Shown piece by piece: positions 1 to 64,000 of a DNA stretch of 64,000 nt (position 1 is the stretch's first letter; each line of letters begins with the position of its first letter). The notes below the pieces were generated by a model. The model searched no databases and was not told the origin of the DNA. It saw nothing but the letters and a program-made list of their open reading frames with translations. A program made the translations under genes and the position numbers. Source of the DNA: Thermobifida cellulosilytica TB100 (GTDB lineage Bacteria; Actinomycetota; Actinomycetes; Streptosporangiales; Streptosporangiaceae); assembly GCF_001517975.1 (NCBI RefSeq), contig NZ_KQ950182.1, positions 1 to 64,000 of the forward strand, read 5' to 3'.

Positions 1-1260
1 GCCTCGGGGCTACGCGGCCGAATCGCCCCACCCCCTGCCTCGGCGGTGGCCAAGACCAGGCCTCGGCGGGTGCGCTCGACCCGGCGACGCCAAGACGCGC
101 CCGACCTGCCCAAGCGTCCGATGGTGCGCCGCACCGTGGGCCGGGCCTTCACCGACCCGGAGTCGGGCAGGGTGTTTCGGCCGTCGCTGTTCCTCACGCT
201 GACCTGTGACTCCTACGGGCGGGTGCGCTCCGACGGCACACCGGTGGACCCGGCCTCCTACGACTACCGGCGGGCCGCACGCGACGCACTGCACTTTTCC
301 AAGCTGGTGGACCGGTTCGTGCAGAACCTCCGCCGGGTGGCCGGGTTCGAGGTGCAGTACTTCGCCACCGTGGAGCCGCAACGGCGTCTTGCTCCGCATC
401 TGCACATGGCGATCCGCGGCACCATCCCGCGTGCGGAGCTGCGGCAGATCGCGGCGGCCACCTACCACCAGGTGTGGTGGCCTCCGACTGATCGGGTGGT
501 CTTCGACGGCGACCACCTGCCCATCTGGGACGAAGCAACCAGCTCCTACCTCGACCCGGCCACGGGGGAAATCCTGCCCACCTGGGACCAAGCCCTCGAC
601 GCCCTGGACGCCGACCCCCACGCCCAACCCCTGCACGTGGTCCGCTTCGGCCCCCAAGTCGACGCCAAAGGCGTGCTCGCCGGATCACCCGACGCCGACC
701 GGTGCATCCGGTACCTGGCCAAGTACCTGACCAAGGACATCGCCGAATGCCACACCGTCGAAACCGTGGCGCAGGAACAGCACGTCGAACGCCTCCTGGA
801 CGCGCTGCGGTTCGAGCCGTGTTCGCCGAGGTGTGCGAACTGGCTGCGCTACGGCATCCAACCCCAAGCAGCCAAACCAGGACTGCGCCCGGGGTTTTGT
901 GCCTCCAAAGCCCACCGGCGCGAGTACCTGGGCTATGCGGGCCGGCGCGTCCTGGTCTCGCGCAAGTGGTCCGGCAAGACCCTGGCCGACCACAAGGCCG
1001 ACCGCCTGGCCTGGGTCCTGCGCACCCTCGGCCTCGACCCCACCAACGACCGAGAGAACACCCACCCCGCAGCCTTCCCGCTGCGCTTCCTCGGCGACGG
1101 CGACCGCATCGCCTGGGAACTGGCCCGACCCACCGACCCGGACGTGCCACCCCGCGAACACCGCCTGTTGCGGGCCGTCGGCGAGACGCTGAAACGCCGC
1201 GCAGCACTCCACGCGGCACAACAGACCACTCTTTCAGCAACTGAACAGAGGGCAGCATGA
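1..1260 (+). CDS. RepSA-like replication initiator, 5'-truncated by window
   Basis: The reading frame is open from base 1 to the TGA at 1258-1260, so the N-terminus lies outside the window and at least 419 codons are present. The visible protein has an HUH-type metal site (PHLHMAIRG, near codon 134) and a downstream tyrosine/lysine block (IRYLAKYLTK, near codon 238). These are the signature of the RepSA family that starts rolling-circle replication of pSAM2-type elements after excision. The Tyr block would hold the nicking residue. The C-terminal third is Arg/His rich and less diagnostic. The stop codon overlaps the start of the excisionase gene (ATGA), showing translational coupling. Family assignment rests on these motifs and on the neighbours. 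Confidence 0.82.
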   Translation, partial: ASGLRGRIAPPPASAVAKTRPRRVRSTRRRQDAPDLPKRPMVRRTVGRAFTDPESGRVFRPSLFLTLTCDSYGRVRSDGTPVDPASYDYRRAARDALHFSKLVDRFVQNLRRVAGFEVQYFATVEPQRRLAPHLHMAIRGTIPRAELRQIAAATYHQVWWPPTDRVVFDGDHLPIWDEATSSYLDPATGEILPTWDQALDALDADPHAQPLHVVRFGPQVDAKGVLAGSPDADRCIRYLAKYLTKDIAECHTVETVAQEQHVERLLDALRFEPCSPRCANWLRYGIQPQAAKPGLRPGFCASKAHRREYLGYAGRRVLVSRKWSGKTLADHKADRLAWVLRTLGLDPTNDRENTHPAAFPLRFLGDGDRIAWELARPTDPDVPPREHRLLRAVGETLKRRAALHAAQQTTLSATEQRAA

Positions 1261-1451
1261 CCACCCCCCCACGCCTCCTCCTGACCGTTCCCGAAGCCGC
1301 ACGCGTGCTGGCGATCTCCCGAAGCAAGCTCTACGAACTGCTCGCCTCCGGGGCAGTGCGCTCGCTGCGCATCGGCGGTTCCCGCCGCATCCCCGTCTCC
1401 GCACTGGACGACTACGTCTCCGGCCTCCTCGACCAGGAGGAGGCAGCCTGA
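1257..1451 (+). CDS. xis: excisionase / helix-turn-helix DNA-binding protein
   Basis: A 64-residue protein that is almost entirely one winged helix-turn-helix of the MerR/Xis type: TVPEAARVLAISRSKLYELL is followed by an Arg-rich recognition segment (RSLRIGGSRRIPVSAL). Proteins of this size and position between rep and int in AICEs act as recombination directionality factors that favour excision. The ATG overlaps the rep stop (ATGA), and the last base of its TGA is the first base of the integrase ATG, so the three genes form one tightly coupled operon. An alternative is a small transcriptional regulator of the same fold. Confidence 0.85.
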   Translation: MTTPPRLLLTVPEAARVLAISRSKLYELLASGAVRSLRIGGSRRIPVSALDDYVSGLLDQEEAA

Positions 1452-2654
1452 TGGGCAAGCTCCGCGACGGCGTGATGAAACGCGGCAAGACCTGGTCCTA
1501 CGTCATCCGCGTCCCCGCCCCGGAAACCGGAGTGAGCAAACCCAAGTGGGTCGGCGGCTTCGCCACCGAAGACGAAGCCAAAGCCGCCCGCGACGAAGCA
1601 CGAGTCAAAGCCCGACGCGGCGAATACATCGAACGCAACCAGGTCACCGTGACCGACTATCTGACCGAATGGCTGGACACGCACTCTGTGCAGATCAAGC
1701 CGAAAACGTTGCAGATGTACCGGTTCCTCGTTGATCGGTACGTCGTTCCCCGCATCGGGGAGATGCGGTTGCAAGCGGTCCGTCCGGCAACCATCACCAA
1801 GCTCTACCGAGATCTTTCGGCAAGTGGTGGGCGCGACGGCAAAGGACTGTCGCCGCGTACGGTCGAGTACGTCCATGCCGTGCTGCGCAAGGCGTTCCGC
1901 GACGCCGTGGAGATTGAACAGCTCCTCCCCAGCAACCCCGTGGAGCGGGCCAAGCGGCCTCGTAAGAAGCGTTCGGAGCCGGGGGAGGTGTGGACACCTG
2001 CCCAACTGAAGGTGTTCTTGGAAGAGGCGGCACGCAGCCACCGGCTGTGGGCGTTCTTCCACGTGGCTGCCTACACGGGGGCTCGGCGCGGGGAACTGCT
2101 GTGCCTGCGCTGGCCGGACGTCGACCTCGACTCCGCGGAGGTCCGCATCGCCCGTTCGGTCTCCGTCATCGACGGCAGGCGAGTGGAAGGCTCCACCCAA
2201 GAGCGGGCGGTCCCGGGTGGTGGGCCTCGACGCGGAGACGGTGGGCGTGCTCCGTCGTCACCGTGCCGAACAGGACAGAGAACGTCAGGTCCTGGGAGAG
2301 GCGTGGAAAGGCGACCCCGACGGCTACGTGTTCACCACGGCATGGGGTGAGCCGATTCACCCCGACACGGTGTCCTCATTGATGAGGCAGTTGATCCGCA
2401 GGTACAACGAACCGGCGCAGGGACCGGGACCGGCTGAGCGGCTTCCGCCGGCACGGCTGCATGATCTCCGGCACGTCCACGCGACCACGCTGCTGCTGGC
2501 CGGGGTGCCCGTGCACCTGGTCGCTGCTCGCCTCGGGCACGCCGACCCGTCGGTGACCCTGCGGGTGTACGCGCACGTGGTCCGGGAGCAGATGGCCGCG
2601 GTGGCCGACGCCTTCGCCCAGGCGGTGCGGGAGAGCTGTGAGCAAGAGCGTTAG
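1451..2654 (+). pseudogene. int: tyrosine site-specific integrase, frameshifted
   Basis: The first frame (1451 to about 2195) encodes an Arm-type N-terminus, a SAM-like core-binding domain and the first catalytic Arg block (TGARRGELLCLRW). The second frame (about 2199-2654) encodes the rest of the catalytic domain with the H-x-L-R-H box (HDLRHVHATT), a second His and the nucleophilic Tyr region (LGHADPSVTLRVYAHV). The frames join if one C is removed from the CCC at 2196-2198, which restores a 400-residue integrase of normal AICE size. Either this is a true +1 mutation that stops excision, or it is a base-calling error in a C run. It lies 43 bp from the tRNA-Arg target gene. Confidence 0.85.
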
Positions 2655-2657
2655 CAC

Positions 2658-2689
2658 AAGGGCCGCTCCTCGATGAGGAACGGCCCTTT
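2658..2689 (+). terminator. rho-independent-like terminator after int
   Basis: Eight-base inverted repeat aagggccg/cggccctt with an additional inner CCTC/GAGG pairing, starting 4 bp after the integrase stop and ending in TTT. It separates the element's operon from the tRNA-Arg gene. Confidence 0.7.
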
Positions 2690-2697
2690 GACGTGCG

Positions 2698-2770
2698 CGC
2701 ACTCGGAGGGACTCGAACCCCCAACCTTCTGATCCGTAGTCAGATGCTCTATCCGTTGAGCTACGAGTGC
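2698..2770 (-). tRNA. tRNA-Arg (ACG)
   Basis: On the minus strand a 73-nt cloverleaf can be folded. The acceptor stem GCACTCG pairs with CGAGTGC plus discriminator G, there is a D-arm with TAGCTCAACGG, the anticodon stem TCTGA/TCAGA encloses loop CTACGGA (anticodon ACG), and the T-arm has GTTCGAGTC. CCA is not encoded. The 3' end faces the integrase gene, as expected for the target of AICE integration, with the att core presumably from the anticodon or T-loop to the 3' end. Confidence 0.95.
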
Positions 2771-2949
2771 TGGGTTGTGTGTGGCTGCGCTGCTCCGCTC
2801 GCCGACACGAAAAACTGTAGCACAGCGCCGGGGATGGCCTGGACCGATTAATCCGGGACCGTCCCGGGCGGCCGTTAGCCGTGAGGACTGGAGGGCAGGC
2901 GTACCGCGAGACGGTGAGCAGGACCGACGCGACCGAGAGGAGTCCGGTC

Positions 2950-4419
2950 ATGGCCACGACGGAACGCGAGGCGCGGGTTGTCGAGCGGGTGCCCAAGCAG
3001 TTGTGTGTCGGAGGGCACTGGCGGGACGCCCGGTCGGGGGCGACGTTCAAGGTGGAGGATCCGGCGACCGGGTCGGTGCTGTGCGAGGTGGCCGACGCGG
3101 GGCGGGCCGACGGGCTGGACGCGCTGGAGGCGGCGGCCGCCGCGCAGCCCTTCTGGGCGGGGTACCCGCCGCGCGACCGCGGGGAGATCCTGCGGCGCGC
3201 CTACGAGCTGCTCGTGGATCGCCAGGACGACCTGGCGCTGCTGATGACCCTGGAGATGGGCAAGCCGGTGGGCGAGTCCAAGGCGGAGATCGCCTACGCC
3301 GCCGAGTTCTTCCGCTGGTTCTCCGAGGAGGCGGTGCGCATCGGCGGCGGCTACTCGGTCGCGCCGAACGGGCAGAGCCGCCTGGTCGTCATGCGGCAGC
3401 CGGTGGGGCCGTCGCTGCTCATCACCCCGTGGAACTTCCCGATGGCGATGGGCACCCGCAAGATCGGTCCGGCGGTGGCGGCGGGCTGCACCGTGATCCT
3501 CAAACCCGCGCAGCAGACTCCGCTGTCGGCGCTGGCGCTCGCCGACGTCCTCCAGGAGGCGGGGCTGCCCGACGGGGTGCTCAGCGTGCTGCCCACCACC
3601 GACGCGGGCGGGCTGACCGGGCCGCTGCTGGGCGACGGCCGGCTGCGCAAGCTGTCGTTCACCGGGTCCACCCCGGTGGGCCGCGCGCTCATCAAGCAGA
3701 GCGCCGACCAGGTGCTGCGCACCTCCATGGAGCTGGGCGGCAACGCGCCGTTCATCGTGTTCGACGACGCCGACCTGGACGCCGCCGTGACCGGGGCGAT
3801 GCAGGCGAAGATGCGCAACATCGGCGAGGCGTGCACCGCGGCCAACCGCCTGTACGTGCAGGCCGGGGTGGCCGAGGAGTTCACGGCCCGGCTCGCCGAG
3901 CGCATGGCGGCGCTGCGCGTGGGCCGCGGCACGGAGGCGGGGGTGGACGTGGGGCCGCTCATCGACGACAAGGCCCGCGGCAAGGTGCAGGAACTGGTCG
4001 ACGACGCGGTGACCCGCGGGGCGCGGGTGCTGCTCGGCGGGGAGGCCGGGGACGGCCCCGGCTACTTCTACCAGCCCACCGTGCTTGCCGACGTGCCCAA
4101 GGACAGCGAGGTGTCCCGCACCGAGATCTTCGGGCCGGTGGCCCCGGTGATCTCCTTCCGCACCGAGGAGGAGGTGCTCACCGAAGCCAACAACACCGAG
4201 TACGGCCTGGTCAGCTACGTGTTCACGGAGAACCTGGGGCGGGCGCTGCGCATGGCGGAGAACCTGGAGAGCGGCATGGTCGGCCTCAACCAGGGCGTCG
4301 TCTCCAACCCGGCGGCGCCGTTCGGCGGGGTCAAGCAGTCCGGGCTGGGCCGTGAGGGCGGCAGCGTGGGCATCGACGAGTACCTGGAGGTCAAGTACGT
4401 CGGCATCGGCGGGTTCTGA
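2950..4419 (+). CDS. gabD: NAD(P)-dependent succinate-semialdehyde dehydrogenase-like aldehyde dehydrogenase
   Basis: A 489-residue ALDH-superfamily protein of normal length. The cofactor-binding lysine region (LKPAQQTPLSALAL), the FTGSTPVGR turn, the catalytic Glu block (MELGGNAPFIVFDDADLD) and the catalytic Cys (NIGEACTAANR) are all present. The C-terminus ends in the usual PFGGVKQSGLGREGG segment. The GNAPFIVFDDADLD and EACTAANR blocks are closest to the GabD/SSADH group, which oxidises succinate semialdehyde to succinate in the GABA shunt. ATG 2950 was chosen because GAGAGGAG stands 7-12 nt upstream; in-frame starts reach back to 2881 but lack a good ribosome site. The gene stands alone and is followed by a terminator. 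Specificity is inferred. Confidence 0.85.
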   Translation: MATTEREARVVERVPKQLCVGGHWRDARSGATFKVEDPATGSVLCEVADAGRADGLDALEAAAAAQPFWAGYPPRDRGEILRRAYELLVDRQDDLALLMTLEMGKPVGESKAEIAYAAEFFRWFSEEAVRIGGGYSVAPNGQSRLVVMRQPVGPSLLITPWNFPMAMGTRKIGPAVAAGCTVILKPAQQTPLSALALADVLQEAGLPDGVLSVLPTTDAGGLTGPLLGDGRLRKLSFTGSTPVGRALIKQSADQVLRTSMELGGNAPFIVFDDADLDAAVTGAMQAKMRNIGEACTAANRLYVQAGVAEEFTARLAERMAALRVGRGTEAGVDVGPLIDDKARGKVQELVDDAVTRGARVLLGGEAGDGPGYFYQPTVLADVPKDSEVSRTEIFGPVAPVISFRTEEEVLTEANNTEYGLVSYVFTENLGRALRMAENLESGMVGLNQGVVSNPAAPFGGVKQSGLGREGGSVGIDEYLEVKYVGIGGF

Positions 4420-4438
4420 TCCGTTGCGGCGACGCAGA

Positions 4439-4470
4439 AGCCCCCGCCGGGGCGGGCCCGGCGAGGGCTT
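4439..4470 (+). terminator. terminator after gabD-like gene
   Basis: Stem AGCCCCCGCCGG paired with CCGGCGAGGGCT (12 bp, one mismatch) around a 7-nt loop, 19 bp after the stop codon. Confidence 0.65.
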
Positions 4471-4484
4471 CGACGTCTGCGGAG

Positions 4485-4632
4485 CGGTACGGCGGTCGCC
4501 TCACGGCGCAGTGCGCAACGCGGCTCCGGGACCGCCCGGGCCACCACCGAGGTGGTGTCCGAGCGCGGTATTCCGCGAAGGCTATGAGTGGAGCCCGGGG
4601 GACACTTGCTACCGCACCGATCCACACCCTGT
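4485..4632. repeat. 148-bp direct repeat, copy 1
   Basis: This block is matched base for base by 4717-4864 at an offset of exactly 232 bp, with only four differences seen. Each copy holds the short palindrome CACCACCGAGGTGGTG. Both strands have open frames through the copies, but the frames differ between copies at their edges and have no ribosome sites, so I do not call them genes. See the finding on this repeat. Confidence 0.9.
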
Positions 4633-4716
4633 ATACACCAGGGCGGGACGTCAGTCACTTCCCGGGCGGAGTGTTTCCGCGGTCCGGAGACCTCGGGACG
4701 CGACTGCGGTGCGGGT

Positions 4717-4864
4717 CGGTACGGCGGTCGCCTCACGGCGCGGTGCGCAACGCGGCTCCGGGACCGCCCGGGCCACCACCGAGGTGGTGTCCGAGCGCGG
4801 TATTCCGCGAAGGCTGTGAGTGGAGCCCGGGGGACACTTGCTACCGCACCGACCCACGCCCTGT
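4717..4864. repeat. 148-bp direct repeat, copy 2
   Basis: Second copy of the block at 4485-4632 (about 97% identical), separated from it by 84 bp of unrelated sequence. It ends about 210 bp before the start codon of the DevR-like regulator, so the pair lies in that gene's upstream region. Confidence 0.9.
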
Positions 4865-4974
4865 GTAACGGAGGGCGCCCCGGCAGGATTCCCGTTGAGT
4901 GGATTTTTTCTCTCTTTTCTCGCCGCCCCCACGGACTCCGCCGGGAGGGGCGAAGGCTTCCGCAGCCCGTCGGA

Positions 4975-4986
4975 TTCGGGACTTTC
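4975..4986 (+). promoter_or_regulatory. DosR/DevR-like half-site upstream of the response regulator
   Basis: TTCGGGACTTTC matches the left half of the mycobacterial DosR box (TTSGGGACTWWAGTCCCSAA) base for base through GGGACTTT; the right half is not conserved. It lies 88 bp before the start of the DevR-like regulator and may be an autoregulatory site. The match is a visual one to a published consensus. Confidence 0.35.
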
Positions 4987-5073
4987 GGCAGGGGTAATCG
5001 AGCCGTTCGGCGAGGCGCCCCGACAGCGCGGCCGTTACGGTCGAAGAGAGGAGAGAGAAGCAGGGAGGCTGAC

Positions 5074-5739
5074 ATGCCGCAGGCGGACGCGCCCGGCCCG
5101 ATCAGGGTGTTTCTGGTCGACGACCACGAGGTGGTGCGCCGGGGGGTCGCCGCGCTTCTGGAGGACGAAGACGACCTGAAGGTCGTCGGCGAGGCCGGCA
5201 CCGCGGAGCAGGCGCTCAGCCGCATCCCCGCGGTCAAGCCGGACGTGGCCGTGCTCGACGTGCGGCTGCCCGACCGCTCGGGGGTGGAGGTGTGCCGGGA
5301 GATCCGGTCCTCCCATCCCGAGGTGGCCTGCCTGATGCTCACCTCCTTCGCCGACGACGAGGCGCTCTTCGAAGCGGTCATGGCGGGTGCCGCCGGATAC
5401 GTGCTCAAGCAGATCCACGGCTCCGACCTGGTGGGCGCGGTGCGCACGGTCGCGGCGGGCGGCTCCCTGCTCGACCCGCGCAGCACCGGGCGCATGCTGG
5501 AGCGGCTGCGGGGCAACGGCGGCAAGCCCGACCCGCTGGCCGCGCTCACCCCGCAGGAACGGCAGATCCTCGACCTGATCGGGGAGGGGCTGACCAACCG
5601 GCAGATCGGGGAGCGGCTCTTCCTGGCGGAGAAGACCGTGAAGAACTACGTCTCCAGCCTGCTGGGGAAACTCGACCTCAAGCGCCGCACCCAGGCGGCG
5701 GTGCTCGTCGCGCAACTGCGCGCGAAGAGCCAGATCTGA
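5074..5739 (+). CDS. DevR/NarL-type response regulator (LuxR output domain)
   Basis: A 221-residue two-domain regulator. The receiver domain (about residues 8-125) has the acidic pair in FLVDDHEVV, the phospho-acceptor Asp in VAVLDVRLPD, the Thr/Ser position in LMLTSF and the Lys in YVLKQI. The C-terminal LuxR helix-turn-helix runs from LTPQERQILDLIGEGLTNRQ to the KTVKNYVSSLLGKL recognition helix. This arrangement and wording are closest to the DevR/DosR and OsdR group, which answers hypoxia or redox cues through a partner kinase; no kinase is adjacent. ATG 5074 is preceded by a purine-rich GAGGAGAGAGAAGCAGGGAGG stretch. A pyridoxamine-oxidase-fold gene follows 40 bp downstream, a pairing known from DevR-type regulons. 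Confidence 0.85.
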   Translation: MPQADAPGPIRVFLVDDHEVVRRGVAALLEDEDDLKVVGEAGTAEQALSRIPAVKPDVAVLDVRLPDRSGVEVCREIRSSHPEVACLMLTSFADDEALFEAVMAGAAGYVLKQIHGSDLVGAVRTVAAGGSLLDPRSTGRMLERLRGNGGKPDPLAALTPQERQILDLIGEGLTNRQIGERLFLAEKTVKNYVSSLLGKLDLKRRTQAAVLVAQLRAKSQI

Positions 5740-5779
5740 CCCTTCCCGGGAGGAAGCGAAACGTCCAGGAGAGAGGCGC

Positions 5780-6217
5780 ATGAACGTGGATGGGCATGAC
5801 ACGGCGGTCACCGACAAGGCCGGGCTGGAGGTGCTCACCCGGGAGGAGTGCCTGCGGCTGCTGGCCCAGGCCCCGATCGGCCGCATCGTCTTCACCGACC
5901 ATGCGCTCCCCGCGGTCCAGCCCGTCAACTTCACCATGCTGGGCACCGACATCGTCATCCGCACGTCCCCGGAGTCCAAGCTCGCGCAGGCCACCCGTGA
6001 CACGGTGGTGGCGTTCGAGGTGGACGACTACGACGAGGAGGCGCGCACCGGCTGGTCGGTGATGGTGGTCGGCGTGGGCCACGCGGTCGAGGACCCCGAG
6101 GAGCGGTCGCTGCTGGAGACGCTGCCGCTGGACACCTGGGCGCCGGGGCCCCGGTCGCACTACATCCGCATCATGACCGACATCGTGACCGGACGCCGCA
6201 TCCCGGAACACTCCTGA
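5780..6217 (+). CDS. pyridoxamine 5'-phosphate oxidase-family protein
   Basis: A 145-residue split-barrel flavin-binding protein. The N-terminal LTREECLRLLAQAPIGRIVF and PAVQPVNFTMLGTDIVIRT segments are typical of small actinobacterial PPOX-fold proteins that bind FMN or F420 and reduce unknown substrates. VVAFEVDDYDEEARTGWSV is the characteristic middle block. AGGAGAG lies 7 nt before the ATG. Its closeness to the DevR-like regulator suggests that it is part of that regulator's stress response. The substrate cannot be read from the sequence. Confidence 0.8.
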   Translation: MNVDGHDTAVTDKAGLEVLTREECLRLLAQAPIGRIVFTDHALPAVQPVNFTMLGTDIVIRTSPESKLAQATRDTVVAFEVDDYDEEARTGWSVMVVGVGHAVEDPEERSLLETLPLDTWAPGPRSHYIRIMTDIVTGRRIPEHS

Positions 6218-6396
6218 CCTCCGCCGCGCCGCCCCCGGCCCCCCTGTCCCCCTTGCTGCCCGGGAGCGGCGCGGCGGATCCTCCTACACCGACTCCCGGG
6301 GCCTGCCGCCCATGCTCCGACTCTCCGGCAACACCACCGCCCGCCCCACCCACGTCACCCGAACCTGAACAGACCACCGCACGGGCAAAGAGGGTC

Positions 6397-6425
6397 ACCG
6401 CCACCCCCGCGTGCGCGGGGAGCAC
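6397..6425. repeat. orphan type I-E-like CRISPR repeat
   Basis: A 29-nt segment containing CACCCCCGCGTGCGCGGGGA and ending in GCAC closely resembles the usual actinobacterial type I-E repeat, including the 7-bp CCCCGCG/CGCGGGG stem. No second copy is found 61 bp to either side and no cas genes are in the window, so this is a single repeat and not an array. Confidence 0.5.
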
Positions 6426-6622
6426 CCTTGGCGACCTGGGACTTTACCAGCGGCCCGGGCGGTTTTCCTTCACTCGGGAAAACCTGGGCAGGCACCCCAG
6501 CCGTCGGCAACGCCCCCGCAGTCCCACAGGCTGCTCGTGTCCTGCCCGCTGGACCGCGGAACCGGCCCGGAGCCCTCCTGTCGCCGGACGCCACGGACGC
6601 TCCCCGGCACGGCCTTGACGAT

Positions 6623-6670
6623 CATGGCCCTAGGGACAGAACAGACGCTTGCTGTGCCCCCAGGGCCATG
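6623..6670. repeat. long imperfect inverted repeat
   Basis: CATGGCCCT (6623-6631) pairs with AGGGCCATG (6662-6670), and the pairing continues inward through GGGACAG against CTGTGCCC with one bulge. The sequence could form a 16-17 bp hairpin or act as a large dyad operator between the PPOX gene and the tenA promoter. No gene overlaps it. Confidence 0.5.
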
Positions 6671-6790
6671 GAAGACGGTGACGCGGTGCCGCAACGTCGC
6701 GGCCCGGCCCAGGCTGGTGGAGGTGGCTCACCGCCCTCAGCCAGACGGTGCAGGTGGGCAGGCAGTGCGGCGGATCCTGCTACCCGGCCG

Positions 6791-6820
6791 TGTCTCCTTG
6801 CGCTGGGGCGGGGCTAGAGT
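6791..6820 (+). promoter_or_regulatory. possible promoter for the tenA transcript
   Basis: TGTCTC and TAGAGT are separated by 18 bp, and transcription would start near 6827, right at the 5' edge of the riboswitch. The -10 matches well and the -35 match is weak. Confidence 0.4.
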
Positions 6821-6827
6821 GACGGTG

Positions 6828-6910
6828 ACCACGCGGGGTGTCCCATGCGGGACTGAGATGGGCCGAGGGCCCGAACCCGTTGAACCTGATCTCGGTAATT
6901 CGAGCGGAGG
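6828..6910 (+). promoter_or_regulatory. TPP riboswitch (THI element)
   Basis: The conserved blocks of the thiamine pyrophosphate aptamer are present in order: GGGGTGTCCC, GGGACTGAGAT, GAACCCGTTGAACCTGAT and a terminal CTCGGTAATTCGAG hairpin. The last hairpin is followed directly by GCGGAGG, which is the ribosome site of tenA. Ligand binding would therefore be expected to hide the ribosome site and shut off translation when TPP is plentiful. There is no obvious terminator-type expression platform. Confidence 0.95.
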
Positions 6911-6914
6911 AACG

Positions 6915-7622
6915 GTGGGTGTACTCCCTGTTGCCCCCGGTGAGACCGGTTTCACCGCGGAGCTGGGCCGTCGGCACGCTGACCTGTTCGAGGCCTTCTA
7001 CGAGCACCCCTTTCTCAAGGGCCTGCGCGAGGGCAGCCTCGCCAGGGAGCAGGTGCTGCACTACGTCGGGCAGGACTACCAGTACCTGACCGCCTACGTC
7101 CGCTGTTACGGGCTGGGGCTGGCGCTCTCCCCGGACCGGGAGTGGATGCGGTTCTTCCACGACGGCGTCTCGGTCATCCTCGCCGAGGAGGGCCACGCGC
7201 ACGAGGCGCTGTGCGCGTACGCGGGGGTGTCCTACGAGGAGGCCCAGGCCGACCGGCTCGCGCCCAGTGCGCAGGCCTACATCAACCACATGACGGCCGC
7301 GGGCCACGACACGCTCGGCGTGCTGCTGGCCGCGCTGCTGCCGTGCCCGTGGACCTACCTGTGGGCCGCGGCGCGGTTCACCGGGGAGGCGCCCCTGGAC
7401 CCCGACCACCCCTTCCACGGCTGGTGGTCCTTCTACGCCGGGGCGTACGAGTCGGACAAGCTGGCCCGGACGCGGGAGCTGCTGGACCGGGTGGCCGCCG
7501 AGGCGGGGCCCGCCGAGCGGGAGCGGATGGAGCGCGCGTTCGTGACCAGTTGCCACTACGAGGTCCGGTTCTGGGAGATGGCCTGGTCCCTGGAGGACTG
7601 GACTCCGCCGGACGGCTCCTGA
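6915..7622 (+). CDS. tenA: aminopyrimidine aminohydrolase / thiaminase II (TenA)
   Basis: A 235-residue all-helical TenA-family protein. It carries the usual HPFLKGLREGSL, YVGQDYQYL, EEGHAHEAL and PCPWTYLWAAARF segments and a C-terminal FWEMAW. TenA hydrolyses base-degraded thiamine (amino-HMP) to HMP for salvage. The active-site Cys normally sits in the block that here reads LLPCPWTY. GTG 6915 is taken as the start because GGAGG ends 4 nt upstream and is part of the TPP riboswitch; the frame extends further up but across the riboswitch. It is a single gene, closed by a strong terminator, with no thiamine-synthesis gene next to it. Confidence 0.93.
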   Translation: MGVLPVAPGETGFTAELGRRHADLFEAFYEHPFLKGLREGSLAREQVLHYVGQDYQYLTAYVRCYGLGLALSPDREWMRFFHDGVSVILAEEGHAHEALCAYAGVSYEEAQADRLAPSAQAYINHMTAAGHDTLGVLLAALLPCPWTYLWAAARFTGEAPLDPDHPFHGWWSFYAGAYESDKLARTRELLDRVAAEAGPAERERMERAFVTSCHYEVRFWEMAWSLEDWTPPDGS

Positions 7623-7629
7623 CCCGAGC

Positions 7630-7662
7630 GGGGCCGACCGGTCGCGCGGACCGGTCGGCCCC
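7630..7662. terminator. bidirectional terminator between tenA and the convergent gene
   Basis: Perfect 14-bp stem GGGGCCGACCGGTC/GACCGGTCGGCCCC with a 5-nt loop, 7 bp after the tenA stop and 14 bp from the end of the convergent small secreted protein gene. Confidence 0.85.
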
Positions 7663-7676
7663 GGTGCTTTCCGCGG

Positions 7677-8138
7677 CTACAGCGGCAGGCCGTTGCCCAG
7701 CAGGCCCTTGCCGAGCAGGCCCTCGGTGGACAGGCCCAACTGCTCGGTGGGGTCGGCGACGCCGCGCTGCGGCACGACGTCCGGCGCGACGCCCGCGGTT
7801 CCGTCGAGCAGCAGGCCGAGGTCGCCCCCGTCGCGCATGGTCTGGCGGTCGAGCTCGTCGACCAGCTCCTGCACGGTGTCCGGACCCTTGGGCAGTACGG
7901 CCAGGTCACCCGAGACCGCGGGACTGTCCGAGGTCCCGGTGATCGGGGCGCGCTCGGCGGTCCGGCCGCTCGGCAGGGGCTCCGCGGCGGGCTGCTCGCC
8001 GGGCAGGCTGAAGCCGATGCCGGTGAGGCCCACGGCCGGTGCGGCGGCGAAGGCGACACCGCCGCCCAGGACGCACAGGCCGGCGGTCCCCAGGGAGAGG
8101 ATCAGGGTCTTCGCGGTGATGCGGATCTTTGCGAACAT
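7677..8138 (-). CDS. small secreted protein of unknown function
   Basis: 153 residues. An N-terminal signal peptide is clear: positive MFAKIRITAK, a hydrophobic TLILSLGTAGLCVLGGGVAF and an AFAA-AP cleavage site near residue 32. The mature part is small and rich in Gly, Leu and Pro, with no recognised domain. Its end (GLLGKGLLGNGLPL) contains a repeated GLLGxGL pattern that could be an amphipathic or self-associating tail. GAGGAAGACCC precedes the ATG. I cannot assign a function. Confidence 0.65.
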   Translation of the reverse strand: MFAKIRITAKTLILSLGTAGLCVLGGGVAFAAAPAVGLTGIGFSLPGEQPAAEPLPSGRTAERAPITGTSDSPAVSGDLAVLPKGPDTVQELVDELDRQTMRDGGDLGLLLDGTAGVAPDVVPQRGVADPTEQLGLSTEGLLGKGLLGNGLPL

Positions 8139-8233
8139 GGGTCTTCCTCACTGAATCGGTGTTCGGGGAAAGCACGGGACGTGTGACCGGGCACGAGCCG
8201 CGGGTACGGGCCGCGGCTCGCCGTTCCGGTGTG

Positions 8234-8265
8234 TCAGCCGAGGGAGTGACGGACCGCTCGGCTGA
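8234..8265. terminator. hairpin between two minus-strand small genes
   Basis: TCAGCCGAG paired with CTCGGCTGA (9 bp, 14-nt loop), about 110 bp downstream of the Pro/Ala-rich gene. Likely terminator. Confidence 0.45.
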
Positions 8266-8376
8266 CCTGAACCCCGCGGCGGGCGGAGCTCAGGACAGCT
8301 CCCAGGGCGGGCTGGGATCGCGGACCGGGCGGAACGGCGGTGTCGTCGTGCGGGGCGGCGCCGGCCCGGGCGGGCG

Positions 8377-8907
8377 TCAGTCGGGGGAGGAGAAGGGGGC
8401 GGCCGCCTGGTGCCGTGTCGGCGGCGCGGCGGCCGGGACGGCCGTGGCGGACCGGTGGGGGAGGGGGACGGCGGACGCCGCGGTGGTGGAGGATTCCCGC
8501 TGCCGGGCCGGTGCGGACGGGGAGAGGGCGGGGGCCGCGGGCGGGGACGGTCGCGTGGAGCCGCCGTTCCGGGCGGTCTCGGCGCTCGGGAAGATTCGGG
8601 GTTGGGGGATCGGGGCGCAGCCGTGGGCGGTTCCGGTGGAGTCGTGGGGGAGGGTGGGCGGTTCCGGGCGGGCGGCCGGGGCGGCTCCGGTCAGGGCGGC
8701 GGCCTTCTCGGCCGTTTCCGCGGCGGCCGGGACGGTCGCGGGGAGGAGGTCGGGCGGGTCGGTGAGCGTCGGGGCCGTCGCCCCGAGCGTCCGGGTGGCC
8801 ACGGTAAACCCACCGAGGAGCACGGCGCGGCGTTCCGGGCGGGGCCGGGCTGCGCGGCCGGGACCGCGCAGGAGCGACGCGCGCGCCGCTCGCCTCCTCC
8901 ACGCCAT
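8377..8907 (-). CDS. Pro/Ala-rich putative exported protein
   Basis: 176 residues from ATG 8907, chosen because GGAGGG lies 5 nt upstream; an in-frame ATG at 8934 lacks one. The N-terminus is Arg-rich (MAWRRRAARA, then RPRPERR) and is followed by a hydrophobic segment (AVLLGGFTVATRTLGA), so it may be exported or membrane-anchored. The rest is low complexity, rich in Pro, Ala, Ser and Thr, as in cell-wall-spanning linkers. No family is recognised. The strong third-position GC bias of the region opens frames on several strands, so the call is tentative. A DosR-like dyad lies about 155 bp upstream. Confidence 0.45.
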   Translation of the reverse strand: MAWRRRAARASLLRGPGRAARPRPERRAVLLGGFTVATRTLGATAPTLTDPPDLLPATVPAAAETAEKAAALTGAAPAARPEPPTLPHDSTGTAHGCAPIPQPRIFPSAETARNGGSTRPSPPAAPALSPSAPARQRESSTTAASAVPLPHRSATAVPAAAPPTRHQAAAPFSSPD

Positions 8908-9060
8908 GGTGCCCTCCGCAGGTGACGCCAACATGTGAACACTTTGAGTAATTCTTTGCTTGCAGAAAGTGACTACTCGCTGTGATCAGCGACCGTAGCA
9001 CGACCTCAGCCCCGAGCGGGACCCCCTGAGCGGAAAATATTGCGAGTTCAGACGTGCCCC

Positions 9061-9074
9061 GGGACCAAAGCCCC
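9061..9074. promoter_or_regulatory. DosR/OsdR-like palindrome
   Basis: GGGACCAAAGCCCC agrees with the DosR core GGGACTWWAGTCCC at 12 of 14 positions, the two differences being symmetric. It lies upstream of the minus-strand gene 8377-8907 and 3.3 kb from the DevR-like regulator gene. Confidence 0.4.
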
Positions 9075-9130
9075 GGGTATATGCGGTCTTTGTGCCGATG
9101 TTGCTCTCGCATGGGCTGGAGTTGACTGAA

Positions 9131-9165
9131 GGTGGCGGTCGGGAGTGCGGTCCTCGACCGCCACC
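9131..9165. terminator. hairpin, possible terminator
   Basis: Perfect 11-bp stem GGTGGCGGTCG/CGACCGCCACC with a 13-nt loop in a gene-free stretch. It may end a transcript coming from the LCP gene on the minus strand. Confidence 0.4.
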
Positions 9166-9249
9166 AGGGATGCCCCCGCGGGGGCGGGCGCGAAGAACTC
9201 CTCACCTCGGCTGTGCCGGGCAGACTCCACAGCCGTTGAGCGCCCAATA

Positions 9250-9291
9250 GCGAGGCCGACCGGGAGCGCGGACCCGGTCGGCCTCGCCTTT
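9250..9291. terminator. strong terminator after the LCP gene
   Basis: Perfect 15-bp stem GCGAGGCCGACCGGG/CCCGGTCGGCCTCGC with an 8-nt loop and CTTTT on the plus side. It lies 35 bp from the end of the minus-strand LCP gene. Confidence 0.75.
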
Positions 9292-9325
9292 TCCGTGCGC
9301 GCGGCCGCTCGGCCGCGCGCTGCTC

Positions 9326-10567
9326 CTACCGTTCGTCGCTCTCCGTGCCCAGGCCGAGGCCGTTGACGCACGGGTTGGAGGTCGCGTCGCGCCCCTCGAT
9401 CGCGTCGGAGGGGGTCGCGGACGGGGTCGGCTCCGGATGCTGGGGGCGGGGGGAGGGTTCCGCCGGGTAGGACGGGGTGGAGCTGATCGACGGGCTGGGC
9501 TCGGTCTGGGGCCGCCCGGTCTCCAGCAGCGCGTCGTCCACCGGTTCGTCCTCGTTGATGGCGCGGAACAGGCGCTCGGCCTTCTCCTCGTTCCAGACCA
9601 CCCGGTTGGGGTCCCACGGCGCGGGCCAGGACGGAACCGTGTAGAAGGTGATGTTCTGCGGCTTGACGTCGGACAGGGTGAACCCGATGGACAGCATGGT
9701 GTCCAGGGTCAGTTCCGCGTCGGTCGCGGTGTACTGGGTGACCGAGGTGAGCAGCGCGTCGAGCTTGGCGGGGTTGGCCAGGATCTGCTTGCTGAGCATC
9801 TGGGAGGCCAGCGCGCCGAGGAACATCTGCTGGCGGTCGATGCGGCCCAGGTCGCCGCCGTCGCCGATCTCGTAGCGGGCCCGGACGAAGGACAGCGACT
9901 GCTCCCCGTCGAGGACCTGGGTGCCCGGCTCCAGGTCGAGCTTGGAGCGCTCGTCGTGCATCGGCTCGGGGATGCACATCTCCACGCCGCCGATCGCGTC
10001 GACCATCTCCCGGAAGCCCACGAAGCTCACGTGGACGAAGTGGTCGATGCGGATCTGGGTGAGCGACTCGATCGTCTTGACCACGCACGGCGGCCCGCCG
10101 TGGAACAGCGCGGCGTTGATCATGCCGTAGTAGCCGTAGGTGCCCTCGGTCTCCCCGTAGGGTTCGCAGTCGGGCAGGTCGACCAGTGAGTCGCGGGGGA
10201 AGCTGACGACGATGACCCCGTTGTCGGGGGAGATGTGGGCCAGCAGCAGGGCGTCGGAGCGCTCGCCCACGAAGTCCCGGCCGCCGTAGGCGGCGTTGCC
10301 GCCCTTACGGCCGTCGGAGCCGATGAAGAGGATGTTGACGGCGTCGCTGATCTTCGGCGGGCGCTCGTCCTCGGGCAGGATGACGGCCAGGTCGTGTTGG
10401 ACCATGTTGGCGCGCAGCGACCGGTAGTAGGCGTACGCCGTGCCGAGGCAGGCGAGCAGGGAGACGGCCAGGCCCAGAGAGATCCACAGGATCACCCGTC
10501 GCTTGCGGCGGCGCGGCGGCGGGGCATCCGGGGAAGGGTCGGCAGGCTTGGAAGCGTCGTCGGACAT
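9326..10567 (-). CDS. LytR-CpsA-Psr (LCP) family glycopolymer transferase
   Basis: 413 residues from ATG 10567 (MSDDASKPADP). A short Pro-rich cytoplasmic tail and PPRRRKRR precede one membrane helix (about residues 29-52), after which comes the extracellular LCP domain with NILFIGSDGR, GERSDALLLAHIS, VVSFPRDSLV and the Arg/Asp-rich DGEQSLSFVRARY block that binds the polyprenyl pyrophosphate head group. LCP enzymes attach teichoic-acid-like or capsular glycopolymers to peptidoglycan. The last 80 residues are a Pro/Ser/Glu tail, probably wall-spanning. The frame continues upstream to 10813 through a tandem 21-bp repeat, but no ribosome site supports a longer form. Confidence 0.88.
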   Translation of the reverse strand: MSDDASKPADPSPDAPPPRRRKRRVILWISLGLAVSLLACLGTAYAYYRSLRANMVQHDLAVILPEDERPPKISDAVNILFIGSDGRKGGNAAYGGRDFVGERSDALLLAHISPDNGVIVVSFPRDSLVDLPDCEPYGETEGTYGYYGMINAALFHGGPPCVVKTIESLTQIRIDHFVHVSFVGFREMVDAIGGVEMCIPEPMHDERSKLDLEPGTQVLDGEQSLSFVRARYEIGDGGDLGRIDRQQMFLGALASQMLSKQILANPAKLDALLTSVTQYTATDAELTLDTMLSIGFTLSDVKPQNITFYTVPSWPAPWDPNRVVWNEEKAERLFRAINEDEPVDDALLETGRPQTEPSPSISSTPSYPAEPSPRPQHPEPTPSATPSDAIEGRDATSNPCVNGLGLGTESDER

Positions 10568-10878
10568 GAGGGCTTTCCGCGAAGGAGTAGGCGGACTCCG
10601 CGAGGGAGTCGGCACGCCAGGACACCGAGTGAAAAAAGGTGCAAAGGGTGATGAGGGGGCCGAGGATGATCCTATGAGATTCCTCATGGGGATCGCACGA
10701 CGAGGTGGCCCCAGGGGGCGGGCCTTGGCACGCCGTGGTATGCGGAAGAGTACCGTTGACTGTGGCGTAGGGTGAGTGGGAATCTCAGCGGTCAGGTCGT
10801 TACCGCTGTCCACCGCCCGGGTTCAGCGGGACGACCCAGAAGCCAAACAGCAACTCAGCGTGTGAACCGGACTACTGG
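10568..10878. other. 311-bp divergent region with a tandem 21-bp repeat
   Basis: TCCGCGAAGGAGTAGGC at 10576 is repeated with two changes at 10597, giving a 21-bp period just upstream of the LCP start. Nothing else is recognised. It separates the LCP gene from the plus-strand gene at 10879 and should hold both promoters. Confidence 0.5.
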
Positions 10879-11331
10879 ATGCCTGTCTCCCCCCTTCCCA
10901 CTCCCGGTGAGCCCTTCCGGCTGCCGGGCGTATCCGATCACGAGCGGCAGCCCGACCTGGTCGAGCGGATCGCGGAGGGGCTGCGCGACCATCCGCGCGT
11001 CATCCTGGACGCCTTCACCGAACGGGACCGGCAGCGCGCCGTCGCCGCGGGCCGGGTCGCGGGCAAGCACCTCAAGCGTGCGACCCGGGCCACCGTCCTC
11101 CCCGAGGGCGTGCTGGTCGAGTTCGACGACATCGACGACCCCTACCTGAGCTACCAGGAGGAGCAGCAGCGCATGGCGCAGCCGACGCCCGGACCGGCCG
11201 TCCAGGAGGCGCGGGACGCGCGCGGTGGGCCGGAGGCGCCGGGCGTGCAGGCCGCCCCGGACGGGAAGCTGCCCCGGCGGATTCCCGGGGCGGGTCCCCG
11301 GCCGGGCCCGCACGTTCCCAGAGGCCGCTGA
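10879..11331 (+). CDS. hypothetical protein, charged
   Basis: 150 residues, no signal peptide or membrane helix. A folded-looking core (residues about 17-95) reads ERIAEGLRDHPRVILDAFTE, then RVAGKHLKRATRATVLPEGV and FDDIDDPYLSYQEEQQRM; the last third is Pro/Gly-rich and probably disordered. I do not recognise the family. No ribosome site precedes the ATG, so the start may be wrong or the mRNA leaderless. It ends 24 bp before a small membrane-protein gene and may be cotranscribed with it. Confidence 0.6.
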   Translation: MPVSPLPTPGEPFRLPGVSDHERQPDLVERIAEGLRDHPRVILDAFTERDRQRAVAAGRVAGKHLKRATRATVLPEGVLVEFDDIDDPYLSYQEEQQRMAQPTPGPAVQEARDARGGPEAPGVQAAPDGKLPRRIPGAGPRPGPHVPRGR

Positions 11332-11355
11332 ACAGGACGAGGAGCGGAGAGAACG

Positions 11356-11712
11356 GTGCACGACGTACTGCCCGGCCCGGTCCGCTGGGCCAGGATCCTG
11401 GTGTTCGTGATGGCGGGCCTCGTGTTCGTGCAGACCGCCGTGCAGTTGCTGGGCGGGGTGTCCGCGGCGGAAGCGGGCAGCCACCTGGTGGCCGCCGGGA
11501 CCTCCGGAGGGGCGCAGCTCGTGCTGGGACTGCTCATGCACCGCCGCGGCTGGCCGGTGCTGGCGGTCGCCCTCCTCGTGCAGGTGCTGGCCGTCGCCGC
11601 CACGCTGCTCGCGGCCGCCCAGGCGGTCGCGCTCACCCAGCTCCTCCTGCCGGTGGCGGTGATCGTCCTGGTGCTGACCCGCCCGGCCCGGGAGCACTAC
11701 CTGGGAGCCTGA
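11356..11712 (+). CDS. small four-helix membrane protein
   Basis: 118 residues from GTG 11356, with GGAG/GAGAG purines 6-12 nt upstream. Four hydrophobic segments can be seen: WARILVFVMAGLVFVQTAVQ, GGAQLVLGLLMH, WPVLAVALLVQVLAVAATLL and TQLLLPVAVIVLVL. It ends with a short charged tail. No family is recognised. It lies directly downstream of the gene at 10879 and upstream of a terminator. Confidence 0.7.
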   Translation: MHDVLPGPVRWARILVFVMAGLVFVQTAVQLLGGVSAAEAGSHLVAAGTSGGAQLVLGLLMHRRGWPVLAVALLVQVLAVAATLLAAAQAVALTQLLLPVAVIVLVLTRPAREHYLGA

Positions 11713-11776
11713 CCCCGGGCCCGCACCGGGGCAGAGCCGCAGGCGCCCGGGCTCGGACGGGCGGACCTGAAGAGAG

Positions 11777-11814
11777 GCGGGCGGCGGTTCATCCCCCCGG
11801 AAACCACCGCCCGC
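11777..11814. terminator. terminator between convergent genes
   Basis: GCGGGCGGCGGTT paired with AACCACCGCCCGC (13 bp, one G-T) around a 12-nt loop, followed by TTG. It lies 64 bp after the small membrane-protein gene and 110 bp before the end of the convergent regulator. Confidence 0.7.
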
Positions 11815-11923
11815 TTGCCATCCCCCCCGCTGACAGTGCTGACCGCGAAGGGGAGCGCCAAACATCGCAGCCCGGAAAATTTCCCCGTGCCCCGCCCGCC
11901 ACCTGCGCAGACGCGGGCGGGGG

Positions 11924-12601
11924 TCATCCCTCCTGCGACTTCACCAGGGCGACGGCTTCGAGCTGGGACTTCACGTTGAGCTTGGCGAGGATCGACCGGA
12001 TCTGCGAGCGGACCGTGGCGATCGAGACGTAGGACTCCGCGGCGATCACCTTGGCGCGCTTGCCCTCCACCAGCGCGTCGAGCACCTGGCGCTCCCGCTT
12101 GGTGAGCTGGTTGAACATCTGGCTGGTGGAGCGCCGCTGGGCCTGTAGGGCGCGGTGCTCGGCGAGCAGGCTCTGCCGCTCCTTGGGGTCCATCATCGGC
12201 CGGCCCGCGAAACCGTCCAGGATGGCGTAGATCAGCTCCTCGAAGGGCACCGACTTGGACAGCCAGGCCCCGGCCCCGGCGGCGATCGCCTCGGCGATCC
12301 GCGGCCGCTCGGTGCTTCCGGTGACCAGCAGCACCTGCCAGCCGTCGCGGCTCAGGTTCCGGGCCAGCGACACCCCGTCCAGCGGGCGCCCTTCGGGGTC
12401 GGTGCCCAGGTCCAGGTCGAGCAGGACCAGGGACGGCTGGAGCTCGGCGGCCTGGGCGAGCACGTCCTGCGGGATCAGGGAGTGGGCGCGTACCGCGGGG
12501 ATGCCACGGCTGCGCAGCATCGTCTCGACGGCGGTGCTGAACAGTTCGTGGTCGTCGACGATGAATACCGACGGGGAAACCGGACGGTGAGGTCTCGGCA
12601 T
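11924..12601 (-). CDS. LuxR-type response regulator
   Basis: 225 residues. The receiver domain shows VFIVDDHELF (acidic pair), the phospho-acceptor Asp in LVLLDLDLG, LLVTGST and the Lys in AWLSKSVPF. The C-terminal LuxR helix-turn-helix is LTKRERQVLDALVEGKRAKV followed by SIATVRSQIRSILAKL. An extra basic linker (residues about 145-165, HRALQAQRRST) separates the domains. It lies 70 bp downstream of, and in line with, a membrane histidine kinase gene, so the two form a two-component system. Their position next to the SipW/TasA-like genes suggests that these may be among their targets; this is inference. Confidence 0.9.
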   Translation of the reverse strand: MPRPHRPVSPSVFIVDDHELFSTAVETMLRSRGIPAVRAHSLIPQDVLAQAAELQPSLVLLDLDLGTDPEGRPLDGVSLARNLSRDGWQVLLVTGSTERPRIAEAIAAGAGAWLSKSVPFEELIYAILDGFAGRPMMDPKERQSLLAEHRALQAQRRSTSQMFNQLTKRERQVLDALVEGKRAKVIAAESYVSIATVRSQIRSILAKLNVKSQLEAVALVKSQEG

Positions 12602-12671
12602 TGCCGCTCCCGATGCTCGTGGCGGTCGTGAATGGGGGGTTCGGAGGGGTGCGGCCGGTGGTCAGCGCTGG

Positions 12672-14138
12672 TCAGGGCTGTCCGGCGGGTCCCCCCTCTG
12701 GTCGTGACTTTACGGGCAGATCAATAAGAACAACGCATCCGGGACGTTCTGGATCATTTGCTTCTATTTGCAAACGTCCCCCGTATTTCTCGACCAGTTC
12801 CCGGCACACGGCCAGGCCGATGCCGTCGCCGATCGAGTCGCTGCCTTTGACGCCGTGCCGCATCACCTCCTCCTCCAGGCCGGGCGGGATGCCCGGACCG
12901 TCGTCCTGGACCCGCACCCGCACCCGGTCGCCGAGCCGGTGCGCCGTCACCCACACGTGCGCGCCGGGAGCGTGCCGCTCGCAGTTGGCGAGGATGTTGG
13001 TGACGACCTGCGCGACCGCGTCCTGGGGCATGGCCACGACCGGGTCCTGCTCGACCGTGAGGTCGATCAGGGTGCCGTTGCCGCGCCGGATCAGCACCAT
13101 CTGCTTCAGCAGCGGGCGCAGCCGGGTGCCCTCCTGCCGGTGCCGCTCCGGCTGCGGGGACAGCAGCGCCCGCATCCGGTTCAGCTCGGCCGAGAGCGCG
13201 GCGCGCAGGGCGGCGCGGTCGACGGTGCCCTCCGGGTCGTCCATGGCGAGCAACTGGGCCGCGCCGTCCACCCCGGCCAGGGCGTTGCGGAGTTCGTGCG
13301 CCTGCGTGGACAGCCGCCTGCGCGCCTCCACGGCCTCGGCCTCGGCCTCGGCGAGCCGCTCCCGGTCGAGGTGGAACCGCTGGTAGGTCCGGTAGGCCAC
13401 CTGGAGCACGGCCAGCAGGATCAGGGACGTGCCCACCACGCGGATCCCCGGCACCAGCAGCGGCGAGTACAGCAGCGGGTCGCCGTTCCAGAACCGGGGG
13501 GCGTGGCCCAGGGCGACGGCGAGCTGGCCGAAGCCGAGCCACACCAGCATGCGGTTGCGCCGCAGCACCCCGGTCACCAGCACCGTCAGGGCCACCTGCA
13601 ACCACAGCAGCGCGGTGCCGTAGTGCAGGAAGGGCGAGCGGATCACCTGGTAGGCGACCTCCGGGAAGGCCGCGGCGAGCGCCCCCGCGGCCAGCGAGGC
13701 CACCAGTGCCAGGAGCAGGCCGCGCAGTCCGGTGGACCCCGTGCGCAGCGGGCGTAGCGGCCAGGGGTGGGGGCGGTCGAAGGGGACCACCGTGAGCAGC
13801 AGCAGGACGATCGTCAGCAGGGTCCCGGTGTGCCGGACGGTGGCCACCACGATGGTGTCGACGGTGGCCGCGGCCAGCCCCGAGGCCGTGGTCGGGATGA
13901 CCACCATGCCGTAGAGCAGCATCGCGGCCGCGACCCGGCGCAGGGACCGCTGCTCGGAGAGCCGGGCGACCAGTTCGGCGGAGAAGCCGGCGGCCACCGC
14001 GGCGGCCGCGGCGAACATCGCCATGGCCGCCATCGCCCCGATCGTCAGGCGGAACTGGGCCTCCAGGGCGAGGAGAGTGAACGCGCTGCCGATGACCAGC
14101 GCCAGGAGCACGGCCGATTCCACGAGGAGTCTGCGCAC
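12672..14138 (-). CDS. membrane-bound sensor histidine kinase
   Basis: About 488 residues. The N-terminal half has roughly eight hydrophobic helices (MASE-like sensor, no large outside loop). It is followed by a coiled segment (DRERLAEAEAEAVEARRRL), an H-box-like AHELRNALAG with the phospho-accepting His, and an HATPase domain with NILANCERH (N-box), DDGPGIP (G1) and GDGIGLAVCRELV (G2). GTG 14138 was preferred because AAGGA lies 10 nt upstream; an in-frame GTG at 14156 lacks a ribosome site. It pairs with the LuxR-type regulator downstream and starts 47 bp after the SipW-like peptidase gene in the same direction. Confidence 0.88.
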   Translation of the reverse strand: MRRLLVESAVLLALVIGSAFTLLALEAQFRLTIGAMAAMAMFAAAAAVAAGFSAELVARLSEQRSLRRVAAAMLLYGMVVIPTTASGLAAATVDTIVVATVRHTGTLLTIVLLLLTVVPFDRPHPWPLRPLRTGSTGLRGLLLALVASLAAGALAAAFPEVAYQVIRSPFLHYGTALLWLQVALTVLVTGVLRRNRMLVWLGFGQLAVALGHAPRFWNGDPLLYSPLLVPGIRVVGTSLILLAVLQVAYRTYQRFHLDRERLAEAEAEAVEARRRLSTQAHELRNALAGVDGAAQLLAMDDPEGTVDRAALRAALSAELNRMRALLSPQPERHRQEGTRLRPLLKQMVLIRRGNGTLIDLTVEQDPVVAMPQDAVAQVVTNILANCERHAPGAHVWVTAHRLGDRVRVRVQDDGPGIPPGLEEEVMRHGVKGSDSIGDGIGLAVCRELVEKYGGRLQIEANDPERPGCVVLIDLPVKSRPEGGPAGQP

Positions 14139-14184
14139 GGATGGACCGTCCTTCACCGCGGGGACCGGGGCGCGACGCGGTTCG

Positions 14185-14889
14185 TCACGACGTGCCCCCT
14201 TCCCCTGTCCCGGGATGCGTCAACTGCTTCTTGTCGCTCTCGGACGGTTCGTCGCTGCCGAGCGCCACGCTAAGCAGCCAGATGCCGAAGACGAAGAGCA
14301 GACCGGCCAGTGCGTAGAGGAGGGTCGGCCCCTGGACCAGGGCCTGTTGGGCGTAGCCGAAGTAGGGGATGTGGTACCACAGCCGTCCCCGGACGGCGGA
14401 GGCGGGAACCGGGGGATCGTCGGGGACCGTGTTGGCGTCGCCCTGGGTGTGGAAGAGCAGGCCGTCGTCGGTCGTCTCGACGTCGATGACCCGGTGGGTC
14501 ACCAGGGGGACGGCCGCGGGGTCGGCGATCTCGGTCTGCGCGGGCGTGGCGTGGGTGAACGTGATGACGTCGCCCACCTCGATCTCGGCCGGGTCGACGG
14601 GACGGGCGATCACCACCGAGCCGACCGGGAGGGTGGGCTCCATGCTGCCGCTGAGCACGATCAGGGCCTGTGCTCCGGTGATGCGGGGCAGGAGCGCGAC
14701 GGACACGACGATCACCAGCGCGACGAGCACGAGGACCGCCACCGCGGTCTGGAAAAGCGCGGAGAGGAGGCGGAGGACGACGGAACGCCCCCGGCGGCGA
14801 GAGCCCGGCTCTTCTGCCACGTGGCCGTTCTCGGAGGATTCTCCGGAAGGCGGTGTTGTGCCGTCGAGCGGGCCGGGGCGGTTGTCCAT
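14185..14889 (-). CDS. sipW: SipW-like type I signal peptidase (S26B)
   Basis: 234 residues. One N-terminal membrane helix (about residues 40-70) leads into the catalytic Ser block (VLSGSMEPTLPVGS). The general base region reads LVTHRVI, with His where bacterial LepB enzymes have Lys; this Ser/His form is the ER/SipW type. GDVITFTH and the final WYHIPYFGYAQQAL block are also typical. A second hydrophobic helix lies near the C-terminus. In Bacillus, SipW cuts the signal peptides of TasA and TapA, and three proteins with such peptides are encoded 2-4 kb away. AAGGGGAG stands 5 nt before the ATG. Confidence 0.92.
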   Translation of the reverse strand: MDNRPGPLDGTTPPSGESSENGHVAEEPGSRRRGRSVVLRLLSALFQTAVAVLVLVALVIVVSVALLPRITGAQALIVLSGSMEPTLPVGSVVIARPVDPAEIEVGDVITFTHATPAQTEIADPAAVPLVTHRVIDVETTDDGLLFHTQGDANTVPDDPPVPASAVRGRLWYHIPYFGYAQQALVQGPTLLYALAGLLFVFGIWLLSVALGSDEPSESDKKQLTHPGTGEGGTS

Positions 14890-15114
14890 GCGATCTCCCC
14901 TTCGCGTTCGCGTGCCTCGCGGGCCTGGTCACCGTCGCGGGCCGCGCGGGCGCGCGGGACGGAAAGCCCGTTCCCGCACAACGCGCCGAACGGACGGAGG
15001 CAGCAGCACAAGATCGTGCTGCACGTCAGCGATTTTACGGAGAATTGATAAAGAACGGGATGGAACACGTGACTCAGAGTTTTCCCGGCATACCTCATTA
15101 GGCGTCAGGAAGCA
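14890..15114. other. 225-bp gap before the SipW-like gene
   Basis: No gene is supported. The stretch is comparatively AT-rich at 15020-15110 and probably contains a separate promoter for the minus-strand sipW-like gene. Confidence 0.4.
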
Positions 15115-15900
15115 TCAGCAATCGGCGGTCTGGTCCGCCGACGGTTGTTGTGTGCTTCCGCGCCCCGTCGCGAGGAAGAAGACCAGGCCCCCGCTCGCGA
15201 CCAACGCCACGGCCAGACCCACCAGCAGCATGATCCGCGCCCCGGTCAGCGCCAGGTCCGCGGAGGGGCCGCTGCCGACCGCGGTCGACCGCAGCTCCAC
15301 CCCGTCCTCCAGCACCACCGGCGCGGTGCCCGTGATCGCCTCGGCCCGCCAGACCAGCACGAAGTCCACCGAGTCGGTCTGCACCTCGTTGCCGGTGCCG
15401 AAAGGCAGGCTCAGGCCGACCACCACCTCGGCCTCGCCCCGGGCGGGGACGGTGATGATCTGGCCGCTGCCCGAGACGGCCTCGTTCAGCGGGGAGCTGA
15501 ACAGGCGGGTGTTGCCCGGGATGCCCAGCCGTAACTCCAGGTGGTCGCCCAGTTCGCCCTCGCCCTCGCAGGTGTCGTCGACGCGGGACTCGGAGCCGTT
15601 GCACCCGTTGTCGCTGTTGTGCAGGCTGTCCACCCGCAGACCGAGCGTCACCGGCTCCGGGCGCTCGTTGACCACGTTGACCAGCCAGGACTCGCGGTAT
15701 CCGGGGGCGATGTCCGACACGCTGAAGTCGTACAGGCCGCTCACGTCCACCTCTCGGTCGACCCGGAGCGTCCCTCCGGACCGGGGAGGCTGCTCGGCCA
15801 GCGCCGAGGTCCCCGAAGCCAGGAACAGGACGGGACACAACAGGGCCGCGGCGACCCGTGCGGTGGTCGACCGTGCGGTGTGGTGCTCACTCCTGAACAA
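15115..15900 (-). CDS. LALTG-anchored surface protein of the SipW/TasA locus
   Basis: 261 residues. A Sec signal peptide (about residues 1-36, hydrophobic VAAALLCPVLFLASGTSALA) is followed by a beta-rich domain with two adjacent Cys (NGCNG and DTCEG). Near the C-terminus come LALTG, a hydrophobic helix (ARIMLLVGLAVALVASGGLV) and a short tail, which is the layout of a sortase substrate; LAxTG is the motif used by class E sortases. The start is a TTG at 15900 that overlaps the previous stop by 14 bp, with GAGAGG upstream. The family is unknown, but the neighbours suggest a cap or anchor for TasA-like fibres. No sortase gene is in the window. Confidence 0.75.
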   Translation of the reverse strand: MFRSEHHTARSTTARVAAALLCPVLFLASGTSALAEQPPRSGGTLRVDREVDVSGLYDFSVSDIAPGYRESWLVNVVNERPEPVTLGLRVDSLHNSDNGCNGSESRVDDTCEGEGELGDHLELRLGIPGNTRLFSSPLNEAVSGSGQIITVPARGEAEVVVGLSLPFGTGNEVQTDSVDFVLVWRAEAITGTAPVVLEDGVELRSTAVGSGPSADLALTGARIMLLVGLAVALVASGGLVFFLATGRGSTQQPSADQTADC

Positions 15901-16360
15901 GGTGGTCGCCTCTCGGTTCTCGCACGGCGGGCGGGTCCGAGCCGAAGAGGGACGGGCCGCCGTGGGGGGAGCGGGGCGGACGGTCCTGGCCGTCCGGTCG
16001 GGGTGGACCGCTCGGGGGAGTCTGCTCCCCGGCCCCTCCCGGGGGAAGCTCCGGACCGGTGTCCGGCTCCGTCGGGGGTGCGGAGGGCGAGGGGGACGCC
16101 GCGGGGGGCGTCTGTGCGGGTGCCGACGGGGACGGGGAGGCAGACGGAGACGGGGAGACCGACGGGGCGAGCACCTCGAAGGGCGGGGTGGTGGCGCGCA
16201 CCGTGAAGGCGGCGCTCGTCCCCTCCAGGGGCAGGAAGGGCAGGACGACCGCGGCCGACACGCCGGCGAACACCGCGGCCAGGCCGAGGAGGCGGCCTGC
16301 CGCGGTCAGCGGACCCGGCAGCCGCGTCGCAGCCTCGACGTCGGAGTCAGCGCGGTTCAT
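15887..16360 (-). CDS. Pro/Ser-rich anchored protein with SipW-type N-terminus
   Basis: 157 residues from ATG 16360 (GAGGGG lies 4 nt upstream); longer frames lack a ribosome site. A hydrophobic segment (AAGRLLGLAAVFAGVSAAVV) is followed by GTSAAFTVRATTPPF, which resembles the TSAAFT/TQAAFT end of SipW-dependent signal peptides. The rest is a repetitive Pro/Ser linker (SPSPSASPSPSAP, then PTEPDTGPELPPGG). No folded domain can be seen. It is the first gene of the minus-strand set and overlaps the LALTG gene by 14 bp, implying cotranslation. It could be a short fibre anchor or a wall-spanning stalk. Confidence 0.65.
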   Translation of the reverse strand: MNRADSDVEAATRLPGPLTAAGRLLGLAAVFAGVSAAVVLPFLPLEGTSAAFTVRATTPPFEVLAPSVSPSPSASPSPSAPAQTPPAASPSPSAPPTEPDTGPELPPGGAGEQTPPSGPPRPDGQDRPPRSPHGGPSLFGSDPPAVREPRGDHLVQE

Positions 16361-16787
16361 CAACCCCTCGATCCTCGAACCGGGGTGCGTCGCGGGCTGT
16401 TTCCGGCGGTCCGGCCCACGACCACGGATGTCACCGACCAGACTGCCCAAGACGGAGAGACGGCTCATCGCCAAAAAGGGGGAAACGACTTCGTTCACTT
16501 TGGGGATGACCGCGGACCCGCCGAATCGGCAGAGTCTCTACACAGCAGAACCGGAGAGTTCGGCGGCGGGGCGCTTCCGCAGCGCCGTGCGGAGGCACTC
16601 CGGGCAGCCGGTCCGCGCCACATCCCCCTGACGGTCCCGCTGCGCCGCTTCGGCATCCCCGGCGCGCAACGGGACGGTTCGGCGCACGGCCTGCCCCCGG
16701 CGCACCCTCGGGGCCGCCGCCTCCGGTTCTGCTGCCCCTCGCGAACTCCCCCGGCTTCGCCGATGCGGCGTGAAAGGAAGGGCCGTT
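16361..16787. other. 427-bp divergent control region of the fibre locus
   Basis: This region lies between the minus-strand anchor/peptidase genes and the plus-strand TasA-like genes. No gene is supported. It contains the run AAAAAGGGGGAAACG at 16473-16487, likely inside a promoter, but I see no clear -35/-10 pair or operator. It is the logical place to look for binding by the LuxR-type regulator at 11924-12601. Confidence 0.5.
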
Positions 16788-17414
16788 GTGGCCACCAGGA
16801 TGAGCAAGAGGAAAAGACTGGTCGCGGGCTTGGGCGCGGCGGCGCTGATCGGTGCCGCGGTGGCGATCACCGGCGGCACCTACGCCTACTTCACCGACAG
16901 CGCGCAGACCGCCGAGCAGGCGATCACCGCCGGTGACCTGGAGGTCCTCGTCGACCAGTCCGGCCAGGGGGTGTCGAACCGCCCGGTCAACGTCACCAAC
17001 GCCGCCCCCGGCGAGGTCTACGTCGAGGACCTGACCTTTCCCCACATCGGCCACAAGTGGTACCGGCTGAAGGTCACCAACGCCGGAAGCATCGACGGCG
17101 AGATCAGCTCCCTGGAGATCGTCGACCTGACCGGCAGCACCCCGAACCTGGCCGACCGGTTGCAGATCCGCGCCGTCGTCAAACAGCTCGACTTCGAGCC
17201 CGGCTCCTTCGGCAACCCCGGCTTCGAGCCGCTGGACAGCGGCACGCTGACCAACCTCCCCGGGATCAAGCTGGTGCCCGCGGGCCACTCCGTCTACATC
17301 TACTTCCAGATCGAATGGCCCAACGGCAGCCCGGAGGAGGACAACCCGTACATGAACGCGACGACCTCCTTCAAGTTCCGGGTCAACCTGGACCAGGTCA
17401 ACCAGGGGAACTAG
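16788..17414 (+). CDS. TasA/camelysin-like fibre protein 1 (SipW-dependent signal)
   Basis: 208 residues from GTG 16788, which has GGAAGG exactly 6 nt upstream. The N-terminus is MATRMSKRKRLVAGLGAAAL, a hydrophobic helix, then GGTYAYFTDSAQTAEQAITA: the hallmark of SipW-dependent signal peptides in TasA and camelysin. ITAGDLEVLVD and the KWYRLKVTNAGSIDGEISSL block are typical of the immunoglobulin-like TasA fold. No Cys is present. It is the first of three tandem relatives, the others starting at 17487 and 18082. Such proteins polymerise into extracellular fibres in Bacillus; the same role here is inferred. Confidence 0.88.
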   Translation: MATRMSKRKRLVAGLGAAALIGAAVAITGGTYAYFTDSAQTAEQAITAGDLEVLVDQSGQGVSNRPVNVTNAAPGEVYVEDLTFPHIGHKWYRLKVTNAGSIDGEISSLEIVDLTGSTPNLADRLQIRAVVKQLDFEPGSFGNPGFEPLDSGTLTNLPGIKLVPAGHSVYIYFQIEWPNGSPEEDNPYMNATTSFKFRVNLDQVNQGN

Positions 17415-17424
17415 CCGTGGCGCG

Positions 17425-17451
17425 CCCGCACCGGAAGGGAGCCGGTGCGGG
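17425..17451 (+). terminator. hairpin between fibre genes 1 and 2
   Basis: Perfect 10-bp stem CCCGCACCGG/CCGGTGCGGG with a 7-nt loop, 10 bp after the first TasA-like stop and without a T-run. It may be a partial terminator or an mRNA 3'-end stabiliser that lets gene 1 be expressed above genes 2 and 3. Confidence 0.5.
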
Positions 17452-17486
17452 GCGGTCGCAGGAATCCGGGGAGATGAGGCGCGAGC

Positions 17487-18071
17487 ATGAGGAAGAGGAC
17501 CGCTCTGGCCCTGGGAGTCGCCACGGCCGGCGCGGCGCTGCTGTTGACCGTCGGCGGTACCTACGCCTACTTCTCCGCGAGTGCGGTCTCCGAGCCCGGC
17601 CAGATCACCGCGGGCGACCTCACGGTCGAGGTGGACGAGCGCAGTCCGAACGGGAGCAGCGGCCTGGTCGGCCTCGACGGGGCCGCACCGGGGGGACGCT
17701 GGCCGGAGTCCTCCACCGAGTCCTACACCCTGGTCATCACCAACACCGGTTCGCTTCCCGCGCTGATCGACTCCATCGACGTGGTGGTCACCAGCGAGGG
17801 ACGGCCGGACCTCAGCGAGGCCCTGGAGATCAGGTACAGCCTCGTCTCCGGCGACCACGGACCGAACTGGTCCCAGGGCAGCGGCTGGGTCGGACTGGAC
17901 CCGGGGCCGGTGCTCGACCGCCTGCCCCGGCGGCCCGCCCCGATCCGGCCGGGCCGGTCCAGCGCCCTCCACTTCCAGCTCCGGTGGCCCGACGGCGCGC
18001 CCGAGTACGACAATCTCTTCCAGGGAGCCGGGACCGAGTTCATGTTCGACATCACTCTCGGCCAGGCGTGA
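17487..18071 (+). CDS. TasA/camelysin-like fibre protein 2
   Basis: 194 residues. The signal peptide is MRKRTALALGVATAGAALLL followed by GGTYAYFSASAVSEPGQITA, matching the SipW-dependent pattern of gene 1. The mature part begins with ITAGDLTVEVDE and contains ESYTLVITNTGSLPALIDSI, the repeated Ig-like block of the family. There are no Cys residues. GGGGAGATGAGG lies upstream of the ATG. The 73-bp gap after gene 1 holds a hairpin, and gene 3 starts 10 bp after this stop. The relative amounts of the three products are unknown. Confidence 0.87.
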   Translation: MRKRTALALGVATAGAALLLTVGGTYAYFSASAVSEPGQITAGDLTVEVDERSPNGSSGLVGLDGAAPGGRWPESSTESYTLVITNTGSLPALIDSIDVVVTSEGRPDLSEALEIRYSLVSGDHGPNWSQGSGWVGLDPGPVLDRLPRRPAPIRPGRSSALHFQLRWPDGAPEYDNLFQGAGTEFMFDITLGQA

Positions 18072-18081
18072 CAGGGGGCGG

Positions 18082-18681
18082 ATGAAGAGGACGAGGCTCG
18101 GCGGACCCGCGTTGGCGGCGGCCAGCGTCGCGGCCGCCGCGGCAGCGGTGTGCGGGGTCCTGGTGACCACTCAGGCGGCGTTCACCGCGCGGACCGCCAC
18201 CGAGGCGCTGCCGGTCTCGGCGGGGCGCCTCGACGTCGCGCTCACCACCTCGCTGAGCGGGGCGGGCCCGGTCCGGGTCGACTTCTCCGAGGCGGGGCCG
18301 GACCTGATGTGGCCGGAGGAGGGCGCGTTCACGGTGTCGCTGCGCAACACCGGGGACCTGGACGGGAGGATCTCCGCCCTGGAGACGGTGGAGGTCGTCG
18401 ACGGGGGGACCGCCGGCTCCGGGGCGCTGAGCCGGGCGCTGGAGGTGGCGGTCAGCACCGATCCCGGGCAGGACTGGCACGACCCGGCGCTGCGGTGGGA
18501 GCCGGTCGCCGACCAGGCGGCTCCCGAGGGCCGGGTCGTCGCCTCCGACCTGGGGAGCCTGCCCGTGGGGCAGACCCGCACCGTCCATCTCAGACTGCGT
18601 TTCACCGGAGGGGAGGAAACCGCCTCCACCGGGGCGACCGTCTCGTTCCGACTGGCCGCCACGGTGACCCAGGCGCACTGA
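18082..18681 (+). CDS. TasA/camelysin-like fibre protein 3 (divergent)
   Basis: 199 residues. The N-terminus MKRTRLGGPALAAASVAAAA and TTQAAFTARTATEALPVSAG has the QAAFTA variant of the SipW-type signal; the mature part starts VSAGRLDVALT, equivalent to ITAGDLxVxVD. It shares the FTVSLRNTGDLDGRISALET block with the other two. It is the most divergent of the three and may play the minor-subunit or tip role that TapA plays in Bacillus; that is speculation from order and divergence. The start codon is 10 bp after the previous stop (GGGGGCGG upstream), so genes 2 and 3 are translationally linked. Confidence 0.8.
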   Translation: MKRTRLGGPALAAASVAAAAAAVCGVLVTTQAAFTARTATEALPVSAGRLDVALTTSLSGAGPVRVDFSEAGPDLMWPEEGAFTVSLRNTGDLDGRISALETVEVVDGGTAGSGALSRALEVAVSTDPGQDWHDPALRWEPVADQAAPEGRVVASDLGSLPVGQTRTVHLRLRFTGGEETASTGATVSFRLAATVTQAH

Positions 18682-18683
18682 GC

Positions 18684-18717
18684 GGGCCGGGGACCGCGCA
18701 GCGGTCTTCCCCGGCCC
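18684..18717 (+). terminator. terminator of the fibre-gene operon
   Basis: Perfect 10-bp stem GGGCCGGGGA/TCCCCGGCCC, with inner CCGC/GCGG pairing, starting 3 bp after the stop of fibre gene 3. Confidence 0.8.
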
Positions 18718-18737
18718 ACGGTGCCCTGGACGGCGGA

Positions 18738-18766
18738 GGCCGGGAGCCGATCACGGGCTCCCGGCC
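18738..18766 (-). terminator. terminator overlapping the end of the anti-sigma-like gene
   Basis: Perfect 11-bp stem GGCCGGGAGCC/GGCTCCCGGCC with a 7-nt loop; the loop and one arm cover the last codons of the convergent minus-strand gene. Confidence 0.65.
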
Positions 18767-19251
18767 ATTTCCATCTCGGGGACGAGCAGGAACTCCACCC
18801 AGGTGGTCATCGAACCGTCGGACGCTTCGAGGCCCTGGTCCGACGGTCGGGCGCCGTCCGATGGAAAACGCCCCCATGCGCGGGACAGCACGGAGGCGAT
18901 GAACAGGCCGCGTCCGCTCTGCGCCTCCTCGGGCGGCAGGACGGCGCGGGCTGCCTGCCGGGGGACCTGGGACTGCTGGCCTTGGTCGGTGATCTCCAGA
19001 CGCAGCAGCGTCGGAGGGTCGCCCACGGTGGTGAGGGCCACCCGGACCGTCCCGCCCGGTTGCCCTGACCTGGTGTGTCTGATCGCGTTGGTGAACAGCT
19101 CGCTGGCGACCAGTTCCACCGAGTCGCGGACGGCTGGATAGGAGAGCAGCAGGGAGCGGACCCAGGAACGCACTCGGCCGCAGTTCTCGGCCGTCCCCGG
19201 GAAGGTCCGCGTCGCCTGGATCGGGCCTCGGGCGTCATCGCTCATGGGCAT
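18751..19251 (-). CDS. HATPase-fold anti-sigma/regulatory kinase (RsbW-like)
   Basis: 166 residues from ATG 19251 (GGA 6 nt upstream; nearby ATGs at 19257 and 19245 are possible). A single GHKL ATPase domain is present with DSVELVASELFTNAIRHTRS (N-box) and LEITDQGQQS (G1-like, degraded), then GRGLFIASVLSRAWG (G2). Stand-alone proteins of this kind in actinomycetes are anti-sigma-factor-type serine kinases, usually paired with an anti-sigma antagonist or acting in BldB/AbaA-like networks. No sigma or antagonist gene is adjacent, so the partner is unknown. The acidic C-terminal tail is short. Confidence 0.82.
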   Translation of the reverse strand: MPMSDDARGPIQATRTFPGTAENCGRVRSWVRSLLLSYPAVRDSVELVASELFTNAIRHTRSGQPGGTVRVALTTVGDPPTLLRLEITDQGQQSQVPRQAARAVLPPEEAQSGRGLFIASVLSRAWGRFPSDGARPSDQGLEASDGSMTTWVEFLLVPEMEMAGSP

Positions 19252-19657
19252 CACCATTCCTGGGCGTCGCATCGGATCGCACGGGGGACGGCTATCCGGT
19301 AACCGGTCCCTAACGCCCTGGAACGGTATTCCGGTCCTCCTTTTTTGTTCTCCGCCCGCATGACCTGTCGGGGAAGAGGAGTGCGGGCACGCGTCGGCTC
19401 CCGCGGAGTGCGCTCCGCGGGAGCGCGGGGCACCGGCGGGGCCGGAGCGGAGGAGAAGAAAGGCACGGGGATTCCCCGACGGAAAAGAGCAGGAGAATGC
19501 GGGGAGAGACGGTTCCCGCGCCGCCGGTTCCTCCGGCCGTCCGGTCGTGGGACATTCCAGAAACGGGAGGCGTGATCTTCCTTGTCGCGGTTGCGGACAC
19601 GAAGAAGCCCGCGTCCTCGGGGGACGCGGGCTCCGTGCGGTCCGGGCGCCGCTGCCG
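19252..19657. other. 406-bp intergenic region with two hairpins
   Basis: No gene is supported. A perfect CTCCCGCGGAG/CTCCGCGGGAG hairpin with a 4-nt loop lies at 19398-19423, and the terminator of the GlsB-like gene is at 19606-19632. The promoter of the anti-sigma-like gene should be near 19270-19340, where the sequence is least GC-rich. Confidence 0.5.
19606..19632 (-). terminator. terminator after the GlsB-like gene
   Basis: Perfect 11-bp stem AGCCCGCGTCC/GGACGCGGGCT with a 5-nt loop, 25 bp after the minus-strand stop, followed on that strand by TCTTC. Confidence 0.75.
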
Positions 19658-19939
19658 TCAGGCAGGGCTGTGCCGACGGCGTCCGCCGCGCATCATCGCG
19701 ATGAGGTAGACGCCGACCGCCGCCAGCGCGACCTGGACGATCAGGGTCAGCCAGAAGGAACTGGTGAAGCTCGCCATGATCGCGGTGCCGACCAGGGCCG
19801 CGGCGATGCCGATGACGATGGTCAGCCAGATGGGCATGTCCTGCTTTCCGGGGACGATGAGCCGTCCGAGCGCACCGACGATCAGGCCCACGAAGAGCGC
19901 GCTGATGATGGTGCCGAAGAAACCGCCGCCGATTTCCAT
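19658..19939 (-). CDS. GlsB/YeaQ/YmgE-family stress membrane protein
   Basis: 93 residues from ATG 19939, preceded by GGGAGGTAAG. Three hydrophobic helices with Gly-rich turns are present: GTIISALFVGLIVGALGRLI, PIWLTIVIGIAAALVGTAI and FWLTLIVQVALAAVGVYLIA. The VGALGRLIVPGKQ motif is the mark of the GlsB/YeaQ/YmgE (transglycosylase-associated) family. The basic tail MRGGRRRHSPA is cytoplasmic. Function is not established in this group; the genes are usually stress-induced. It stands alone with its own terminator. Confidence 0.9.
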   Translation of the reverse strand: MEIGGGFFGTIISALFVGLIVGALGRLIVPGKQDMPIWLTIVIGIAAALVGTAIMASFTSSFWLTLIVQVALAAVGVYLIAMMRGGRRRHSPA

Positions 19940-20162
19940 GCTTACCTCCCGATTTATCTGAGACACTCCCCAACTGCCCGCAGGTGCCGGAAAGATGCGC
20001 CGGGGCGGCGGGAGCGCGCGGCGGCCGGTGGGGCGCAGCGTGACCGAACGGTGGCAGAAACCGGATGAAGCGGACGCGGTGCGACACTATGCTCTTCGGC
20101 GGAGCCGACGGACCGGCCGCGGTTGCGGCCGCGTCGGCGGTGCCCGTACGGAGAGGACGGCG

Positions 20163-20884
20163 ATGACCAGCGACACGGGAGGCGACGCCGCCGCGCAGAC
20201 GGCCGCCGGTCCGGGCGGCCCCGCGGACAGCTACCCGGTGACCGCCCACGACGGGACCCCGCTGGGCCGGGTGCCCCGGACCTCGCAGGCCGAGGCCCAC
20301 CGCGCGGTGCGCGCGGCCCGCACGGCCGCCCGGGACTGGGCACGGCGCCCCGCCGGGCAGCGGGCGCAGGTCCTCGACCGGATCGCCGACGCGCTGCGCG
20401 CCCGCCGCGCCCGCCTGGTCCAGGAGGTCGTCGACGCCGACGGGGTCACCCGCGACCTGGCCGAACGCCTGGTGGCCACCGCCGCCGACCGGTGGACCCA
20501 CTACGCCGAGCGGATCGCCGAGGGCGCGTGCGCCGGGCGGGAGCCGCTCGGCGTCGCCGCGATCGTCGCCCCGCCGTTCGGCCCGCTGCTGGGCCTGGTG
20601 TCCCTGCTCGCCCCGGTGGTCGCGGGCGGCAACGCCGCGGTGGTGGCGGTCAGCGAGCGCGCGCCGCTGCCCGCGCTGACCCTCCCGAGGCGCTGGCCGA
20701 GGCGGAACTGCCGGACGGCCTGGTCGCCCTGCTCACCGGCGCGACCGCCGACCTCGCGCCGCTGCTCGCCGCGCACCCCGACATCGACGCCGTCGACCTG
20801 ACCGGCGCCGGAGAGGCCGCACCCGAGCTGGCAGAGCGCGCCGTCGGCAAGCGGGTCCTGCGCCCCGAGGGGCGTATCGACTGA
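20163..20884 (+). pseudogene. short aldehyde dehydrogenase-like protein, frameshifted
   Basis: The first frame (20163 to about 20684) reads as the N-terminal part of an ALDH-superfamily protein (AHRAVRAARTAARDWARR, GVAAIVAPPFGPLLGLVSLL). The second (to 20884) continues with PEALAEAELPDGLVALLTG and DIDAVDLTGAGEAAPELAE. One extra C in the CCC at 20684-20686 would join them into a protein of about 240 residues. Even repaired, it stops before the catalytic Glu and Cys region, so it cannot be an ordinary ALDH; it corresponds only to the first half. It is either a decaying gene or one of the truncated ALDH relatives seen in actinomycetes, with a possible sequencing error. Confidence 0.65.
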
Positions 20885-20909
20885 TTCGCCGATCCGGGGA
20901 CCGACCGCC

Positions 20910-21473
20910 TCACTGCGTTCGTGCGCCCCGCAGGGTGGCCGGCTGCGCCGGGGGCCACAGCAGCACCGACGCCAGGGTCGACTGCACCCGGGTGAGCGCG
21001 ACCACCAGCAGCGGGACCAGCCAGAGCGCCACCAGTCCGCCCAGCGCGTGCACCAGCCACGCCCCCGCCAGCGAGGGGCCGCCCCACGCGCCGGCCGTGA
21101 GGGTGGCGACGTCGGGCTCGGCGAGCAGCCGGATCGGATAGGCGATGTTCAGCACCACGATGGCCCAGCCGTAGCCGGCGAACACCGCGGCGAGTATGTC
21201 GAAGGGCAGCGAGACCAGTCCGTGGCCCACCACCCTCGGCCAGGTGGGAGCGGCGCGGCCCGGCGAGGCGTCGAGCAGGCTCACGGCGAGCTGCCGCCGG
21301 ACCCGGGCGGCGGTGCGGTGGCCACCGAAGACCGCCACGACGAGAAGACACACCCCCACCAGCGGGGAGATGATCGCGTACAGCGTCCTCCGCCACGTAC
21401 TGCCCTGGAACGGAAGTCGCAGCAGCCATCCGAGGAAGGACTGTCCCGTCCTGTTCTCCGCCGGTCCGCCCAT
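20910..21473 (-). CDS. stand-alone sensor-domain membrane protein
   Basis: 187 residues from ATG 21473, with AGGGAGGT 5 nt upstream. It resembles the N-terminal membrane Sensor domain (PF13796) of actinobacterial histidine kinases: the RLPFQGSTWRRTLYAIISPL opening, several helices (VGVCLLVVAVFGG, FDILAAVFAGYGWAIVVLNI, WLVHALGGLVALWLVPLLVV) and a central cytoplasmic loop. The kinase part is absent: the protein ends 12 residues after the last helix region with PPAQPATLRGART. It may act with a separate kinase, or it may be a domain used alone. Assignment is by sequence style. Confidence 0.6.
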   Translation of the reverse strand: MGGPAENRTGQSFLGWLLRLPFQGSTWRRTLYAIISPLVGVCLLVVAVFGGHRTAARVRRQLAVSLLDASPGRAAPTWPRVVGHGLVSLPFDILAAVFAGYGWAIVVLNIAYPIRLLAEPDVATLTAGAWGGPSLAGAWLVHALGGLVALWLVPLLVVALTRVQSTLASVLLWPPAQPATLRGARTQ

Positions 21474-21555
21474 GGCCACCTCCCTGGTCCTTCTTTTCCG
21501 GTTACCCGTGGCGACGTGCTGAAACGTCGGGAGGCCAAGGCGGGTGCGCGGCGGT

Positions 21556-22170
21556 TCAGTCCAGCAGGTCGGGGCTCTTGGCGGTGCTCTTGCGGGTGGT
21601 GCGTGGGCGGCTGCGCACCTTGCGGGAGGGGATCTCGGGGGCACCCGCGGACAGCGGGTCCTCGGGCGGCAGGAAGCCGTTCGACTCGTCCTCGGACGAG
21701 GCGGCGCCGCCGGCGCGGATGTTCAGCGCCTCGTTCTCCACGCTGCGCATGTCGCGCAGGGTCTCGGGAGGCTGCGGCAGGCGGTCGCCGCGCAGGTGCG
21801 CGCCGAGGACGGCCAGGCCGTGGTCGCACAGGATCTGCCGGGCCCGCGCGGCGGGGACCCCGCTGAGCTGCTCCAGCTCCGGCAGGCTGCTCTCGCGGAG
21901 CAGGCGGATCACCTCCTGCACCGCCTCCCGGGGGCGGCGCGCGGTGATGGTCGCGGCGAGCAGTTCCGCCTCGGCCAGCGCGGTCCTCGACGAGGCGCTC
22001 TCGGGGGCGTCGCGCTGCGCGATGAGCAGGCTGGTCAACTGGCGGGTCGCGGTGCGCGAGGCCGCCCGAGCCTCGGCCCGGCGAGCGTAGCGCCCCTGGA
22101 GCCAGGTGACGGTGGCGCTGGTCACCAGACTGACGGCGCCACCCGCCAGGACGAGGAGGAAATCGTTCAT
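21556..22170 (-). CDS. hypothetical membrane-anchored protein
   Basis: 204 residues. One N-terminal helix (MNDFLLVLAGGAVSLVTSATV) is followed by a basic, mainly helical cytoplasmic part (LQGRYARRAEARAASRTATR, then ARRPREAVQEVIRLLRESSL) and a disordered basic tail ending RPRTTRKSTAKSPDLLD. No catalytic motif is visible. The topology (short helix, long basic coiled part) resembles small actinobacterial proteins of unknown function. A ribosome site (GGAGCGTAG) precedes the ATG. It sits alone between two minus-strand genes. Confidence 0.65.
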   Translation of the reverse strand: MNDFLLVLAGGAVSLVTSATVTWLQGRYARRAEARAASRTATRQLTSLLIAQRDAPESASSRTALAEAELLAATITARRPREAVQEVIRLLRESSLPELEQLSGVPAARARQILCDHGLAVLGAHLRGDRLPQPPETLRDMRSVENEALNIRAGGAASSEDESNGFLPPEDPLSAGAPEIPSRKVRSRPRTTRKSTAKSPDLLD

Positions 22171-22308
22171 GACTACGCTCCGTGCGGGAGGGGAAACGGA
22201 TGTTCGGTGAGCATGGCCACCTTGAGGTGACTTGTCAAGAAGTAACAGTACGAACCGGGCGAAGGGGATGCCGGACCGTCGGGCGGCTCCGTCCCGGCAC
22301 GCCCCGCG

Positions 22309-23148
22309 TCAGTAGGTGAACCCGCCCTCGCTGTGGATGACCTGGCCGGTGATCCACCGCGCCTCGTCGGTGGCCAGCCAGGCGACGAGCCGCGCCGGGT
22401 CGTCGGGGAAGCCGCAGCGGCCGAACGGCAGCATCGGCCGCAGCCGGTCCATCAGCTCCCGGGTGATGTACCCGGTCTGCACCGGGCCCGGGTTGACCGT
22501 GTTCACCGTGATGCCGCGCCGCGCCAGCTCCGCGGCGACACTCGGCGTGATCGCGGCCAGCGCCCCCTTGGCCGCGGCGTAGCAGATCTCGTCGGGCATG
22601 GGCCGCGCCTGGCCGGAGGTCATGAAGACCACCCGCCCGCCCGCGCGGCCGTCGTGCTGCGCGGCGAACTCCCGGGCCAGCAGCAGCGCGGACCGGGTGT
22701 TCACGGCCCAGTGCGCGTCCAGCATCGCCGCGTCCACCTCGGGCAGGCGGCCGTCGCGCCCGCTCAGCGCGTGGTTGGCCACGAGGACGTCCACGTGCCC
22801 GAACTCGGCGACCGCCGCGGCCACCACCCGGCGCGGCGCGTCCGGGTCGGCCAGGTCCGCCGACAGGTCGGCCACCCGCGCGCCGGGGGCGGCCAGCGCC
22901 TCCCGCACCCCCGCGAGCACCGCGGCCACGTCGTCGCCGCCCCACGGCTGCTCCTCGTCGTGCGGCCGGTAGTGGTGGCAGAACACGCTCGCCCCGTAGG
23001 CGGCCAGCCGCCGCGCCACCGCGTAGCCGATGCCCGCGCGCCTGCTCACCCCGGTGACCAGGGCGACCCGGCCGCGCAGCGGCAGCGGCGCGCGGGCCAG
23101 CTCCGCGGCCGACGGGCGGGCGGCCGGGACCGGATCGTCGTTGTCCAT
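22309..23148 (-). CDS. SDR-family oxidoreductase (FabG-like)
   Basis: 279 residues. Rossmann fold with an unusual nucleotide loop, TGVSRRAGIGYAVA, in place of TGxxxGIG. ADLSADLAD gives the Asp of the adenine pocket, VLVANHA the NNAG equivalent, and the catalytic Ser and YxxxK are in FMTSGQARPMPDEICYAAAK. NPGPVQTGYI and the final TGQVIHSEGGFTY are typical of the 3-oxoacyl-ACP-reductase-like SDR group. The substrate is unknown. The start is weakly supported because no ribosome site precedes ATG 23148. It diverges from the phosphoketolase operon across 153 bp. Confidence 0.85.
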   Translation of the reverse strand: MDNDDPVPAARPSAAELARAPLPLRGRVALVTGVSRRAGIGYAVARRLAAYGASVFCHHYRPHDEEQPWGGDDVAAVLAGVREALAAPGARVADLSADLADPDAPRRVVAAAVAEFGHVDVLVANHALSGRDGRLPEVDAAMLDAHWAVNTRSALLLAREFAAQHDGRAGGRVVFMTSGQARPMPDEICYAAAKGALAAITPSVAAELARRGITVNTVNPGPVQTGYITRELMDRLRPMLPFGRCGFPDDPARLVAWLATDEARWITGQVIHSEGGFTY

Positions 23149-23301
23149 GGGGGGACTGTCACACACCGCGCCCCCGCGCGCATCCTCTTTTCTCCCCGCC
23201 CGCACCGGGCCGCCCGCCCCGGTGCGGGCGGGATCCGCATAGAACGGCGGCGGCGTCGGTAGTGGAACCGGGGTGACGTCCACCGAGCGGAGGAAAGACG
23301 G

Positions 23302-25680
23302 ATGACCGCGACCGAGCACGTTCCCCGCCAGAGCCTCACCGCCGCCGAACTCCAGGAGGTCGACCGGTACTGGCGGGCCGCGAACTACCTGTCCGTCGGC
23401 CAGATCTACCTGATGGACAACCCGCTGCTGCGGGAGCCGCTCGCCCCCCGGCACGTCAAGCCGCGGCTGCTCGGCCACTGGGGCACCACGCCGGGCCTCG
23501 CCTTCGTCTACGCCCACCTCAACCACCAGGTCCGCCGCCGCGACACCGAGATGATGTGGATCGTCGGCCCCGGCCACGGCGGACCCGCGGCCGTCGCCAC
23601 GGCCTGGCTGGACGGCGTCTACTCCGAGGTCTACCCGGACGTCGGCCGGGACGCCGACGGCATGCGCACGCTGTTCCGCCAGTTCTCCTTCCCCGGCGGC
23701 GTGCCCAGCCACGCCGCCCCGGAGACGCCCGGCTCCGTCCACGAGGGCGGCGAGCTCGGCTACGCGCTGGCCCACGCCTTCGGCGCCGCCTTCGACAACC
23801 CCGACCTGGTGGTCGCCGCCGTGGTGGGCGACGGCGAGGCCGAGACCGGGGCGCTGGCCGGGAGCTGGCAGTCGGTCCGCTTCCTCAACCCGGTGCGCGA
23901 CGGCGCGGTCCTGCCGATCCTGCACCTCAACGGCTACAAGATCGCCGGGCCGACCGTACCGGCCCGCATCCCCGAGGAGGACCTGCTCGCCCAGTTGCGC
24001 GGCCACGGCTACGCACCGCACGTGGTCGCGGGCGACGACCCGGACACCGTCCACCAGGCGATGGCCGGGGCCCTCGCCTCCTGCCTGGAGCGCATCGACA
24101 CCATCCGGTTCCGCGCCCGGCACGGCGGCAGCGGCGTCGAGAACCTCCGCTGGCCCATGGTCGTCCTGCGCACCCCCAAGGGCTGGACCGGGCCTGCCAC
24201 CGTGGACGGGCAGCCGGTGGAGAACACCTGGCGCTCCCACCAGGTGCCGCTCGCCGCGGTCCGGGAGAACCCCGAGCACCTGCGCCTGCTGGAGGAGTGG
24301 CTGCGCAGCTACCGGCCCTGGGAGCTGTTCGACGAGGACGGCGCGCCCCGCCCGGAGACCACCGCCGTGGTGCCCCGCCCCGGGCGCCGCATCAGCGGCA
24401 GCCCGCACGCCAACGGCGGCCTGCTGCTGCGCAGCCTCCGCCTGCCCGACCCGCGCGACCACGCCGTGGAGGTGCCGCGCCCCGGCACGGAGAAGGCGGA
24501 GGCCACGCGGGTGCTCGGCGGCTACCTGCGCGACGTCGTCGCCGCCAACCCGCACAACTTCCGGATCATGGGCCCCGACGAGACCCAGTCCAACCGGCTC
24601 GGCGCGGTCTTCGAGGCCACCGACCGGGCCTGGACCGCCGCCCGGCTGCCCGTCGACCGGCAGCTCTCCCCTGACGGGCGGGTCATGGAGGTCCTCAACG
24701 AGCAGTTGTGCCAGGGCTGGCTGGAGGGCTACCTGCTGACCGGCAGGCACGGCCTGTTCAACTCCTACGAGGCGTTCATCCACATCGTGGACTCGATGGT
24801 CAACCAGCACGCCAAGTGGCTGAAGGTCTCCCGCGGCCTGTCCTGGAGGCGCCCGGTGGCCTCGCTGAACTACCTGCTCAGCTCGCACGTGTGGCGGCAG
24901 GACCACAACGGGTTCAGCCACCAGGACCCCGGTTTCGTCGACCACGTGGTCAACAAGAAGCCCGAGATCGTCCGGGTGTACCTGCCGCCGGACAGCAACA
25001 CCCTGCTGTCCGTCATGGACCACTGCCTGCGCTCGCGCGACTACGTCAACGTGGTCATCGCGGGCAAGCAGCCGCAGCTCAGCTACCTGCCCGCGGACGC
25101 GGCGGCCGCCCACTGCGCGCGCGGCGCGGGCGTGTGGGAGTGGGCGGGCAGCGAGGACGGCGCCGAGCCGGACGTGGTGCTGGCCTGCGCTGGGGACGTG
25201 CCCACCCTGGAGACGCTGGCCGCCGCCGACCTGCTCCGCCGCCACCTGCCGGAGCTGCGGGTGCGCGTGGTCAACGTGGTGGACCTGATGCGGCTGAGCA
25301 ACGAGGGCGAGCACCCGCACGCCATGACCGACCGCGAGTACGACACCCTGTTCACCCGGGACCGGCCGGTGGTCTTCGCGTTCCACGGCTACCCGTGGCT
25401 GATCCACCGGCTCACCTACCGCCGCGCCGGGCACGACAACCTGCACGTGCGCGGCTACCGGGAGGAGGGCACCACCACGACGCCGTTCGACATGGTGATG
25501 CTCAACGACCTGGACCGCTTCCACCTGGTGATGGACGTGGTCGACCGGGTGCCGGGGCTGGGCGTGCGCGCGGCCGGGCTGCGCCAGCACATGATGGACG
25601 AGCGGCTGCGCTGCCGCGCCCACACCCGCGAGTACGGTGAGGACCCGCCCGACATCCGCGACTGGGTATGGGAGTACTGA
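23302..25680 (+). CDS. xfp: phosphoketolase (xylulose-5-P/fructose-6-P)
   Basis: 792 residues, the normal family length. This TPP enzyme cleaves xylulose 5-phosphate (and often fructose 6-phosphate) with phosphate to acetyl phosphate and glyceraldehyde 3-phosphate or erythrose 4-phosphate. Family blocks seen are [63 protein letters not shown] (TPP binding), NGYKIAGPT and the C-terminal [17 protein letters not shown] with [18 protein letters not shown] lies 7 nt before the ATG. Acetate kinase follows with a TGATG overlap, so acetyl phosphate is turned into acetate and ATP by the same operon. Confidence 0.96.
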
Positions 25681-26765
25681 TGCGGGTCCTCGTGGTCAAC
25701 ACCGGGTCCACCAGCGTCAAGCTCCGGCTGCTCGACTCCGACGACACGCTGCTGGGCCGGTGCGACCTCGACGTGGTCGACGGCCGCCTGCCCGTCGACG
25801 AGCTGGCGGAGGCGCTGCGCGGCCTCGGCGCCTGCGACGCGGTGGGGCACCGGGTGGTGCACGGCGGCACGGCCTACCGGTCGGCGGTGCGCATCGACGA
25901 CCGGGTGTGCCGGAGGCTGCGGTCGCTGGTGGAGCTGGCGCCGCTGCACCAGCCGCAGGCGCTGGCCGCCGTCGACGCGCTGCGCCGCCTGCTGCCCGGG
26001 GTGCCGCAGGTGGCCTGCTTCGACACCACGTTCCACAGCACCCTGCCGGAGGTGGCGGCCACCTACCCGCTGCCCGCCGAGTGGCGGCGCCGGTTCACGC
26101 TGCGCCGCTACGGCTTCCACGGGCTGTCGCACGCCTACGCGGCGCGCCGCGCGGCCGAGCTGACCGGCGGCGACCCGGGCCGGACGGTCACCGCCCACCT
26201 GGGGGCGGGCGCGTCGCTGGCGGCGGTGAGCGACGGGCGCTGCGTGGCCACCACCATGGGGTTCACCCCGCTGGAGGGGCTGGTGATGGCGACCCGCGCG
26301 GGGGACGTGGACCCCGGGCTGGTGCTGTGGCTGCTGCGGGAGGGGCGCGTCACCTACGAGGAGCTGGACCACGGCCTCACCCACCGCAGCGGCCTGGCGG
26401 GACTGGCGGGCACCGCCGACATGCGGGAGGTGGTGGAGCGCGCCGGGGCGGGCGACGCCGCGGCGCGGCTGGCGCTGGACGTGTACGTGTACCGGCTGCG
26501 CGGCAAGGTCGCCGCGATGGCCGCGGCCCTGGACGGGCTGGACACCCTGGTGTTCACCGGGGGCGTGGGCGAGCACCAGCCCGCGGTGCGGTCGGGGGCC
26601 GCGGCCGGGCTCGGCTTCCTCGGCGTCCGCGTGGACGAGGCGGCCGACCGGGCCGCCGAGCCGGACGCGGAGCTGACCGCCGCGGGCTCGCGGGTGCGGG
26701 TGTTCGTGGTCGCCGCCCGCGAGGACCTCCAGATCGCCGGGGAGACCCGGGAGGCGCTGGCCTGA
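25680..26765 (+). CDS. ackA: acetate kinase
   Basis: 361 residues, slightly shorter than the usual 390-400. It converts acetyl phosphate and ADP to acetate and ATP. The ASKHA-fold motifs are present: VNTGSTSVKLRLL, GHRVVHGG, FDTTFHSTLP, RYGFHGLSH, TAHLGAGASLAAV, GFTPLEGLVM and DTLVFTGGVGEH. The ATG at 25680 shares its A with the phosphoketolase TGA (TGATG), giving strict coupling; an in-frame ATG at 25668 is also possible but would overlap more. Missing length appears to be in the middle and at the C-terminus, with catalytic segments intact. Confidence 0.95.
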   Translation: MRVLVVNTGSTSVKLRLLDSDDTLLGRCDLDVVDGRLPVDELAEALRGLGACDAVGHRVVHGGTAYRSAVRIDDRVCRRLRSLVELAPLHQPQALAAVDALRRLLPGVPQVACFDTTFHSTLPEVAATYPLPAEWRRRFTLRRYGFHGLSHAYAARRAAELTGGDPGRTVTAHLGAGASLAAVSDGRCVATTMGFTPLEGLVMATRAGDVDPGLVLWLLREGRVTYEELDHGLTHRSGLAGLAGTADMREVVERAGAGDAAARLALDVYVYRLRGKVAAMAAALDGLDTLVFTGGVGEHQPAVRSGAAAGLGFLGVRVDEAADRAAEPDAELTAAGSRVRVFVVAAREDLQIAGETREALA

Positions 26766-26850
26766 TCCGGCCGCCCCCACCCCCCACAGAACAGAATCCG
26801 GTTCGGTAATCTCTGGTCGTCGTTCCACCCCGCCCAGCGAGGACCGAGCC

Positions 26851-27624
26851 ATGAGCGAACCGGCGGAAGCCTTCTACCTGCCCCTCGGGGACGGCCGGTA
26901 CGAGCCGACCCGCGCCACCGAGAGCCCCTGGGACCCGCAGGCACAGCACGGCGGCCCGCCCACGGCGCTGCTGGGGCACCTCCTCGACGCCGCCGCCGGT
27001 CCCGGCATGCGCCTGGCCCGGATCTCCGCGGACTTCCTCGGCGCCATCCCGCGCCGCCCCTTCCGCGTCGAGGTGGCCGAGCTCCGGCCGGGGCGGCGGA
27101 TCGCCCTGTTCGAGGCGCGGATGGTCGTCGACGGCCGCCCGGCCGTGGTCGCCCGAGCCTGGGCGATCGGGACCGGGCCGACACCGCCGTCCTCCGGGCG
27201 GCGGATCGAGCCGCCCGCCCTGCCCGGCCCCGGCCAGGAGCTGGACCTGAGCGGCTGGGGCTACGGCGAGGCGGTCGAGTGGCGCTTCACCGGCGGCGGC
27301 AACGACGCCTCCGGCTCGGCCGACGTGTGGACCCGGGTCCGCATCCCGCTGGTCGCGGGCGAGAAGCTCACCGGCCTGGCCCGCACCCTGGTCGTCGCCG
27401 ACTCCGCCAACGGCCTGTCCGCGGCCCTGCCGATCGAGGAGTGGCTGTTCATCCCGCCGTCCATCACCGTCACCCTGGCCCGCTTCCCCGCGGCCGAGTG
27501 GGTGCACCTGGCCTGCCGCTCCCACCTGTCCGCCGACGGGATCGGCGTCTCCCACGCCACGCTGTGCGACCCCGACGGCCACCTGGGCGAGGTCAGCCAG
27601 CCGCTGCTGGTGCGGCCGCGCTGA
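26851..27624 (+). CDS. acyl-CoA thioesterase-like double-hotdog protein
   Basis: 257 residues of the TesB-like thioesterase family (PF13622 type). ESPWDPQAQHGGPPTALLGH contains the typical N-terminal turn, followed by ARISADFLGAIPRRPFRVEV of the first hotdog. The second hotdog begins near SADVWTRVRIPLV and ends with WVHLACRSHLSADGIGVSHA and GEVSQPLLVRPR. Such proteins hydrolyse acyl-CoA esters; the substrate is unknown. GAGGACCGAGCC lies before the ATG. It stands alone and ends in a strong terminator shared with the convergent flavin-oxidoreductase gene. Confidence 0.82.
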   Translation: MSEPAEAFYLPLGDGRYEPTRATESPWDPQAQHGGPPTALLGHLLDAAAGPGMRLARISADFLGAIPRRPFRVEVAELRPGRRIALFEARMVVDGRPAVVARAWAIGTGPTPPSSGRRIEPPALPGPGQELDLSGWGYGEAVEWRFTGGGNDASGSADVWTRVRIPLVAGEKLTGLARTLVVADSANGLSAALPIEEWLFIPPSITVTLARFPAAEWVHLACRSHLSADGIGVSHATLCDPDGHLGEVSQPLLVRPR

Positions 27625-27642
27625 GCGCGGCGCACACAGCAC

Positions 27643-27673
27643 GAGGGCCGCTCCCGTGTCCGGAGCGGCCCTC
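27643..27673. terminator. terminator between convergent thioesterase and LLM genes
   Basis: Perfect 12-bp stem GAGGGCCGCTCC/GGAGCGGCCCTC with a 7-nt loop, 18 bp after the thioesterase stop and 27 bp before the convergent gene end. Confidence 0.85.
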
Positions 27674-27700
27674 CCAATCCAGGAAAACCGAGGAGAGTGA

Positions 27701-28708
27701 TCAGCGAATCGCCGGGATGACCTCCTTGCCGAAACGCTCGATGCTGCGGCGGACGAGCTCCATCGGCATGCCCGGGAAGTTGAGGCGGACGATCAGGTGC
27801 GTCACGCCCAACGTGTCCCGGTGGTACAGGCATTCCTCGATCACGTCGTCGACGCCGCCGACGATGAACCGGTTGCGGGTCAGCTCCGCGAAGTTGCTGA
27901 TGTCCGCACCGCTGTTGCCGGGCACGTTGTTGCCCATGCCCCAACTGTAGTAGGCCTTGTACTTCGCGCCGATGTACGGCTCGGCCTCGCGCAGCGCGCT
28001 CTCCTTGTCGTCGCCGACGAAGAGCTCCACGCACTTGGCGAAACCGTTGTCGTTGGGCAGGCCGGCCTCTTCCCGGGTCTTCCGGTACAGGGCGACCTGG
28101 CGCTCCATCTCGCCCCACTCGGTCATCGACGTCGCGATCCAGGCGTCGCCCTGGAGGGCGGCCCGCTGGATCGCCTTGTCGGCGGTGGCACCGAACCAGA
28201 TCTGCGGACGGGGCTTCTGGAGCGGACGCGGACTGATGGTGACGTTGTCGAGGGTGAAGTGCTTGCCCTCGAACGACACGTTCTCCTCGGTCCACAGCCG
28301 CTTGAGGATCTCCACGCCCTCGACCAGGCGGCCCACCCGGTCCTTCTTGTTCAGTTGGAAGGCCTTGAACTCCTCGTCCCGGTAGCCCAGGCCCACGCCG
28401 AGGATGAGCTTGCCGCCGGTGATGATGTCCATCGTGGCGTACTGCTCGGCGACGTCGACCGGGTTGAGCAGCGGAAGCAGCAGCAGGTTGGTGCCCAGCC
28501 ACATGTCCCCGGCCTCCGCGGCCAGCCGCCCCAGGAGGGGGGTGGTCTGGAGGTACTGCTCGGGAGCGCTCAGGAAGTGCTGGCCCAGCCAGATGGCGTC
28601 GTAACCGTTGTCCCTGATGAGCCTGGTCTGCTCGACCATCCCCTGGAAGGCCGCGTAGATGTCCTGCTGGGGCCCGTACTGCGACCCGAGGAAGACCCCT
28701 ACATCCAT
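27701..28708 (-). CDS. LLM-class flavin-dependent oxidoreductase
   Basis: 335 residues, a luciferase-like TIM barrel that binds FMN or F420. Diagnostic segments are DNGYDAIWLGQHF, LGTNLLLLPLLNPVDVAEQ, YATMDIITGGKLILGVGLGY and QKPRPQIWFGATADKAIQRA. Some relatives oxygenate cyclic ureides (RutA opens uracil), and the two genes upstream encode a nitrilase-type amidase and a hydantoinase-type amidohydrolase, so a ring-opening or N-oxidation step is plausible. The gene is last of a three-gene minus-strand operon (26-bp spacing) read from the operator region at 31133-31157. The cofactor cannot be told from the sequence. Confidence 0.87.
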   Translation of the reverse strand: MDVGVFLGSQYGPQQDIYAAFQGMVEQTRLIRDNGYDAIWLGQHFLSAPEQYLQTTPLLGRLAAEAGDMWLGTNLLLLPLLNPVDVAEQYATMDIITGGKLILGVGLGYRDEEFKAFQLNKKDRVGRLVEGVEILKRLWTEENVSFEGKHFTLDNVTISPRPLQKPRPQIWFGATADKAIQRAALQGDAWIATSMTEWGEMERQVALYRKTREEAGLPNDNGFAKCVELFVGDDKESALREAEPYIGAKYKAYYSWGMGNNVPGNSGADISNFAELTRNRFIVGGVDDVIEECLYHRDTLGVTHLIVRLNFPGMPMELVRRSIERFGKEVIPAIR

Positions 28709-28734
28709 GTTCTTCTTCCTAACTGTGGAGGGGG

Positions 28735-29637
28735 TTACAGGACGCCGCGGGCGATGTCGTCGCTGAGCGTGCGGTACAGCTCGGGACGACGGTCACGGAA
28801 GAACGTGTAGCGGACTCCGTGCTTCTCGATCTCGTCCAGGTCCAGCTCGGCCTTGAGGATGTGCGGTCCCTCACCGGCCGGGGCGGCGGCCAGCTCCTCG
28901 CCCAGCGGGCTGATGATCCGGCTCGCGCCGAAGAAGTGCCGCGGACCCTCGGTGTGCTCCACACCGCCCTTGTTGGAGGCCACGACGAACAGGCCGTTCT
29001 GGATGGCGGCGGTGCGCAGCTCCCCGCCCCAGGAGTCGGCGCGGTTGGGGCCCCACGCGGCGACCGGGACGAACATGATCTTGGAGCCCTGGAGCGCGAG
29101 CACCCGCCACGCCTCGGGGAAGGAGCGCTCGTAGCAGATCAGGATGGAGATCTTGCCGTACTCGGTGTTGAAGGTGGCCAGGCCCGGCCCCTCCTTGAAG
29201 TAGTAGCGCTCGTTCAGGCCCGGGGAGTAGCTCCACTGGTCCGGGATGTGGTTCTTGCGGTACACCCGCACCTGGCGGCCGTCGGGCAGGTCGCCGGGGA
29301 TCAGCTCGCCGTCGCGGCCGATGACCGCGACACTGTTGTAGAACTCACCCTTGACCTCGCCCTTCTCGTAGAAGGGGAAGAGGACGTAGCTGTTGAGCTG
29401 CTTGGCCAGCTCCTGGAACCGCTTGACGGAGGGGCCGTCGATCGGCTCGGCGAGCTTGAAGTGCTCGGGGGAGTTGAAGCCGCAGAAGTACTGGGTGTTG
29501 GACAGCTCGCTGAACAGGACGAAGTCAGGAGAGTAGTCCTTGGTCGCCTCGGCGACCAGCGCCAGGTTCTCCTCGACGTTCTTCTCGGTGTCGGTGGTCG
29601 CGGGTCCGTTCTGGACCAGAAGCACTTTCGCCTTCAT
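28735..29637 (-). CDS. nitrilase-superfamily amidohydrolase (N-carbamoyl amidase-like)
   Basis: 300 residues. The catalytic triad is visible: Glu in FVLFSELSNTQYF, Lys in VYRKNHIPDQWSYSP and Cys in SILICYERSFPEAW. The YRKNHIPD and CYERSFPE versions are those of beta-ureidopropionase and N-carbamoyl-D-amino-acid amidohydrolase, which split N-carbamoyl amino acids to amino acid, CO2 and ammonia. This matches the hydantoinase-like gene 61 bp upstream: ring opening would give an N-carbamoyl product for this enzyme. There is no signal peptide, so it is cytoplasmic. Specificity is inferred from context. Confidence 0.88.
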   Translation of the reverse strand: MKAKVLLVQNGPATTDTEKNVEENLALVAEATKDYSPDFVLFSELSNTQYFCGFNSPEHFKLAEPIDGPSVKRFQELAKQLNSYVLFPFYEKGEVKGEFYNSVAVIGRDGELIPGDLPDGRQVRVYRKNHIPDQWSYSPGLNERYYFKEGPGLATFNTEYGKISILICYERSFPEAWRVLALQGSKIMFVPVAAWGPNRADSWGGELRTAAIQNGLFVVASNKGGVEHTEGPRHFFGASRIISPLGEELAAAPAGEGPHILKAELDLDEIEKHGVRYTFFRDRRPELYRTLSDDIARGVL

Positions 29638-29698
29638 CGGAGGGTGTCCCCGCTTTCTTGTCGTGTGTTGAGGAAGTGGGCGTGGGTGGTCCGTCGGG

Positions 29699-31057
29699 TC
29701 AGCGGGCGACGAAACGGCCGTTCGGCTCGCCGACGATCTCCCCGTTGAGGGCCACGGTCCGCCCGTGCGAGATCGTGCGCACCGGCCAGCCCTTGAGGGT
29801 CTGGCCGTCGAGGATGCTGTACTCCGCCGAGCTGCCCAGTGCCGCGTGGTCCACGACGCGCTCCGCGTCGAGGTCGCACAGCACGAGGTCGGCGTCGGCC
29901 CCCGGGCGCAGCGTCCCCTTGTTCGGCATGGAGAAGATCGACGCGGCGTTGCCGGAGAGGACCTGGGCGATGCGCTGGAGGCTCATGCCGCGCTTGTGGT
30001 GGCCCTCGGAGAGCAGGACGGGCAGCGTCGTCGCCATGCCGGGGAAGCCCGCCGCCGCCGACCAGATGTCGCTCTGCTTGCGGTCCAGCGGAACCGCGCA
30101 GTGGTCGGTGCCCACGGTGTCGATGTCGCCGGAGATCAGGCCCCGCCACATCGCCTCGACGTCGTCGGCGGTGCGAACGGGCGGGTTGATCTTGGCGAGG
30201 GAACCGACCGGGCTGTCGTAGGTGTGGGTGAGGTAGTGCGGGCAGGTTTCGATCCTGACCCGGCCCCCGGCCCTCTTCTCCTGCACCGCGGCCTCCAGGC
30301 TCTCCCGGGAGCCGATGTGCACGAGGTAGACGGTGGCGTCCGTCCGCCGGGCGAGGAAGGCGACCCGGTGGATGTTCTCCGCTTCGGCGAACGCGGGACG
30401 GGCGGCGGACCAGGCCCGTAGACCGGTGGCTCCGGACTCGCGTACCTGCCGCATCGTGCGGTTGACGATGTCGGTGTTCTCGGCGTGGACGCAGGCCACG
30501 CCGTTGTGCTCGCCGAGCAGCCGCAGGCCCTCCAGGAGGAGGCCGTCGTCGCACTCGTTCACCATGCCGACGGTGGCCCCGTCGGGACCCCGGTAGGCCA
30601 TGTAGAACTTGTGCGAGCTGACGCCCGCGGCCGCGTAGCGGGGGATCTCGTTGACCTGGGACTCCGCCAGCATGCCCAGGTGCAGCGCCACGTCGACCAC
30701 GGCCCGGCGGTTGATGGCCTCGACCAGTTCGGGAATCTCGTCGTAGGGTGCCGGCTCTGCGCCCTTGTACTGGCGGTAGAAGCTCATGACCGTGGTGACC
30801 CCGCCGAGTGCGGCGGAGCGGGTCTCCGTGGCCAGGTCCTCCTCGAAGGGCAGCGCGTACCCCAGGTGCGTGTGCGGGTCGATGACTCCCGGCATGACCA
30901 CCAGGCCGGTGGCGTCGATGGTCTCGTCCGCGTCGGGCCTCTCGTGCGGTGCCAGGACGGCGGCGATGCGACCGTCCTTGATGCCCAGGCCACCCCGCAG
31001 GGTGCCCCACTCCGGGTCGACGAGCAGTCCGCCCGTCACAGCAACGTCGAAGCGCAC
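29699..31057 (-). CDS. hydantoinase/dihydropyrimidinase-family amidohydrolase
   Basis: 452 residues from GTG 31057, with GAGAGAGGT just upstream. A cyclic-amidohydrolase TIM barrel: the metal ligands are in VIDPHTHLGYALPF, the carboxylated Lys is expected at SSHKFYMAY, and further His ligands in VHAEN and VYLVHIGS; the Asp region reads TVGTDHCAVP. These features match D-hydantoinase, dihydropyrimidinase and allantoinase, which open cyclic ureides and imides. The C-terminus shows DADLVLCDLD, the small beta-sandwich common to the family. It is the first gene of the minus-strand operon, next to the operator-bearing divergent region, and its product would feed the amidase gene downstream. Confidence 0.9.
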   Translation of the reverse strand: MRFDVAVTGGLLVDPEWGTLRGGLGIKDGRIAAVLAPHERPDADETIDATGLVVMPGVIDPHTHLGYALPFEEDLATETRSAALGGVTTVMSFYRQYKGAEPAPYDEIPELVEAINRRAVVDVALHLGMLAESQVNEIPRYAAAGVSSHKFYMAYRGPDGATVGMVNECDDGLLLEGLRLLGEHNGVACVHAENTDIVNRTMRQVRESGATGLRAWSAARPAFAEAENIHRVAFLARRTDATVYLVHIGSRESLEAAVQEKRAGGRVRIETCPHYLTHTYDSPVGSLAKINPPVRTADDVEAMWRGLISGDIDTVGTDHCAVPLDRKQSDIWSAAAGFPGMATTLPVLLSEGHHKRGMSLQRIAQVLSGNAASIFSMPNKGTLRPGADADLVLCDLDAERVVDHAALGSSAEYSILDGQTLKGWPVRTISHGRTVALNGEIVGEPNGRFVAR

Positions 31058-31132
31058 GAGACCTCTCTCCGTGGGATAGGGGGTTGACGGCGGGACACGG
31101 TGGCGACCGGTTGCCACCGGCCGACCCCAGTT

Positions 31133-31186
31133 GGTTCACTGACCGAACTGACAGTTCATTTTTGATGAGTGGGGGCTCCCTGTCAA
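31133..31186 (-). promoter_or_regulatory. promoter and operator of the amidohydrolase operon
   Basis: On the minus strand TTGACA (31181-31186), a 17-bp spacer and AAAAAT (31158-31163) form a good promoter. Overlapping or just downstream are GAACTGACAGTTC (31145-31157, a perfect dyad GAAC-N5-GTTC apart from its centre) and, on the plus strand, GGTTC-N7-GAAC (31133-31148), the same half-site pattern seen at six other sites in the island. Confidence 0.65.
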
Positions 31187-31459
31187 TGGAGCCTGCGTGC
31201 GCCCGGCTCGGGGGCGGGGTTCCGGACGGGCGTGTCAGAGGCCCTGAACTGCGGCGGGGTGCGGGATTTCCGGGCTTGCGGGAGGGCGGTCAGGGCGGGG
31301 CGGTGCCCCGGAAATCACATGCGCGGCGGAGCGTGTCGACTCGGGTGCGCAGAGTGTGCGACGGGGGTGCCGTGTTTGCGGAGCGTTGGGGTTCAACTGC
31401 GAAAACGTATGTCTGACCCCGTCTTTTGTTGCGTGCGCATGAACTTGGCTTGCTTCCTC

Positions 31460-31518
31460 TTGACATCGCGGGTACCGCTCGGGTCCACTATCCAAATCGA
31501 TGGTTCAGTGTTTGGACC
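31460..31518 (+). promoter_or_regulatory. promoter and operator of the crotonase/ABC operon
   Basis: TTGACA (31460-31465) and CACTAT (31486-31491) are followed, 10 bp on, by GGTTC-N7-GGACC (31502-31518). The same CACTAT or TACTAT-N10-GGTTY-N7-GRACC layout occurs at 39699-39731 and 50515-50547. A repressor bound here would block the start of transcription. Confidence 0.65.
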
Positions 31519-31540
31519 AAGACGTGAGATGGGAGCGAGT

Positions 31541-32356
31541 GTGGCCTACGAAGACATCCGACTGGAACGCGACGGCCAGGTGGCCGTGCTGACCCTGGCC
31601 CGTCCGAAGGCCCTGAACGCTCTGCGGGCTCAGACAGTCAACGAGCTGAACAGCGCCATCGATGAAATCGAGGCGGACGAGCAGATCAAGGTCGTCGTGC
31701 TGGCGGCGGAGGGCGAGCGCGCCTTCTCCTCCGGCGTGGACCTGGTGAACGACCCCGCCCCCAAGAACACCGTGGAGACGGACCGCATCGCGCAGCGCAA
31801 CGCGCGGATGATGGAGCGCCTCTGGTACCTGGACCGGGTGCTGATCACCTCGGTCAAGGGCGTCGCCCTGGCCGCCGGCTGCAACCTGGCCCTCATCGGC
31901 GACCTCACGGTCTGCGGTGAGTCGGCCTCCTTCGGCGAGCCCGAGATCCGGCACGGCACCCTCTCTCCGCTGCTGCTCCTTCCGTGGCTCACGCATTTCA
32001 AGGTGATGAACCACATGTACTTCACGGGCGACAGCGTGAGCGCGCAGGAGGCGTACCGCATCGGGCTGGTCAACAAGGTCGTCCCCGACGACCAGGTCGA
32101 CGAGGCGGCGATCCGCATGGCCAAGAGGATCGCCAACGCCCCGCTGCTGACCCTCCAGGCGGTCAAGCGCTCGGTCCGGATGATGTACGACACCCAGGGC
32201 TTCCGCGGTCTCCAGATGGGGCACCGGTTCGCCGACACCCTGGTGCTCGACTCCACCGGCGTGCCCGAGCGCGACCGGCTCCGCGAGATCCGTGCCGAGC
32301 ACGGACTGAAGGCGTTCCTCCAGGCGCGTGACACTCCCTACCGCGAGGACGCCTGA
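31541..32356 (+). CDS. enoyl-CoA hydratase/isomerase-family protein
   Basis: 271 residues from GTG 31541, with GGGAG 6 nt upstream; ATG 31529 is possible. A crotonase fold with LARPKALNALRAQTVNEL, the oxyanion-hole GERAFSSGVDL and KGVALAAGCNLALIGDL. The first catalytic Glu of true hydratases (GCE) is replaced by Asn (GCN), while the second Glu position (FGEPEIRHG) is kept, so the protein is more likely an isomerase, hydrolase or decarboxylase of the superfamily than a standard hydratase. It heads the plus-strand operon leading to the ABC importer and is controlled by the operator just upstream. Confidence 0.82.
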   Translation: MAYEDIRLERDGQVAVLTLARPKALNALRAQTVNELNSAIDEIEADEQIKVVVLAAEGERAFSSGVDLVNDPAPKNTVETDRIAQRNARMMERLWYLDRVLITSVKGVALAAGCNLALIGDLTVCGESASFGEPEIRHGTLSPLLLLPWLTHFKVMNHMYFTGDSVSAQEAYRIGLVNKVVPDDQVDEAAIRMAKRIANAPLLTLQAVKRSVRMMYDTQGFRGLQMGHRFADTLVLDSTGVPERDRLREIRAEHGLKAFLQARDTPYREDA

Positions 32357-32477
32357 CCCCACCGATCTCCAGTGGGCCGCCCGCACGGTCCGCTGGCCGG
32401 GCTGCCTCCTGACCTCTCGGGAGGTCGGCCGCCCATCCCTCCCACAACCCTGGCACCAAGGAAGGACAAACACCTCC

Positions 32478-34019
32478 ATGGACTACACCAGGGGAAAATG
32501 GGCACCCCGCACTGCCGCGGCGGTGGCCCTGATCACCACCCTCACTCTGACTGGCTGCGGACTCAGCTCCTCGGGTGACCAGGAGGCCGCCACCGACGAC
32601 ATCACCCTGCGTGTCGGCATGGGTGTCGACGTCCAGAGCCTCGACCCGCCGAACTTCTCCCTGGCCGCGGACTTCACCCGCCTCGACCTGCTCTACGACC
32701 GCCTGATCGAGCTGGGTGAGGACGGAAGCCCGCAGCCCAGCCTCGCCACCTCCTGGGAGCAGAACTCCGACACGGAGTGGACCTTCGAGCTGCGCGAGGG
32801 CGTCAAGTTCACCGACGGGACCGACTTCAACGCCGAGGCCGTCAAGAAGAGCCTGGAGCGCGCCGCCAAGTCCGCGCAGGGCAGCGGCTACCTCGGCGTG
32901 ATCGAGGAGGTCGAGGTCGTCGGGGACTACGAGGTCAAGCTGCACCTCTCCGAGCCGTTCTCCGGCCTGCTCAACAACCTGTCCGTGCCGGTGTCCGGCA
33001 TCGTCAGCCCCAAGGCCATCGACGAGGACGAGGAGGGACTGGGCTCCAACCCGGTCGGTACCGGCCCCTACACCCTGGAGAGCTGGGACCCCGACGAGCT
33101 CATGGTCCTCAAGCGCAACGAGGACTACTGGGGCGAGAAGCCCACGGTGTCGACCCTGGAGATCTCGATCATCCCCGAGGCCAGCACCCGCTTCTCCGCG
33201 CTTCAGGCCGGCGACGTCGACGTCATCGAGAACCCGCCGCCGTCCGAGCTGGACTTCATGCGCGAGTCCGACGCGCTCACCGAGCTCATCGAGCCCAAGG
33301 CGCAGCCGGTCTTCCTCGGCTTCGAGCTGGAGGAGATCCCGGACGTCGACGTCCGCCGCGCGATCGCCATGGCGATCGACAAGGAGGCGATCGTCGAGGA
33401 CGTGCTCGAGGGCGTGGGCGACGTCGCCAACCAGGGCCTGGTCCCGCCGGCGCTGGTCACCCAGGAGGACGACCCGATCAACATCGACTACGACCCCGAG
33501 GAGGCCAAGAAGCTCCTCAAGGAGGCCGGAGTCGACGAGGTCACCTTCGACCTGGTCCTGCCCAGCTCGTACTACCTGAAGGACGAAGAGGTCGCTCAGG
33601 TCATCAAGTCGCAGTTGGAAGAGGTCGGCGTCACCGCCAACCTGGTCGTCCAGGAGTCGGGCACCTGGTTCACCTCGCTGCTGGAGCACGAGACCCAGAT
33701 GTACTGGCTCGGCTGGGGCATGACCGCCGGGGACCCGGCCGACATGCTGAAGCGGGTCTTCCACTCCGAGGCGGTCAACAACATGTCCGGCTACTCGGGT
33801 GCTGACGAGGAGATCGAGGAGCTCGCCGTGCTTCCCGTGAAGAGCGAGGAGCGCGAGGCGACGATCAACGAGATCCAGCGCCGCATCGTCGAGGAGGACG
33901 TCGTGGTGGTGCCCATCTACTACTCGACGAACTTCTACGCCACCAGCAGCAGTGTCGAGGGATTCCACACCACGAGGTCGACCCTCTGGGACCTGACCGA
34001 GGTCACCCTCAAGCAGTGA
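32478..34019 (+). CDS. ABC transporter substrate-binding lipoprotein (SBP family 5), copy 1
   Basis: 513 residues. A lipoprotein signal with lipobox LTLTGCG (Cys near residue 27) is followed by a family-5 (peptide/nickel/opine-type) periplasmic-binding fold: VDVQSLDPPNFSLAADFTRL, GVKFTDGTDFNAEAV, GTGPYTLESW and RRAIAMAIDKEAIVEDVLEG. The paralogue at 48773-50311 shares the LDPPNF, ENPPPSEL and YWLGWG blocks. It is followed by two permease genes and, 5 kb on, two ATPase genes. The ligand would be the compound degraded by the island; the family takes peptides, amines, opines and other small molecules. Confidence 0.93.
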   Translation: MDYTRGKWAPRTAAAVALITTLTLTGCGLSSSGDQEAATDDITLRVGMGVDVQSLDPPNFSLAADFTRLDLLYDRLIELGEDGSPQPSLATSWEQNSDTEWTFELREGVKFTDGTDFNAEAVKKSLERAAKSAQGSGYLGVIEEVEVVGDYEVKLHLSEPFSGLLNNLSVPVSGIVSPKAIDEDEEGLGSNPVGTGPYTLESWDPDELMVLKRNEDYWGEKPTVSTLEISIIPEASTRFSALQAGDVDVIENPPPSELDFMRESDALTELIEPKAQPVFLGFELEEIPDVDVRRAIAMAIDKEAIVEDVLEGVGDVANQGLVPPALVTQEDDPINIDYDPEEAKKLLKEAGVDEVTFDLVLPSSYYLKDEEVAQVIKSQLEEVGVTANLVVQESGTWFTSLLEHETQMYWLGWGMTAGDPADMLKRVFHSEAVNNMSGYSGADEEIEELAVLPVKSEEREATINEIQRRIVEEDVVVVPIYYSTNFYATSSSVEGFHTTRSTLWDLTEVTLKQ

Positions 34020-34075
34020 CCGTGTGAAGGGCGCCGGGGAGTCCTTTCCCGGTCCTGGTTTAGGAGATACGAGAA

Positions 34076-34996
34076 ATGTTGGCCTATGTGGGCAGGCGGC
34101 TCATCGGGCTGGTGCCGCTACTACTGATCATCTCGTTCATCGTCTTCGTGGCCCTGGAAATGGCCCCCGGCGACCCCGTCACCCTGCTGCTCGGCCAGAA
34201 CGCTTCGCCCGAGGCGGTCGCGGCGAAGCGTGCTGAGCTGGGACTCGACCAGCCGCTGTTCACGCAGTACCTGAACTTCGTGGCACACGCAGTGCAGGGC
34301 GACCTCGGAGTGTCCTACCGCAGCGGCCGCGCGGTCATCGACGAGCTGGCGCGCACCTCGGGTGCGAGCGTCACCCTCGCGACGACCGCCATGGTCCTGG
34401 CCGTGCTGGTCGGCGTCACAGTGGGCATCGTCTCCGCGGTCAAGCAGTACTCGCTGATCGACAACATCACCCGCGTCGGGGTCCTGGCCCTGGTGTCGCT
34501 GCCGGTGTTCTGGCTGGCGATCCTGCTGATCATCGGCTTCTCGGTGAAGTGGCCGATCTTCCCCTCCTTCGGCTGGGGAACCTACAACCACCTGGTGCTC
34601 CCCGCGATCGCGCTGAGCACCTACCCGCTCGCGGTCATCGCGCGACTGACCCGCTCCAGCATGCTGGAGGTCATGAGCAGCGACTACGTGCGCACCGCCC
34701 GGGCCGCGGGCATTCCGGAGCGCACGGTGGTCATGAAGTACGCTCTGAAGAACGCGCTCATTCCGGTGATCACGGTGATCGGCCTGCAATTCGGCGGCCT
34801 CATCGGCGGCGCGGTCCTCACGGAGACGGTGTTCGGCATCCCCGGCATGGGACGCCTCATGGTCACCGCCATCGAGGGGCGCGACTACCCGGTGGTCCGC
34901 GGGGTCGTCCTGTTCGGAACCATCGTCTTCGTCGTCATCAACCTTGTCGTCGACATCCTCTACCAGTGGGTCGACCCCCGGCAGCGAGGAGCCTAG
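34076..34996 (+). CDS. ABC importer permease, DppB type
   Basis: 306 residues, about six membrane helices. The opening (MLAYVGRRLIGLVPLLLIIS) and GDPVTLLLGQNASPEAVAAK are typical of DppB/OppB permeases, and the EAA loop that contacts the ATPase is RTARAAGIPERTVVMKYALK. It forms the channel with the DppC-type permease 6 bp downstream. GGAGAT lies before the ATG. It is 56 bp after the binding-protein stop, so the three genes are cotranscribed. Confidence 0.94.
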   Translation: MLAYVGRRLIGLVPLLLIISFIVFVALEMAPGDPVTLLLGQNASPEAVAAKRAELGLDQPLFTQYLNFVAHAVQGDLGVSYRSGRAVIDELARTSGASVTLATTAMVLAVLVGVTVGIVSAVKQYSLIDNITRVGVLALVSLPVFWLAILLIIGFSVKWPIFPSFGWGTYNHLVLPAIALSTYPLAVIARLTRSSMLEVMSSDYVRTARAAGIPERTVVMKYALKNALIPVITVIGLQFGGLIGGAVLTETVFGIPGMGRLMVTAIEGRDYPVVRGVVLFGTIVFVVINLVVDILYQWVDPRQRGA

Positions 34997-35002
34997 CCAG
35001 AC

Positions 35003-35890
35003 ATGAGTGCAGCAACAGCCGCCGCTCCACAGCAGGAGACCACGTTCCGGGACCGCAGTGCCTGGGCGGAGATGTGGAGCGCGTTCACCCGCAACCGCGC
35101 GGCGCTCGCCGGTCTGATCATTCTCGCCGTGATCGTCCTGATCGCGCTCTTCGCTCCGTGGATCGCCCCGCACGATCCCACCGCGCAGCACCTGGAGCTG
35201 CGCCGGGAGGGGCCGAGCGCGGACGCCTGGTTCGGCCGCGACGAGTTCGGCCGCGACATCCTCAGCCGGCTCATGTACGGGGCGCGCGCCACCCTGCTGG
35301 CCGCGGCCGGGGCGATCCTGCTGAGCGGCGTCGTGGGCACCGTCATCGGCATCCTCTCCGCCTACCAGGGCAAGGTCGTGGACAGCCTGTTCATGCGGGC
35401 CATGGACATCATCCTGGCCTTCCCCTACTTCCTGCTCGCGATCCTCATCGTGGCGGTCGCCGGGCCGAGCCTGCGCAACGCGGCCATCGCCATCGGCATC
35501 ACCTACATCCCGCAGTACGCCCGGGTCGTGCGCGGCGCGGCGCTGGAGATCGTGGGCAAGGAGTACATCGAGGCGGCACGCGCCTCGGGGGTCCACGGCT
35601 TCCTCATCGCGATCCGGCACGTGCTGCCCAACGTCGTCGCGCCGATCACGGTCATCACCACGGTCGGGCTGGCGCTGGCCATCGTGGGCGTGTCGTCGCT
35701 GAGCTTCCTGGGCCTGGGGGCGCAGCCGCCCAGCCCGGAATGGGGGGCCATGCTCGCCGCGGGACGCGAGTACGTCACCTCGGCGCCGCACATCTGCATC
35801 TTCCCGGGCCTGGTCATCCTGGTGACGGTATTGGCGCTCAACCTGGTGGGCGACGGCTTCCGCGACACTTTCGACCCCACCATGCGGTGA
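35003..35890 (+). CDS. ABC importer permease, DppC type
   Basis: 295 residues. It begins with a soluble tail and a first helix (AALAGLIILAVIVLIALFAP), then WFGRDEFGRDILSRLMYGAR, which is the standard DppC/OppC block, and an EAA loop EAARASGVHGFLIAIRHVLP. It ends with the usual LALNLVGDGFRDTFDPTMR. The ATG is 6 bp after the previous stop. With the DppB-type partner it forms the membrane core. Strong hairpins at 35912 and 35993 end the operon. Confidence 0.94.
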   Translation: MSAATAAAPQQETTFRDRSAWAEMWSAFTRNRAALAGLIILAVIVLIALFAPWIAPHDPTAQHLELRREGPSADAWFGRDEFGRDILSRLMYGARATLLAAAGAILLSGVVGTVIGILSAYQGKVVDSLFMRAMDIILAFPYFLLAILIVAVAGPSLRNAAIAIGITYIPQYARVVRGAALEIVGKEYIEAARASGVHGFLIAIRHVLPNVVAPITVITTVGLALAIVGVSSLSFLGLGAQPPSPEWGAMLAAGREYVTSAPHICIFPGLVILVTVLALNLVGDGFRDTFDPTMR

Positions 35891-36376
35891 GGCCGCGGCA
35901 CCGAATAGCAGCCCCGGTTCCGGGGTAATGCGACCGGCTGTCTGCGCTGGTGAACACGCCTCCGAGTACTGTCGGAGGGAATGCGTGCAAAGGCGGGAGG
36001 CCATCGTCAGCTCGTTGGCCTCCCGCTAATGTTACGATGTAAACGTTTGTCTAACTGGACCTCCCTTCTGTGATGCTCGTATCCCGCGTGACGATCCGGT
36101 GCTCGTCTCGGGGGAAGGAAAATGCCGTCGGCGGCCACAGCTCTCCCCCCGGGGGGTTGCTCTCCTGGCAGAGAGTCTTCGCTGGTGAGAGAATTTCGCC
36201 TCGTCTCCGGTGAACAAGGCGGGATCTCTCCGGAAACACGGCAGCGCACCGCAGCACGGTGGACCAGTCCCATATTGCCGATAGGAACTCCCTTTTCGGG
36301 CAGCCCAAGAACCCCGGGCACCACTCAGGGTTTCCCGCCGGAGTTCAGCCGATTGACGGATCTCTTCGGAGGAAGA
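35891..36376. other. 486-bp region after the importer genes, before the IclR gene
   Basis: No gene is supported. It holds a CCCCGG/CCGGGG hairpin (35912-35925), a CCTCCGA/TCGGAGG hairpin (35959-35978) and a strong terminator (35993-36026). The AT-richer patch 36026-36060 (TTACGATGTAAACGTTTG) probably holds the IclR promoter; TGGACC at 36055 resembles half an operator. Confidence 0.55.
35993..36026 (+). terminator. terminator of the importer operon
   Basis: Perfect 11-bp stem GCGGGAGGCCA/TGGCCTCCCGC with a 12-nt loop, followed by TAATGTT. Confidence 0.75.
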
Positions 36377-37168
36377 ATGGCGGCGAGTGAGTCGGGTCTG
36401 GTACGTCGCACCATCTGGGTGCTGCGTGCCGTCGCGGCGCATCCTGAAGGGATTGGGCTCAGCGAGGTGGCCCGGGAGTCGGGCATTCCGAAAGCCACGT
36501 GTTACCGCGTCCTCAACGTCCTGGAACGGGAGAGCTGGCTGACGCTCGACCCGGACACCCGGCGCTACCGGGTGTCGCTGGGACTGTTGTCGATCGTCGG
36601 CGGCCTGCTGGACAGCGACGGCGCCTACAGCCACATGCGCGGGGTGCTCAGCGAGATGGCCGCGAGCACCAAGGAGACCTGCGGTTTCGACGTGCTGCTG
36701 CCGCCCAACGTGATGGTGGTGGCCCAGGTCTCCGGTCCGCGTCTCATCGGGCAGACGCCCAAACCGGTGCCGCGGACCCAGCCGGTGTGGGCCACCTCCA
36801 CGGGCAAGGTGCTGCTGGCGGCCATGGACCGGCAGGAGGTCATCGACCAGTACGCGGAGGAGTACGAGAAGAACGCGCCGGAGCACACCGGCAGCTTCGA
36901 GGACTTCCTCAAACGGCTCGACGAGATCCGGGAACGCGGCTACGCCTACACCACCGACGAGCTCGAACCGGGCGCCGCGTCCGTGGCGACCGTGGTCCGC
37001 GTGCGCGACAAGTACCCCTACGCCGTGTGGATCGGCGGCCCGACCTTCCGGCTCACCGAGGAGTGGGTCGAGGAGAAGGTGCACATCCTGCTGGAGTCGG
37101 CCCACCGGCTCAGCAACCTGCTCAGCGTGACCGACCTACAGTTCCAGAACGGCTTCCCGCAGGGCTGA
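36377..37168 (+). CDS. IclR-family transcriptional regulator
   Basis: 263 residues from ATG 36377 with CGGAGGAAG just upstream. The N-terminal winged helix-turn-helix (LVRRTIWVLRAVAAHPEGIG, LSEVARESGIPKATCYRVLN) is followed by an IclR effector domain with VWATSTGKVLLAAMD, RERGYAYTTDELEPGAASVA and VAVWIGGP-like YAVWIGGPTF. IclR proteins usually repress catabolic genes and are released by a pathway compound. It is the only dedicated regulator in the island, and seven sites with GAACC/GGTTC half-sites lie before the surrounding operons, so it is the natural candidate for binding them. Confidence 0.93.
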   Translation: MAASESGLVRRTIWVLRAVAAHPEGIGLSEVARESGIPKATCYRVLNVLERESWLTLDPDTRRYRVSLGLLSIVGGLLDSDGAYSHMRGVLSEMAASTKETCGFDVLLPPNVMVVAQVSGPRLIGQTPKPVPRTQPVWATSTGKVLLAAMDRQEVIDQYAEEYEKNAPEHTGSFEDFLKRLDEIRERGYAYTTDELEPGAASVATVVRVRDKYPYAVWIGGPTFRLTEEWVEEKVHILLESAHRLSNLLSVTDLQFQNGFPQG

Positions 37169-37224
37169 CGCGTCCGCCCGGCAGCGTCCCCCTCCTCCTG
37201 CCGGTCCGGACCGCGGTGGACTCC

Positions 37225-37261
37225 GCGCCGCACGACGGCTCCCCGTCCGTGCGGCGCTTTT
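37225..37261 (+). terminator. rho-independent terminator after the IclR gene
   Basis: 10-bp stem GCGCCGCACG/CGTGCGGCGC with inner ACGG/CGT pairing, followed by TTTT, 57 bp after the stop. Confidence 0.85.
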
Positions 37262-37429
37262 CGCTGTCCGCGGTGCCCGGGCGCGGCCGGGTGCGGTGCC
37301 CGGCCGCGGGCGCGCCGTCCGCCGCCCGCGCTGCGGGGGGCACGGGAGACGCAGAGCGGAGGGCGCCCGCCGCGGCGCGACGGGCACTCTCCGCTCTTTT
37401 CCCCGCGACTACGGCGGCAGCCGCCCGGG

Positions 37430-39562
37430 TCAGTGCTCCTCGGGCGCGGCCTGGTCGTTGATCAGCAGGCAGTCCACCGCGACGACCCCCTGTCCCTCGG
37501 GGAGCACCAGCAGCGGGTTGACCTCGGCCGCCGCCAGGCCGGGCAGCGAGGCCGCCATCTCGGAGAAGCGCACCAGCGTCTGCACCAGGGCCGCGCGGTC
37601 GTAGACCGGTGCGCCCCGGTAGCCCGCCAGCAGGGTGCCGAGGACGCCCGAGTCGATGAGCTCCTTGGCGTCCCGCGCGCTCAGCGGCACCGGCCGCGAG
37701 GCCGCCGGACCCATCAGCTCGGCGAGGACGCCGCCGGGCGCGACCGACAGCACGAGCCCCACCTGCGGGTCGGCCACGACGCCCATCAGGCACTCGAACC
37801 GGTCCCCGTCGACCATCTTCTGCACCAGGAAGCCGTTGATGCGGGCCTCGGGCGCGTGCGTGCGGACCGAGTCGAGCATCGTCCGCGCCGCGGCCTGGGC
37901 CTCCTCCGGGGAGGCGAGGCCGAGCCGGACGCCGCCGACCTCGGTCTTGTGCGCGATGTCGGGAGACTCGATTTTGAGCACCACCGGGGTCCCGATCCGC
38001 GCGACCACCTCGGCCACCTCCTCGGCGGTGGCGGCGAGGCCGAAGGGGGCCACCGGGACGCCGGAGTCGGCCAGCGTCTGCAACGCGTCGGTGCCGGAGG
38101 CGACGGGGTGCGGCGAGGGCCACTGCTCGACCTTCGCGATCTCGGGGCGCTGCTCGAGGGTGAACTTCGGCCAGTCCAGCCACGCCTTGAGGGCCTGCAC
38201 GCCCGAGCGCAGCCCCATGACGACGGCGACGCCCGCCTTCTCCGTGGTGGCGTGGACGACCGGGTCGAGGGGGCCGGCGGCCATGGTGAGCAGCACGATC
38301 GGGGTGTCGGTCTCGGCCGCGACCTCGGCGAGGAGCTCCGCCTGGGTGCGGTAGATCTCCTCCTGCCCGGGGCCGCTGAGGCCGACGTTCATGGCGAACA
38401 CGACCACGCCCACGCGGGGCTGGGCGGCGACCACGCGCAGGGAGCGGAGCAGGATCGTGGGGTCCTCGACGGCGGAGCCCGTGACGTCGAGGGGGTTGTT
38501 GACCATGCTGAAGTCGGGGAGGATCTCGGTCAACTGCTCGACGGCGGCGGGCTCCAGGGAGGTCATCGGCAGCCCGGTGGCCTCCGCGGCGTCGGCCACC
38601 AGGCCGCTCGCGCCGCCCGAGATGGAGAGCACGGCGACCTCCTCGGCATGCGGCTTCGTGCGGCGCAGGTGGGAGAAGAGCAGCAGCGTCTCGCGGAACT
38701 CGTCGAGGTCGTTGACGCGGATGGCGCCGACCGAGGCGAGCAGGCCGTCGAGCGCGGCGGCGGAGCCGGAGATCGCCCCGGTGTGCGCCATGGCGGCCTG
38801 GCGGCCGAGGGAGGAGCGTCCGCCGGAGACCACGACGACCGCCTTGCCGTTGGCCCGGGCCAGGCGGCACGCCTCGGCGAACTTGTCGGCGTCGCGCAGC
38901 CCTTCCAGGAAGACGCCGATCACCTGGGTGGTCTCGTCCTGGGCGTACCAGGCGACGTAGTCGGAGACGGTGGTCGACAGCTCGTTTCCGGTCGTGATCA
39001 GCGCGGACAGGCCGAAGCCGCGGCCCATCGCGGGGTCGGTGACGGCGTGAGAGAGCGCACCGGACTGCATGACCAGTGCCACATTGCCCAACGGCAGCGG
39101 GTCGACGATCCGGCCGGAGAACGCGGTCGCGCCGCTGACGAAGTCCGCGGTGCCGTAGCAGTTGGGGCCGCAGGCGACCATGCCGTACCGGTCGAGGACG
39201 CGGCGCAGCTCGGCGGCCCGCTCCTTGCCCGCGGTGCCCTCGCCGAAGCCGCTGCCGATGAGCACGGCGGCGCCGATGCCGCGGGCGCCCGCGTCGCGGA
39301 CCGCGGCGAGCGCGGCGTCGGCGCCGACCGCGGCGACGATCAGGTCCACCCCGTCAGGCAGGTCGTTGACGGACGGGACGCACGGGAAGCCGAGCACCTC
39401 GTCGTACTTGGGGTTGACCACGTGGATCTCCCCCTTGAAGCCGAACCGCTGCAAGTTCTCGATGATCCGGGTGCCGCGGTTGCGCCGCTGGGAGGCGCCC
39501 ACGACCGCGATGGAGCGCGGTCGCAGCAGGGGTCGCAGGTTGCGGAAGGCAGCAGAAGACAT
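37430..39562 (-). CDS. ADP-forming acyl-CoA synthetase-like protein (acetate-CoA ligase family)
   Basis: 710 residues. The N-terminal half is a CoA-binding/ligase-CoA domain (RSIAVVGASQRRNRGTRIIE, the catalytic His region MAHTGAISGSAAALDGL); the C-terminal half is an ATP-grasp domain (VVLKIESPDIAHKTEVGGVR, AAAEVNPLLVLPEG). This fused alpha-beta order is that of ADP-forming acetyl-CoA synthetases and of related carboxylic acid-CoA ligases. It would activate an acid product of the pathway or recover ATP from a CoA thioester. It is transcribed away from the OppD gene, with an operator between them. No strong ribosome site is seen before ATG 39562. Confidence 0.87.
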   Translation of the reverse strand: MSSAAFRNLRPLLRPRSIAVVGASQRRNRGTRIIENLQRFGFKGEIHVVNPKYDEVLGFPCVPSVNDLPDGVDLIVAAVGADAALAAVRDAGARGIGAAVLIGSGFGEGTAGKERAAELRRVLDRYGMVACGPNCYGTADFVSGATAFSGRIVDPLPLGNVALVMQSGALSHAVTDPAMGRGFGLSALITTGNELSTTVSDYVAWYAQDETTQVIGVFLEGLRDADKFAEACRLARANGKAVVVVSGGRSSLGRQAAMAHTGAISGSAAALDGLLASVGAIRVNDLDEFRETLLLFSHLRRTKPHAEEVAVLSISGGASGLVADAAEATGLPMTSLEPAAVEQLTEILPDFSMVNNPLDVTGSAVEDPTILLRSLRVVAAQPRVGVVVFAMNVGLSGPGQEEIYRTQAELLAEVAAETDTPIVLLTMAAGPLDPVVHATTEKAGVAVVMGLRSGVQALKAWLDWPKFTLEQRPEIAKVEQWPSPHPVASGTDALQTLADSGVPVAPFGLAATAEEVAEVVARIGTPVVLKIESPDIAHKTEVGGVRLGLASPEEAQAAARTMLDSVRTHAPEARINGFLVQKMVDGDRFECLMGVVADPQVGLVLSVAPGGVLAELMGPAASRPVPLSARDAKELIDSGVLGTLLAGYRGAPVYDRAALVQTLVRFSEMAASLPGLAAAEVNPLLVLPEGQGVVAVDCLLINDQAAPEEH

Positions 39563-39698
39563 GGTGGTTACCGTTCGGTCGTCTTGTGGGATGTCAGCCC
39601 CGAGCTGCGGCGACGGTGTTTTGCCTGCCTTGGGGGATTTTGAGATGAATTCTTGCCACAAGCTGGCGACTTGGCCCCTTGCGTCAGTAGCATGGGTG

Positions 39699-39741
39699 CA
39701 CTATTTGATCCAATGGTTTACCAGATGAACCGGATCGTTGG
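39699..39741 (+). promoter_or_regulatory. promoter -10 and operator before the ABC ATPase genes
   Basis: CACTAT (39699-39704), 10 bp, then GGTTT-N7-GAACC (39715-39731), with flanking GATCC (39707) and GGATCGTT (39732) extending the half-site series. It could control both the plus-strand ATPases and the divergent synthetase. Confidence 0.6.
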
Positions 39742-39770
39742 CAGTAGGGGGACAAGTATGAGGAGTTCCT

Positions 39771-41899
<2,129 letters not shown>

Positions 41900-41901
41900 G
41901 C

Positions 41902-41918
41902 CGCCCCGCTCCGGGGCG
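41902..41918 (+). terminator. short hairpin after oppF-like gene
   Basis: Perfect 7-bp stem CGCCCCG/CGGGGCG with a 3-nt loop, 3 bp after the stop. Confidence 0.5.
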
Positions 41919-42053
41919 ACCCGCCGCCCCAACCGCCCCCGGCAGCGTCGCCGGGGCATCGTCCCTGCTCGCACGGGGGTCCGTGGGGCCTGCCCGGCAG
42001 GTGGGAGCCGGACGGAGGAGTTGGGGCTCACTTTAGGTAGCCATTGCAGAACA

Positions 42054-42107
42054 TTGACAGGACACCCTTCGGTTCGTTTAATGAACCGAAGATTCATTAA
42101 ACGAACC
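42054..42107 (+). promoter_or_regulatory. promoter with operator on its -10 box, before the dehydrogenase/GcvT gene
   Basis: TTGACA (42054-42059), a 17-bp spacer and TTTAAT (42077-42082) make a near-consensus promoter. The -10 is exactly the centre of GGTTC-GTTTAAT-GAACC (42071-42087), and a second GATTC-ATTAAAC-GAACC follows (42091-42107). The outer parts form a perfect 15-bp inverted repeat. Binding here would hide the -10, so the site reads as a repressor operator. Confidence 0.75.
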
Positions 42108-42126
42108 GCTGCTCTCCTGGGAAGTC

Positions 42127-44574
42127 ATGAACACAGCACAGCCAACGCGCAGCAGGGTCGTCATCATCGGTGGCGGCATCGTCGGTACCAGCGTCGCCTA
42201 CCACCTCACCAAGCTCGGCCTGACTGACGTGGTCCTGCTGGAGCAGGGCAGTCTGTCGGGCGGCACCACCTGGCACGCTGCCGGACTCATCGGCCAGTTG
42301 CGTGCCACGAGCGCGATAACCGAGCTGATCAAGTACTCCACCGAGCTCTACGCCACGCTGGAGGAGGAGACCGGCTACGGCACCGGGTGGAAGCAGTCGG
42401 GGAGCATGTCGGTCGCCCGCACCCCCGAGCGGATGGCGTCGCTGCGCCGCACCGCGGCGACCGCCCAGGCCTTCGGGGTCGAGGCCCACGTGATCACCCC
42501 CGCCGAGGCCGCCGAGAAGTGGCCGCTGATGCGGGTGGACGACATCGTCGGCGCGGTCTGGCTGCCCGGAGACGGCAAGGCCAACCCCACCGACCTGACC
42601 CAGGCGTTCGCCCGCGGCGCCCGCAGCCGCGGCGCCAAGGTGCTGGAGAAGACCAAGGTCATCGGCATCGACGTGGTCGACGGCCGGATCACCGGTGTGC
42701 GCACCGAGGCGGGCACCATCGAGTGCGAGATCGTCGTCAACTGTGCCGGCCAGTGGGCCGCGCAGGTGGGCGCGATGGCCGGGACCACCGTCCCGCTGCA
42801 CTCGGTCGAGCACTTCTACGTCGTCACCGACCAGATCGAGGGCGTCACCCCCGACCTCCCCGTCCTCCGCGACCAGGACGGCTACGTCTACTTCAAGGAG
42901 GAGGTCGGCAGCCTGGTGGTGGGCGGCTTCGAGCCGGACGCCAAGCCGTGGGTCGGCCCCTACGACATCCCCGACCCGTTCGTCTTCCAGCTCCTCGACG
43001 AGGACTGGGAGCAGTTCTCCATCCTCATGGACAACGCGATCATCCGCGTGCCCAAGCTGGAGACCACGGGAATCCGGAAGTTCTACAACGGTCCGGAGAG
43101 CTTCACCCCCGACAACCACTTCATCATGGGCCAGACCCCCGAGGTCCCCAACATGTACGTGCTGGCGGGCTTCAACTCCACCGGCATCGCCTCCGCGGGC
43201 GGCGCCGGCCTGGCCATGGCCGAGTGGATCATCGAGGGCGAGCCCACCCGCGACCTGTGGCCGGTCGACATCCGTCGCTTCGCGAAGTTCCACAGCAACG
43301 AGATGTGGCTGCGCGAGCGGACCAAGGAGACCCTGGGCCGCCACTACGCGATCCCGTGGCCCAACCACGAGGCCGAGACCGGACGCCCGCTGCGCCGCTC
43401 GCCCGTGCACCACCTCCTGGAGGCCAGGGGCGCGGTCATGGGCAGCCGGATGGGCTGGGAGCGCCCCAACTGGTACGCGCCCGAGGGCGTGGCCAAGGAG
43501 GTGGAGTACTCCTTCGGCCACCAGAACTGGCGGCCCTACGTCAACGCCGAGGCCCAGGCGGCCCGCAGCAAGGTCGCCCTGCTCGACCAGACGGCCTTCG
43601 CGAAGTTCCTCATCCGCGGCGAGGAGGCCGAGGAGGCGTTGCAGTACCTGTGCACCGCCGACATGGCCGTCCAGCCGGGGACCACCGTCTACACCGGCAT
43701 CCTCAACGACCGCGGCGGATACGAGTCCGACGTCACCGTCACCCGCACCGCCCCCAACGAGTACCTGCTGGTGACCGGCAGCGCGCAGGCCACCCGCGAC
43801 CACCACCTGCTCAGCACCGGGCTGGCGGGCCGCCGGGTCGAGATCGTCGACGTCACCTCCGCCTACGCCGTGCTCGGCGTGATGGGCCCCAACTCGCGGG
43901 ACCTGCTCGGCAGGCTGACCAAGACGGACCTGACCAACGCGAACTTCCCCTTCTACACCAGCCAGGAGATCGAGCTGGGTCCGGTCCCCTGCCGGGCCAC
44001 CCGGGTCAGCTACATCGGCGAGCTGGGCTGGGAGCTCTACATCCCCACCGAGTACGCGGTGACCGCCTACGAGTACCTCACCGACGCGGGCGAGGAGCTG
44101 GGCCTCACCCTGGTGGGCCACTACGCGGTGGAGGGCATGCGCCTGGAGAAGGGCTACCGCGCCTGGGGCCGCGAGCTCACCCCCGACCGCACCCCGGTCG
44201 AGGCGGGGATGACGTTCACCTGCAAGCTCGGCACCGACATCGCGTTCCGCGGACGCGAGGTGGTCGAGAAGCAGAGGCAGAACGGGGTCGTGAACCGCAT
44301 CGTGTCCGTGACCGTGGACAACCCCGACGTGGCTCTGTGGGGCGGCGAGCTGCTGCTCCGCAACGGAGAGCCGGTCGGCTTCGTCAGCTCCGGGGCCTTC
44401 GGGCCGACCCTCGGCAAGGGCGTCGGCCTGGCCTGCATCGAGCGGGACCACGTGGTCGACAAGGACTACATCACCGGCGGCTCCTACCAGCTCGACGTGG
44501 CCGGCGAGCTGGTCGAGGCGCAGGTGAGCCTGCGCGCTCCGTTCGACCCGACCGGTGCACGGATGAAGGCGTAA
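42127..44574 (+). CDS. dimethylglycine/sarcosine dehydrogenase-like FAD enzyme fused to GcvT
   Basis: 815 residues. The N-terminal half is a DAO-type FAD domain (VVIIGGGIVGTSVAYHL, LSGGTTWHAAGLIGQLR); the His in TWHAAG is at the position of the covalently bound FAD in mammalian dimethylglycine dehydrogenase. The C-terminal half is a GcvT/aminomethyltransferase-like folate domain (VMGPNSRDLLGRLTKTD, VSYIGELGWELYIPTEYA, RLEKGYRAWGRELTPDRTPV). Such enzymes oxidise an N-methyl group and pass the formaldehyde unit to tetrahydrofolate as 5,10-methylene-THF. The PurU gene 18 bp downstream fits one-carbon disposal. The exact amine is unknown. Confidence 0.9.
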   Translation: MNTAQPTRSRVVIIGGGIVGTSVAYHLTKLGLTDVVLLEQGSLSGGTTWHAAGLIGQLRATSAITELIKYSTELYATLEEETGYGTGWKQSGSMSVARTPERMASLRRTAATAQAFGVEAHVITPAEAAEKWPLMRVDDIVGAVWLPGDGKANPTDLTQAFARGARSRGAKVLEKTKVIGIDVVDGRITGVRTEAGTIECEIVVNCAGQWAAQVGAMAGTTVPLHSVEHFYVVTDQIEGVTPDLPVLRDQDGYVYFKEEVGSLVVGGFEPDAKPWVGPYDIPDPFVFQLLDEDWEQFSILMDNAIIRVPKLETTGIRKFYNGPESFTPDNHFIMGQTPEVPNMYVLAGFNSTGIASAGGAGLAMAEWIIEGEPTRDLWPVDIRRFAKFHSNEMWLRERTKETLGRHYAIPWPNHEAETGRPLRRSPVHHLLEARGAVMGSRMGWERPNWYAPEGVAKEVEYSFGHQNWRPYVNAEAQAARSKVALLDQTAFAKFLIRGEEAEEALQYLCTADMAVQPGTTVYTGILNDRGGYESDVTVTRTAPNEYLLVTGSAQATRDHHLLSTGLAGRRVEIVDVTSAYAVLGVMGPNSRDLLGRLTKTDLTNANFPFYTSQEIELGPVPCRATRVSYIGELGWELYIPTEYAVTAYEYLTDAGEELGLTLVGHYAVEGMRLEKGYRAWGRELTPDRTPVEAGMTFTCKLGTDIAFRGREVVEKQRQNGVVNRIVSVTVDNPDVALWGGELLLRNGEPVGFVSSGAFGPTLGKGVGLACIERDHVVDKDYITGGSYQLDVAGELVEAQVSLRAPFDPTGARMKA

Positions 44575-44592
44575 CCGGAGAGGAAGAAGTCA

Positions 44593-45453
44593 GTGGAAAC
44601 CAGCAACTCCGTCGTCATCACGCTGTCGTGCCAGGACCGCCCGGGCATCGTCCGTGCCGTCGCGGACTTCTTCTACCGCCGCGGCTGCGACATCCGGGAG
44701 AGCCACCAGTTCGGCGACACCGACTCCGGACTGTTCTTCATGCGGGTCCACCTGGGCACCGGTCCGGACACGCCGCCGGTGGCCGCGCTCCGCGAGGAGT
44801 TCAACCAGGTCGCCGAGGAGTTCCAGATGAGCTTCGAGCTCACGGACCTCGCCGTCCGGCCGCGGCTGCTCATCATGGTGTCCAAGTACGACCACTGCCT
44901 CCACGACCTGCTGTACCGGTGGCGCTCCGGACAACTGCCGGTCGACATCCCGGTGATCGTCTCCAACCACCCGGACCTGGCCCCGCTCGCGGAGGCGCAC
45001 GGCATCCCCTTCCACCACATCCCGGTGACGAAGGAGACCAAGCCCGAGGCCGAGCGGCAGTTGCTCGCCCTGGTCAAGGAGCACCGGATCGACCTCGTCG
45101 TCCTCGCCCGCTACATGCAGATCCTCTCCGAGGACCTGTGCAAGCACCTGGACGGCCGGGCGATCAACATTCACCACTCCTTCCTGCCGGGCTTCAAGGG
45201 GGCCAACCCCTACGGCCGCGCGCACGAGCGGGGGGTCAAGCTGATCGGCGCGACCGCGCACTACGTGACCTCGGACCTCGACGAGGGTCCGATCATCGAG
45301 CAGGACGTCATCCGGGTCGACCACTCGGCGTCGGTGGCCGACATGGTGACCCTGGGCCGCGACATCGAGTCGCGGACCCTGGCCCGGGCCGTGCTGTGGC
45401 ACGTGCAGCGGCGCGTCCTGCTCAACGGTCGGCGCACGATCGTCTTCACCTGA
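44593..45453 (+). CDS. purU: formyltetrahydrofolate deformylase
   Basis: 286 residues from GTG 44593, with GAGGAAGAAG 4-13 nt upstream. An N-terminal ACT domain (TLSCQDRPGIVRAVADFFYR) is followed by a formyltransferase-fold hydrolase domain with IPVIVSNHPDL, LARYMQILSEDL, NIHHSFLPGFKGANPYGRAH and the catalytic Asp in YVTSDLDEGPIIEQD. PurU turns 10-formyl-THF into formate and THF, here presumably renewing THF after the demethylation catalysed by the gene upstream. It shares the operator at 42071-42107 and is closed by the terminator at 45606. Confidence 0.95.
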   Translation: METSNSVVITLSCQDRPGIVRAVADFFYRRGCDIRESHQFGDTDSGLFFMRVHLGTGPDTPPVAALREEFNQVAEEFQMSFELTDLAVRPRLLIMVSKYDHCLHDLLYRWRSGQLPVDIPVIVSNHPDLAPLAEAHGIPFHHIPVTKETKPEAERQLLALVKEHRIDLVVLARYMQILSEDLCKHLDGRAINIHHSFLPGFKGANPYGRAHERGVKLIGATAHYVTSDLDEGPIIEQDVIRVDHSASVADMVTLGRDIESRTLARAVLWHVQRRVLLNGRRTIVFT

Positions 45454-45605
45454 TCCCCGCCGGAGGAACACAGGCCGCGGTGGGTGGCGGATGCCGACGC
45501 CTCTGGGCGGGGCAGTCCGGTTGCGTCCGCGGTCCCGGATGAGTGGCCGGCCGGGGCCGTGATGTCGGGGGGAGCCACCCACCGCTTTTCCACGGGGAAA
45601 GACCG

Positions 45606-45643
45606 CGTCTCGGTCCGTGGCGAGGAGGGCACGGGCCGAGACG
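45606..45643 (+). terminator. terminator of the dehydrogenase-purU operon
   Basis: CGTCTCGGTCCGTG paired with CACGGGCCGAGACG (14 bp, one G-T) around a 10-nt loop, followed by CCTTAT. It stands immediately before the next operator. Confidence 0.75.
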
Positions 45644-45652
45644 CCTTATCGA

Positions 45653-45667
45653 TGAACCAATGGTTCA
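45653..45667. promoter_or_regulatory. operator before the alcohol dehydrogenase gene
   Basis: TGAACCAATGGTTCA is a perfect 15-bp palindrome, the clearest single copy of the island's operator (GAACC-N3-GGTTC). It starts 4 bp after a CCTTAT that may be the -10 and ends 18 bp before the start codon. Confidence 0.75.
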
Positions 45668-45685
45668 GATTTTGTGGAGGATGTG

Positions 45686-46801
45686 ATGGTCAGAGCGCGG
45701 GGAGCGGTCATCCACGGAGTCGGCGAGAAGTGGCGCGTCGAAGACCTCCGAGTGGGTGAGCCCGCCGAGGGGGAAGTGCTCGTCAAGGTCATGGCCACGG
45801 GGCTGTGTCACTCCGACGACCACGTCGTCCGCGGTGACATCGGAGCCCAGTTCCCCCAGGTCGGAGGGCACGAGGGCGCGGGCATCGTGGAGCAGGTCGG
45901 CCCCGGGGTCACCCGGGTCCGCCCCGGCGACCGGGTCGCCACGCTCTTCGTCCCGGTGTGCGGCACCTGCCGCTACTGCGCCACCGGACGCTCCTACCTC
46001 TGCGACAGCGCCGCCGCCACGCGCAGCGGGCTCGCCGCCGACGGCAGCGCCCGGTTCTTCCTGGAGGACGGCCGCGAGGTCACCGCCACCAGTCGGCTCG
46101 GCACCTTCGCCAACTACCTGGTGTGCCACGAGACCCAGCTCGCCGTCGTCCCCGAGGGCACCGACTTCGTCGCCGCCTGCCTGGTGTCCTGCGGCGTCCT
46201 CACCGGCTGGGGTGCCGCGGTCAACGCCGGGAACGTGCGTCCGGGCGACACCGTGCTGGTCCTCGGCGCGGGCGGCGTCGGCATGAACGCGGTCCAGGGG
46301 GCCCGCCACGCCGGAGCCGACCACGTCGTCGTGGTCGACCTCTCCGAGTTCGCCCGCAGCCAGGCGCCCACGTTCGGCGCCACCGACGTCTTCTCCTCCC
46401 TGGAGGAGGCAGGCGAGCGCATCGCCGAGCTGACCGACGGCAGGGGTGCGGACGTCTCCGTCATCACCGTGGGCCGGGTGAACGGCGACATCATCGGCCA
46501 GGCCTTCGACCTCACCGGCAAGGACGGGACCTGCGTCGTGGCCTCCCTGGGCTCCACCGACAAGCACATCGCGGTGAACCCCCGGTCGTTCTCCAACCTC
46601 ACCAAGACGATGACCGGCTCCCTCCTCGGCAACTGCAACCCGGTGGCGGACGTGCCGCGCCTGCTGCGGATGTACTCGGCGGGCCGCCTCAAGCTGGACG
46701 AGCTGGTGACCCGCACCTACAGCCTCGACCAGATCAACGAGGCCTACGACGACCTGCACGCCGGGGTGAACATCCGCGGCGTCATCCTGCACGAGCACTG
46801 A
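45686..46801 (+). CDS. zinc-dependent alcohol dehydrogenase (NDMA-dependent-like)
   Basis: 371 residues. ATG 45686 has GGAGG 5 nt upstream. A medium-chain dehydrogenase with the catalytic zinc Cys in GLCHSDDHV, the GHEGAGIVEQVGPGVT block, the four-Cys structural zinc lobe (CGTCRYCATGRSYLC) and a Rossmann motif VLGAGGVGMNAVQGARHAGA. The wording is close to the actinobacterial NDMA-dependent alcohol dehydrogenases, which hold NAD tightly and also act in formaldehyde oxidation. It is followed 40 bp on by an aldehyde dehydrogenase, so an alcohol-aldehyde-acid step is likely. Confidence 0.9.
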   Translation: MVRARGAVIHGVGEKWRVEDLRVGEPAEGEVLVKVMATGLCHSDDHVVRGDIGAQFPQVGGHEGAGIVEQVGPGVTRVRPGDRVATLFVPVCGTCRYCATGRSYLCDSAAATRSGLAADGSARFFLEDGREVTATSRLGTFANYLVCHETQLAVVPEGTDFVAACLVSCGVLTGWGAAVNAGNVRPGDTVLVLGAGGVGMNAVQGARHAGADHVVVVDLSEFARSQAPTFGATDVFSSLEEAGERIAELTDGRGADVSVITVGRVNGDIIGQAFDLTGKDGTCVVASLGSTDKHIAVNPRSFSNLTKTMTGSLLGNCNPVADVPRLLRMYSAGRLKLDELVTRTYSLDQINEAYDDLHAGVNIRGVILHEH

Positions 46802-46841
46802 CGCCCGCCCCGTCCGTACCACCCCTGCACGAAGGACCGTG

Positions 46842-48323
46842 ATGGCCGAAACCAACAGTGAGATCCAGCAGCGCAAGCCGATCGAGCACACCCGGCTGTT
46901 CATCGACGGCAAGTGGACCGACGCCGTGGACAGCGGCGAGATCCCCGTGGTCAACCCGGCGACCGGCGACGTCTTCGTCTCGGTGGCCGAGGCGCGCGAA
47001 GCCGACGTCGACCGCGCGGTGGCGGCGGCCCGCAAGGCGTTCGACTCGGGTCCCTGGCCGCGGATGAAGCCGAACGAGCGCGCCCGCATCCTGTGGCGCC
47101 TCGCCGAGCTCATCGAGCGCGACGCCGAGGAGCTGGCCCGGCTCACCACGCTGGAGAACGGCAAGCCCTACGCCCAGTCGATGCGGATCGACGTGGGCGG
47201 TTCCGTCAAGGCGTTCCAGTACTTCTCCGGCTGGGCCACCAAGATCACCGGGGAGACGATCTCGCTGTCCACTCCCGGTGAGTACCACGCCTACACCGAG
47301 CGCGAGCCCTTGGGCGTCTGCGCGCTCATCGTGCCCTGGAACTACCCGCTGTCCAACGCCGCCTGGAAGGCCGGCCCCGCGCTGGCGGCGGGCAACACCT
47401 GCGTGCTCAAGCCGGCCGAGGCCACGCCGCTGACCGCGCTGCGGCTGGCGCAACTGGCGATCGAGGCCGGGGTGCCCGAGGGCGTGTTCAACGTGCTGCC
47501 GGGCTACGGCCCCACGGCGGGCGCGGCGCTGTCGGCCCACCCCGACGTGGACAAGGTGTCGTTCACCGGCTCCACCCAGACCGGCCGGGCGATCGCCTCG
47601 GCCTCGCTGGGCAACTTCAAGCGCGTCACCCTGGAGCTGGGCGGCAAGAGCCCCAACATCATCTTCGCCGACGCCGACATCGACGCCGCCGCGACGGGCG
47701 CCGCCGCCGCGATCTTCTCCAACATGGGGGAGCAGTGCGTGGCCGGTTCCCGGCTCTACGTCGAGGAGTCGGTCTTCGACGAGGTGGTCGCGCGCGTGTC
47801 GGAGATCGGCTCGGCGATGCGGATCGGCGACGGCTTCGACCCGGAGACCGAGGTCGGACCGCTGGTCAGCGAGGAGCACCTGAAGCGCGTCGTCGGCTAC
47901 CTGGAGTCCGGCGTCGAGCAGGGCGCGACCGTGGCCAGCGGCGGTCGGCGGGTCGGGGACAAGGGCTTCTACCTACAGCCCACCGTCTTCACCGACGTGA
48001 CCCCCGAGATGCGGATCGTCCGCGAGGAGATCTTCGGCCCGGTCGTGGTGGCCGCCCCGTTCCGCGAGGTCGACGAGGTGGTGGAGGCCGCCAACGACTC
48101 GCCCTACGGCCTGGCCGCCGGGGTCTGGACCCGCGACGTCTCGCGCGCGCACCGGATGAGCCGGGCGCTGCGCGCGGGCGTGGTGTGGGTCAACTGCTAC
48201 GGCGTCTTCGACACGGCCCTGCCCTTCGGCGGGTTCAAGCAGTCCGGCTGGGGCCGCGAGATGGGCTACGAGGTCATGCGGCACTACACCGAGGGCAAGA
48301 GCACCGTCGTCAAGCTGGCGTGA
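46842..48323 (+). CDS. aldehyde dehydrogenase (betaine-aldehyde dehydrogenase-like)
   Basis: 493 residues, ALDH superfamily, full length. The block VPWNYPLSNAAWKAGPALAA, the Lys in LKPAEATPLTALRLA, FTGSTQTGRAIA, the catalytic Glu in LELGGKSPNIIFADAD and the catalytic Cys in MGEQCVAGSRLYVEE are all present. The text is nearest to ALDH families that oxidise betaine aldehyde and related amino- or aryl-aldehydes. ATG 46842 has GAAGGA upstream; a GTG at 46839 is in frame too. It shares a transcript with the alcohol dehydrogenase and ends in a 12-bp stem terminator. Confidence 0.93.
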   Translation: MAETNSEIQQRKPIEHTRLFIDGKWTDAVDSGEIPVVNPATGDVFVSVAEAREADVDRAVAAARKAFDSGPWPRMKPNERARILWRLAELIERDAEELARLTTLENGKPYAQSMRIDVGGSVKAFQYFSGWATKITGETISLSTPGEYHAYTEREPLGVCALIVPWNYPLSNAAWKAGPALAAGNTCVLKPAEATPLTALRLAQLAIEAGVPEGVFNVLPGYGPTAGAALSAHPDVDKVSFTGSTQTGRAIASASLGNFKRVTLELGGKSPNIIFADADIDAAATGAAAAIFSNMGEQCVAGSRLYVEESVFDEVVARVSEIGSAMRIGDGFDPETEVGPLVSEEHLKRVVGYLESGVEQGATVASGGRRVGDKGFYLQPTVFTDVTPEMRIVREEIFGPVVVAAPFREVDEVVEAANDSPYGLAAGVWTRDVSRAHRMSRALRAGVVWVNCYGVFDTALPFGGFKQSGWGREMGYEVMRHYTEGKSTVVKLA

Positions 48324-48347
48324 CCGGCTGACGGCGGCCGAGACCCG

Positions 48348-48401
48348 CCCGTGCCGGACCCCTTCCACGCCGAGAGGTGGGGAGAGGACGTCCGGCACGG
48401 G
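48348..48401 (+). terminator. terminator after the aldehyde dehydrogenase gene
   Basis: Perfect 12-bp stem CCCGTGCCGGAC/GTCCGGCACGGG with a 30-nt loop, 25 bp after the stop. Confidence 0.55.
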
Positions 48402-48415
48402 TGCACACCGCAGGC

Positions 48416-48450
48416 GAACCAGTGGTTCACCTTGAGTGAACCAGTGGTTC
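48416..48450. promoter_or_regulatory. tandem operator before the second SBP gene
   Basis: Two identical 13-bp dyads GAACCAGTGGTTC (48416-48428 and 48438-48450) separated by 9 bp, and a further TGAAC after them. The same half-sites occur at 45653. No clear -10 box lies next to them. Confidence 0.7.
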
Positions 48451-48772
48451 ATGAACGAGGGAGGGTGAGGCCGGGCCTGGGGGAGGCCAGTGCAGAACGC
48501 GCTCAGGAAACCACAGGAGAACCATTTCGACACGGGGTTTTCGGGACCAGAGAACGCTCGTCGGATAGGCGGTCGTCGGTCCGTCCTCATTCGGGTGGGC
48601 AGTCCGTTGCGGCTGCGCCCGGAAGCAGGAGGACGGAGGCGACGCGGACGATTCCGATGGCCGGATCTGTCTCCTATTGGTCCGCGCTGCTCCGGCGGAG
48701 CGGCGCACACGGGGGAAAACGATTCTTTTCGGGGCTCGACGAGAGCCCTCGACCCCGAAGGAGAAGATTACA

Positions 48773-50311
48773 GTGCGACGAACGGGAAAGGTCTGCCGGC
48801 TGGCGGCGGTGGTGTTCACCGCCTCCGTGCTGCTGGTCGGCTGCGGAATTTCCTCGAACGGCGAACCGACCGTGCAGGACAGCGAGAACGCCGAGCTCAC
48901 GATCGGCATGGTCTCGGACGCGCAGAGCCTGGACCCGCCGAACTTCGTGCTGGCCGGTGACTTCGTGCGGACGAGCCTCGTCTACGAGGGGCTGGTCTCG
49001 CTCTCCTCCGACGGAGAGGTCCAGCCGGCGCTGGCGACCTCCTGGGAGCAGGTGTCGGACACCGAGTGGGAGTTCCAGCTCCGCGAGGGAGTCACGTTCC
49101 ACGACGGCACCCCCTTCAACTCCGAGGCGGTGCGGATCAGTCTGGAGCGGGCCGCCGAGCAGGGCCAGGCCAGCACCTTCCTCGGCATGATCGAGAAGGT
49201 CGAGACGCCGGACGAGTACACCGCGCGCATCGTGCTGTCCGAGCCCAACTCGAGCATCCTCAACAACCTCACCGTCCCGGTCGCGGGGATCATCAGCCCC
49301 CGGGCGCTGGAGACCAAGGGCGAGGACATCCAGTTCGAGGCGGTCGGCACCGGCCCCTACACGTTCGTGGAGTGGGAGCCCAACACCTCGATGGTGTTCG
49401 AGCGGAACGAGGACTACTGGGGCGCCCCGGCCGCGCTGAAGCGGGTCACGTTCGTGCCCATCCCCGAGGCGGGCACCCGCTACAGCGCCTTGCAGTCGGG
49501 CGAGGTCGACGTCATCGAGAACCCGCCGCCCTCCGAGCTGGCCAGCATCGAGGCGTCCGAGGAGCTGTACTCGATCATCGAGCCGAAGGCCCGCTCGGTC
49601 TTCCTCGGCTTCAACCTCGAGGAGATCCCCGACGTCGAGGTCCGCAGGGCCATCGCGTACGCCATCGACAGCGAGGCGATCGTCGAGAACGTCCTGGAGG
49701 GCGTGGGCCGTCCCGCCACCACCAGCCTGACCCCGCCGGAGTACGTCTCCGGCAACGACCCGGTCGGCCTGGGCCACGACCCGGACAAGGCGCGCCGACT
49801 GCTCGAGGAGGCCGGGGTCGAGGACCTGGAGCTGGAGCTCGTCCTGCCGACCGAGCGCTACCTCAAGGACCAGGAGATCGCCGAGGTCATCCAGGACCAG
49901 CTCGCCGAGATCGGGGTCACGGTCCGGCTGAACGTCCAGGAGCCGGGGACGTGGTTCCAGTCCCTGCTCGACCACGAGACCCAGCTCTACTGGCTGGGCT
50001 GGGGCCTCAGCTCCGGCGACCCCGCCGAGATGCTGCGCCGGGTGTTCCACTCCGAAGAGCTCAACAACATGTCCCAGTACGACAACGAGGAGGTCGACGA
50101 GCTGCTTGACCGGCTGCGCGAGCTGGAGGTGGGCAGCGCGCAGCGCAACCAGGTGATCCAGCAGATCGAGCAGATCGTCGTCGAGGACGACGTCGTGGTC
50201 GTGCCGGTCTACCAGATGTCCAATTTCTACGCGGCCCGATCGGGGGTGCAGGGAGTCCACACCACGCCGACGGAACTGATCGACCTGAGCGAGGTCACGG
50301 TCGCGGAATAA
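48773..50311 (+). CDS. ABC substrate-binding lipoprotein (SBP family 5), copy 2
   Basis: 512 residues from GTG 48773 (AAGGAGA 8 nt upstream). The lipobox is LLVGCG near residue 22. The mature protein is a paralogue of the one at 32478, with VSDAQSLDPPNFVLAGDFVR, TPFNSEAVRISLERAAE, YWGAPAALKRV, GEVDVIENPPPSEL and WGLSSGDPAEMLRRVFHSEE. It has no permease beside it, so it probably delivers a second or altered ligand to the importer at 34076-41899. It has its own operator pair and terminators. Confidence 0.92.
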   Translation: MRRTGKVCRLAAVVFTASVLLVGCGISSNGEPTVQDSENAELTIGMVSDAQSLDPPNFVLAGDFVRTSLVYEGLVSLSSDGEVQPALATSWEQVSDTEWEFQLREGVTFHDGTPFNSEAVRISLERAAEQGQASTFLGMIEKVETPDEYTARIVLSEPNSSILNNLTVPVAGIISPRALETKGEDIQFEAVGTGPYTFVEWEPNTSMVFERNEDYWGAPAALKRVTFVPIPEAGTRYSALQSGEVDVIENPPPSELASIEASEELYSIIEPKARSVFLGFNLEEIPDVEVRRAIAYAIDSEAIVENVLEGVGRPATTSLTPPEYVSGNDPVGLGHDPDKARRLLEEAGVEDLELELVLPTERYLKDQEIAEVIQDQLAEIGVTVRLNVQEPGTWFQSLLDHETQLYWLGWGLSSGDPAEMLRRVFHSEELNNMSQYDNEEVDELLDRLRELEVGSAQRNQVIQQIEQIVVEDDVVVVPVYQMSNFYAARSGVQGVHTTPTELIDLSEVTVAE

Positions 50312-50320
50312 AAAAAGTGT

Positions 50321-50372
50321 CCGGGCGCGGAAACGCGGCAGAGGGCGATTTTCCCGTCGTTTCCGCGCCCGG
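50321..50372 (+). terminator. hairpin 1 after the second SBP gene
   Basis: Perfect 15-bp stem CCGGGCGCGGAAACG/CGTTTCCGCGCCCGG with a 22-nt loop, just after an A-run at 50309. Confidence 0.65.
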
Positions 50373-50399
50373 TCTCCAGAGGGGACGGAATCCCTTAAT

Positions 50400-50441
50400 C
50401 CCGGGAGGGAAGCTCCACGGCTCCGGAGCTTTCCTCCCGGG
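50400..50441 (+). terminator. hairpin 2 after the second SBP gene
   Basis: CCCGGGAGGGAAGCTCC paired with GGAGCTTTCCTCCCGGG (16 of 17 positions paired) with a 7-nt loop. Two strong hairpins in 120 bp isolate the SBP gene from the next operon. Confidence 0.75.
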
Positions 50442-50489
50442 GCCTGCATGCGGATTTCGAATGAGAAATCCGGAAACGAGGGGGGTTTC

Positions 50490-50547
50490 TTGACACTCTC
50501 GGGGAGAACCGATGTACTATGTGGACCGCTGGTTCGTTCAGTGAACC
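50490..50547 (+). promoter_or_regulatory. promoter and operator of the AA_synth-aminotransferase operon
   Basis: TTGACA (50490-50495) and TACTAT (50515-50520), then GGACC-N3-GGTTC-N7-GAACC (50523-50547), ending 13 bp before the GTG start. The -10 to operator spacing (10 bp to GGTTC) equals that at 31486 and 39699. Confidence 0.7.
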
Positions 50548-50560
50548 GATTGGAGTGAGT

Positions 50561-51124
50561 GTGGACATCAAGATCCGCAAGGTCGTCCGGCATCTGGAGG
50601 AGACCAGGTCGGAGAATGGACGGCCGGTCGACCCGGTGCACCGGGTGGCGTTCGTCGGCATCGTCATCGCCAACCCCTACGGCAGCGGATACGTGGAGGA
50701 CCTGGTCACGCTGGCCGACGCGGTCGGCGAGCAGATCGGCGAACTGGTCGGACCGCCCTGTGTCGACCTTCTCGGCGACGAGGTCGAGGCCTTCGGCAAG
50801 GTCGCGCTGGTCGGCATCGACGGAGAGGTCGAGCACGGCTCGGCGCTCATCCACAACCTGCGCTTCGGCAACGTCTTCCGCAAGGCCGCCGGAGGCACCG
50901 AGCTGCTGCCCGCAGCCGAGAAGGTCGGCCTGCCCGGAGCCCCCATCGACGTGCCGCTGAAGCACAAGACCGACTCCAAGACCCGCTCGCACCACCAGAC
51001 CATCACCATCCAGGTCCCCGGCGCCCCCCTGCCCGACGAGATCCTCGTGGGCTGCGTCGCGGCCAACGCCGGACGCCCGCTCGCCCGGCTGGCGGTCTTC
51101 GGTGCGGAAACCTCAGGACAGTAG
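50561..51124 (+). CDS. AA_synth-family protein (PF06684 type)
   Basis: 187 residues from GTG 50561 with GGAG 6 nt upstream. The sequence matches the amino-acid-synthesis family, which has a BCM-like fold: VAFVGIVIANPYGSGYVEDL, LGDEVEAFGKVALVGIDGEV, HGSALIHNLRFGNVFRKAAG, and the Pro/Lys block GAPIDVPLKHKTDSKTRSHH followed by DEILVGCVAANAGRPLARL. No reaction is firmly known for the family; its genes recur with amidohydrolases and transporters. Being first in an operon with an aminotransferase and under the island operator suggests a catalytic role in the same pathway. Confidence 0.8.
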   Translation: MDIKIRKVVRHLEETRSENGRPVDPVHRVAFVGIVIANPYGSGYVEDLVTLADAVGEQIGELVGPPCVDLLGDEVEAFGKVALVGIDGEVEHGSALIHNLRFGNVFRKAAGGTELLPAAEKVGLPGAPIDVPLKHKTDSKTRSHHQTITIQVPGAPLPDEILVGCVAANAGRPLARLAVFGAETSGQ

Positions 51125-51131
51125 GCAGAGA

Positions 51132-52508
51132 ATGACCATTACCGACAGCACGGCCACGAGCGCCGCGGACGCGTGGACCGCCGACCGGATCCGGGCGGCC
51201 GACCGGGCCTACGTCATCCACTCCTGGTCCACCCAGGGAACCGTCAACGCCGTGCCGATCGCGGGCGGCGAGGGAAGCTGGTTCTGGGACTACGAGGGCA
51301 ACCGCTACCTGGACTTCCAGTCGCAGCTCGTCAACATGAACCTCGGCCACCAGCACCCCCGGATCGTCGAGGCGATCAAGGAGCAGGCCGACCGGATGTG
51401 CTACATCGGCCCCGGCTACGCGGAGCGCTCGCGCGCCGAACTGGCCGAGCTGATGGCCCAGCTCACCCCCGGCGACCTGCGGATGACCTTCTTCACCACC
51501 GGCGGTGCCGCGGCCAACGAGAACGCCGTGCGGCTGGCCCGCCACGTGACGGGACGCCGCAAGATCATCACCCGCTACCGCTCCTACCACGGTGCGACGG
51601 CGGGCGCCATCGCCCTCACCGGCGACCCGCGGCGCTGGTACGCCGAGCCCAACGACTTCGGGGTCGTGCGCATGTTCGACCCCTACACCTACCGCTGCCC
51701 GGTGGGCCACCCCGACCCCTGCCCGGTCTGCTCGGGCGGCCCCCACCTGGAGGAGATCCTCCAGTACGAGAACCCCGAGACCGTCGCCGCCGTGGTCCTG
51801 GAGACCGTCACCGGCACCAACGGGCTCATCTACCCGCCGGAGGGCTACCTCAAGTCCATCCGCGAGGTGTGCGACAAGTACGGCATCCTGCTCATCCTCG
51901 ACGAGGTGATGGCGGGTTTCGGCCGCACCGGCGAGTGGTTCGCCTGCAACCACTGGGACGTCACCCCCGACATCCTGATCACCGCCAAGGGCCTCAACTC
52001 CGGCTACGTCCCGCTCGGCGCGATGACCGTCAACGAGCGCATCTCCGAGTGGCTGATGACCAACAAGTTCTGGGGCGGCCTCACCTACGCGGGACACCCC
52101 CTGGCCTGCGCCTCGGGCGTCGCCTCCATCAAGGCCATGCAGGAGGAGAACGTCCTGGACAACGCCCGGGCGATGGGCCGGCGCCTCGACGCCGGGCTGC
52201 GCCGCCTGGCGGAGAAGCACCCGAGCATCGGCGACATCCGCGGACGCGGCCTGTTCTACGGGCTCGAACTGGTCAAGAACCGCGACACCCGGGAGCCGCT
52301 GGTGCCGTTCAACCCGGCCGGCCCGGCCGCCGCGCCGATGAACGCCGTCATCGCCGCGGCCAAGAAGCAGGGTCTCTACCTCTCGGCGAACAACAACGTG
52401 ATCCGGCTGACCCCGCCGCTCGTGATCAAGCCAGAGGAGATCGACTTCGCCCTGGAGGCGCTGGACAACGCGCTGGTCCACGCCGACGAGGCCACCGAAC
52501 CGGGCTGA
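51132..52508 (+). CDS. class III PLP-dependent aminotransferase
   Basis: 458 residues. Fold-type I aminotransferase with the phosphate-cup block TTGGAAANENAVRLARHVTG, YRSYHGATAGAIALTGDPRR, the cofactor Asp in LLILDEVMAGFGRTGEWF and the Schiff-base Lys in LITAKGLNSGYVPLGAM. The Cys-containing insertion YRCPVGHPDPCPVCSGGPH is seen in the taurine/beta-amino-acid:pyruvate-like subgroup, so beta-alanine, taurine or a similar omega-amine donor is likely. GGCAGAGA precedes the ATG, which lies 7 bp after the AA_synth stop. Amines released by the amidase could be deaminated here. Confidence 0.9.
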   Translation: MTITDSTATSAADAWTADRIRAADRAYVIHSWSTQGTVNAVPIAGGEGSWFWDYEGNRYLDFQSQLVNMNLGHQHPRIVEAIKEQADRMCYIGPGYAERSRAELAELMAQLTPGDLRMTFFTTGGAAANENAVRLARHVTGRRKIITRYRSYHGATAGAIALTGDPRRWYAEPNDFGVVRMFDPYTYRCPVGHPDPCPVCSGGPHLEEILQYENPETVAAVVLETVTGTNGLIYPPEGYLKSIREVCDKYGILLILDEVMAGFGRTGEWFACNHWDVTPDILITAKGLNSGYVPLGAMTVNERISEWLMTNKFWGGLTYAGHPLACASGVASIKAMQEENVLDNARAMGRRLDAGLRRLAEKHPSIGDIRGRGLFYGLELVKNRDTREPLVPFNPAGPAAAPMNAVIAAAKKQGLYLSANNNVIRLTPPLVIKPEEIDFALEALDNALVHADEATEPG

Positions 52509-52528
52509 GGCCCGCCCGCTACGCGGAG

Positions 52529-52552
52529 GTGCGGCCGTGCCCGCGGCCGCAC
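52529..52552 (+). terminator. hairpin between aminotransferase and reductase genes
   Basis: Perfect 9-bp stem GTGCGGCCG/CGGCCGCAC with a 6-nt loop, 20 bp after the aminotransferase stop. No T-run follows, so it may only reduce read-through into the broken reductase gene. Confidence 0.45.
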
Positions 52553-52597
52553 TCCACCACCCCGCTGTTTTCGACCGCAGCAAACGAAGGGAAACGC

Positions 52598-53857
52598 ATG
52601 TCCGAGGTGCAGCGACAGTCGGTCAGCACGACCTACAGGACCGTCCCGCTGGGAGAACTGCCGCCGCTCGGAGAGATTCCGAAGACCATGACCGCCCTGG
52701 TGGTGCGCCAGGACCGGTTCGGCGACCCGGAGCAGGCCTTCTAGATCGAGACCGACATCGAGGTTCCGCCGATCGGCCCCGACGAGGTCCTCATCGCGGT
52801 CATGGCGGCGGGCGTCAACTACAACAACGTCTGGGCGGCCCGCGGCTACCCCGTCGACGTCATCGCGATGCGGCAGCGCGCCGGCGAGCCCTACGACTTC
52901 CACATCGGCGGCTCCGACGCCTCCGGCATCGTCTATGCCGTCGGCTCGGAGGTCACCAACGTCTCCGTGGGCGACGAGGTCGTCATCCACCCCGGCTACT
53001 GGGACGCCAACGACCCGTGGATCCTCCGCGGCAAGGACCCGATGATGGCGCCGTCCGCCCGCATCTGGGGCTACGACACCAACTTCGGCTCCTTCGCGCA
53101 GTTCGCCCGAGCCCAGGCGCACCAGGTGCTGCCCAAGGCCCCGCACCTGTCCTGGGCCGAGGCCGCCGCCCCCACCCTGGTCGGCACCACCGCCTACCGG
53201 ATGCTGCACGGCTTCCAGGGCAACACCGTCCAGGAGGGCGACGTGGTCCTGGTCTGGGGCGGCTCCGGCGGCCTCGGCACCCAGGCCTGCCAGCTCGCCG
53301 CCCTGGCCGGCGCCAAGCCGATCGCGGTCGTCTCCGACGACAAGCGCGGCGAGTACGCGATGAGCAAGGGTGCCATCGGCTACATCAACCGCAACGACTT
53401 CACCCACTGGGGCATCCCGCCGCGCGTGGACGACAAGGCCGCGCAGAAGGAGTGGCTCAGCCAGGCGCGCGCCTTCGGCAAGCGCATCTGGGAGATCGTC
53501 GGCCACCGCCAGGACCCGGCGATCGTCTTCGAGCACCCCGGCGCCAGCACCGTCCCCACCAGCATCCTGGTCTGCGAGCAGGGCGGCATGGTGGTCATCT
53601 GCGCCGGAACCACCGGCTTCGACGCGGTCGTGGACCTGCGCTACCACTGGACCCGCCAGAAGCGCTTCCAGGGCAGCCACGGCACCAACGACGAGCAGGC
53701 CAGGGCCTACAACGACCTGGTGATCGCCGGCAAGATCGACCCCTGCCTGGGCCGGGTCGTCCAGTTCGCCGACCTGCCCCGGGTCCACGCCGAGATGGGA
53801 CGCGGCGAGCAGGTGTTCGGCAACTCCGTCGCCCTCGTCGGCGCCAAGGACGAGTAG
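52598..53857 (+). pseudogene. crotonyl-CoA carboxylase/reductase-like, interrupted by in-frame TAG
   Basis: A 420-codon frame with ATG 52598 (CGAAGGGAAACGC upstream) and stop at 53855-53857, interrupted at codon 49 by TAG (52742-52744). Before it the protein reads ALVVRQDRFGDPEQAF, after it [39 protein letters not shown] and the nucleotide loop [20 protein letters not shown]; the [20 protein letters not shown] block is typical of Ccr enzymes. Relatives have Gln after the AF, so CAG to TAG explains the stop. ATG 52802 could still yield a 351-residue protein lacking the N-terminal substrate lobe. Ccr enzymes reductively carboxylate enoyl-CoAs with NADPH and CO2. Confidence 0.85.
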
Positions 53858-53872
53858 GGGCAGGAGAACGGG

Positions 53873-55507
53873 GTGGAAGGGCAGGGTGCGGTGAAGGTCC
53901 CCGCCGCCGTCGCGAAGGCACTGCGCGACTTCGGGACAGACACGGTGTTCGGACTGATGGGTGACGCGAACATGCGCTTCCTCGTCGACTTCGTCGGCGC
54001 CGGAGGCCGGTTCGTGAGCGCTGTGGACGAAGGCGGTGCGGTGAGCATGGCCGACGGGTACTCCCGGGTGGGCAACCGCGTCGGCGTCGCCTCCGTCACA
54101 CACGGACCCGGGGTGGCCAACGTCGTCACCGCGCTGACCGAGGCGGTGCGGGCCCGCAGCGCCCTGGTCGTCGTGACCGGGGACACCGCGTCCCGGCCCA
54201 ACCACCTCCAGCGGTTCGACCTGCGTGGGGTCGCCGACCTCACGGGGGCCGAGTACCGCCGCGTCCTGCGGGCCGAAGACGTCAGCCGCGACGTCGCCGA
54301 GGTGCTGCACCGGGTGTCGGTCACCCGGCGCCCGGTGCTCCTCGACGTCCCGGTCGACCTGCACGGCGAGGAGGTGGAGGACACCTCGCCGCGCAGGAAC
54401 GGCGGACCGCTGCGGCAGGCGTTCGGCCCCGACGAGGACGCGCTCGACCGGGCGCTGGGGGTCGTCGCGTCGGCCCGGCGCCCGGTCGTGCTGGCCGGGC
54501 GCGGCGCGGCGCTCTCCGGGGCGCGGGAGGACCTCCTGGAACTGGCCGAGCTCATCGGGGCCCCGGTGGCCACCACGCTGCTCGGCAAGGACCTGTTCCG
54601 CGGGGAGCCGTTCGACCTCGGAGTGGCGGGAACCCTGGGCTCCCGGGTCTCGACCGAGACGATCCTCGCCGCGGACTGCGTGATCGCGTTCGGTGCCGGG
54701 CTCAACGACTACACCACCGCCGAGGGCTCGCTGCTGGCGGACAAGGCGGTGGTGCGGGTCGACGTCGACCCGCACCGCTGGGAGTGCACGGCGCAGGTCG
54801 ACGTCCTGGTGGTGGGCGACGCCCGGACCACCGCCCGCGCCATGGTCGAGCAGTTGCGCGCGGTCGGCCACCGGCCCGGGGGGTTCCGCAGCGAACGCCT
54901 CGCCGCCGAGCTGGCCGCCTACGACCCGCGGGAGGAGTTCGTCGACCGCAGCGGCGCCGACACCCTGGACCCGCGGACGGCGCTGATCCGCCTCGACGAG
55001 CTGCTGCCCGCCGACCGCGTGGTGGTCACCGACACCGGGCGGTTCGTCTACGCGCCCTGGCGCTACCTGCACGTCCCGGAGCCCACCGCGTTCACCCACA
55101 CGCTGAACTTCGCGTCCATCGGGCTGGGGATCGCCACGGCGATCGGTGCGGCGGCCGCCGCACCGGACCGGCTGACCGTGGCCGTGGTCGGCGACGGCGG
55201 AGGAATGATGGGAATGGTCGAACTCGTCACCGCCGTCCGCTCGGGACTCCCGCTCGTCGTGGTCGTCTGCAACGACGGCGCCTACGGCATGGAGTACCGG
55301 GCCCTGGAGCGGGCCGGGGCCGACCCGACGCCCTCGCTGCTGAGCTGGCCGGACTTTCCGGCCGTGGCGAGGGCCTACGGCGCGGACGGGGTCACGGTCC
55401 GTACCATGGCGGAACTGGAGGCGGCGGTCGTACGGCTGGGTGCGGCGCCGCAGGTCCCGTTCGTCATCGAGATCCGGACGGATCCGACCGTCGACATCGT
55501 CGACTGA
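53873..55507 (+). CDS. thiamine-diphosphate-dependent enzyme (acetolactate synthase-like)
   Basis: 544 residues from GTG 53873 with AGGAGAACGGG before it. All three domains of the POX/ALS family are there: an N-terminal PYR domain with the catalytic Glu in AVDEGGAVSMADGYSRVGNR, a central domain (RRPVVLAGRGAALSGAREDL) and a C-terminal PP domain with the TPP motif VVGDGGGMMGMVELVTAVRS to VVVCNDGAYGMEYR. No FAD-site signature is obvious. The reaction could be decarboxylation or carboligation of a 2-oxo acid. It lies 15 bp after the broken reductase, at the end of the operon. Confidence 0.87.
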   Translation: MEGQGAVKVPAAVAKALRDFGTDTVFGLMGDANMRFLVDFVGAGGRFVSAVDEGGAVSMADGYSRVGNRVGVASVTHGPGVANVVTALTEAVRARSALVVVTGDTASRPNHLQRFDLRGVADLTGAEYRRVLRAEDVSRDVAEVLHRVSVTRRPVLLDVPVDLHGEEVEDTSPRRNGGPLRQAFGPDEDALDRALGVVASARRPVVLAGRGAALSGAREDLLELAELIGAPVATTLLGKDLFRGEPFDLGVAGTLGSRVSTETILAADCVIAFGAGLNDYTTAEGSLLADKAVVRVDVDPHRWECTAQVDVLVVGDARTTARAMVEQLRAVGHRPGGFRSERLAAELAAYDPREEFVDRSGADTLDPRTALIRLDELLPADRVVVTDTGRFVYAPWRYLHVPEPTAFTHTLNFASIGLGIATAIGAAAAAPDRLTVAVVGDGGGMMGMVELVTAVRSGLPLVVVVCNDGAYGMEYRALERAGADPTPSLLSWPDFPAVARAYGADGVTVRTMAELEAAVVRLGAAPQVPFVIEIRTDPTVDIVD

Positions 55508-55526
55508 CCCCGGGCGGTCCCGTGGG

Positions 55527-55572
55527 GACGGAGGCGGAGCTCCGCGAACGCGCGGAATCCGCCTCCGTCTTC
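55527..55572 (+). terminator. terminator at the end of the catabolic island
   Basis: 12-bp stem GACGGAGGCGGA/TCCGCCTCCGTC with inner CCGCG/CGCGG pairing, 19 bp after the TPP-enzyme stop, followed by TCTTCC. Confidence 0.8.
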
Positions 55573-55619
55573 CGCTTTGCGGACGGAAACTGGCCGCATT
55601 TTCGGGAATGCTGTCCGGT

Positions 55620-56729
55620 ATGGGAACCACCGGCATCCTCGACCGGCGCGCGCTCAACCACGCCCTCCTCGACCGGCAACTGCTGCTGCGCCGCGCCGCG
55701 GCCACCGTCCCCGAGGCGCTGGAGCGCCTGGCCGGGTTGCAGGCGCAGACCACCCACACCTGGTACGTCGGACTGTGGAGCCGCCTCGCCGACTACACCC
55801 CCGAGGACACCTCCCGGATGCTGACCGACCGGAGCCTGGTGCGCACCGTGCTGATGCGCTCCACCCTCCACCTGGTGACCGCGGGCGACGCGCTGTGGCT
55901 GCGCCCGCTGGTCCAGCCGGTGGTCGAACGCGGCCACCGCAACGTCTACGGCAGGGACCTGGCCGGGGTGGACCTCGCCGCCGTCGCCGCGGCGGGGCGG
56001 GCCCTGGTGGAGGAGCGGCCGCTGACCTTCAGCGAACTGGGCCGGGAGCTGGCCGGGCAGTGGCCCGACCGCGACCCGACGGCGCTGGCGCACACGGTGC
56101 GCGCGCTGGTGCCGCTGGTGCAACTGCCGCCGCGCGGGGTGTGGGGGCGCAGCGGGCGCGCCGTGCACACCTCTGCGGAGCACTGGCTGGGCCGCCCGCT
56201 CGACCGCTCCGGCACGGTGCAGGACCTGGTGCTGCGCTACCTCGCCGCGTTCGGCCCGGCCACCGTCCGCGACGCGCAGGTCTGGTGCGGCCTGACCGGG
56301 CTGGGGGAGGTCGTCGACGGGCTGCGGCCCCGGCTGGCGGTCTTCCGCGGCGAGGACGGCGCCGAGCTGTTCGACCTGCCCGACGCCCCGCGCCCGGACC
56401 CCGACACGCCCGCGCCGGTGCGCTTCCTCTACGACTTCGACAACCTGCTGCGCTCCCACGCCGACCGCCGCCGGGTGCTCACCGTCGACCTCGCCGCCTT
56501 CACCCCCAGGAACGGGAACACGCCGCACACGGTGCTCGTCGACGGCACCGTCGCCGCCCTGTGGACGGCGACGGTGCGGCGGGGCACGGCGACCCTGGCC
56601 GTCCGTCCGCTCCGGCCCCTCGGGGCGGCGGAGGACGAGGTGGCCGCCGAGGGGGTCCGACTGCTGGCCTTCCTCCACCCGAAGGCCGAGGAGCGCCGTG
56701 TCGTGGTCGAACCCCCGGTGGCGGGCTGA
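55620..56729 (+). CDS. winged-helix DNA-binding domain-containing protein (HTH_42)
   Basis: 369 residues. A protein of the YcaQ/AlkX-like family (PF06224): LDRRALNHALLDRQLLLRRA, RLAGLQAQTTHTWYVGLWSR and TDRSLVRTVLMRSTLHLVTA with three winged-helix repeats, then RFLYDFDNLLRSHADRRRV, where catalytically active relatives carry their QxD-type glycosylase residues. Some relatives excise DNA crosslinks; others are uncharacterised. Whether this one is active cannot be judged here. ATG 55620 gives the usual family N-terminus; ATG 55608 is also in frame. It stands alone after the island terminator. Confidence 0.82.
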   Translation: MGTTGILDRRALNHALLDRQLLLRRAAATVPEALERLAGLQAQTTHTWYVGLWSRLADYTPEDTSRMLTDRSLVRTVLMRSTLHLVTAGDALWLRPLVQPVVERGHRNVYGRDLAGVDLAAVAAAGRALVEERPLTFSELGRELAGQWPDRDPTALAHTVRALVPLVQLPPRGVWGRSGRAVHTSAEHWLGRPLDRSGTVQDLVLRYLAAFGPATVRDAQVWCGLTGLGEVVDGLRPRLAVFRGEDGAELFDLPDAPRPDPDTPAPVRFLYDFDNLLRSHADRRRVLTVDLAAFTPRNGNTPHTVLVDGTVAALWTATVRRGTATLAVRPLRPLGAAEDEVAAEGVRLLAFLHPKAEERRVVVEPPVAG

Positions 56730-56735
56730 GAGAGC

Positions 56736-57281
56736 TCAGCGCGCGTGCTCGCCCCGGGACGGCTGCGGGACGTGCCTGCCGGCGGAGGCGCCGTGGGACT
56801 CCCGGTTCTCCAGGCTCTCCCGGGTCTCGCGCGCTCCCGCCTCGTAGCCGGACCGGTAGGAGGACTCGGCCTCGTGTTCGGACCCGCGCTCCTCCTCCAC
56901 CGCGGTGGCCGACGACCAGCCCGCGGTCAGGCCGTAGATGGCCAGCAGGTCGATGGCGACGACCGTCAGCGTCCACAGCGGGTTGGCGGCGAAGAAGGCC
57001 AGTTGCGCGACGACGTTGATCGCGAGCAGGACCACGGCCAGGGTACGCGCCCAGCTCTGGCGGGTGGCCAGGGCGAAGCCCGCGACCAGCAGGAGCAGGC
57101 CCCACACGCCCAGCAGGACACCCCACGGGGTGAGGCTGAAGAAGAACGTCTGGCCTCCGGAGACGAACAGGTAGTCGGGCGCGAACAGGGCGGTGATGCC
57201 GTGGAGGACGTTGATCGCCCCTGTCAGGAACAGCAGGGTCGCGGCGAAGAGCATCCAGCCCCGGGAACGTGTGCGGTTCAT
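56736..57281 (-). CDS. DUF7144-like membrane protein
   Basis: 181 residues from ATG 57281, with GGGAAGG 2-3 nt upstream. Four membrane helices with the typical wording MLFAATLLFLTGAINVLHGI, FSLTPWGVLLGVWGLLLLVA, GFALATRQSWARTLAVVLLA and LWTLTVVAIDLLAIYGLTAG. A hydrophilic, Glu/Arg-rich tail of about 50 residues follows (HEAESSYRSGYEAGARETRE), probably a cytoplasmic coiled region. The function of the family is unknown. It converges with the winged-helix gene, 6 bp away. Confidence 0.82.
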   Translation of the reverse strand: MNRTRSRGWMLFAATLLFLTGAINVLHGITALFAPDYLFVSGGQTFFFSLTPWGVLLGVWGLLLLVAGFALATRQSWARTLAVVLLAINVVAQLAFFAANPLWTLTVVAIDLLAIYGLTAGWSSATAVEEERGSEHEAESSYRSGYEAGARETRESLENRESHGASAGRHVPQPSRGEHAR

Positions 57282-57645
57282 TGCCTTCCCTTTCCCTTCA
57301 CGGGCTTCTCGGGTCGGGACGGGGCTGCCGGTGGTCCGCACTTCCCGTCCCTCTCCACCAACTCCCCCGTATCAGGACGAAAGTTCGCGTATGAGGGCAA
57401 TGAGTTCGCAAAGGACATATTGCCTCTACTGTGTCGAAGAACACGTTCCTTCGTATCCGCTACGGCGGGGCGGGGCCGTCCGGGACGATCGGAACACGGG
57501 GGGTGAACACGCATGTCGCCGGGCGGAGGAGGGGCGCGTGACCGGCTCCGGCCAGCAGTTCCCGGGGCGGGGCTCCGGACGGAAAAGGTGGCTTAACCGA
57601 TTAATTGCTAGAATGGCACTCTTAGTGACCAAAGGCGGGAAGGCC
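57282..57645. other. 364-bp divergent region
   Basis: No gene supported. The stretch 57585-57625 (TTAACCGATTAATTGCTAGAA) is notably AT-rich for this genome and should hold the promoter, and perhaps the operator, of the flavoprotein gene at 57646; 57380-57440 may serve the minus-strand gene. I see no clear dyad. Confidence 0.5.
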
Positions 57646-58272
57646 ATGGAGAAAAACGGTCTGGTCGAGATCACCTCGGCTGCGGAACTCACCGAGCTGA
57701 TCGGCCCCCCGGCCCCGGCGGCCGTGGCCAAGGAACGCACCGCCCTGCACGAGCTGGACCGGCAGTGGCTTGCGGCGTCCCCTTTCTGCCTCGTCGCGAC
57801 CTCGGGTGCCGACGGCCGGTGCGACGTCTCTCCCAAGGGGGATCCCCCCGGATTCACCCTGGTTCTCGACGACACCACGATCGCCATCCCCGACCGCAAG
57901 GGCAACCGGCGGCTCGACGGTTTCCGCAACGTGCTGGAGAATCCGCACGTCGGCCTGGTCTACCTGATTCCCGGCCGGGGCGACACGCTGCGGATCAACG
58001 GCCGCGCCAGGGTGCTGCGGGACGCCCCGTTCTTCGACGAGATGGCGGTGCGGGGACAGCGGCCCCGCCTCGCCCTGCTCGTCGAGATCGAGCAGGTCTT
58101 CTACCACTGCGCCAAGGCGTTCCTCCGGTCCTCGCTGTGGCGTCCGGAGACCTGGCGCCCCGACGCGGCGCCCTCCCGCGTGCAGACCGCCAAGGCCATG
58201 GAGCGCCGGGACGAGCCGGTGGAGCAGATCGAGCGCTTCTACGCCGAGGAGTACACCGGTGGGCTCTACTGA
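57646..58272 (+). CDS. MSMEG_1061-like FMN-dependent PPOX-fold flavoprotein
   Basis: 208 residues. A split-barrel flavoprotein with LDRQWLAASPFCLVATSGAD, GRCDVSPKGDPPGFTLVLDD, IAIPDRKGNRRLDGFRNVLE and the C-terminal Cys region IEQVFYHCAKAFLRSSLWRP. The SPKGDPPGF and FYHCAKAFLRSSLW segments are those of the MSMEG_1061 family, an FMN-binding group of unknown substrate related to pyridoxamine phosphate oxidases. GGCGGGAAGG lies 4 nt before the ATG. It has no close neighbour on its strand, so there is no functional hint from context. Confidence 0.88.
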   Translation: MEKNGLVEITSAAELTELIGPPAPAAVAKERTALHELDRQWLAASPFCLVATSGADGRCDVSPKGDPPGFTLVLDDTTIAIPDRKGNRRLDGFRNVLENPHVGLVYLIPGRGDTLRINGRARVLRDAPFFDEMAVRGQRPRLALLVEIEQVFYHCAKAFLRSSLWRPETWRPDAAPSRVQTAKAMERRDEPVEQIERFYAEEYTGGLY

Positions 58273-58614
58273 GCGCGCCGCCCCGCGCCGGGGCGGTGCA
58301 GAACGGCTTCCGGGCGCCACTCCGCGTATTCCTATTTACCGGCAAGGCGGAAAGTTCGCTCTTTGCCGCCGTTGGCGGTACGCTCACTTGTAACGGGCGT
58401 CTCCGGCGTCCCTTCCCGTCCGTCCTTTGTCGGTGAAATGAGCCGGGATTTCCAGCGGACGCAATAGAGCGCCTGACCTATCGATTTCTTATAGAAAAGA
58501 TAAAGATCGTGGTACGGGCTGCCGCACGTTCTGGAAACGCCTGACATTCTGTTGGGGTTCTTCGGGCAGCTTGTCCGTTATCCACAGTCTTACCGATGGA
58601 TGGAGACCGCCCCC
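58273..58614. other. 342-bp AT-rich upstream region of lsr2
   Basis: No gene supported. The part 58470-58510 (TCGATTTCTTATAGAAAAGA) is the least GC-rich stretch of the window and resembles the AT-rich targets of Lsr2 itself, which suggests autoregulation. The start of lsr2 has no strong ribosome site, only a purine stretch 6-15 nt upstream. Confidence 0.5.
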
Positions 58615-58947
58615 ATGGCGCAGAAGGTTCAAGTGCTTCTCATAGACGACCTCGACGGTGGAGAGGCCGAGGAGACGGTCTCGTTCGGGATCGACGGCTC
58701 CACCTACGAGATCGACCTCAGCGGTGCCAACGCGGCGAAGCTCCGTGCGGCGCTCGCGCCGTTCGTCGAGGCGGCACGCCGGGCTCCCAGCAAGCGCAAC
58801 TCCCCCCGGGGCAAGCAGCGCAGCTCCTCCAACCGGGACCGCAGCGCCGAGATCCGCGCCTGGGCCAAGGCCGCGGGCAAGCAGGTCAGCGACCGGGGAC
58901 GCATCCCCCAGGCGATCGTGGACGAGTACCTCGCGGCCCAGGGCTGA
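58615..58947 (+). CDS. lsr2: Lsr2 nucleoid-associated protein
   Basis: 110 residues, the normal size. The N-terminal dimerisation domain (MAQKVQVLLIDDLDGGEAEE, FGIDGSTYEIDLSGANAAKL) is followed by a flexible basic linker (SKRNSPRGKQRSSSNRDRSA) and a C-terminal DNA-binding domain with the AT-hook-like RGR in SDRGRIPQAIVDEYLAAQG. Lsr2 is the actinobacterial H-NS analogue: it coats AT-rich DNA and silences acquired genes and biosynthetic clusters. Mobile DNA such as the element at the start of the window may be among its targets. Confidence 0.96.
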   Translation: MAQKVQVLLIDDLDGGEAEETVSFGIDGSTYEIDLSGANAAKLRAALAPFVEAARRAPSKRNSPRGKQRSSSNRDRSAEIRAWAKAAGKQVSDRGRIPQAIVDEYLAAQG

Positions 58948-59076
58948 CCGGAGCTCCCCGACCCGGGGTGCTCGCTGCGACGATCCTGTCCCGGGAGCCC
59001 TCCGGGCCTCCCCGGCCGCCCCGGGGACAGGGGCGCGGCCGCGCGGAGGAGTCCGCCGCGGCCGCCGAGCAACGCG

Positions 59077-59110
59077 AAGGGGTCCCGCGCGTCGGCGCGG
59101 GACCCCTTCT
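59077..59110 (+). terminator. terminator between lsr2 and tRNA-Ser
   Basis: Perfect 14-bp stem AAGGGGTCCCGCGC/GCGCGGGACCCCTT with a 4-nt loop and a following CT. It can serve both the lsr2 transcript and the convergent tRNA. Confidence 0.85.
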
Positions 59111-59116
59111 CCACTG

Positions 59117-59205
59117 CGGAGGATCGGGGATTTGAACCCCGGAAGGGCGTGAACCCTAACCGCATTAGCAGTGCGGCGCCATAGACCGGACTAGGCGAAT
59201 CCTCC
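59117..59205 (-). tRNA. tRNA-Ser (GCT)
   Basis: 89 nt on the minus strand. The acceptor stem GGAGGAT pairs with ATCCTCC plus discriminator G, the anticodon stem CCGCA/TGCGG encloses CTGCTAA (anticodon GCT), there is a long variable arm, and the T-arm has GGTTCAAATCC. The long variable arm is as expected for serine. CCA is not encoded. Confidence 0.95.
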
Positions 59206-59269
59206 TGGCTGGGACAAGGGTACAGAGGGAAGGGGCCTGGGTGCAAAACAGATCCGCTCACCGATCCGC

Positions 59270-59785
59270 TCAGCGGGCCGTGCGCTCGATCACCAGGTCG
59301 GCGTCGCGGCGCAGCTTGGCCACGGCGCGGGAGACGGTGCTCTTGACCGTGCCGACGCTCACCCCCAGGACGGAGGCGATCTCGGCCTCGGACATGTCCT
59401 CGTAGTAGCGCAGGACCACGGCCAGCCGCTGCCGGTGCGGCAGCCGGTTGATCGCGCGGTTGACGGTGTCGGCCAGGTCGGTGCGCCAGCTCGGGTCGTC
59501 GACCCGCTGCTCGGGGATCTCGTCGGTGGGGTAGACGTCCAGGTGGCGCCGCCGCCACTCGGAGATCTGGGTGTTGACCATCGCGCGGCGCACGTACCCG
59601 TCCCGGGCCTTCGGGCTGGTGATGCGGTCCCAGGCGAAGAAGGTCTTGATCAGGGCGGCCTGGAGCAGGTCCTCGGCGTCGGCGTGGTTTCCGGTCAGCG
59701 ACTGGGCCATGCGCCGCAGTGCGGGGCCGCGGCGCCGCACGTACTCGGAGAACTCGTCATAGGTGGTTCGCGTCGTCTTGTTCAC
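59270..59785 (-). CDS. SigE-family RNA polymerase sigma factor
   Basis: 171 residues, an ECF-type sigma factor with region 2 (YVRRRGPALRRMAQSLTGNH, DAEDLLQAALIKTFFAWDRI) and region 4 (LPHRQRLAVVLRYYEDMSEA, EIASVLGVSVGTVKSTVSRA). The spacing and the YVRRAMVNTQISEWRRR block belong to the SigE/ECF40-like group common in actinomycetes. No anti-sigma gene is adjacent. It is divergent from the RlpA-like gene across 335 bp. GGTCGTGTG lies before the ATG; a ribosome site is not strong. Confidence 0.92.
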   Translation of the reverse strand: MNKTTRTTYDEFSEYVRRRGPALRRMAQSLTGNHADAEDLLQAALIKTFFAWDRITSPKARDGYVRRAMVNTQISEWRRRHLDVYPTDEIPEQRVDDPSWRTDLADTVNRAINRLPHRQRLAVVLRYYEDMSEAEIASVLGVSVGTVKSTVSRAVAKLRRDADLVIERTAR

Positions 59786-60120
59786 ACGACCACCGACCCC
59801 CGAGCACCGTGTTCTCGGTCACACCGCCACGCTCCCACTGTGACACGGGAAACGTCATCATTTGCCCTGTTCACCGGCATCTTCTGATAAATCGGGCAAT
59901 TGTCGCGGGTGTCCCGGCCCGCGGATCCCGGTGCCGTCCGGCCTGCGCGCCCGCGGCGCCCGCCAGCCCCGCGGCGCACCCCTCCCCGCCGCCGACGGCG
60001 CAGGTCGCGGACGGTCCCCGCCCGGCCGGGTGCGGCGCTGGGGGAGAATGGGGGGAGATTTCCACAGCGTGTGGACAACGGTGCGGGGGCGCACCGCCCC
60101 GAGCGGAAGGAAGAGCACTC
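59786..60120. other. 335-bp divergent region upstream of the sigma factor gene
   Basis: No gene supported. CGGGAAACGTCATC (59848) and a nearby AATCGGGCAATTGTC (59890) stand in the otherwise GC-rich stretch and could be sigma promoter elements. No clear palindrome was found. Confidence 0.45.
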
Positions 60121-61092
60121 GTGGCAGCGGAGCCGGCAGCGAACGGGCACGACCGTCGCCGACTGACCGCCGCCCTGCTCGGCCCGGACGCGGCCCCGGA
60201 ACCGGACCGCACCCCCGCCCACGTCGTCCGGGGCACGCTGACCGACATCAGCCCGCACATGCTCGGCCTGGCCGCCCCCGAGGGCGACCGGCGCTTCATC
60301 GTCACCCCGCAGACCACCTTCTGGCACGGCGGCGAGCGCACCGCCCGCGAACTGCGCCCCGGCCAGGACGTGCTGCTGCGCTGCGTCCCGGGCGCGGAGC
60401 TGGTCGTCGAACGGGTCTGGGCCGACCTCGCCCGGGTCACCGGGGTGATCACTGCCGTGGACGGCGACACCCTCCGGGTCGCCGCCGGACACGACCGCGC
60501 GCCGGTCACCGCGGTCGTCCCGTACCGGGCCTCCGGCCGGATCCGGGTGCGCCACCCCCGCCTGGAGGAGGGGTACCTGTTCGACGCGGTCGGCGTGCGC
60601 GACGGCGACGCCGTCCGCGCCCTCGTCCCCGCCACCACCCAGCCGCCCTACCCCGTCGTGGAGACGCCGCCGCGCCCCCCGACCGTCCGGCAGGCCGCGC
60701 GGGTGACGGGAACGGCCTCCTGGTACGACCCGGTCCTCGGCCGCGACACCGCCGCCGACGCCCGGGGCACGCTCATGGGCCTGGCCTACCCGGCCCTGGA
60801 CCGGACCGGCGACTGCGGCCCGGCCTGCGACCGGGCGACCCCGTGCGCGCCGCTGCCCCTGCTGTCGCTCGGGGCGACGGTCCGCCTCACCAACGAGTGC
60901 ACCCGCACCGCGGCGGTGCTCCCCGTGGTGGCCTGCGGCGCGGCCGCCAGCCACTTCTGCGACCGCTGCGCCGCCTGCGGCTCCCAGGCCAGCGGCCGGA
61001 TCGCCGAACTGACCCTGGCCGCCTTCGTGGCGCTGGGCGGGCAGCCCGAGGCCGGGTGCTGCACCGCGACCCTGACCGCGGGTGAGCCGTGA
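60121..61092 (+). CDS. RlpA-like double-psi beta-barrel protein, Cys-rich
   Basis: 323 residues from GTG 60121 (GGAAGGA 10 nt upstream). There is no signal peptide. The first 200 residues are a beta-rich part (GTLTDISPHMLGLAAPEGDR, RVTGVITAVDGDTLRVAAGH) of unknown fold. The C-terminal 125 residues resemble RlpA-type barrels: TGTASWYDPVLGRD, LLSLGATVRLTNECTRTAAV and RIAELTLAAFVALGG. It contains about 11 Cys, many in C-x-x-C spacing (CGPAC, CDRCAACG), unusual for the family, so disulfides or metal may stabilise it. It overlaps the MauE-like gene by GTGA. Function unknown. Confidence 0.7.
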   Translation: MAAEPAANGHDRRRLTAALLGPDAAPEPDRTPAHVVRGTLTDISPHMLGLAAPEGDRRFIVTPQTTFWHGGERTARELRPGQDVLLRCVPGAELVVERVWADLARVTGVITAVDGDTLRVAAGHDRAPVTAVVPYRASGRIRVRHPRLEEGYLFDAVGVRDGDAVRALVPATTQPPYPVVETPPRPPTVRQAARVTGTASWYDPVLGRDTAADARGTLMGLAYPALDRTGDCGPACDRATPCAPLPLLSLGATVRLTNECTRTAAVLPVVACGAAASHFCDRCAACGSQASGRIAELTLAAFVALGGQPEAGCCTATLTAGEP

Positions 61093-61883
61093 TCGACGCG
61101 CTCCGGGAGACCCAGGTGTGGCTGCTGGCCGCCGTGCTGCTGCTCGGCGCCGCGGCCAAGGCCGTGGACCGCACCGCGCAGGGGCCGGCGGTCCTGCTCC
61201 CCGTCCGGCTGCGGCAGCCGTTCACACGCCTCCACGCGGCCTTGGAGGCGGTTTTGGCGGCGGGACTGATGGTTCTGTCCGGGGCGGCCGGCGAAGTCGT
61301 CAGAGCGGCCACCGCGGCGCTGTTCGCCGTCGCCCTGGTCGCCCTGCTGCGGCTGCGCAGGCGCGATCCCGAGCTGGGGTGCGGCTGCTTCGGCGGGCTG
61401 AGCACCGAGCCGGTCGGCTGGCGCAGCCTGACCCGCTGCGCGCTGTTCCTCGGCGCGGCGGCGGCCACGGTCGGACTGCCCGGCTCCGGCTGGGCGGCGC
61501 TGGCCGACGCCACCCCCCGGCACGGGGCGCTGCTGGCCGTGGAGGCCGCCGTCGTCGCGGCGCTCTCCCCGGAGATCCGGGAGGCGTGGCGGCGGCTGCG
61601 CTCCCCCGTGCCGTGCGCGCTGCGCGAGGTGTCGCGCGGCCGGATGCTGCGCCGGCTGCGGGCCAGCGGCGAGTGGCGGGAGCGGCGGCACCTGCTGGTC
61701 TCGACCGAACCGGCGGACACCTGGCGCCACGCCTGCTGGTGGCTGGCCCGGTTCCCCGGGCGCGACGGGGAGCGGAGCGTCGACGTGGTGTTCGCGGTCG
61801 AGGTGTCCGGGCGCCGCCCCGAGGTGCGCGCCCTGGTCGCCGACGCGGCGGTCGGCGCGGTCGACGCGGGAGGAACGGGATGA
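61089..61883 (+). CDS. MauE/DoxX-like membrane protein
   Basis: 264 residues from GTG 61089, overlapping the previous stop (GTGA). About four helices at the N-terminus (VWLLAAVLLLGAAAKAVDRT, LHAALEAVLAAGLMVLSGAA, AATAALFAVALVALLRLRRR) followed by ELGCGCFGG, the CxC pair typical of MauE-type proteins that support disulfide formation in partner proteins. The Cys-rich upstream protein would be a logical partner. The C-terminal 100 residues (REVSRGRMLRRLRASGEWRE onward) are soluble and of unknown function. The link to methylamine dehydrogenase maturation seen for MauE is not supported here. Confidence 0.75.
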   Translation: MIDALRETQVWLLAAVLLLGAAAKAVDRTAQGPAVLLPVRLRQPFTRLHAALEAVLAAGLMVLSGAAGEVVRAATAALFAVALVALLRLRRRDPELGCGCFGGLSTEPVGWRSLTRCALFLGAAAATVGLPGSGWAALADATPRHGALLAVEAAVVAALSPEIREAWRRLRSPVPCALREVSRGRMLRRLRASGEWRERRHLLVSTEPADTWRHACWWLARFPGRDGERSVDVVFAVEVSGRRPEVRALVADAAVGAVDAGGTG

Positions 61884-61885
61884 CG

Positions 61886-61908
61886 GACCGGGGGCTTTCC
61901 CCCCGGTC
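61886..61908 (+). terminator. terminator after the MauE-like gene
   Basis: Perfect 9-bp stem GACCGGGGG/CCCCCGGTC with loop CTTTC, 3 bp after the stop. Confidence 0.75.
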
Positions 61909-61992
61909 GGGGGGACGGGGGAGAGGGCTGTCCCGCCAGGCCGGACCGGATCGCCCCGCGTTTCGACCTGGACGCTGCCGTGGTCACGCCCT

Positions 61993-62033
61993 CTCCCCGT
62001 CCTGGAGTCGAACGTGCGTTCGAGACGGGGGAG
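61993..62033 (-). terminator. terminator of the lipoprotein gene
   Basis: CTCCCCGTC/GACGGGGGAG outer stem with an inner TCGAAC-GTGC-GTTCGA hairpin, 45 bp after the minus-strand stop. Confidence 0.65.
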
Positions 62034-62077
62034 ACTCTAGTGGACGGGCGCGCGCTGCGCCACCCGCCGCGGCCGGA

Positions 62078-62788
62078 TCAGCCCAGGACCTGGTTCTGGT
62101 AGTCCAGGGCGGCGGCGGCGAAGTCCACGACCCGCTGCTCCTCCCCGGGGCCGCCGAGCATGGACACCGCGCCCAGGCGCTCGCCCCGGCGGTAGAGGAG
62201 GCTGTAGAGCACCAGCTTCTTCCCGTCCTCGCCCTGCATCTCCACGGCGAGGGCGCGCGACTCGTCGCCGATCGTGTCGACGTCGAGCTCGTGCACCGTG
62301 TACGTGCGGGTGGTGCCGTCCTCCAGGGTCGCCTCGTAGGTGGTGCACTCCTCGGGGGGCACGAAGGCGACGACCTGGGCGGCCAGCTCCTCGGGCAGCT
62401 CCAGCAGGGTGTGGCTGAGCGCGCCCTCGGAGCCCTGGAAGAGCGCTACCGAGGCGGGGGCCTGCTGCACCTCGGGGAGCTGGTCCCACTGGTTCGCGGC
62501 GTCCGCGCACTCCGGCTTGTCCAGGGTGAGCGAACTGCGGCCCTCGATCTCCTCCTGGACCACGTCGAGCTCGCCGTAGACGCCCGCCCGGGTCTCGTCC
62601 TCCACGCGCTCCAGGCCCTGGAAGCCGCTCAACTGGGCCTCGTGCAGTCGGGCCGCCTCCTCCTCGGCGGAGGAGCCGGGCGTGGGGCCGGTGGAGGCCT
62701 CGCCTCCGCAGCCCACCAGGCCCCAGGCCAGTGCGGCGGCCCCCAGGGGCACGGCGACGGACGTGCGCAGCTTCTTGGGAAGATTCAT
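62078..62788 (-). CDS. putative lipoprotein
   Basis: 236 residues. The signal peptide ends in the lipobox LVGCGG (Cys at residue 27). The mature part begins with a Ser/Pro/Glu linker and then a folded domain with LHEAQLSGFQGLERVEDETR, LFQGSEGALSHTLLELPEEL, TYEATLEDGTTRTYTVHELD and VLYSLLYRRGERLGAVSMLG. The layout resembles the sensor-like lipoproteins of actinomycetes (PknH-sensor-fold style), with two Cys (PECADAAN and EECTTYEA) that could form a disulfide. I cannot name a family. It diverges from the aminotransferase gene across 209 bp. Confidence 0.75.
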   Translation of the reverse strand: MNLPKKLRTSVAVPLGAAALAWGLVGCGGEASTGPTPGSSAEEEAARLHEAQLSGFQGLERVEDETRAGVYGELDVVQEEIEGRSSLTLDKPECADAANQWDQLPEVQQAPASVALFQGSEGALSHTLLELPEELAAQVVAFVPPEECTTYEATLEDGTTRTYTVHELDVDTIGDESRALAVEMQGEDGKKLVLYSLLYRRGERLGAVSMLGGPGEEQRVVDFAAAALDYQNQVLG

Positions 62789-62997
62789 GAAACGTGGTTC
62801 CTGTTCTCTGCGGTGTTGTGCCCAGAGGCGGTGAAGGGGGCGGCGGCCGCGGGGCGGGTTGTGCGGACCCGTCCGACGGCGGATACGCCCGTGCGGCTTT
62901 CTCGGTGGACGAAGGGGTGGTGTCCTCCGACGGGGAGGCGGACTCCGACTCCGAGAAGTAATCAGATGATTGCACAGAGTGTCAAGGAAGGATCACG

Positions 62998-64000
62998 GTG
63001 TCGGAGCGGAAAACCTCGTACCTGCGGTCGGTGCTCGACTCGATCCCGGCCTACCGGCCCGGACGCAGGGTCGTCGGCCCCGACGGCCGGTCGGCCAAGC
63101 TCTCCTCCAACGAAAGCCCCTTCGGGCCGCTGCCCTCGGTGCGCGCGGCCGTCGCGGACGCGGCGGCCGACCTCAACCGCTACCCCGACCCCGCCGCGAC
63201 CGAGCTGACGGCCGCGCTCGCCCGCCGCTTCGAGGTCCCCGAGGACCACGTGGCGCTGGGCGCGGGCTCGGTCGGCGTGCTCCAGCAGCTCCTGGAGACC
63301 GTGGCCGAACCCGGGGTCGAGGTGGCCTACGCATGGCGCTCCTTCGAGGCCTACCCGCTGCTGGTCGGCCTGTCGGGGGCCGTGCCCGTGCAGGTCCCGC
63401 TGCGCGGCGAGACCCACGACCTGGAGGCGCTCGCCGCCGCCGTCACCGACCGCACCCGCCTGCTGTTCGTGTGCAACCCGAACAACCCCACCGGCACGGC
63501 CATGCGCGAGGACGAGCTGACCGCCTTCCTGGACGCCGTGCCCGACCACGTGCTCGTGGTCCTCGACGAGGCCTACCGCGAGTACGTCCGCGACCCGCGG
63601 GTGCCCGACGGGGTGCGGCTGTACCGGGACCGGCCCAACGTCGCCGTGCTGCGCACCTTCTCCAAGGCGTACGGGCTGGCCGCGCTGCGCGTGGGCTTCC
63701 TCGTCGGCCACCCCCACGTCGCCGAGGCCGTGCGCAAGACGATGGTGCCCTTCGCGGTCAACCACCTCGCCCAAGCGGCGGCGGTGGCCTCGCTGGCGGC
63801 CGAGCAGGAGCTGCTGGAGCGGGTCGAGGAGACCGTCAAGGAGCGGGAGCGGGTCCGCGGCGCGCTGCTCGCCGACGGCTGGACCGTGCCCGAGACCGAG
63901 GCCAACTTCGTCTGGCTGCGGCTCGGCGAGGACACCCTCGACTTCGCGGCCGCCTGCGAGCGGGCGGGCATCGCGATCCGCCCCTTCGCCGGGGAGGGCG
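62998..64000 (+). CDS. histidinol-phosphate aminotransferase-like, 3'-truncated by window
   Basis: GTG 62998 (AAGGAAGG 8 nt upstream) opens a frame that runs past base 64000; 334 codons are visible. Fold-type I aminotransferase with [80 protein letters not shown] and the Schiff-base Lys in [17 protein letters not shown]. The [11 protein letters not shown] opening and the YRE in DEAYREY are typical of HisC and of the aromatic aminotransferase Pat, so either histidinol phosphate or an aromatic keto acid is the substrate. No other his gene is in view. The start and strand are clear; the C-terminus is missing. Confidence 0.9.

Follow-up and report, generated by a model that had tools for sequence, protein, structure and literature searches.

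In Bacillus subtilis, the donor strand of TasA comprises residues 28-38 (PMC9674648), and the pocket between subunits includes F29, P62, F200 and Q232 (PMC10151520). TapA of the same species still supports biofilm formation when it is shortened to residues 44-57 (PMC10151520). Several camelysins are used in the TasA/CalY heterofilaments of Bacillus cereus (PMC13082335), and the BsaA polymers of Clostridium perfringens are mainly extracellular and independent of a neighbouring sortase gene (PMC7395162). In these papers on Bacillus and Clostridium, the assembly of TasA-type fibres is presented as sortase-independent, and covalent attachment to the wall is not described.

The window analyzed here, a stretch of 64,000 nucleotides from Thermobifida cellulosilytica TB100 (genome size, 4.43 Mb), contains an eight-gene block at positions 11924-18681 (Table 1). 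Thermobifida is a heat-loving soil bacterium. The block consists of two divergent gene sets, with ProR, LALTG, SipW, the histidine kinase and the response regulator on one strand and T1, T2 and T3 on the other. Both sets look like operons, since the reading frames of ProR and LALTG share 14 bp and the gap between T2 and T3 is 10 bp. A first-pass annotation had described three proteins with SipW-type signals, a Ser/His peptidase, an LALTG protein, a Pro-rich protein, a kinase and a LuxR-type regulator, and each of these was found where it had been placed. The T1 reading frame opens at GTG 16770, and an alignment of ortholog starts favored GTG 16788, which is the likely true start; that of ProR is likely ATG 16360.

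Table 1. Protein-coding genes and conserved intergenic segments of the Thermobifida locus, in window positions
Feature	Position	Strand	Description
LuxR/NarL-type response regulator	11924..12601	-	Response_reg + GerE; syntenic in all carriers, including the reduced G108 locus
Membrane histidine kinase	12672..14156	-	HATPase_c; same phyletic pattern as T1
SipW-like signal peptidase	14185..14889	-	S26B type, Ser82/His132/Asp151; TIGR02228
LALTG protein	15115..15900	-	Sec signal; probable TasA-like domain lacking a donor strand; L[AP]x[TS]G sorting signal and membrane helix
ProR	15887..16360	-	SipW-like signal (TSAAF; ..TSAAFTVRA), followed by a donor-like strand of 13 residues (FTVRATTPPFEVL) and a Pro/Ser-rich tail
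46-bp conserved non-coding element	16466..16511	.	Between the operons; conserved in 7/7 loci; single genome copy
Second conserved block, GGCAGAGT..CAGCAG	16526..16555	.	Beside the 46-bp element; from alignment of seven intergenic regions
T1	16788..17414	+	TasA-like subunit, SipW-type signal GGTYAYFTDSA; TIGR04088 and PF12389 above cut-off
T2	17487..18071	+	Second TasA-like subunit, SipW-type signal GGTYAYFSASA; TIGR04088 and PF12389 above cut-off; syntenic orthologues
T3	18082..18681	+	Third TasA-like subunit, degenerate SipW-type signal TTQAAFTARTA; aligns with T1/T2

Synteny comparison showed that the eight genes occur in the same order in 7 genomes from 4 genera, namely the source genome, three other Thermobifida, Actinorugispora endophytica, Nocardiopsis ansamitocini and G026, and the co-occurrence in related genomes that the first-pass annotation had left to be checked was thereby found. 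Because this order is shared and the 46-bp intergenic element is present in all seven, the arrangement is more than chance, and we conclude that the locus is real and coherent. Among 343 genomes of the family, the carriers of T1 (E<=1e-6) and of the kinase (E<=1e-50) were the same eight. In a quick rpoB tree of 28 genomes these eight carriers and one non-carrier formed a single group (98% SH-aLRT), so that shared descent with loss is sufficient to explain the distribution, and the phyletic match between T1 and the kinase is weak as independent evidence. The eighth carrier, G108, has a reduced locus consisting of the regulator, the kinase and one T1-like protein, and a SipW search of its genome gave no match. 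The reading frame within the 46-bp element is not conserved, and no second copy was found in its own genome with up to 3 mismatches, and we regard the element as a candidate regulator or promoter site. A dyad within it, AACGA-N2-TCGTT, was considered as an operator and rejected, since it is not conserved in all species.

The SipW-like peptidase scored 102.1 bits against TIGR02228, the profile of ER-type Ser/His(/Asp) signal peptidases (cut-off, 51.85), and 82.3 bits against NF046067, the Bacillus SipW equivalog (cut-off, 190). It is 72% identical to SipW of T. fusca, and its three catalytic residues were invariant in the peptidase alignment (A5), from which one out-of-frame row had been removed. 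Scores of T1 and T2 were 33.4 and 38.1, respectively, for TIGR04088 (cut-off, 19) and 32.1 and 29.6 for PF12389 (cut-off, 22.5), whereas T3 lay below detection and matched neither of these signal and camelysin models nor any other curated one. ProR likewise matched no curated signal model (TIGR04088 etc.) despite its SipW-like motif. The locus thus contains two textbook and two degenerate signals instead of the three textbook signals that had been claimed, and the proposed comparison of all three proteins with the TasA/camelysin family succeeded for T1 and T2 only. The assignment of the locus to the TasA/SipW type stood.

Alignment of T1, T2 and T3 showed that the 13-residue donor segment of T1 and T2 recurs in T3, as do the invariant F, P and Q residues. 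These residues, equivalent to TasA F29, P62 and Q232 (numbering checked against the deposited 8aur sequence), were invariant in 12 T1-T3 sequences, and the position equivalent to 200 was aromatic or similar. In a full-length alignment of T1 with TasA (z of 3.9 against shuffles), all four pocket positions were in register; the alignments of T2 and T3 were weaker (z of 2.7 and 1.3). The spacing between the aromatic residue and the [AS]G-x-L motif was 13 in T1-T3, as it was in the majority of SipW-signal proteins from other actinomycetes; the value of 8 printed for some proteins was due to the pattern catching an earlier GG or AG. A model of T1 of middling confidence (pLDDT 72) matched the TasA fibre 8aur at rank 9 (E 0.028), with the best TM-score among the matches listed. 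TasA was found by this fold search alone, and not by PDB sequence searches with T1, A1 and A2; when the T or LALTG profiles were compared with the single TasA sequence by hhalign, the match was not significant, though the last strand was in register. Against NF046066, which represents B. subtilis TasA orthology, T1-T3 scored at most 11.7 bits (cut-off, 450). As judged from their sequences, T1-T3 are relatives of TasA and not TasA proper.

We consider a surface filament of the TasA type, assembled by donor-strand exchange after SipW processing and having a wall-anchored end, to be the best explanation of this locus, and a moderately probable one. T1, the best conserved of the three proteins (87-89% identity between Thermobifida species), is the probable major subunit. 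Alternatively, T1, T2 and T3 might occupy fixed positions on an anchored LALTG protein in short hetero-oligomeric surface complexes, forming a defined adhesion or sensing stalk instead of long fibres. The three subunits are clearly different from each other (the other two are 22-40% identical to T1), each is kept in all complete loci, and donor-strand pairing could be pair-specific. However, conservation is far stronger in T1 than in T2 and T3, and T1 retains the pocket used in TasA self-assembly, both of which would be expected of a homopolymer; several camelysins also participate in the heterofilaments of B. cereus (PMC13082335), and we therefore judge such a complex to be unlikely.

The filament reading gives distinct roles to the two remaining exported proteins. 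Mature ProR is predicted to consist of FTVRATTPPFEVL and the Pro/Ser-rich tail, and across seven species conservation was higher in the strand block (mean, 0.82) than in the tail (0.51). In the alignment of orthologues, this tail alone follows the strand, where no Ig-like disulfide domain was found, and the libraries searched yielded no sequence match between ProR and TapA. The resemblance would thus be one of mode of action only, ProR being like a minimal TapA, and the sufficiency of TapA residues 44-57 for biofilm formation makes an initiator consisting of a strand alone credible. We infer that ProR is a TapA-like initiator or cap.

The LALTG protein presents the opposite case. In all seven orthologues a Sec-type signal site lies about 4-8 residues before the first strand motif, and the protein accordingly has no donor segment. 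Its model, of low confidence (pLDDT 64), matched the TasA monomers 5of2/5of1 with a Foldseek prob of 1.00 and E of 9e-5 to 4e-4. Furthermore, an HMM of LPxTG proteins adjacent to sipW in other actinomycetes, built without Thermobifida-type LALTG proteins and run against all ORFs of the eight loci, ranked the seven LALTG proteins first, followed by T2 and T1. In the reverse search, the LALTG HMM picked up, at another actinomycete locus (L173), first the LPxTG protein (2e-10) and then the SipW-signal subunit (2e-4); these E-values come from small local databases, so that the ranks are what counts. The cross-matches suggest that the anchor domain of LALTG and the T subunits share one domain family. 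Pairwise alignment of LALTG with TasA was not significant (z of -0.4), and LALTG has no equivalent of Q232. LALTG had been presented as an added anchor, and as such it has a sorting signal in 7/7 orthologues and a class E sortase in the genome; on the model and the profile matches, it is probably more than this, namely a TasA-fold subunit that lacks the donor strand. It would then act as a wall-anchored, acceptor-only subunit.

The sorting signal bears on a further alternative, in which it would serve as a membrane tail only and the T proteins would form a secreted, non-anchored matrix whose fibres are shed, as with C. perfringens BsaA. The BsaA polymers do not need the sortase gene beside them (PMC7395162), neither the C. 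perfringens nor the B. cereus system depends on a sortase (PMC7395162, PMC13082335), and no sortase gene was found within the Thermobifida locus. Nevertheless, the L[AP]x[TS]G motif, hydrophobic stretch and basic tail are retained by each of the seven LALTG proteins and also by 17 proteins encoded next to sipW in other actinomycetes, and the genome encodes sortases of classes E (178.6 bits; cut-off, 160) and F above cut-off, in addition to an E-like one below it. A shed matrix is consequently improbable. Pili polymerised by a class C sortase were rejected as well, since the C-termini of T1-T3 have no LPxTG sorting signals, the locus has no sortase, and the genome sortases are those just given.

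We also examined SipW loci across Actinomycetes. Of the 395 genomes sampled, 74 (from 39 of 137 genera) encode a SipW-type peptidase. Among about 38 further loci whose SipW match was strong, 17 have a gene for a donor-less LPxTG/LAxTG protein with a Sec signal directly after sipW; this was the outcome of the sipW-LAxTG neighbourhood search that had been suggested at the outset. Such a partner was seen in none of 16 loci with weaker matches, and genuine sorting signals elsewhere in the same stretches, as judged by eye, were only a few. The count excludes regular-expression matches at L152, L158 and L159, which were taken to be false sorting signals, and includes L177, which was added by hand. 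In two loci (L169 and L177), SipW and the donor-less anchored protein are fused in one ORF. When four of the partner proteins were scanned, Pfam and NCBIfam recognised the anchor motif only. Loci that combine SipW with SipW-signal proteins and LPxTG partners are thus widespread in Actinomycetes. In the open-access literature, we found no published description of an anchored version in actinomycetes, an absence that is not proof of novelty, and nothing relevant on Thermobifida with TasA or on camelysin with SipW and LPXTG. Within that literature, the proposal of a wall-linked version not yet described in filamentous actinomycetes stands, but its novelty is lessened by how common SipW-type loci are; the wall link is both better founded and more widespread than the first-pass annotation had it.

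In the filament that we propose, SipW would cut T1, T2, T3 and ProR either at the conserved Phe or immediately ahead of it, which would release a 13-residue N-terminal strand. T1, with T2 and T3, would polymerise as each such strand enters the groove of the neighbouring subunit. ProR, a strand without a domain, might fill the open groove at one end and start or cap the chain, while LALTG, a domain without a strand, would accept the free strand at the opposite end, and a sortase, probably that of class E, would link it to peptidoglycan. Both operons may be controlled by the kinase and regulator via the element between them. That T1-T3 are instead camelysin-type metalloproteases, as the name of PF12389 (Peptidase_M73, camelysin metallo-endopeptidase) might suggest, can be dismissed as highly implausible, because T1-T3 have no HExxH motif; in addition, the PF12389 matches cover only the signal and first strands (profile positions 4-69 and 5-49 of 196), and the family includes the structural protein TasA.

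More tentatively, and with slightly less than even confidence, we suggest that Actinomycetes make donor-strand filaments by means of SipW and root them covalently in the wall via a TasA-fold subunit that has a sortase signal in place of a donor strand, Thermobifida having a complete donor-only, donor-plus-acceptor and acceptor-only set with its own regulator. If this is true, an acceptor-only TasA-fold partner travelling with SipW across Actinomycetes would provide such filaments with a defined attachment end, the donor-only/acceptor-only pair would make the direction of assembly genetically testable, and a function would be suggested for many unnamed 'alternate-type signal peptide' proteins of actinobacteria.

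Comparison with known systems places the locus as follows. It has in common with B. subtilis tapA-sipW-tasA a SipW-type peptidase, subunits that carry a SipW signal and a donor strand headed by Phe, the F29/P62/Q232 pocket residues, and a minor protein that probably acts through its N-terminal strand (PMC9674648, PMC10151520). It differs in having three subunits, a putatively wall-anchored, donor-less TasA-like protein and its own kinase and regulator, and in that ProR, unlike TapA, has no folded domain. The B. cereus sipW-tasA/calY-capP system also has more than one camelysin-type subunit and an accessory protein, but it is sortase-independent according to its authors, and an LPxTG partner is not reported (PMC13082335). 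The C. perfringens sipW-bsaABCRSD operon has a sortase gene nearby and depends for its expression on a two-component system of its own; a dedicated system of this kind, initially taken for a distinguishing addition, therefore has a precedent (PMC7395162). In C. perfringens, however, the sortase is dispensable for polymers and pellicle, BsaA has no LPxTG motif, and no donor-less anchored partner is described (PMC7395162). Actinobacterial SipW-signal proteins (TIGR04088/TIGR04089) share the signal class, the 13-residue donor spacing and the donor-less LPxTG partners, whereas T1-T3 fall far below the TIGR04089 cut-off and the divergent eight-gene layout with kinase and regulator was seen in this clade only. 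Finally, substrates of class E sortases, e.g. the SrtE proteins of Actinoplanes (PMC13251363), likewise have an LAxTG-type signal and are encoded in a genome that has a class E sortase, but in Thermobifida the anchored domain is probably TasA-like and is tied to SipW.

In the frames of L169 and L177, two stretches from surveyed genomes, the SipW-like signal peptidase is joined by natural fusion to its anchored partner, the donor-less LPxTG/LAxTG protein that is otherwise encoded after sipW. A large frame that adjoins sipW in L112 carries a domain like that of the TasA-like subunits close to its C-terminus. In L173 (genome G375), a Cys-containing insert is common to the SipW-signal subunit and the anchored partner, and the same insert was found in the Thermobifida LALTG protein; this insert in L173 is the clearest apparent subunit-anchor link.

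Coordinates of features in the window and in surveyed stretches.
Feature	Location	Strand	Source
SipW and donor-less LPxTG/LAxTG protein, one open reading frame	L169:4382-6202	+
SipW and donor-less LPxTG/LAxTG protein, one open reading frame	L177:5009-6205	+
Open frame, 1805 residues, adjoining sipW	L112:3113-8530	+
Chaplin-like protein (three ChpA-C repeats, LPVTG sorting signal)	L087:2981-3799 (own genome, C1 ~1131 kb)	-
LATTG-anchored protein	L084:685-1554	-
Reduced locus of G108 (regulator, kinase, one T1-like protein with SipW-type signal)	L081:4683-8416
LCP family glycopolymer transferase gene	window 9326-10813	-
TPP riboswitch	window 6824-6930	+	Rfam
tRNA gene	window 2698-2770	-	Rfam
tRNA gene	window 59117-59205	-	Rfam

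The class E sortase gene of the Thermobifida genome lies ~3 kb from the LATTG-anchored protein.

A search of the genome of G108, the eighth carrier, found no SipW, and its reduced locus holds a partial copy of the conserved non-coding element (at 7543 of L081). An LCP gene was observed near the fibre locus, on either side, in every carrier, G108 included.
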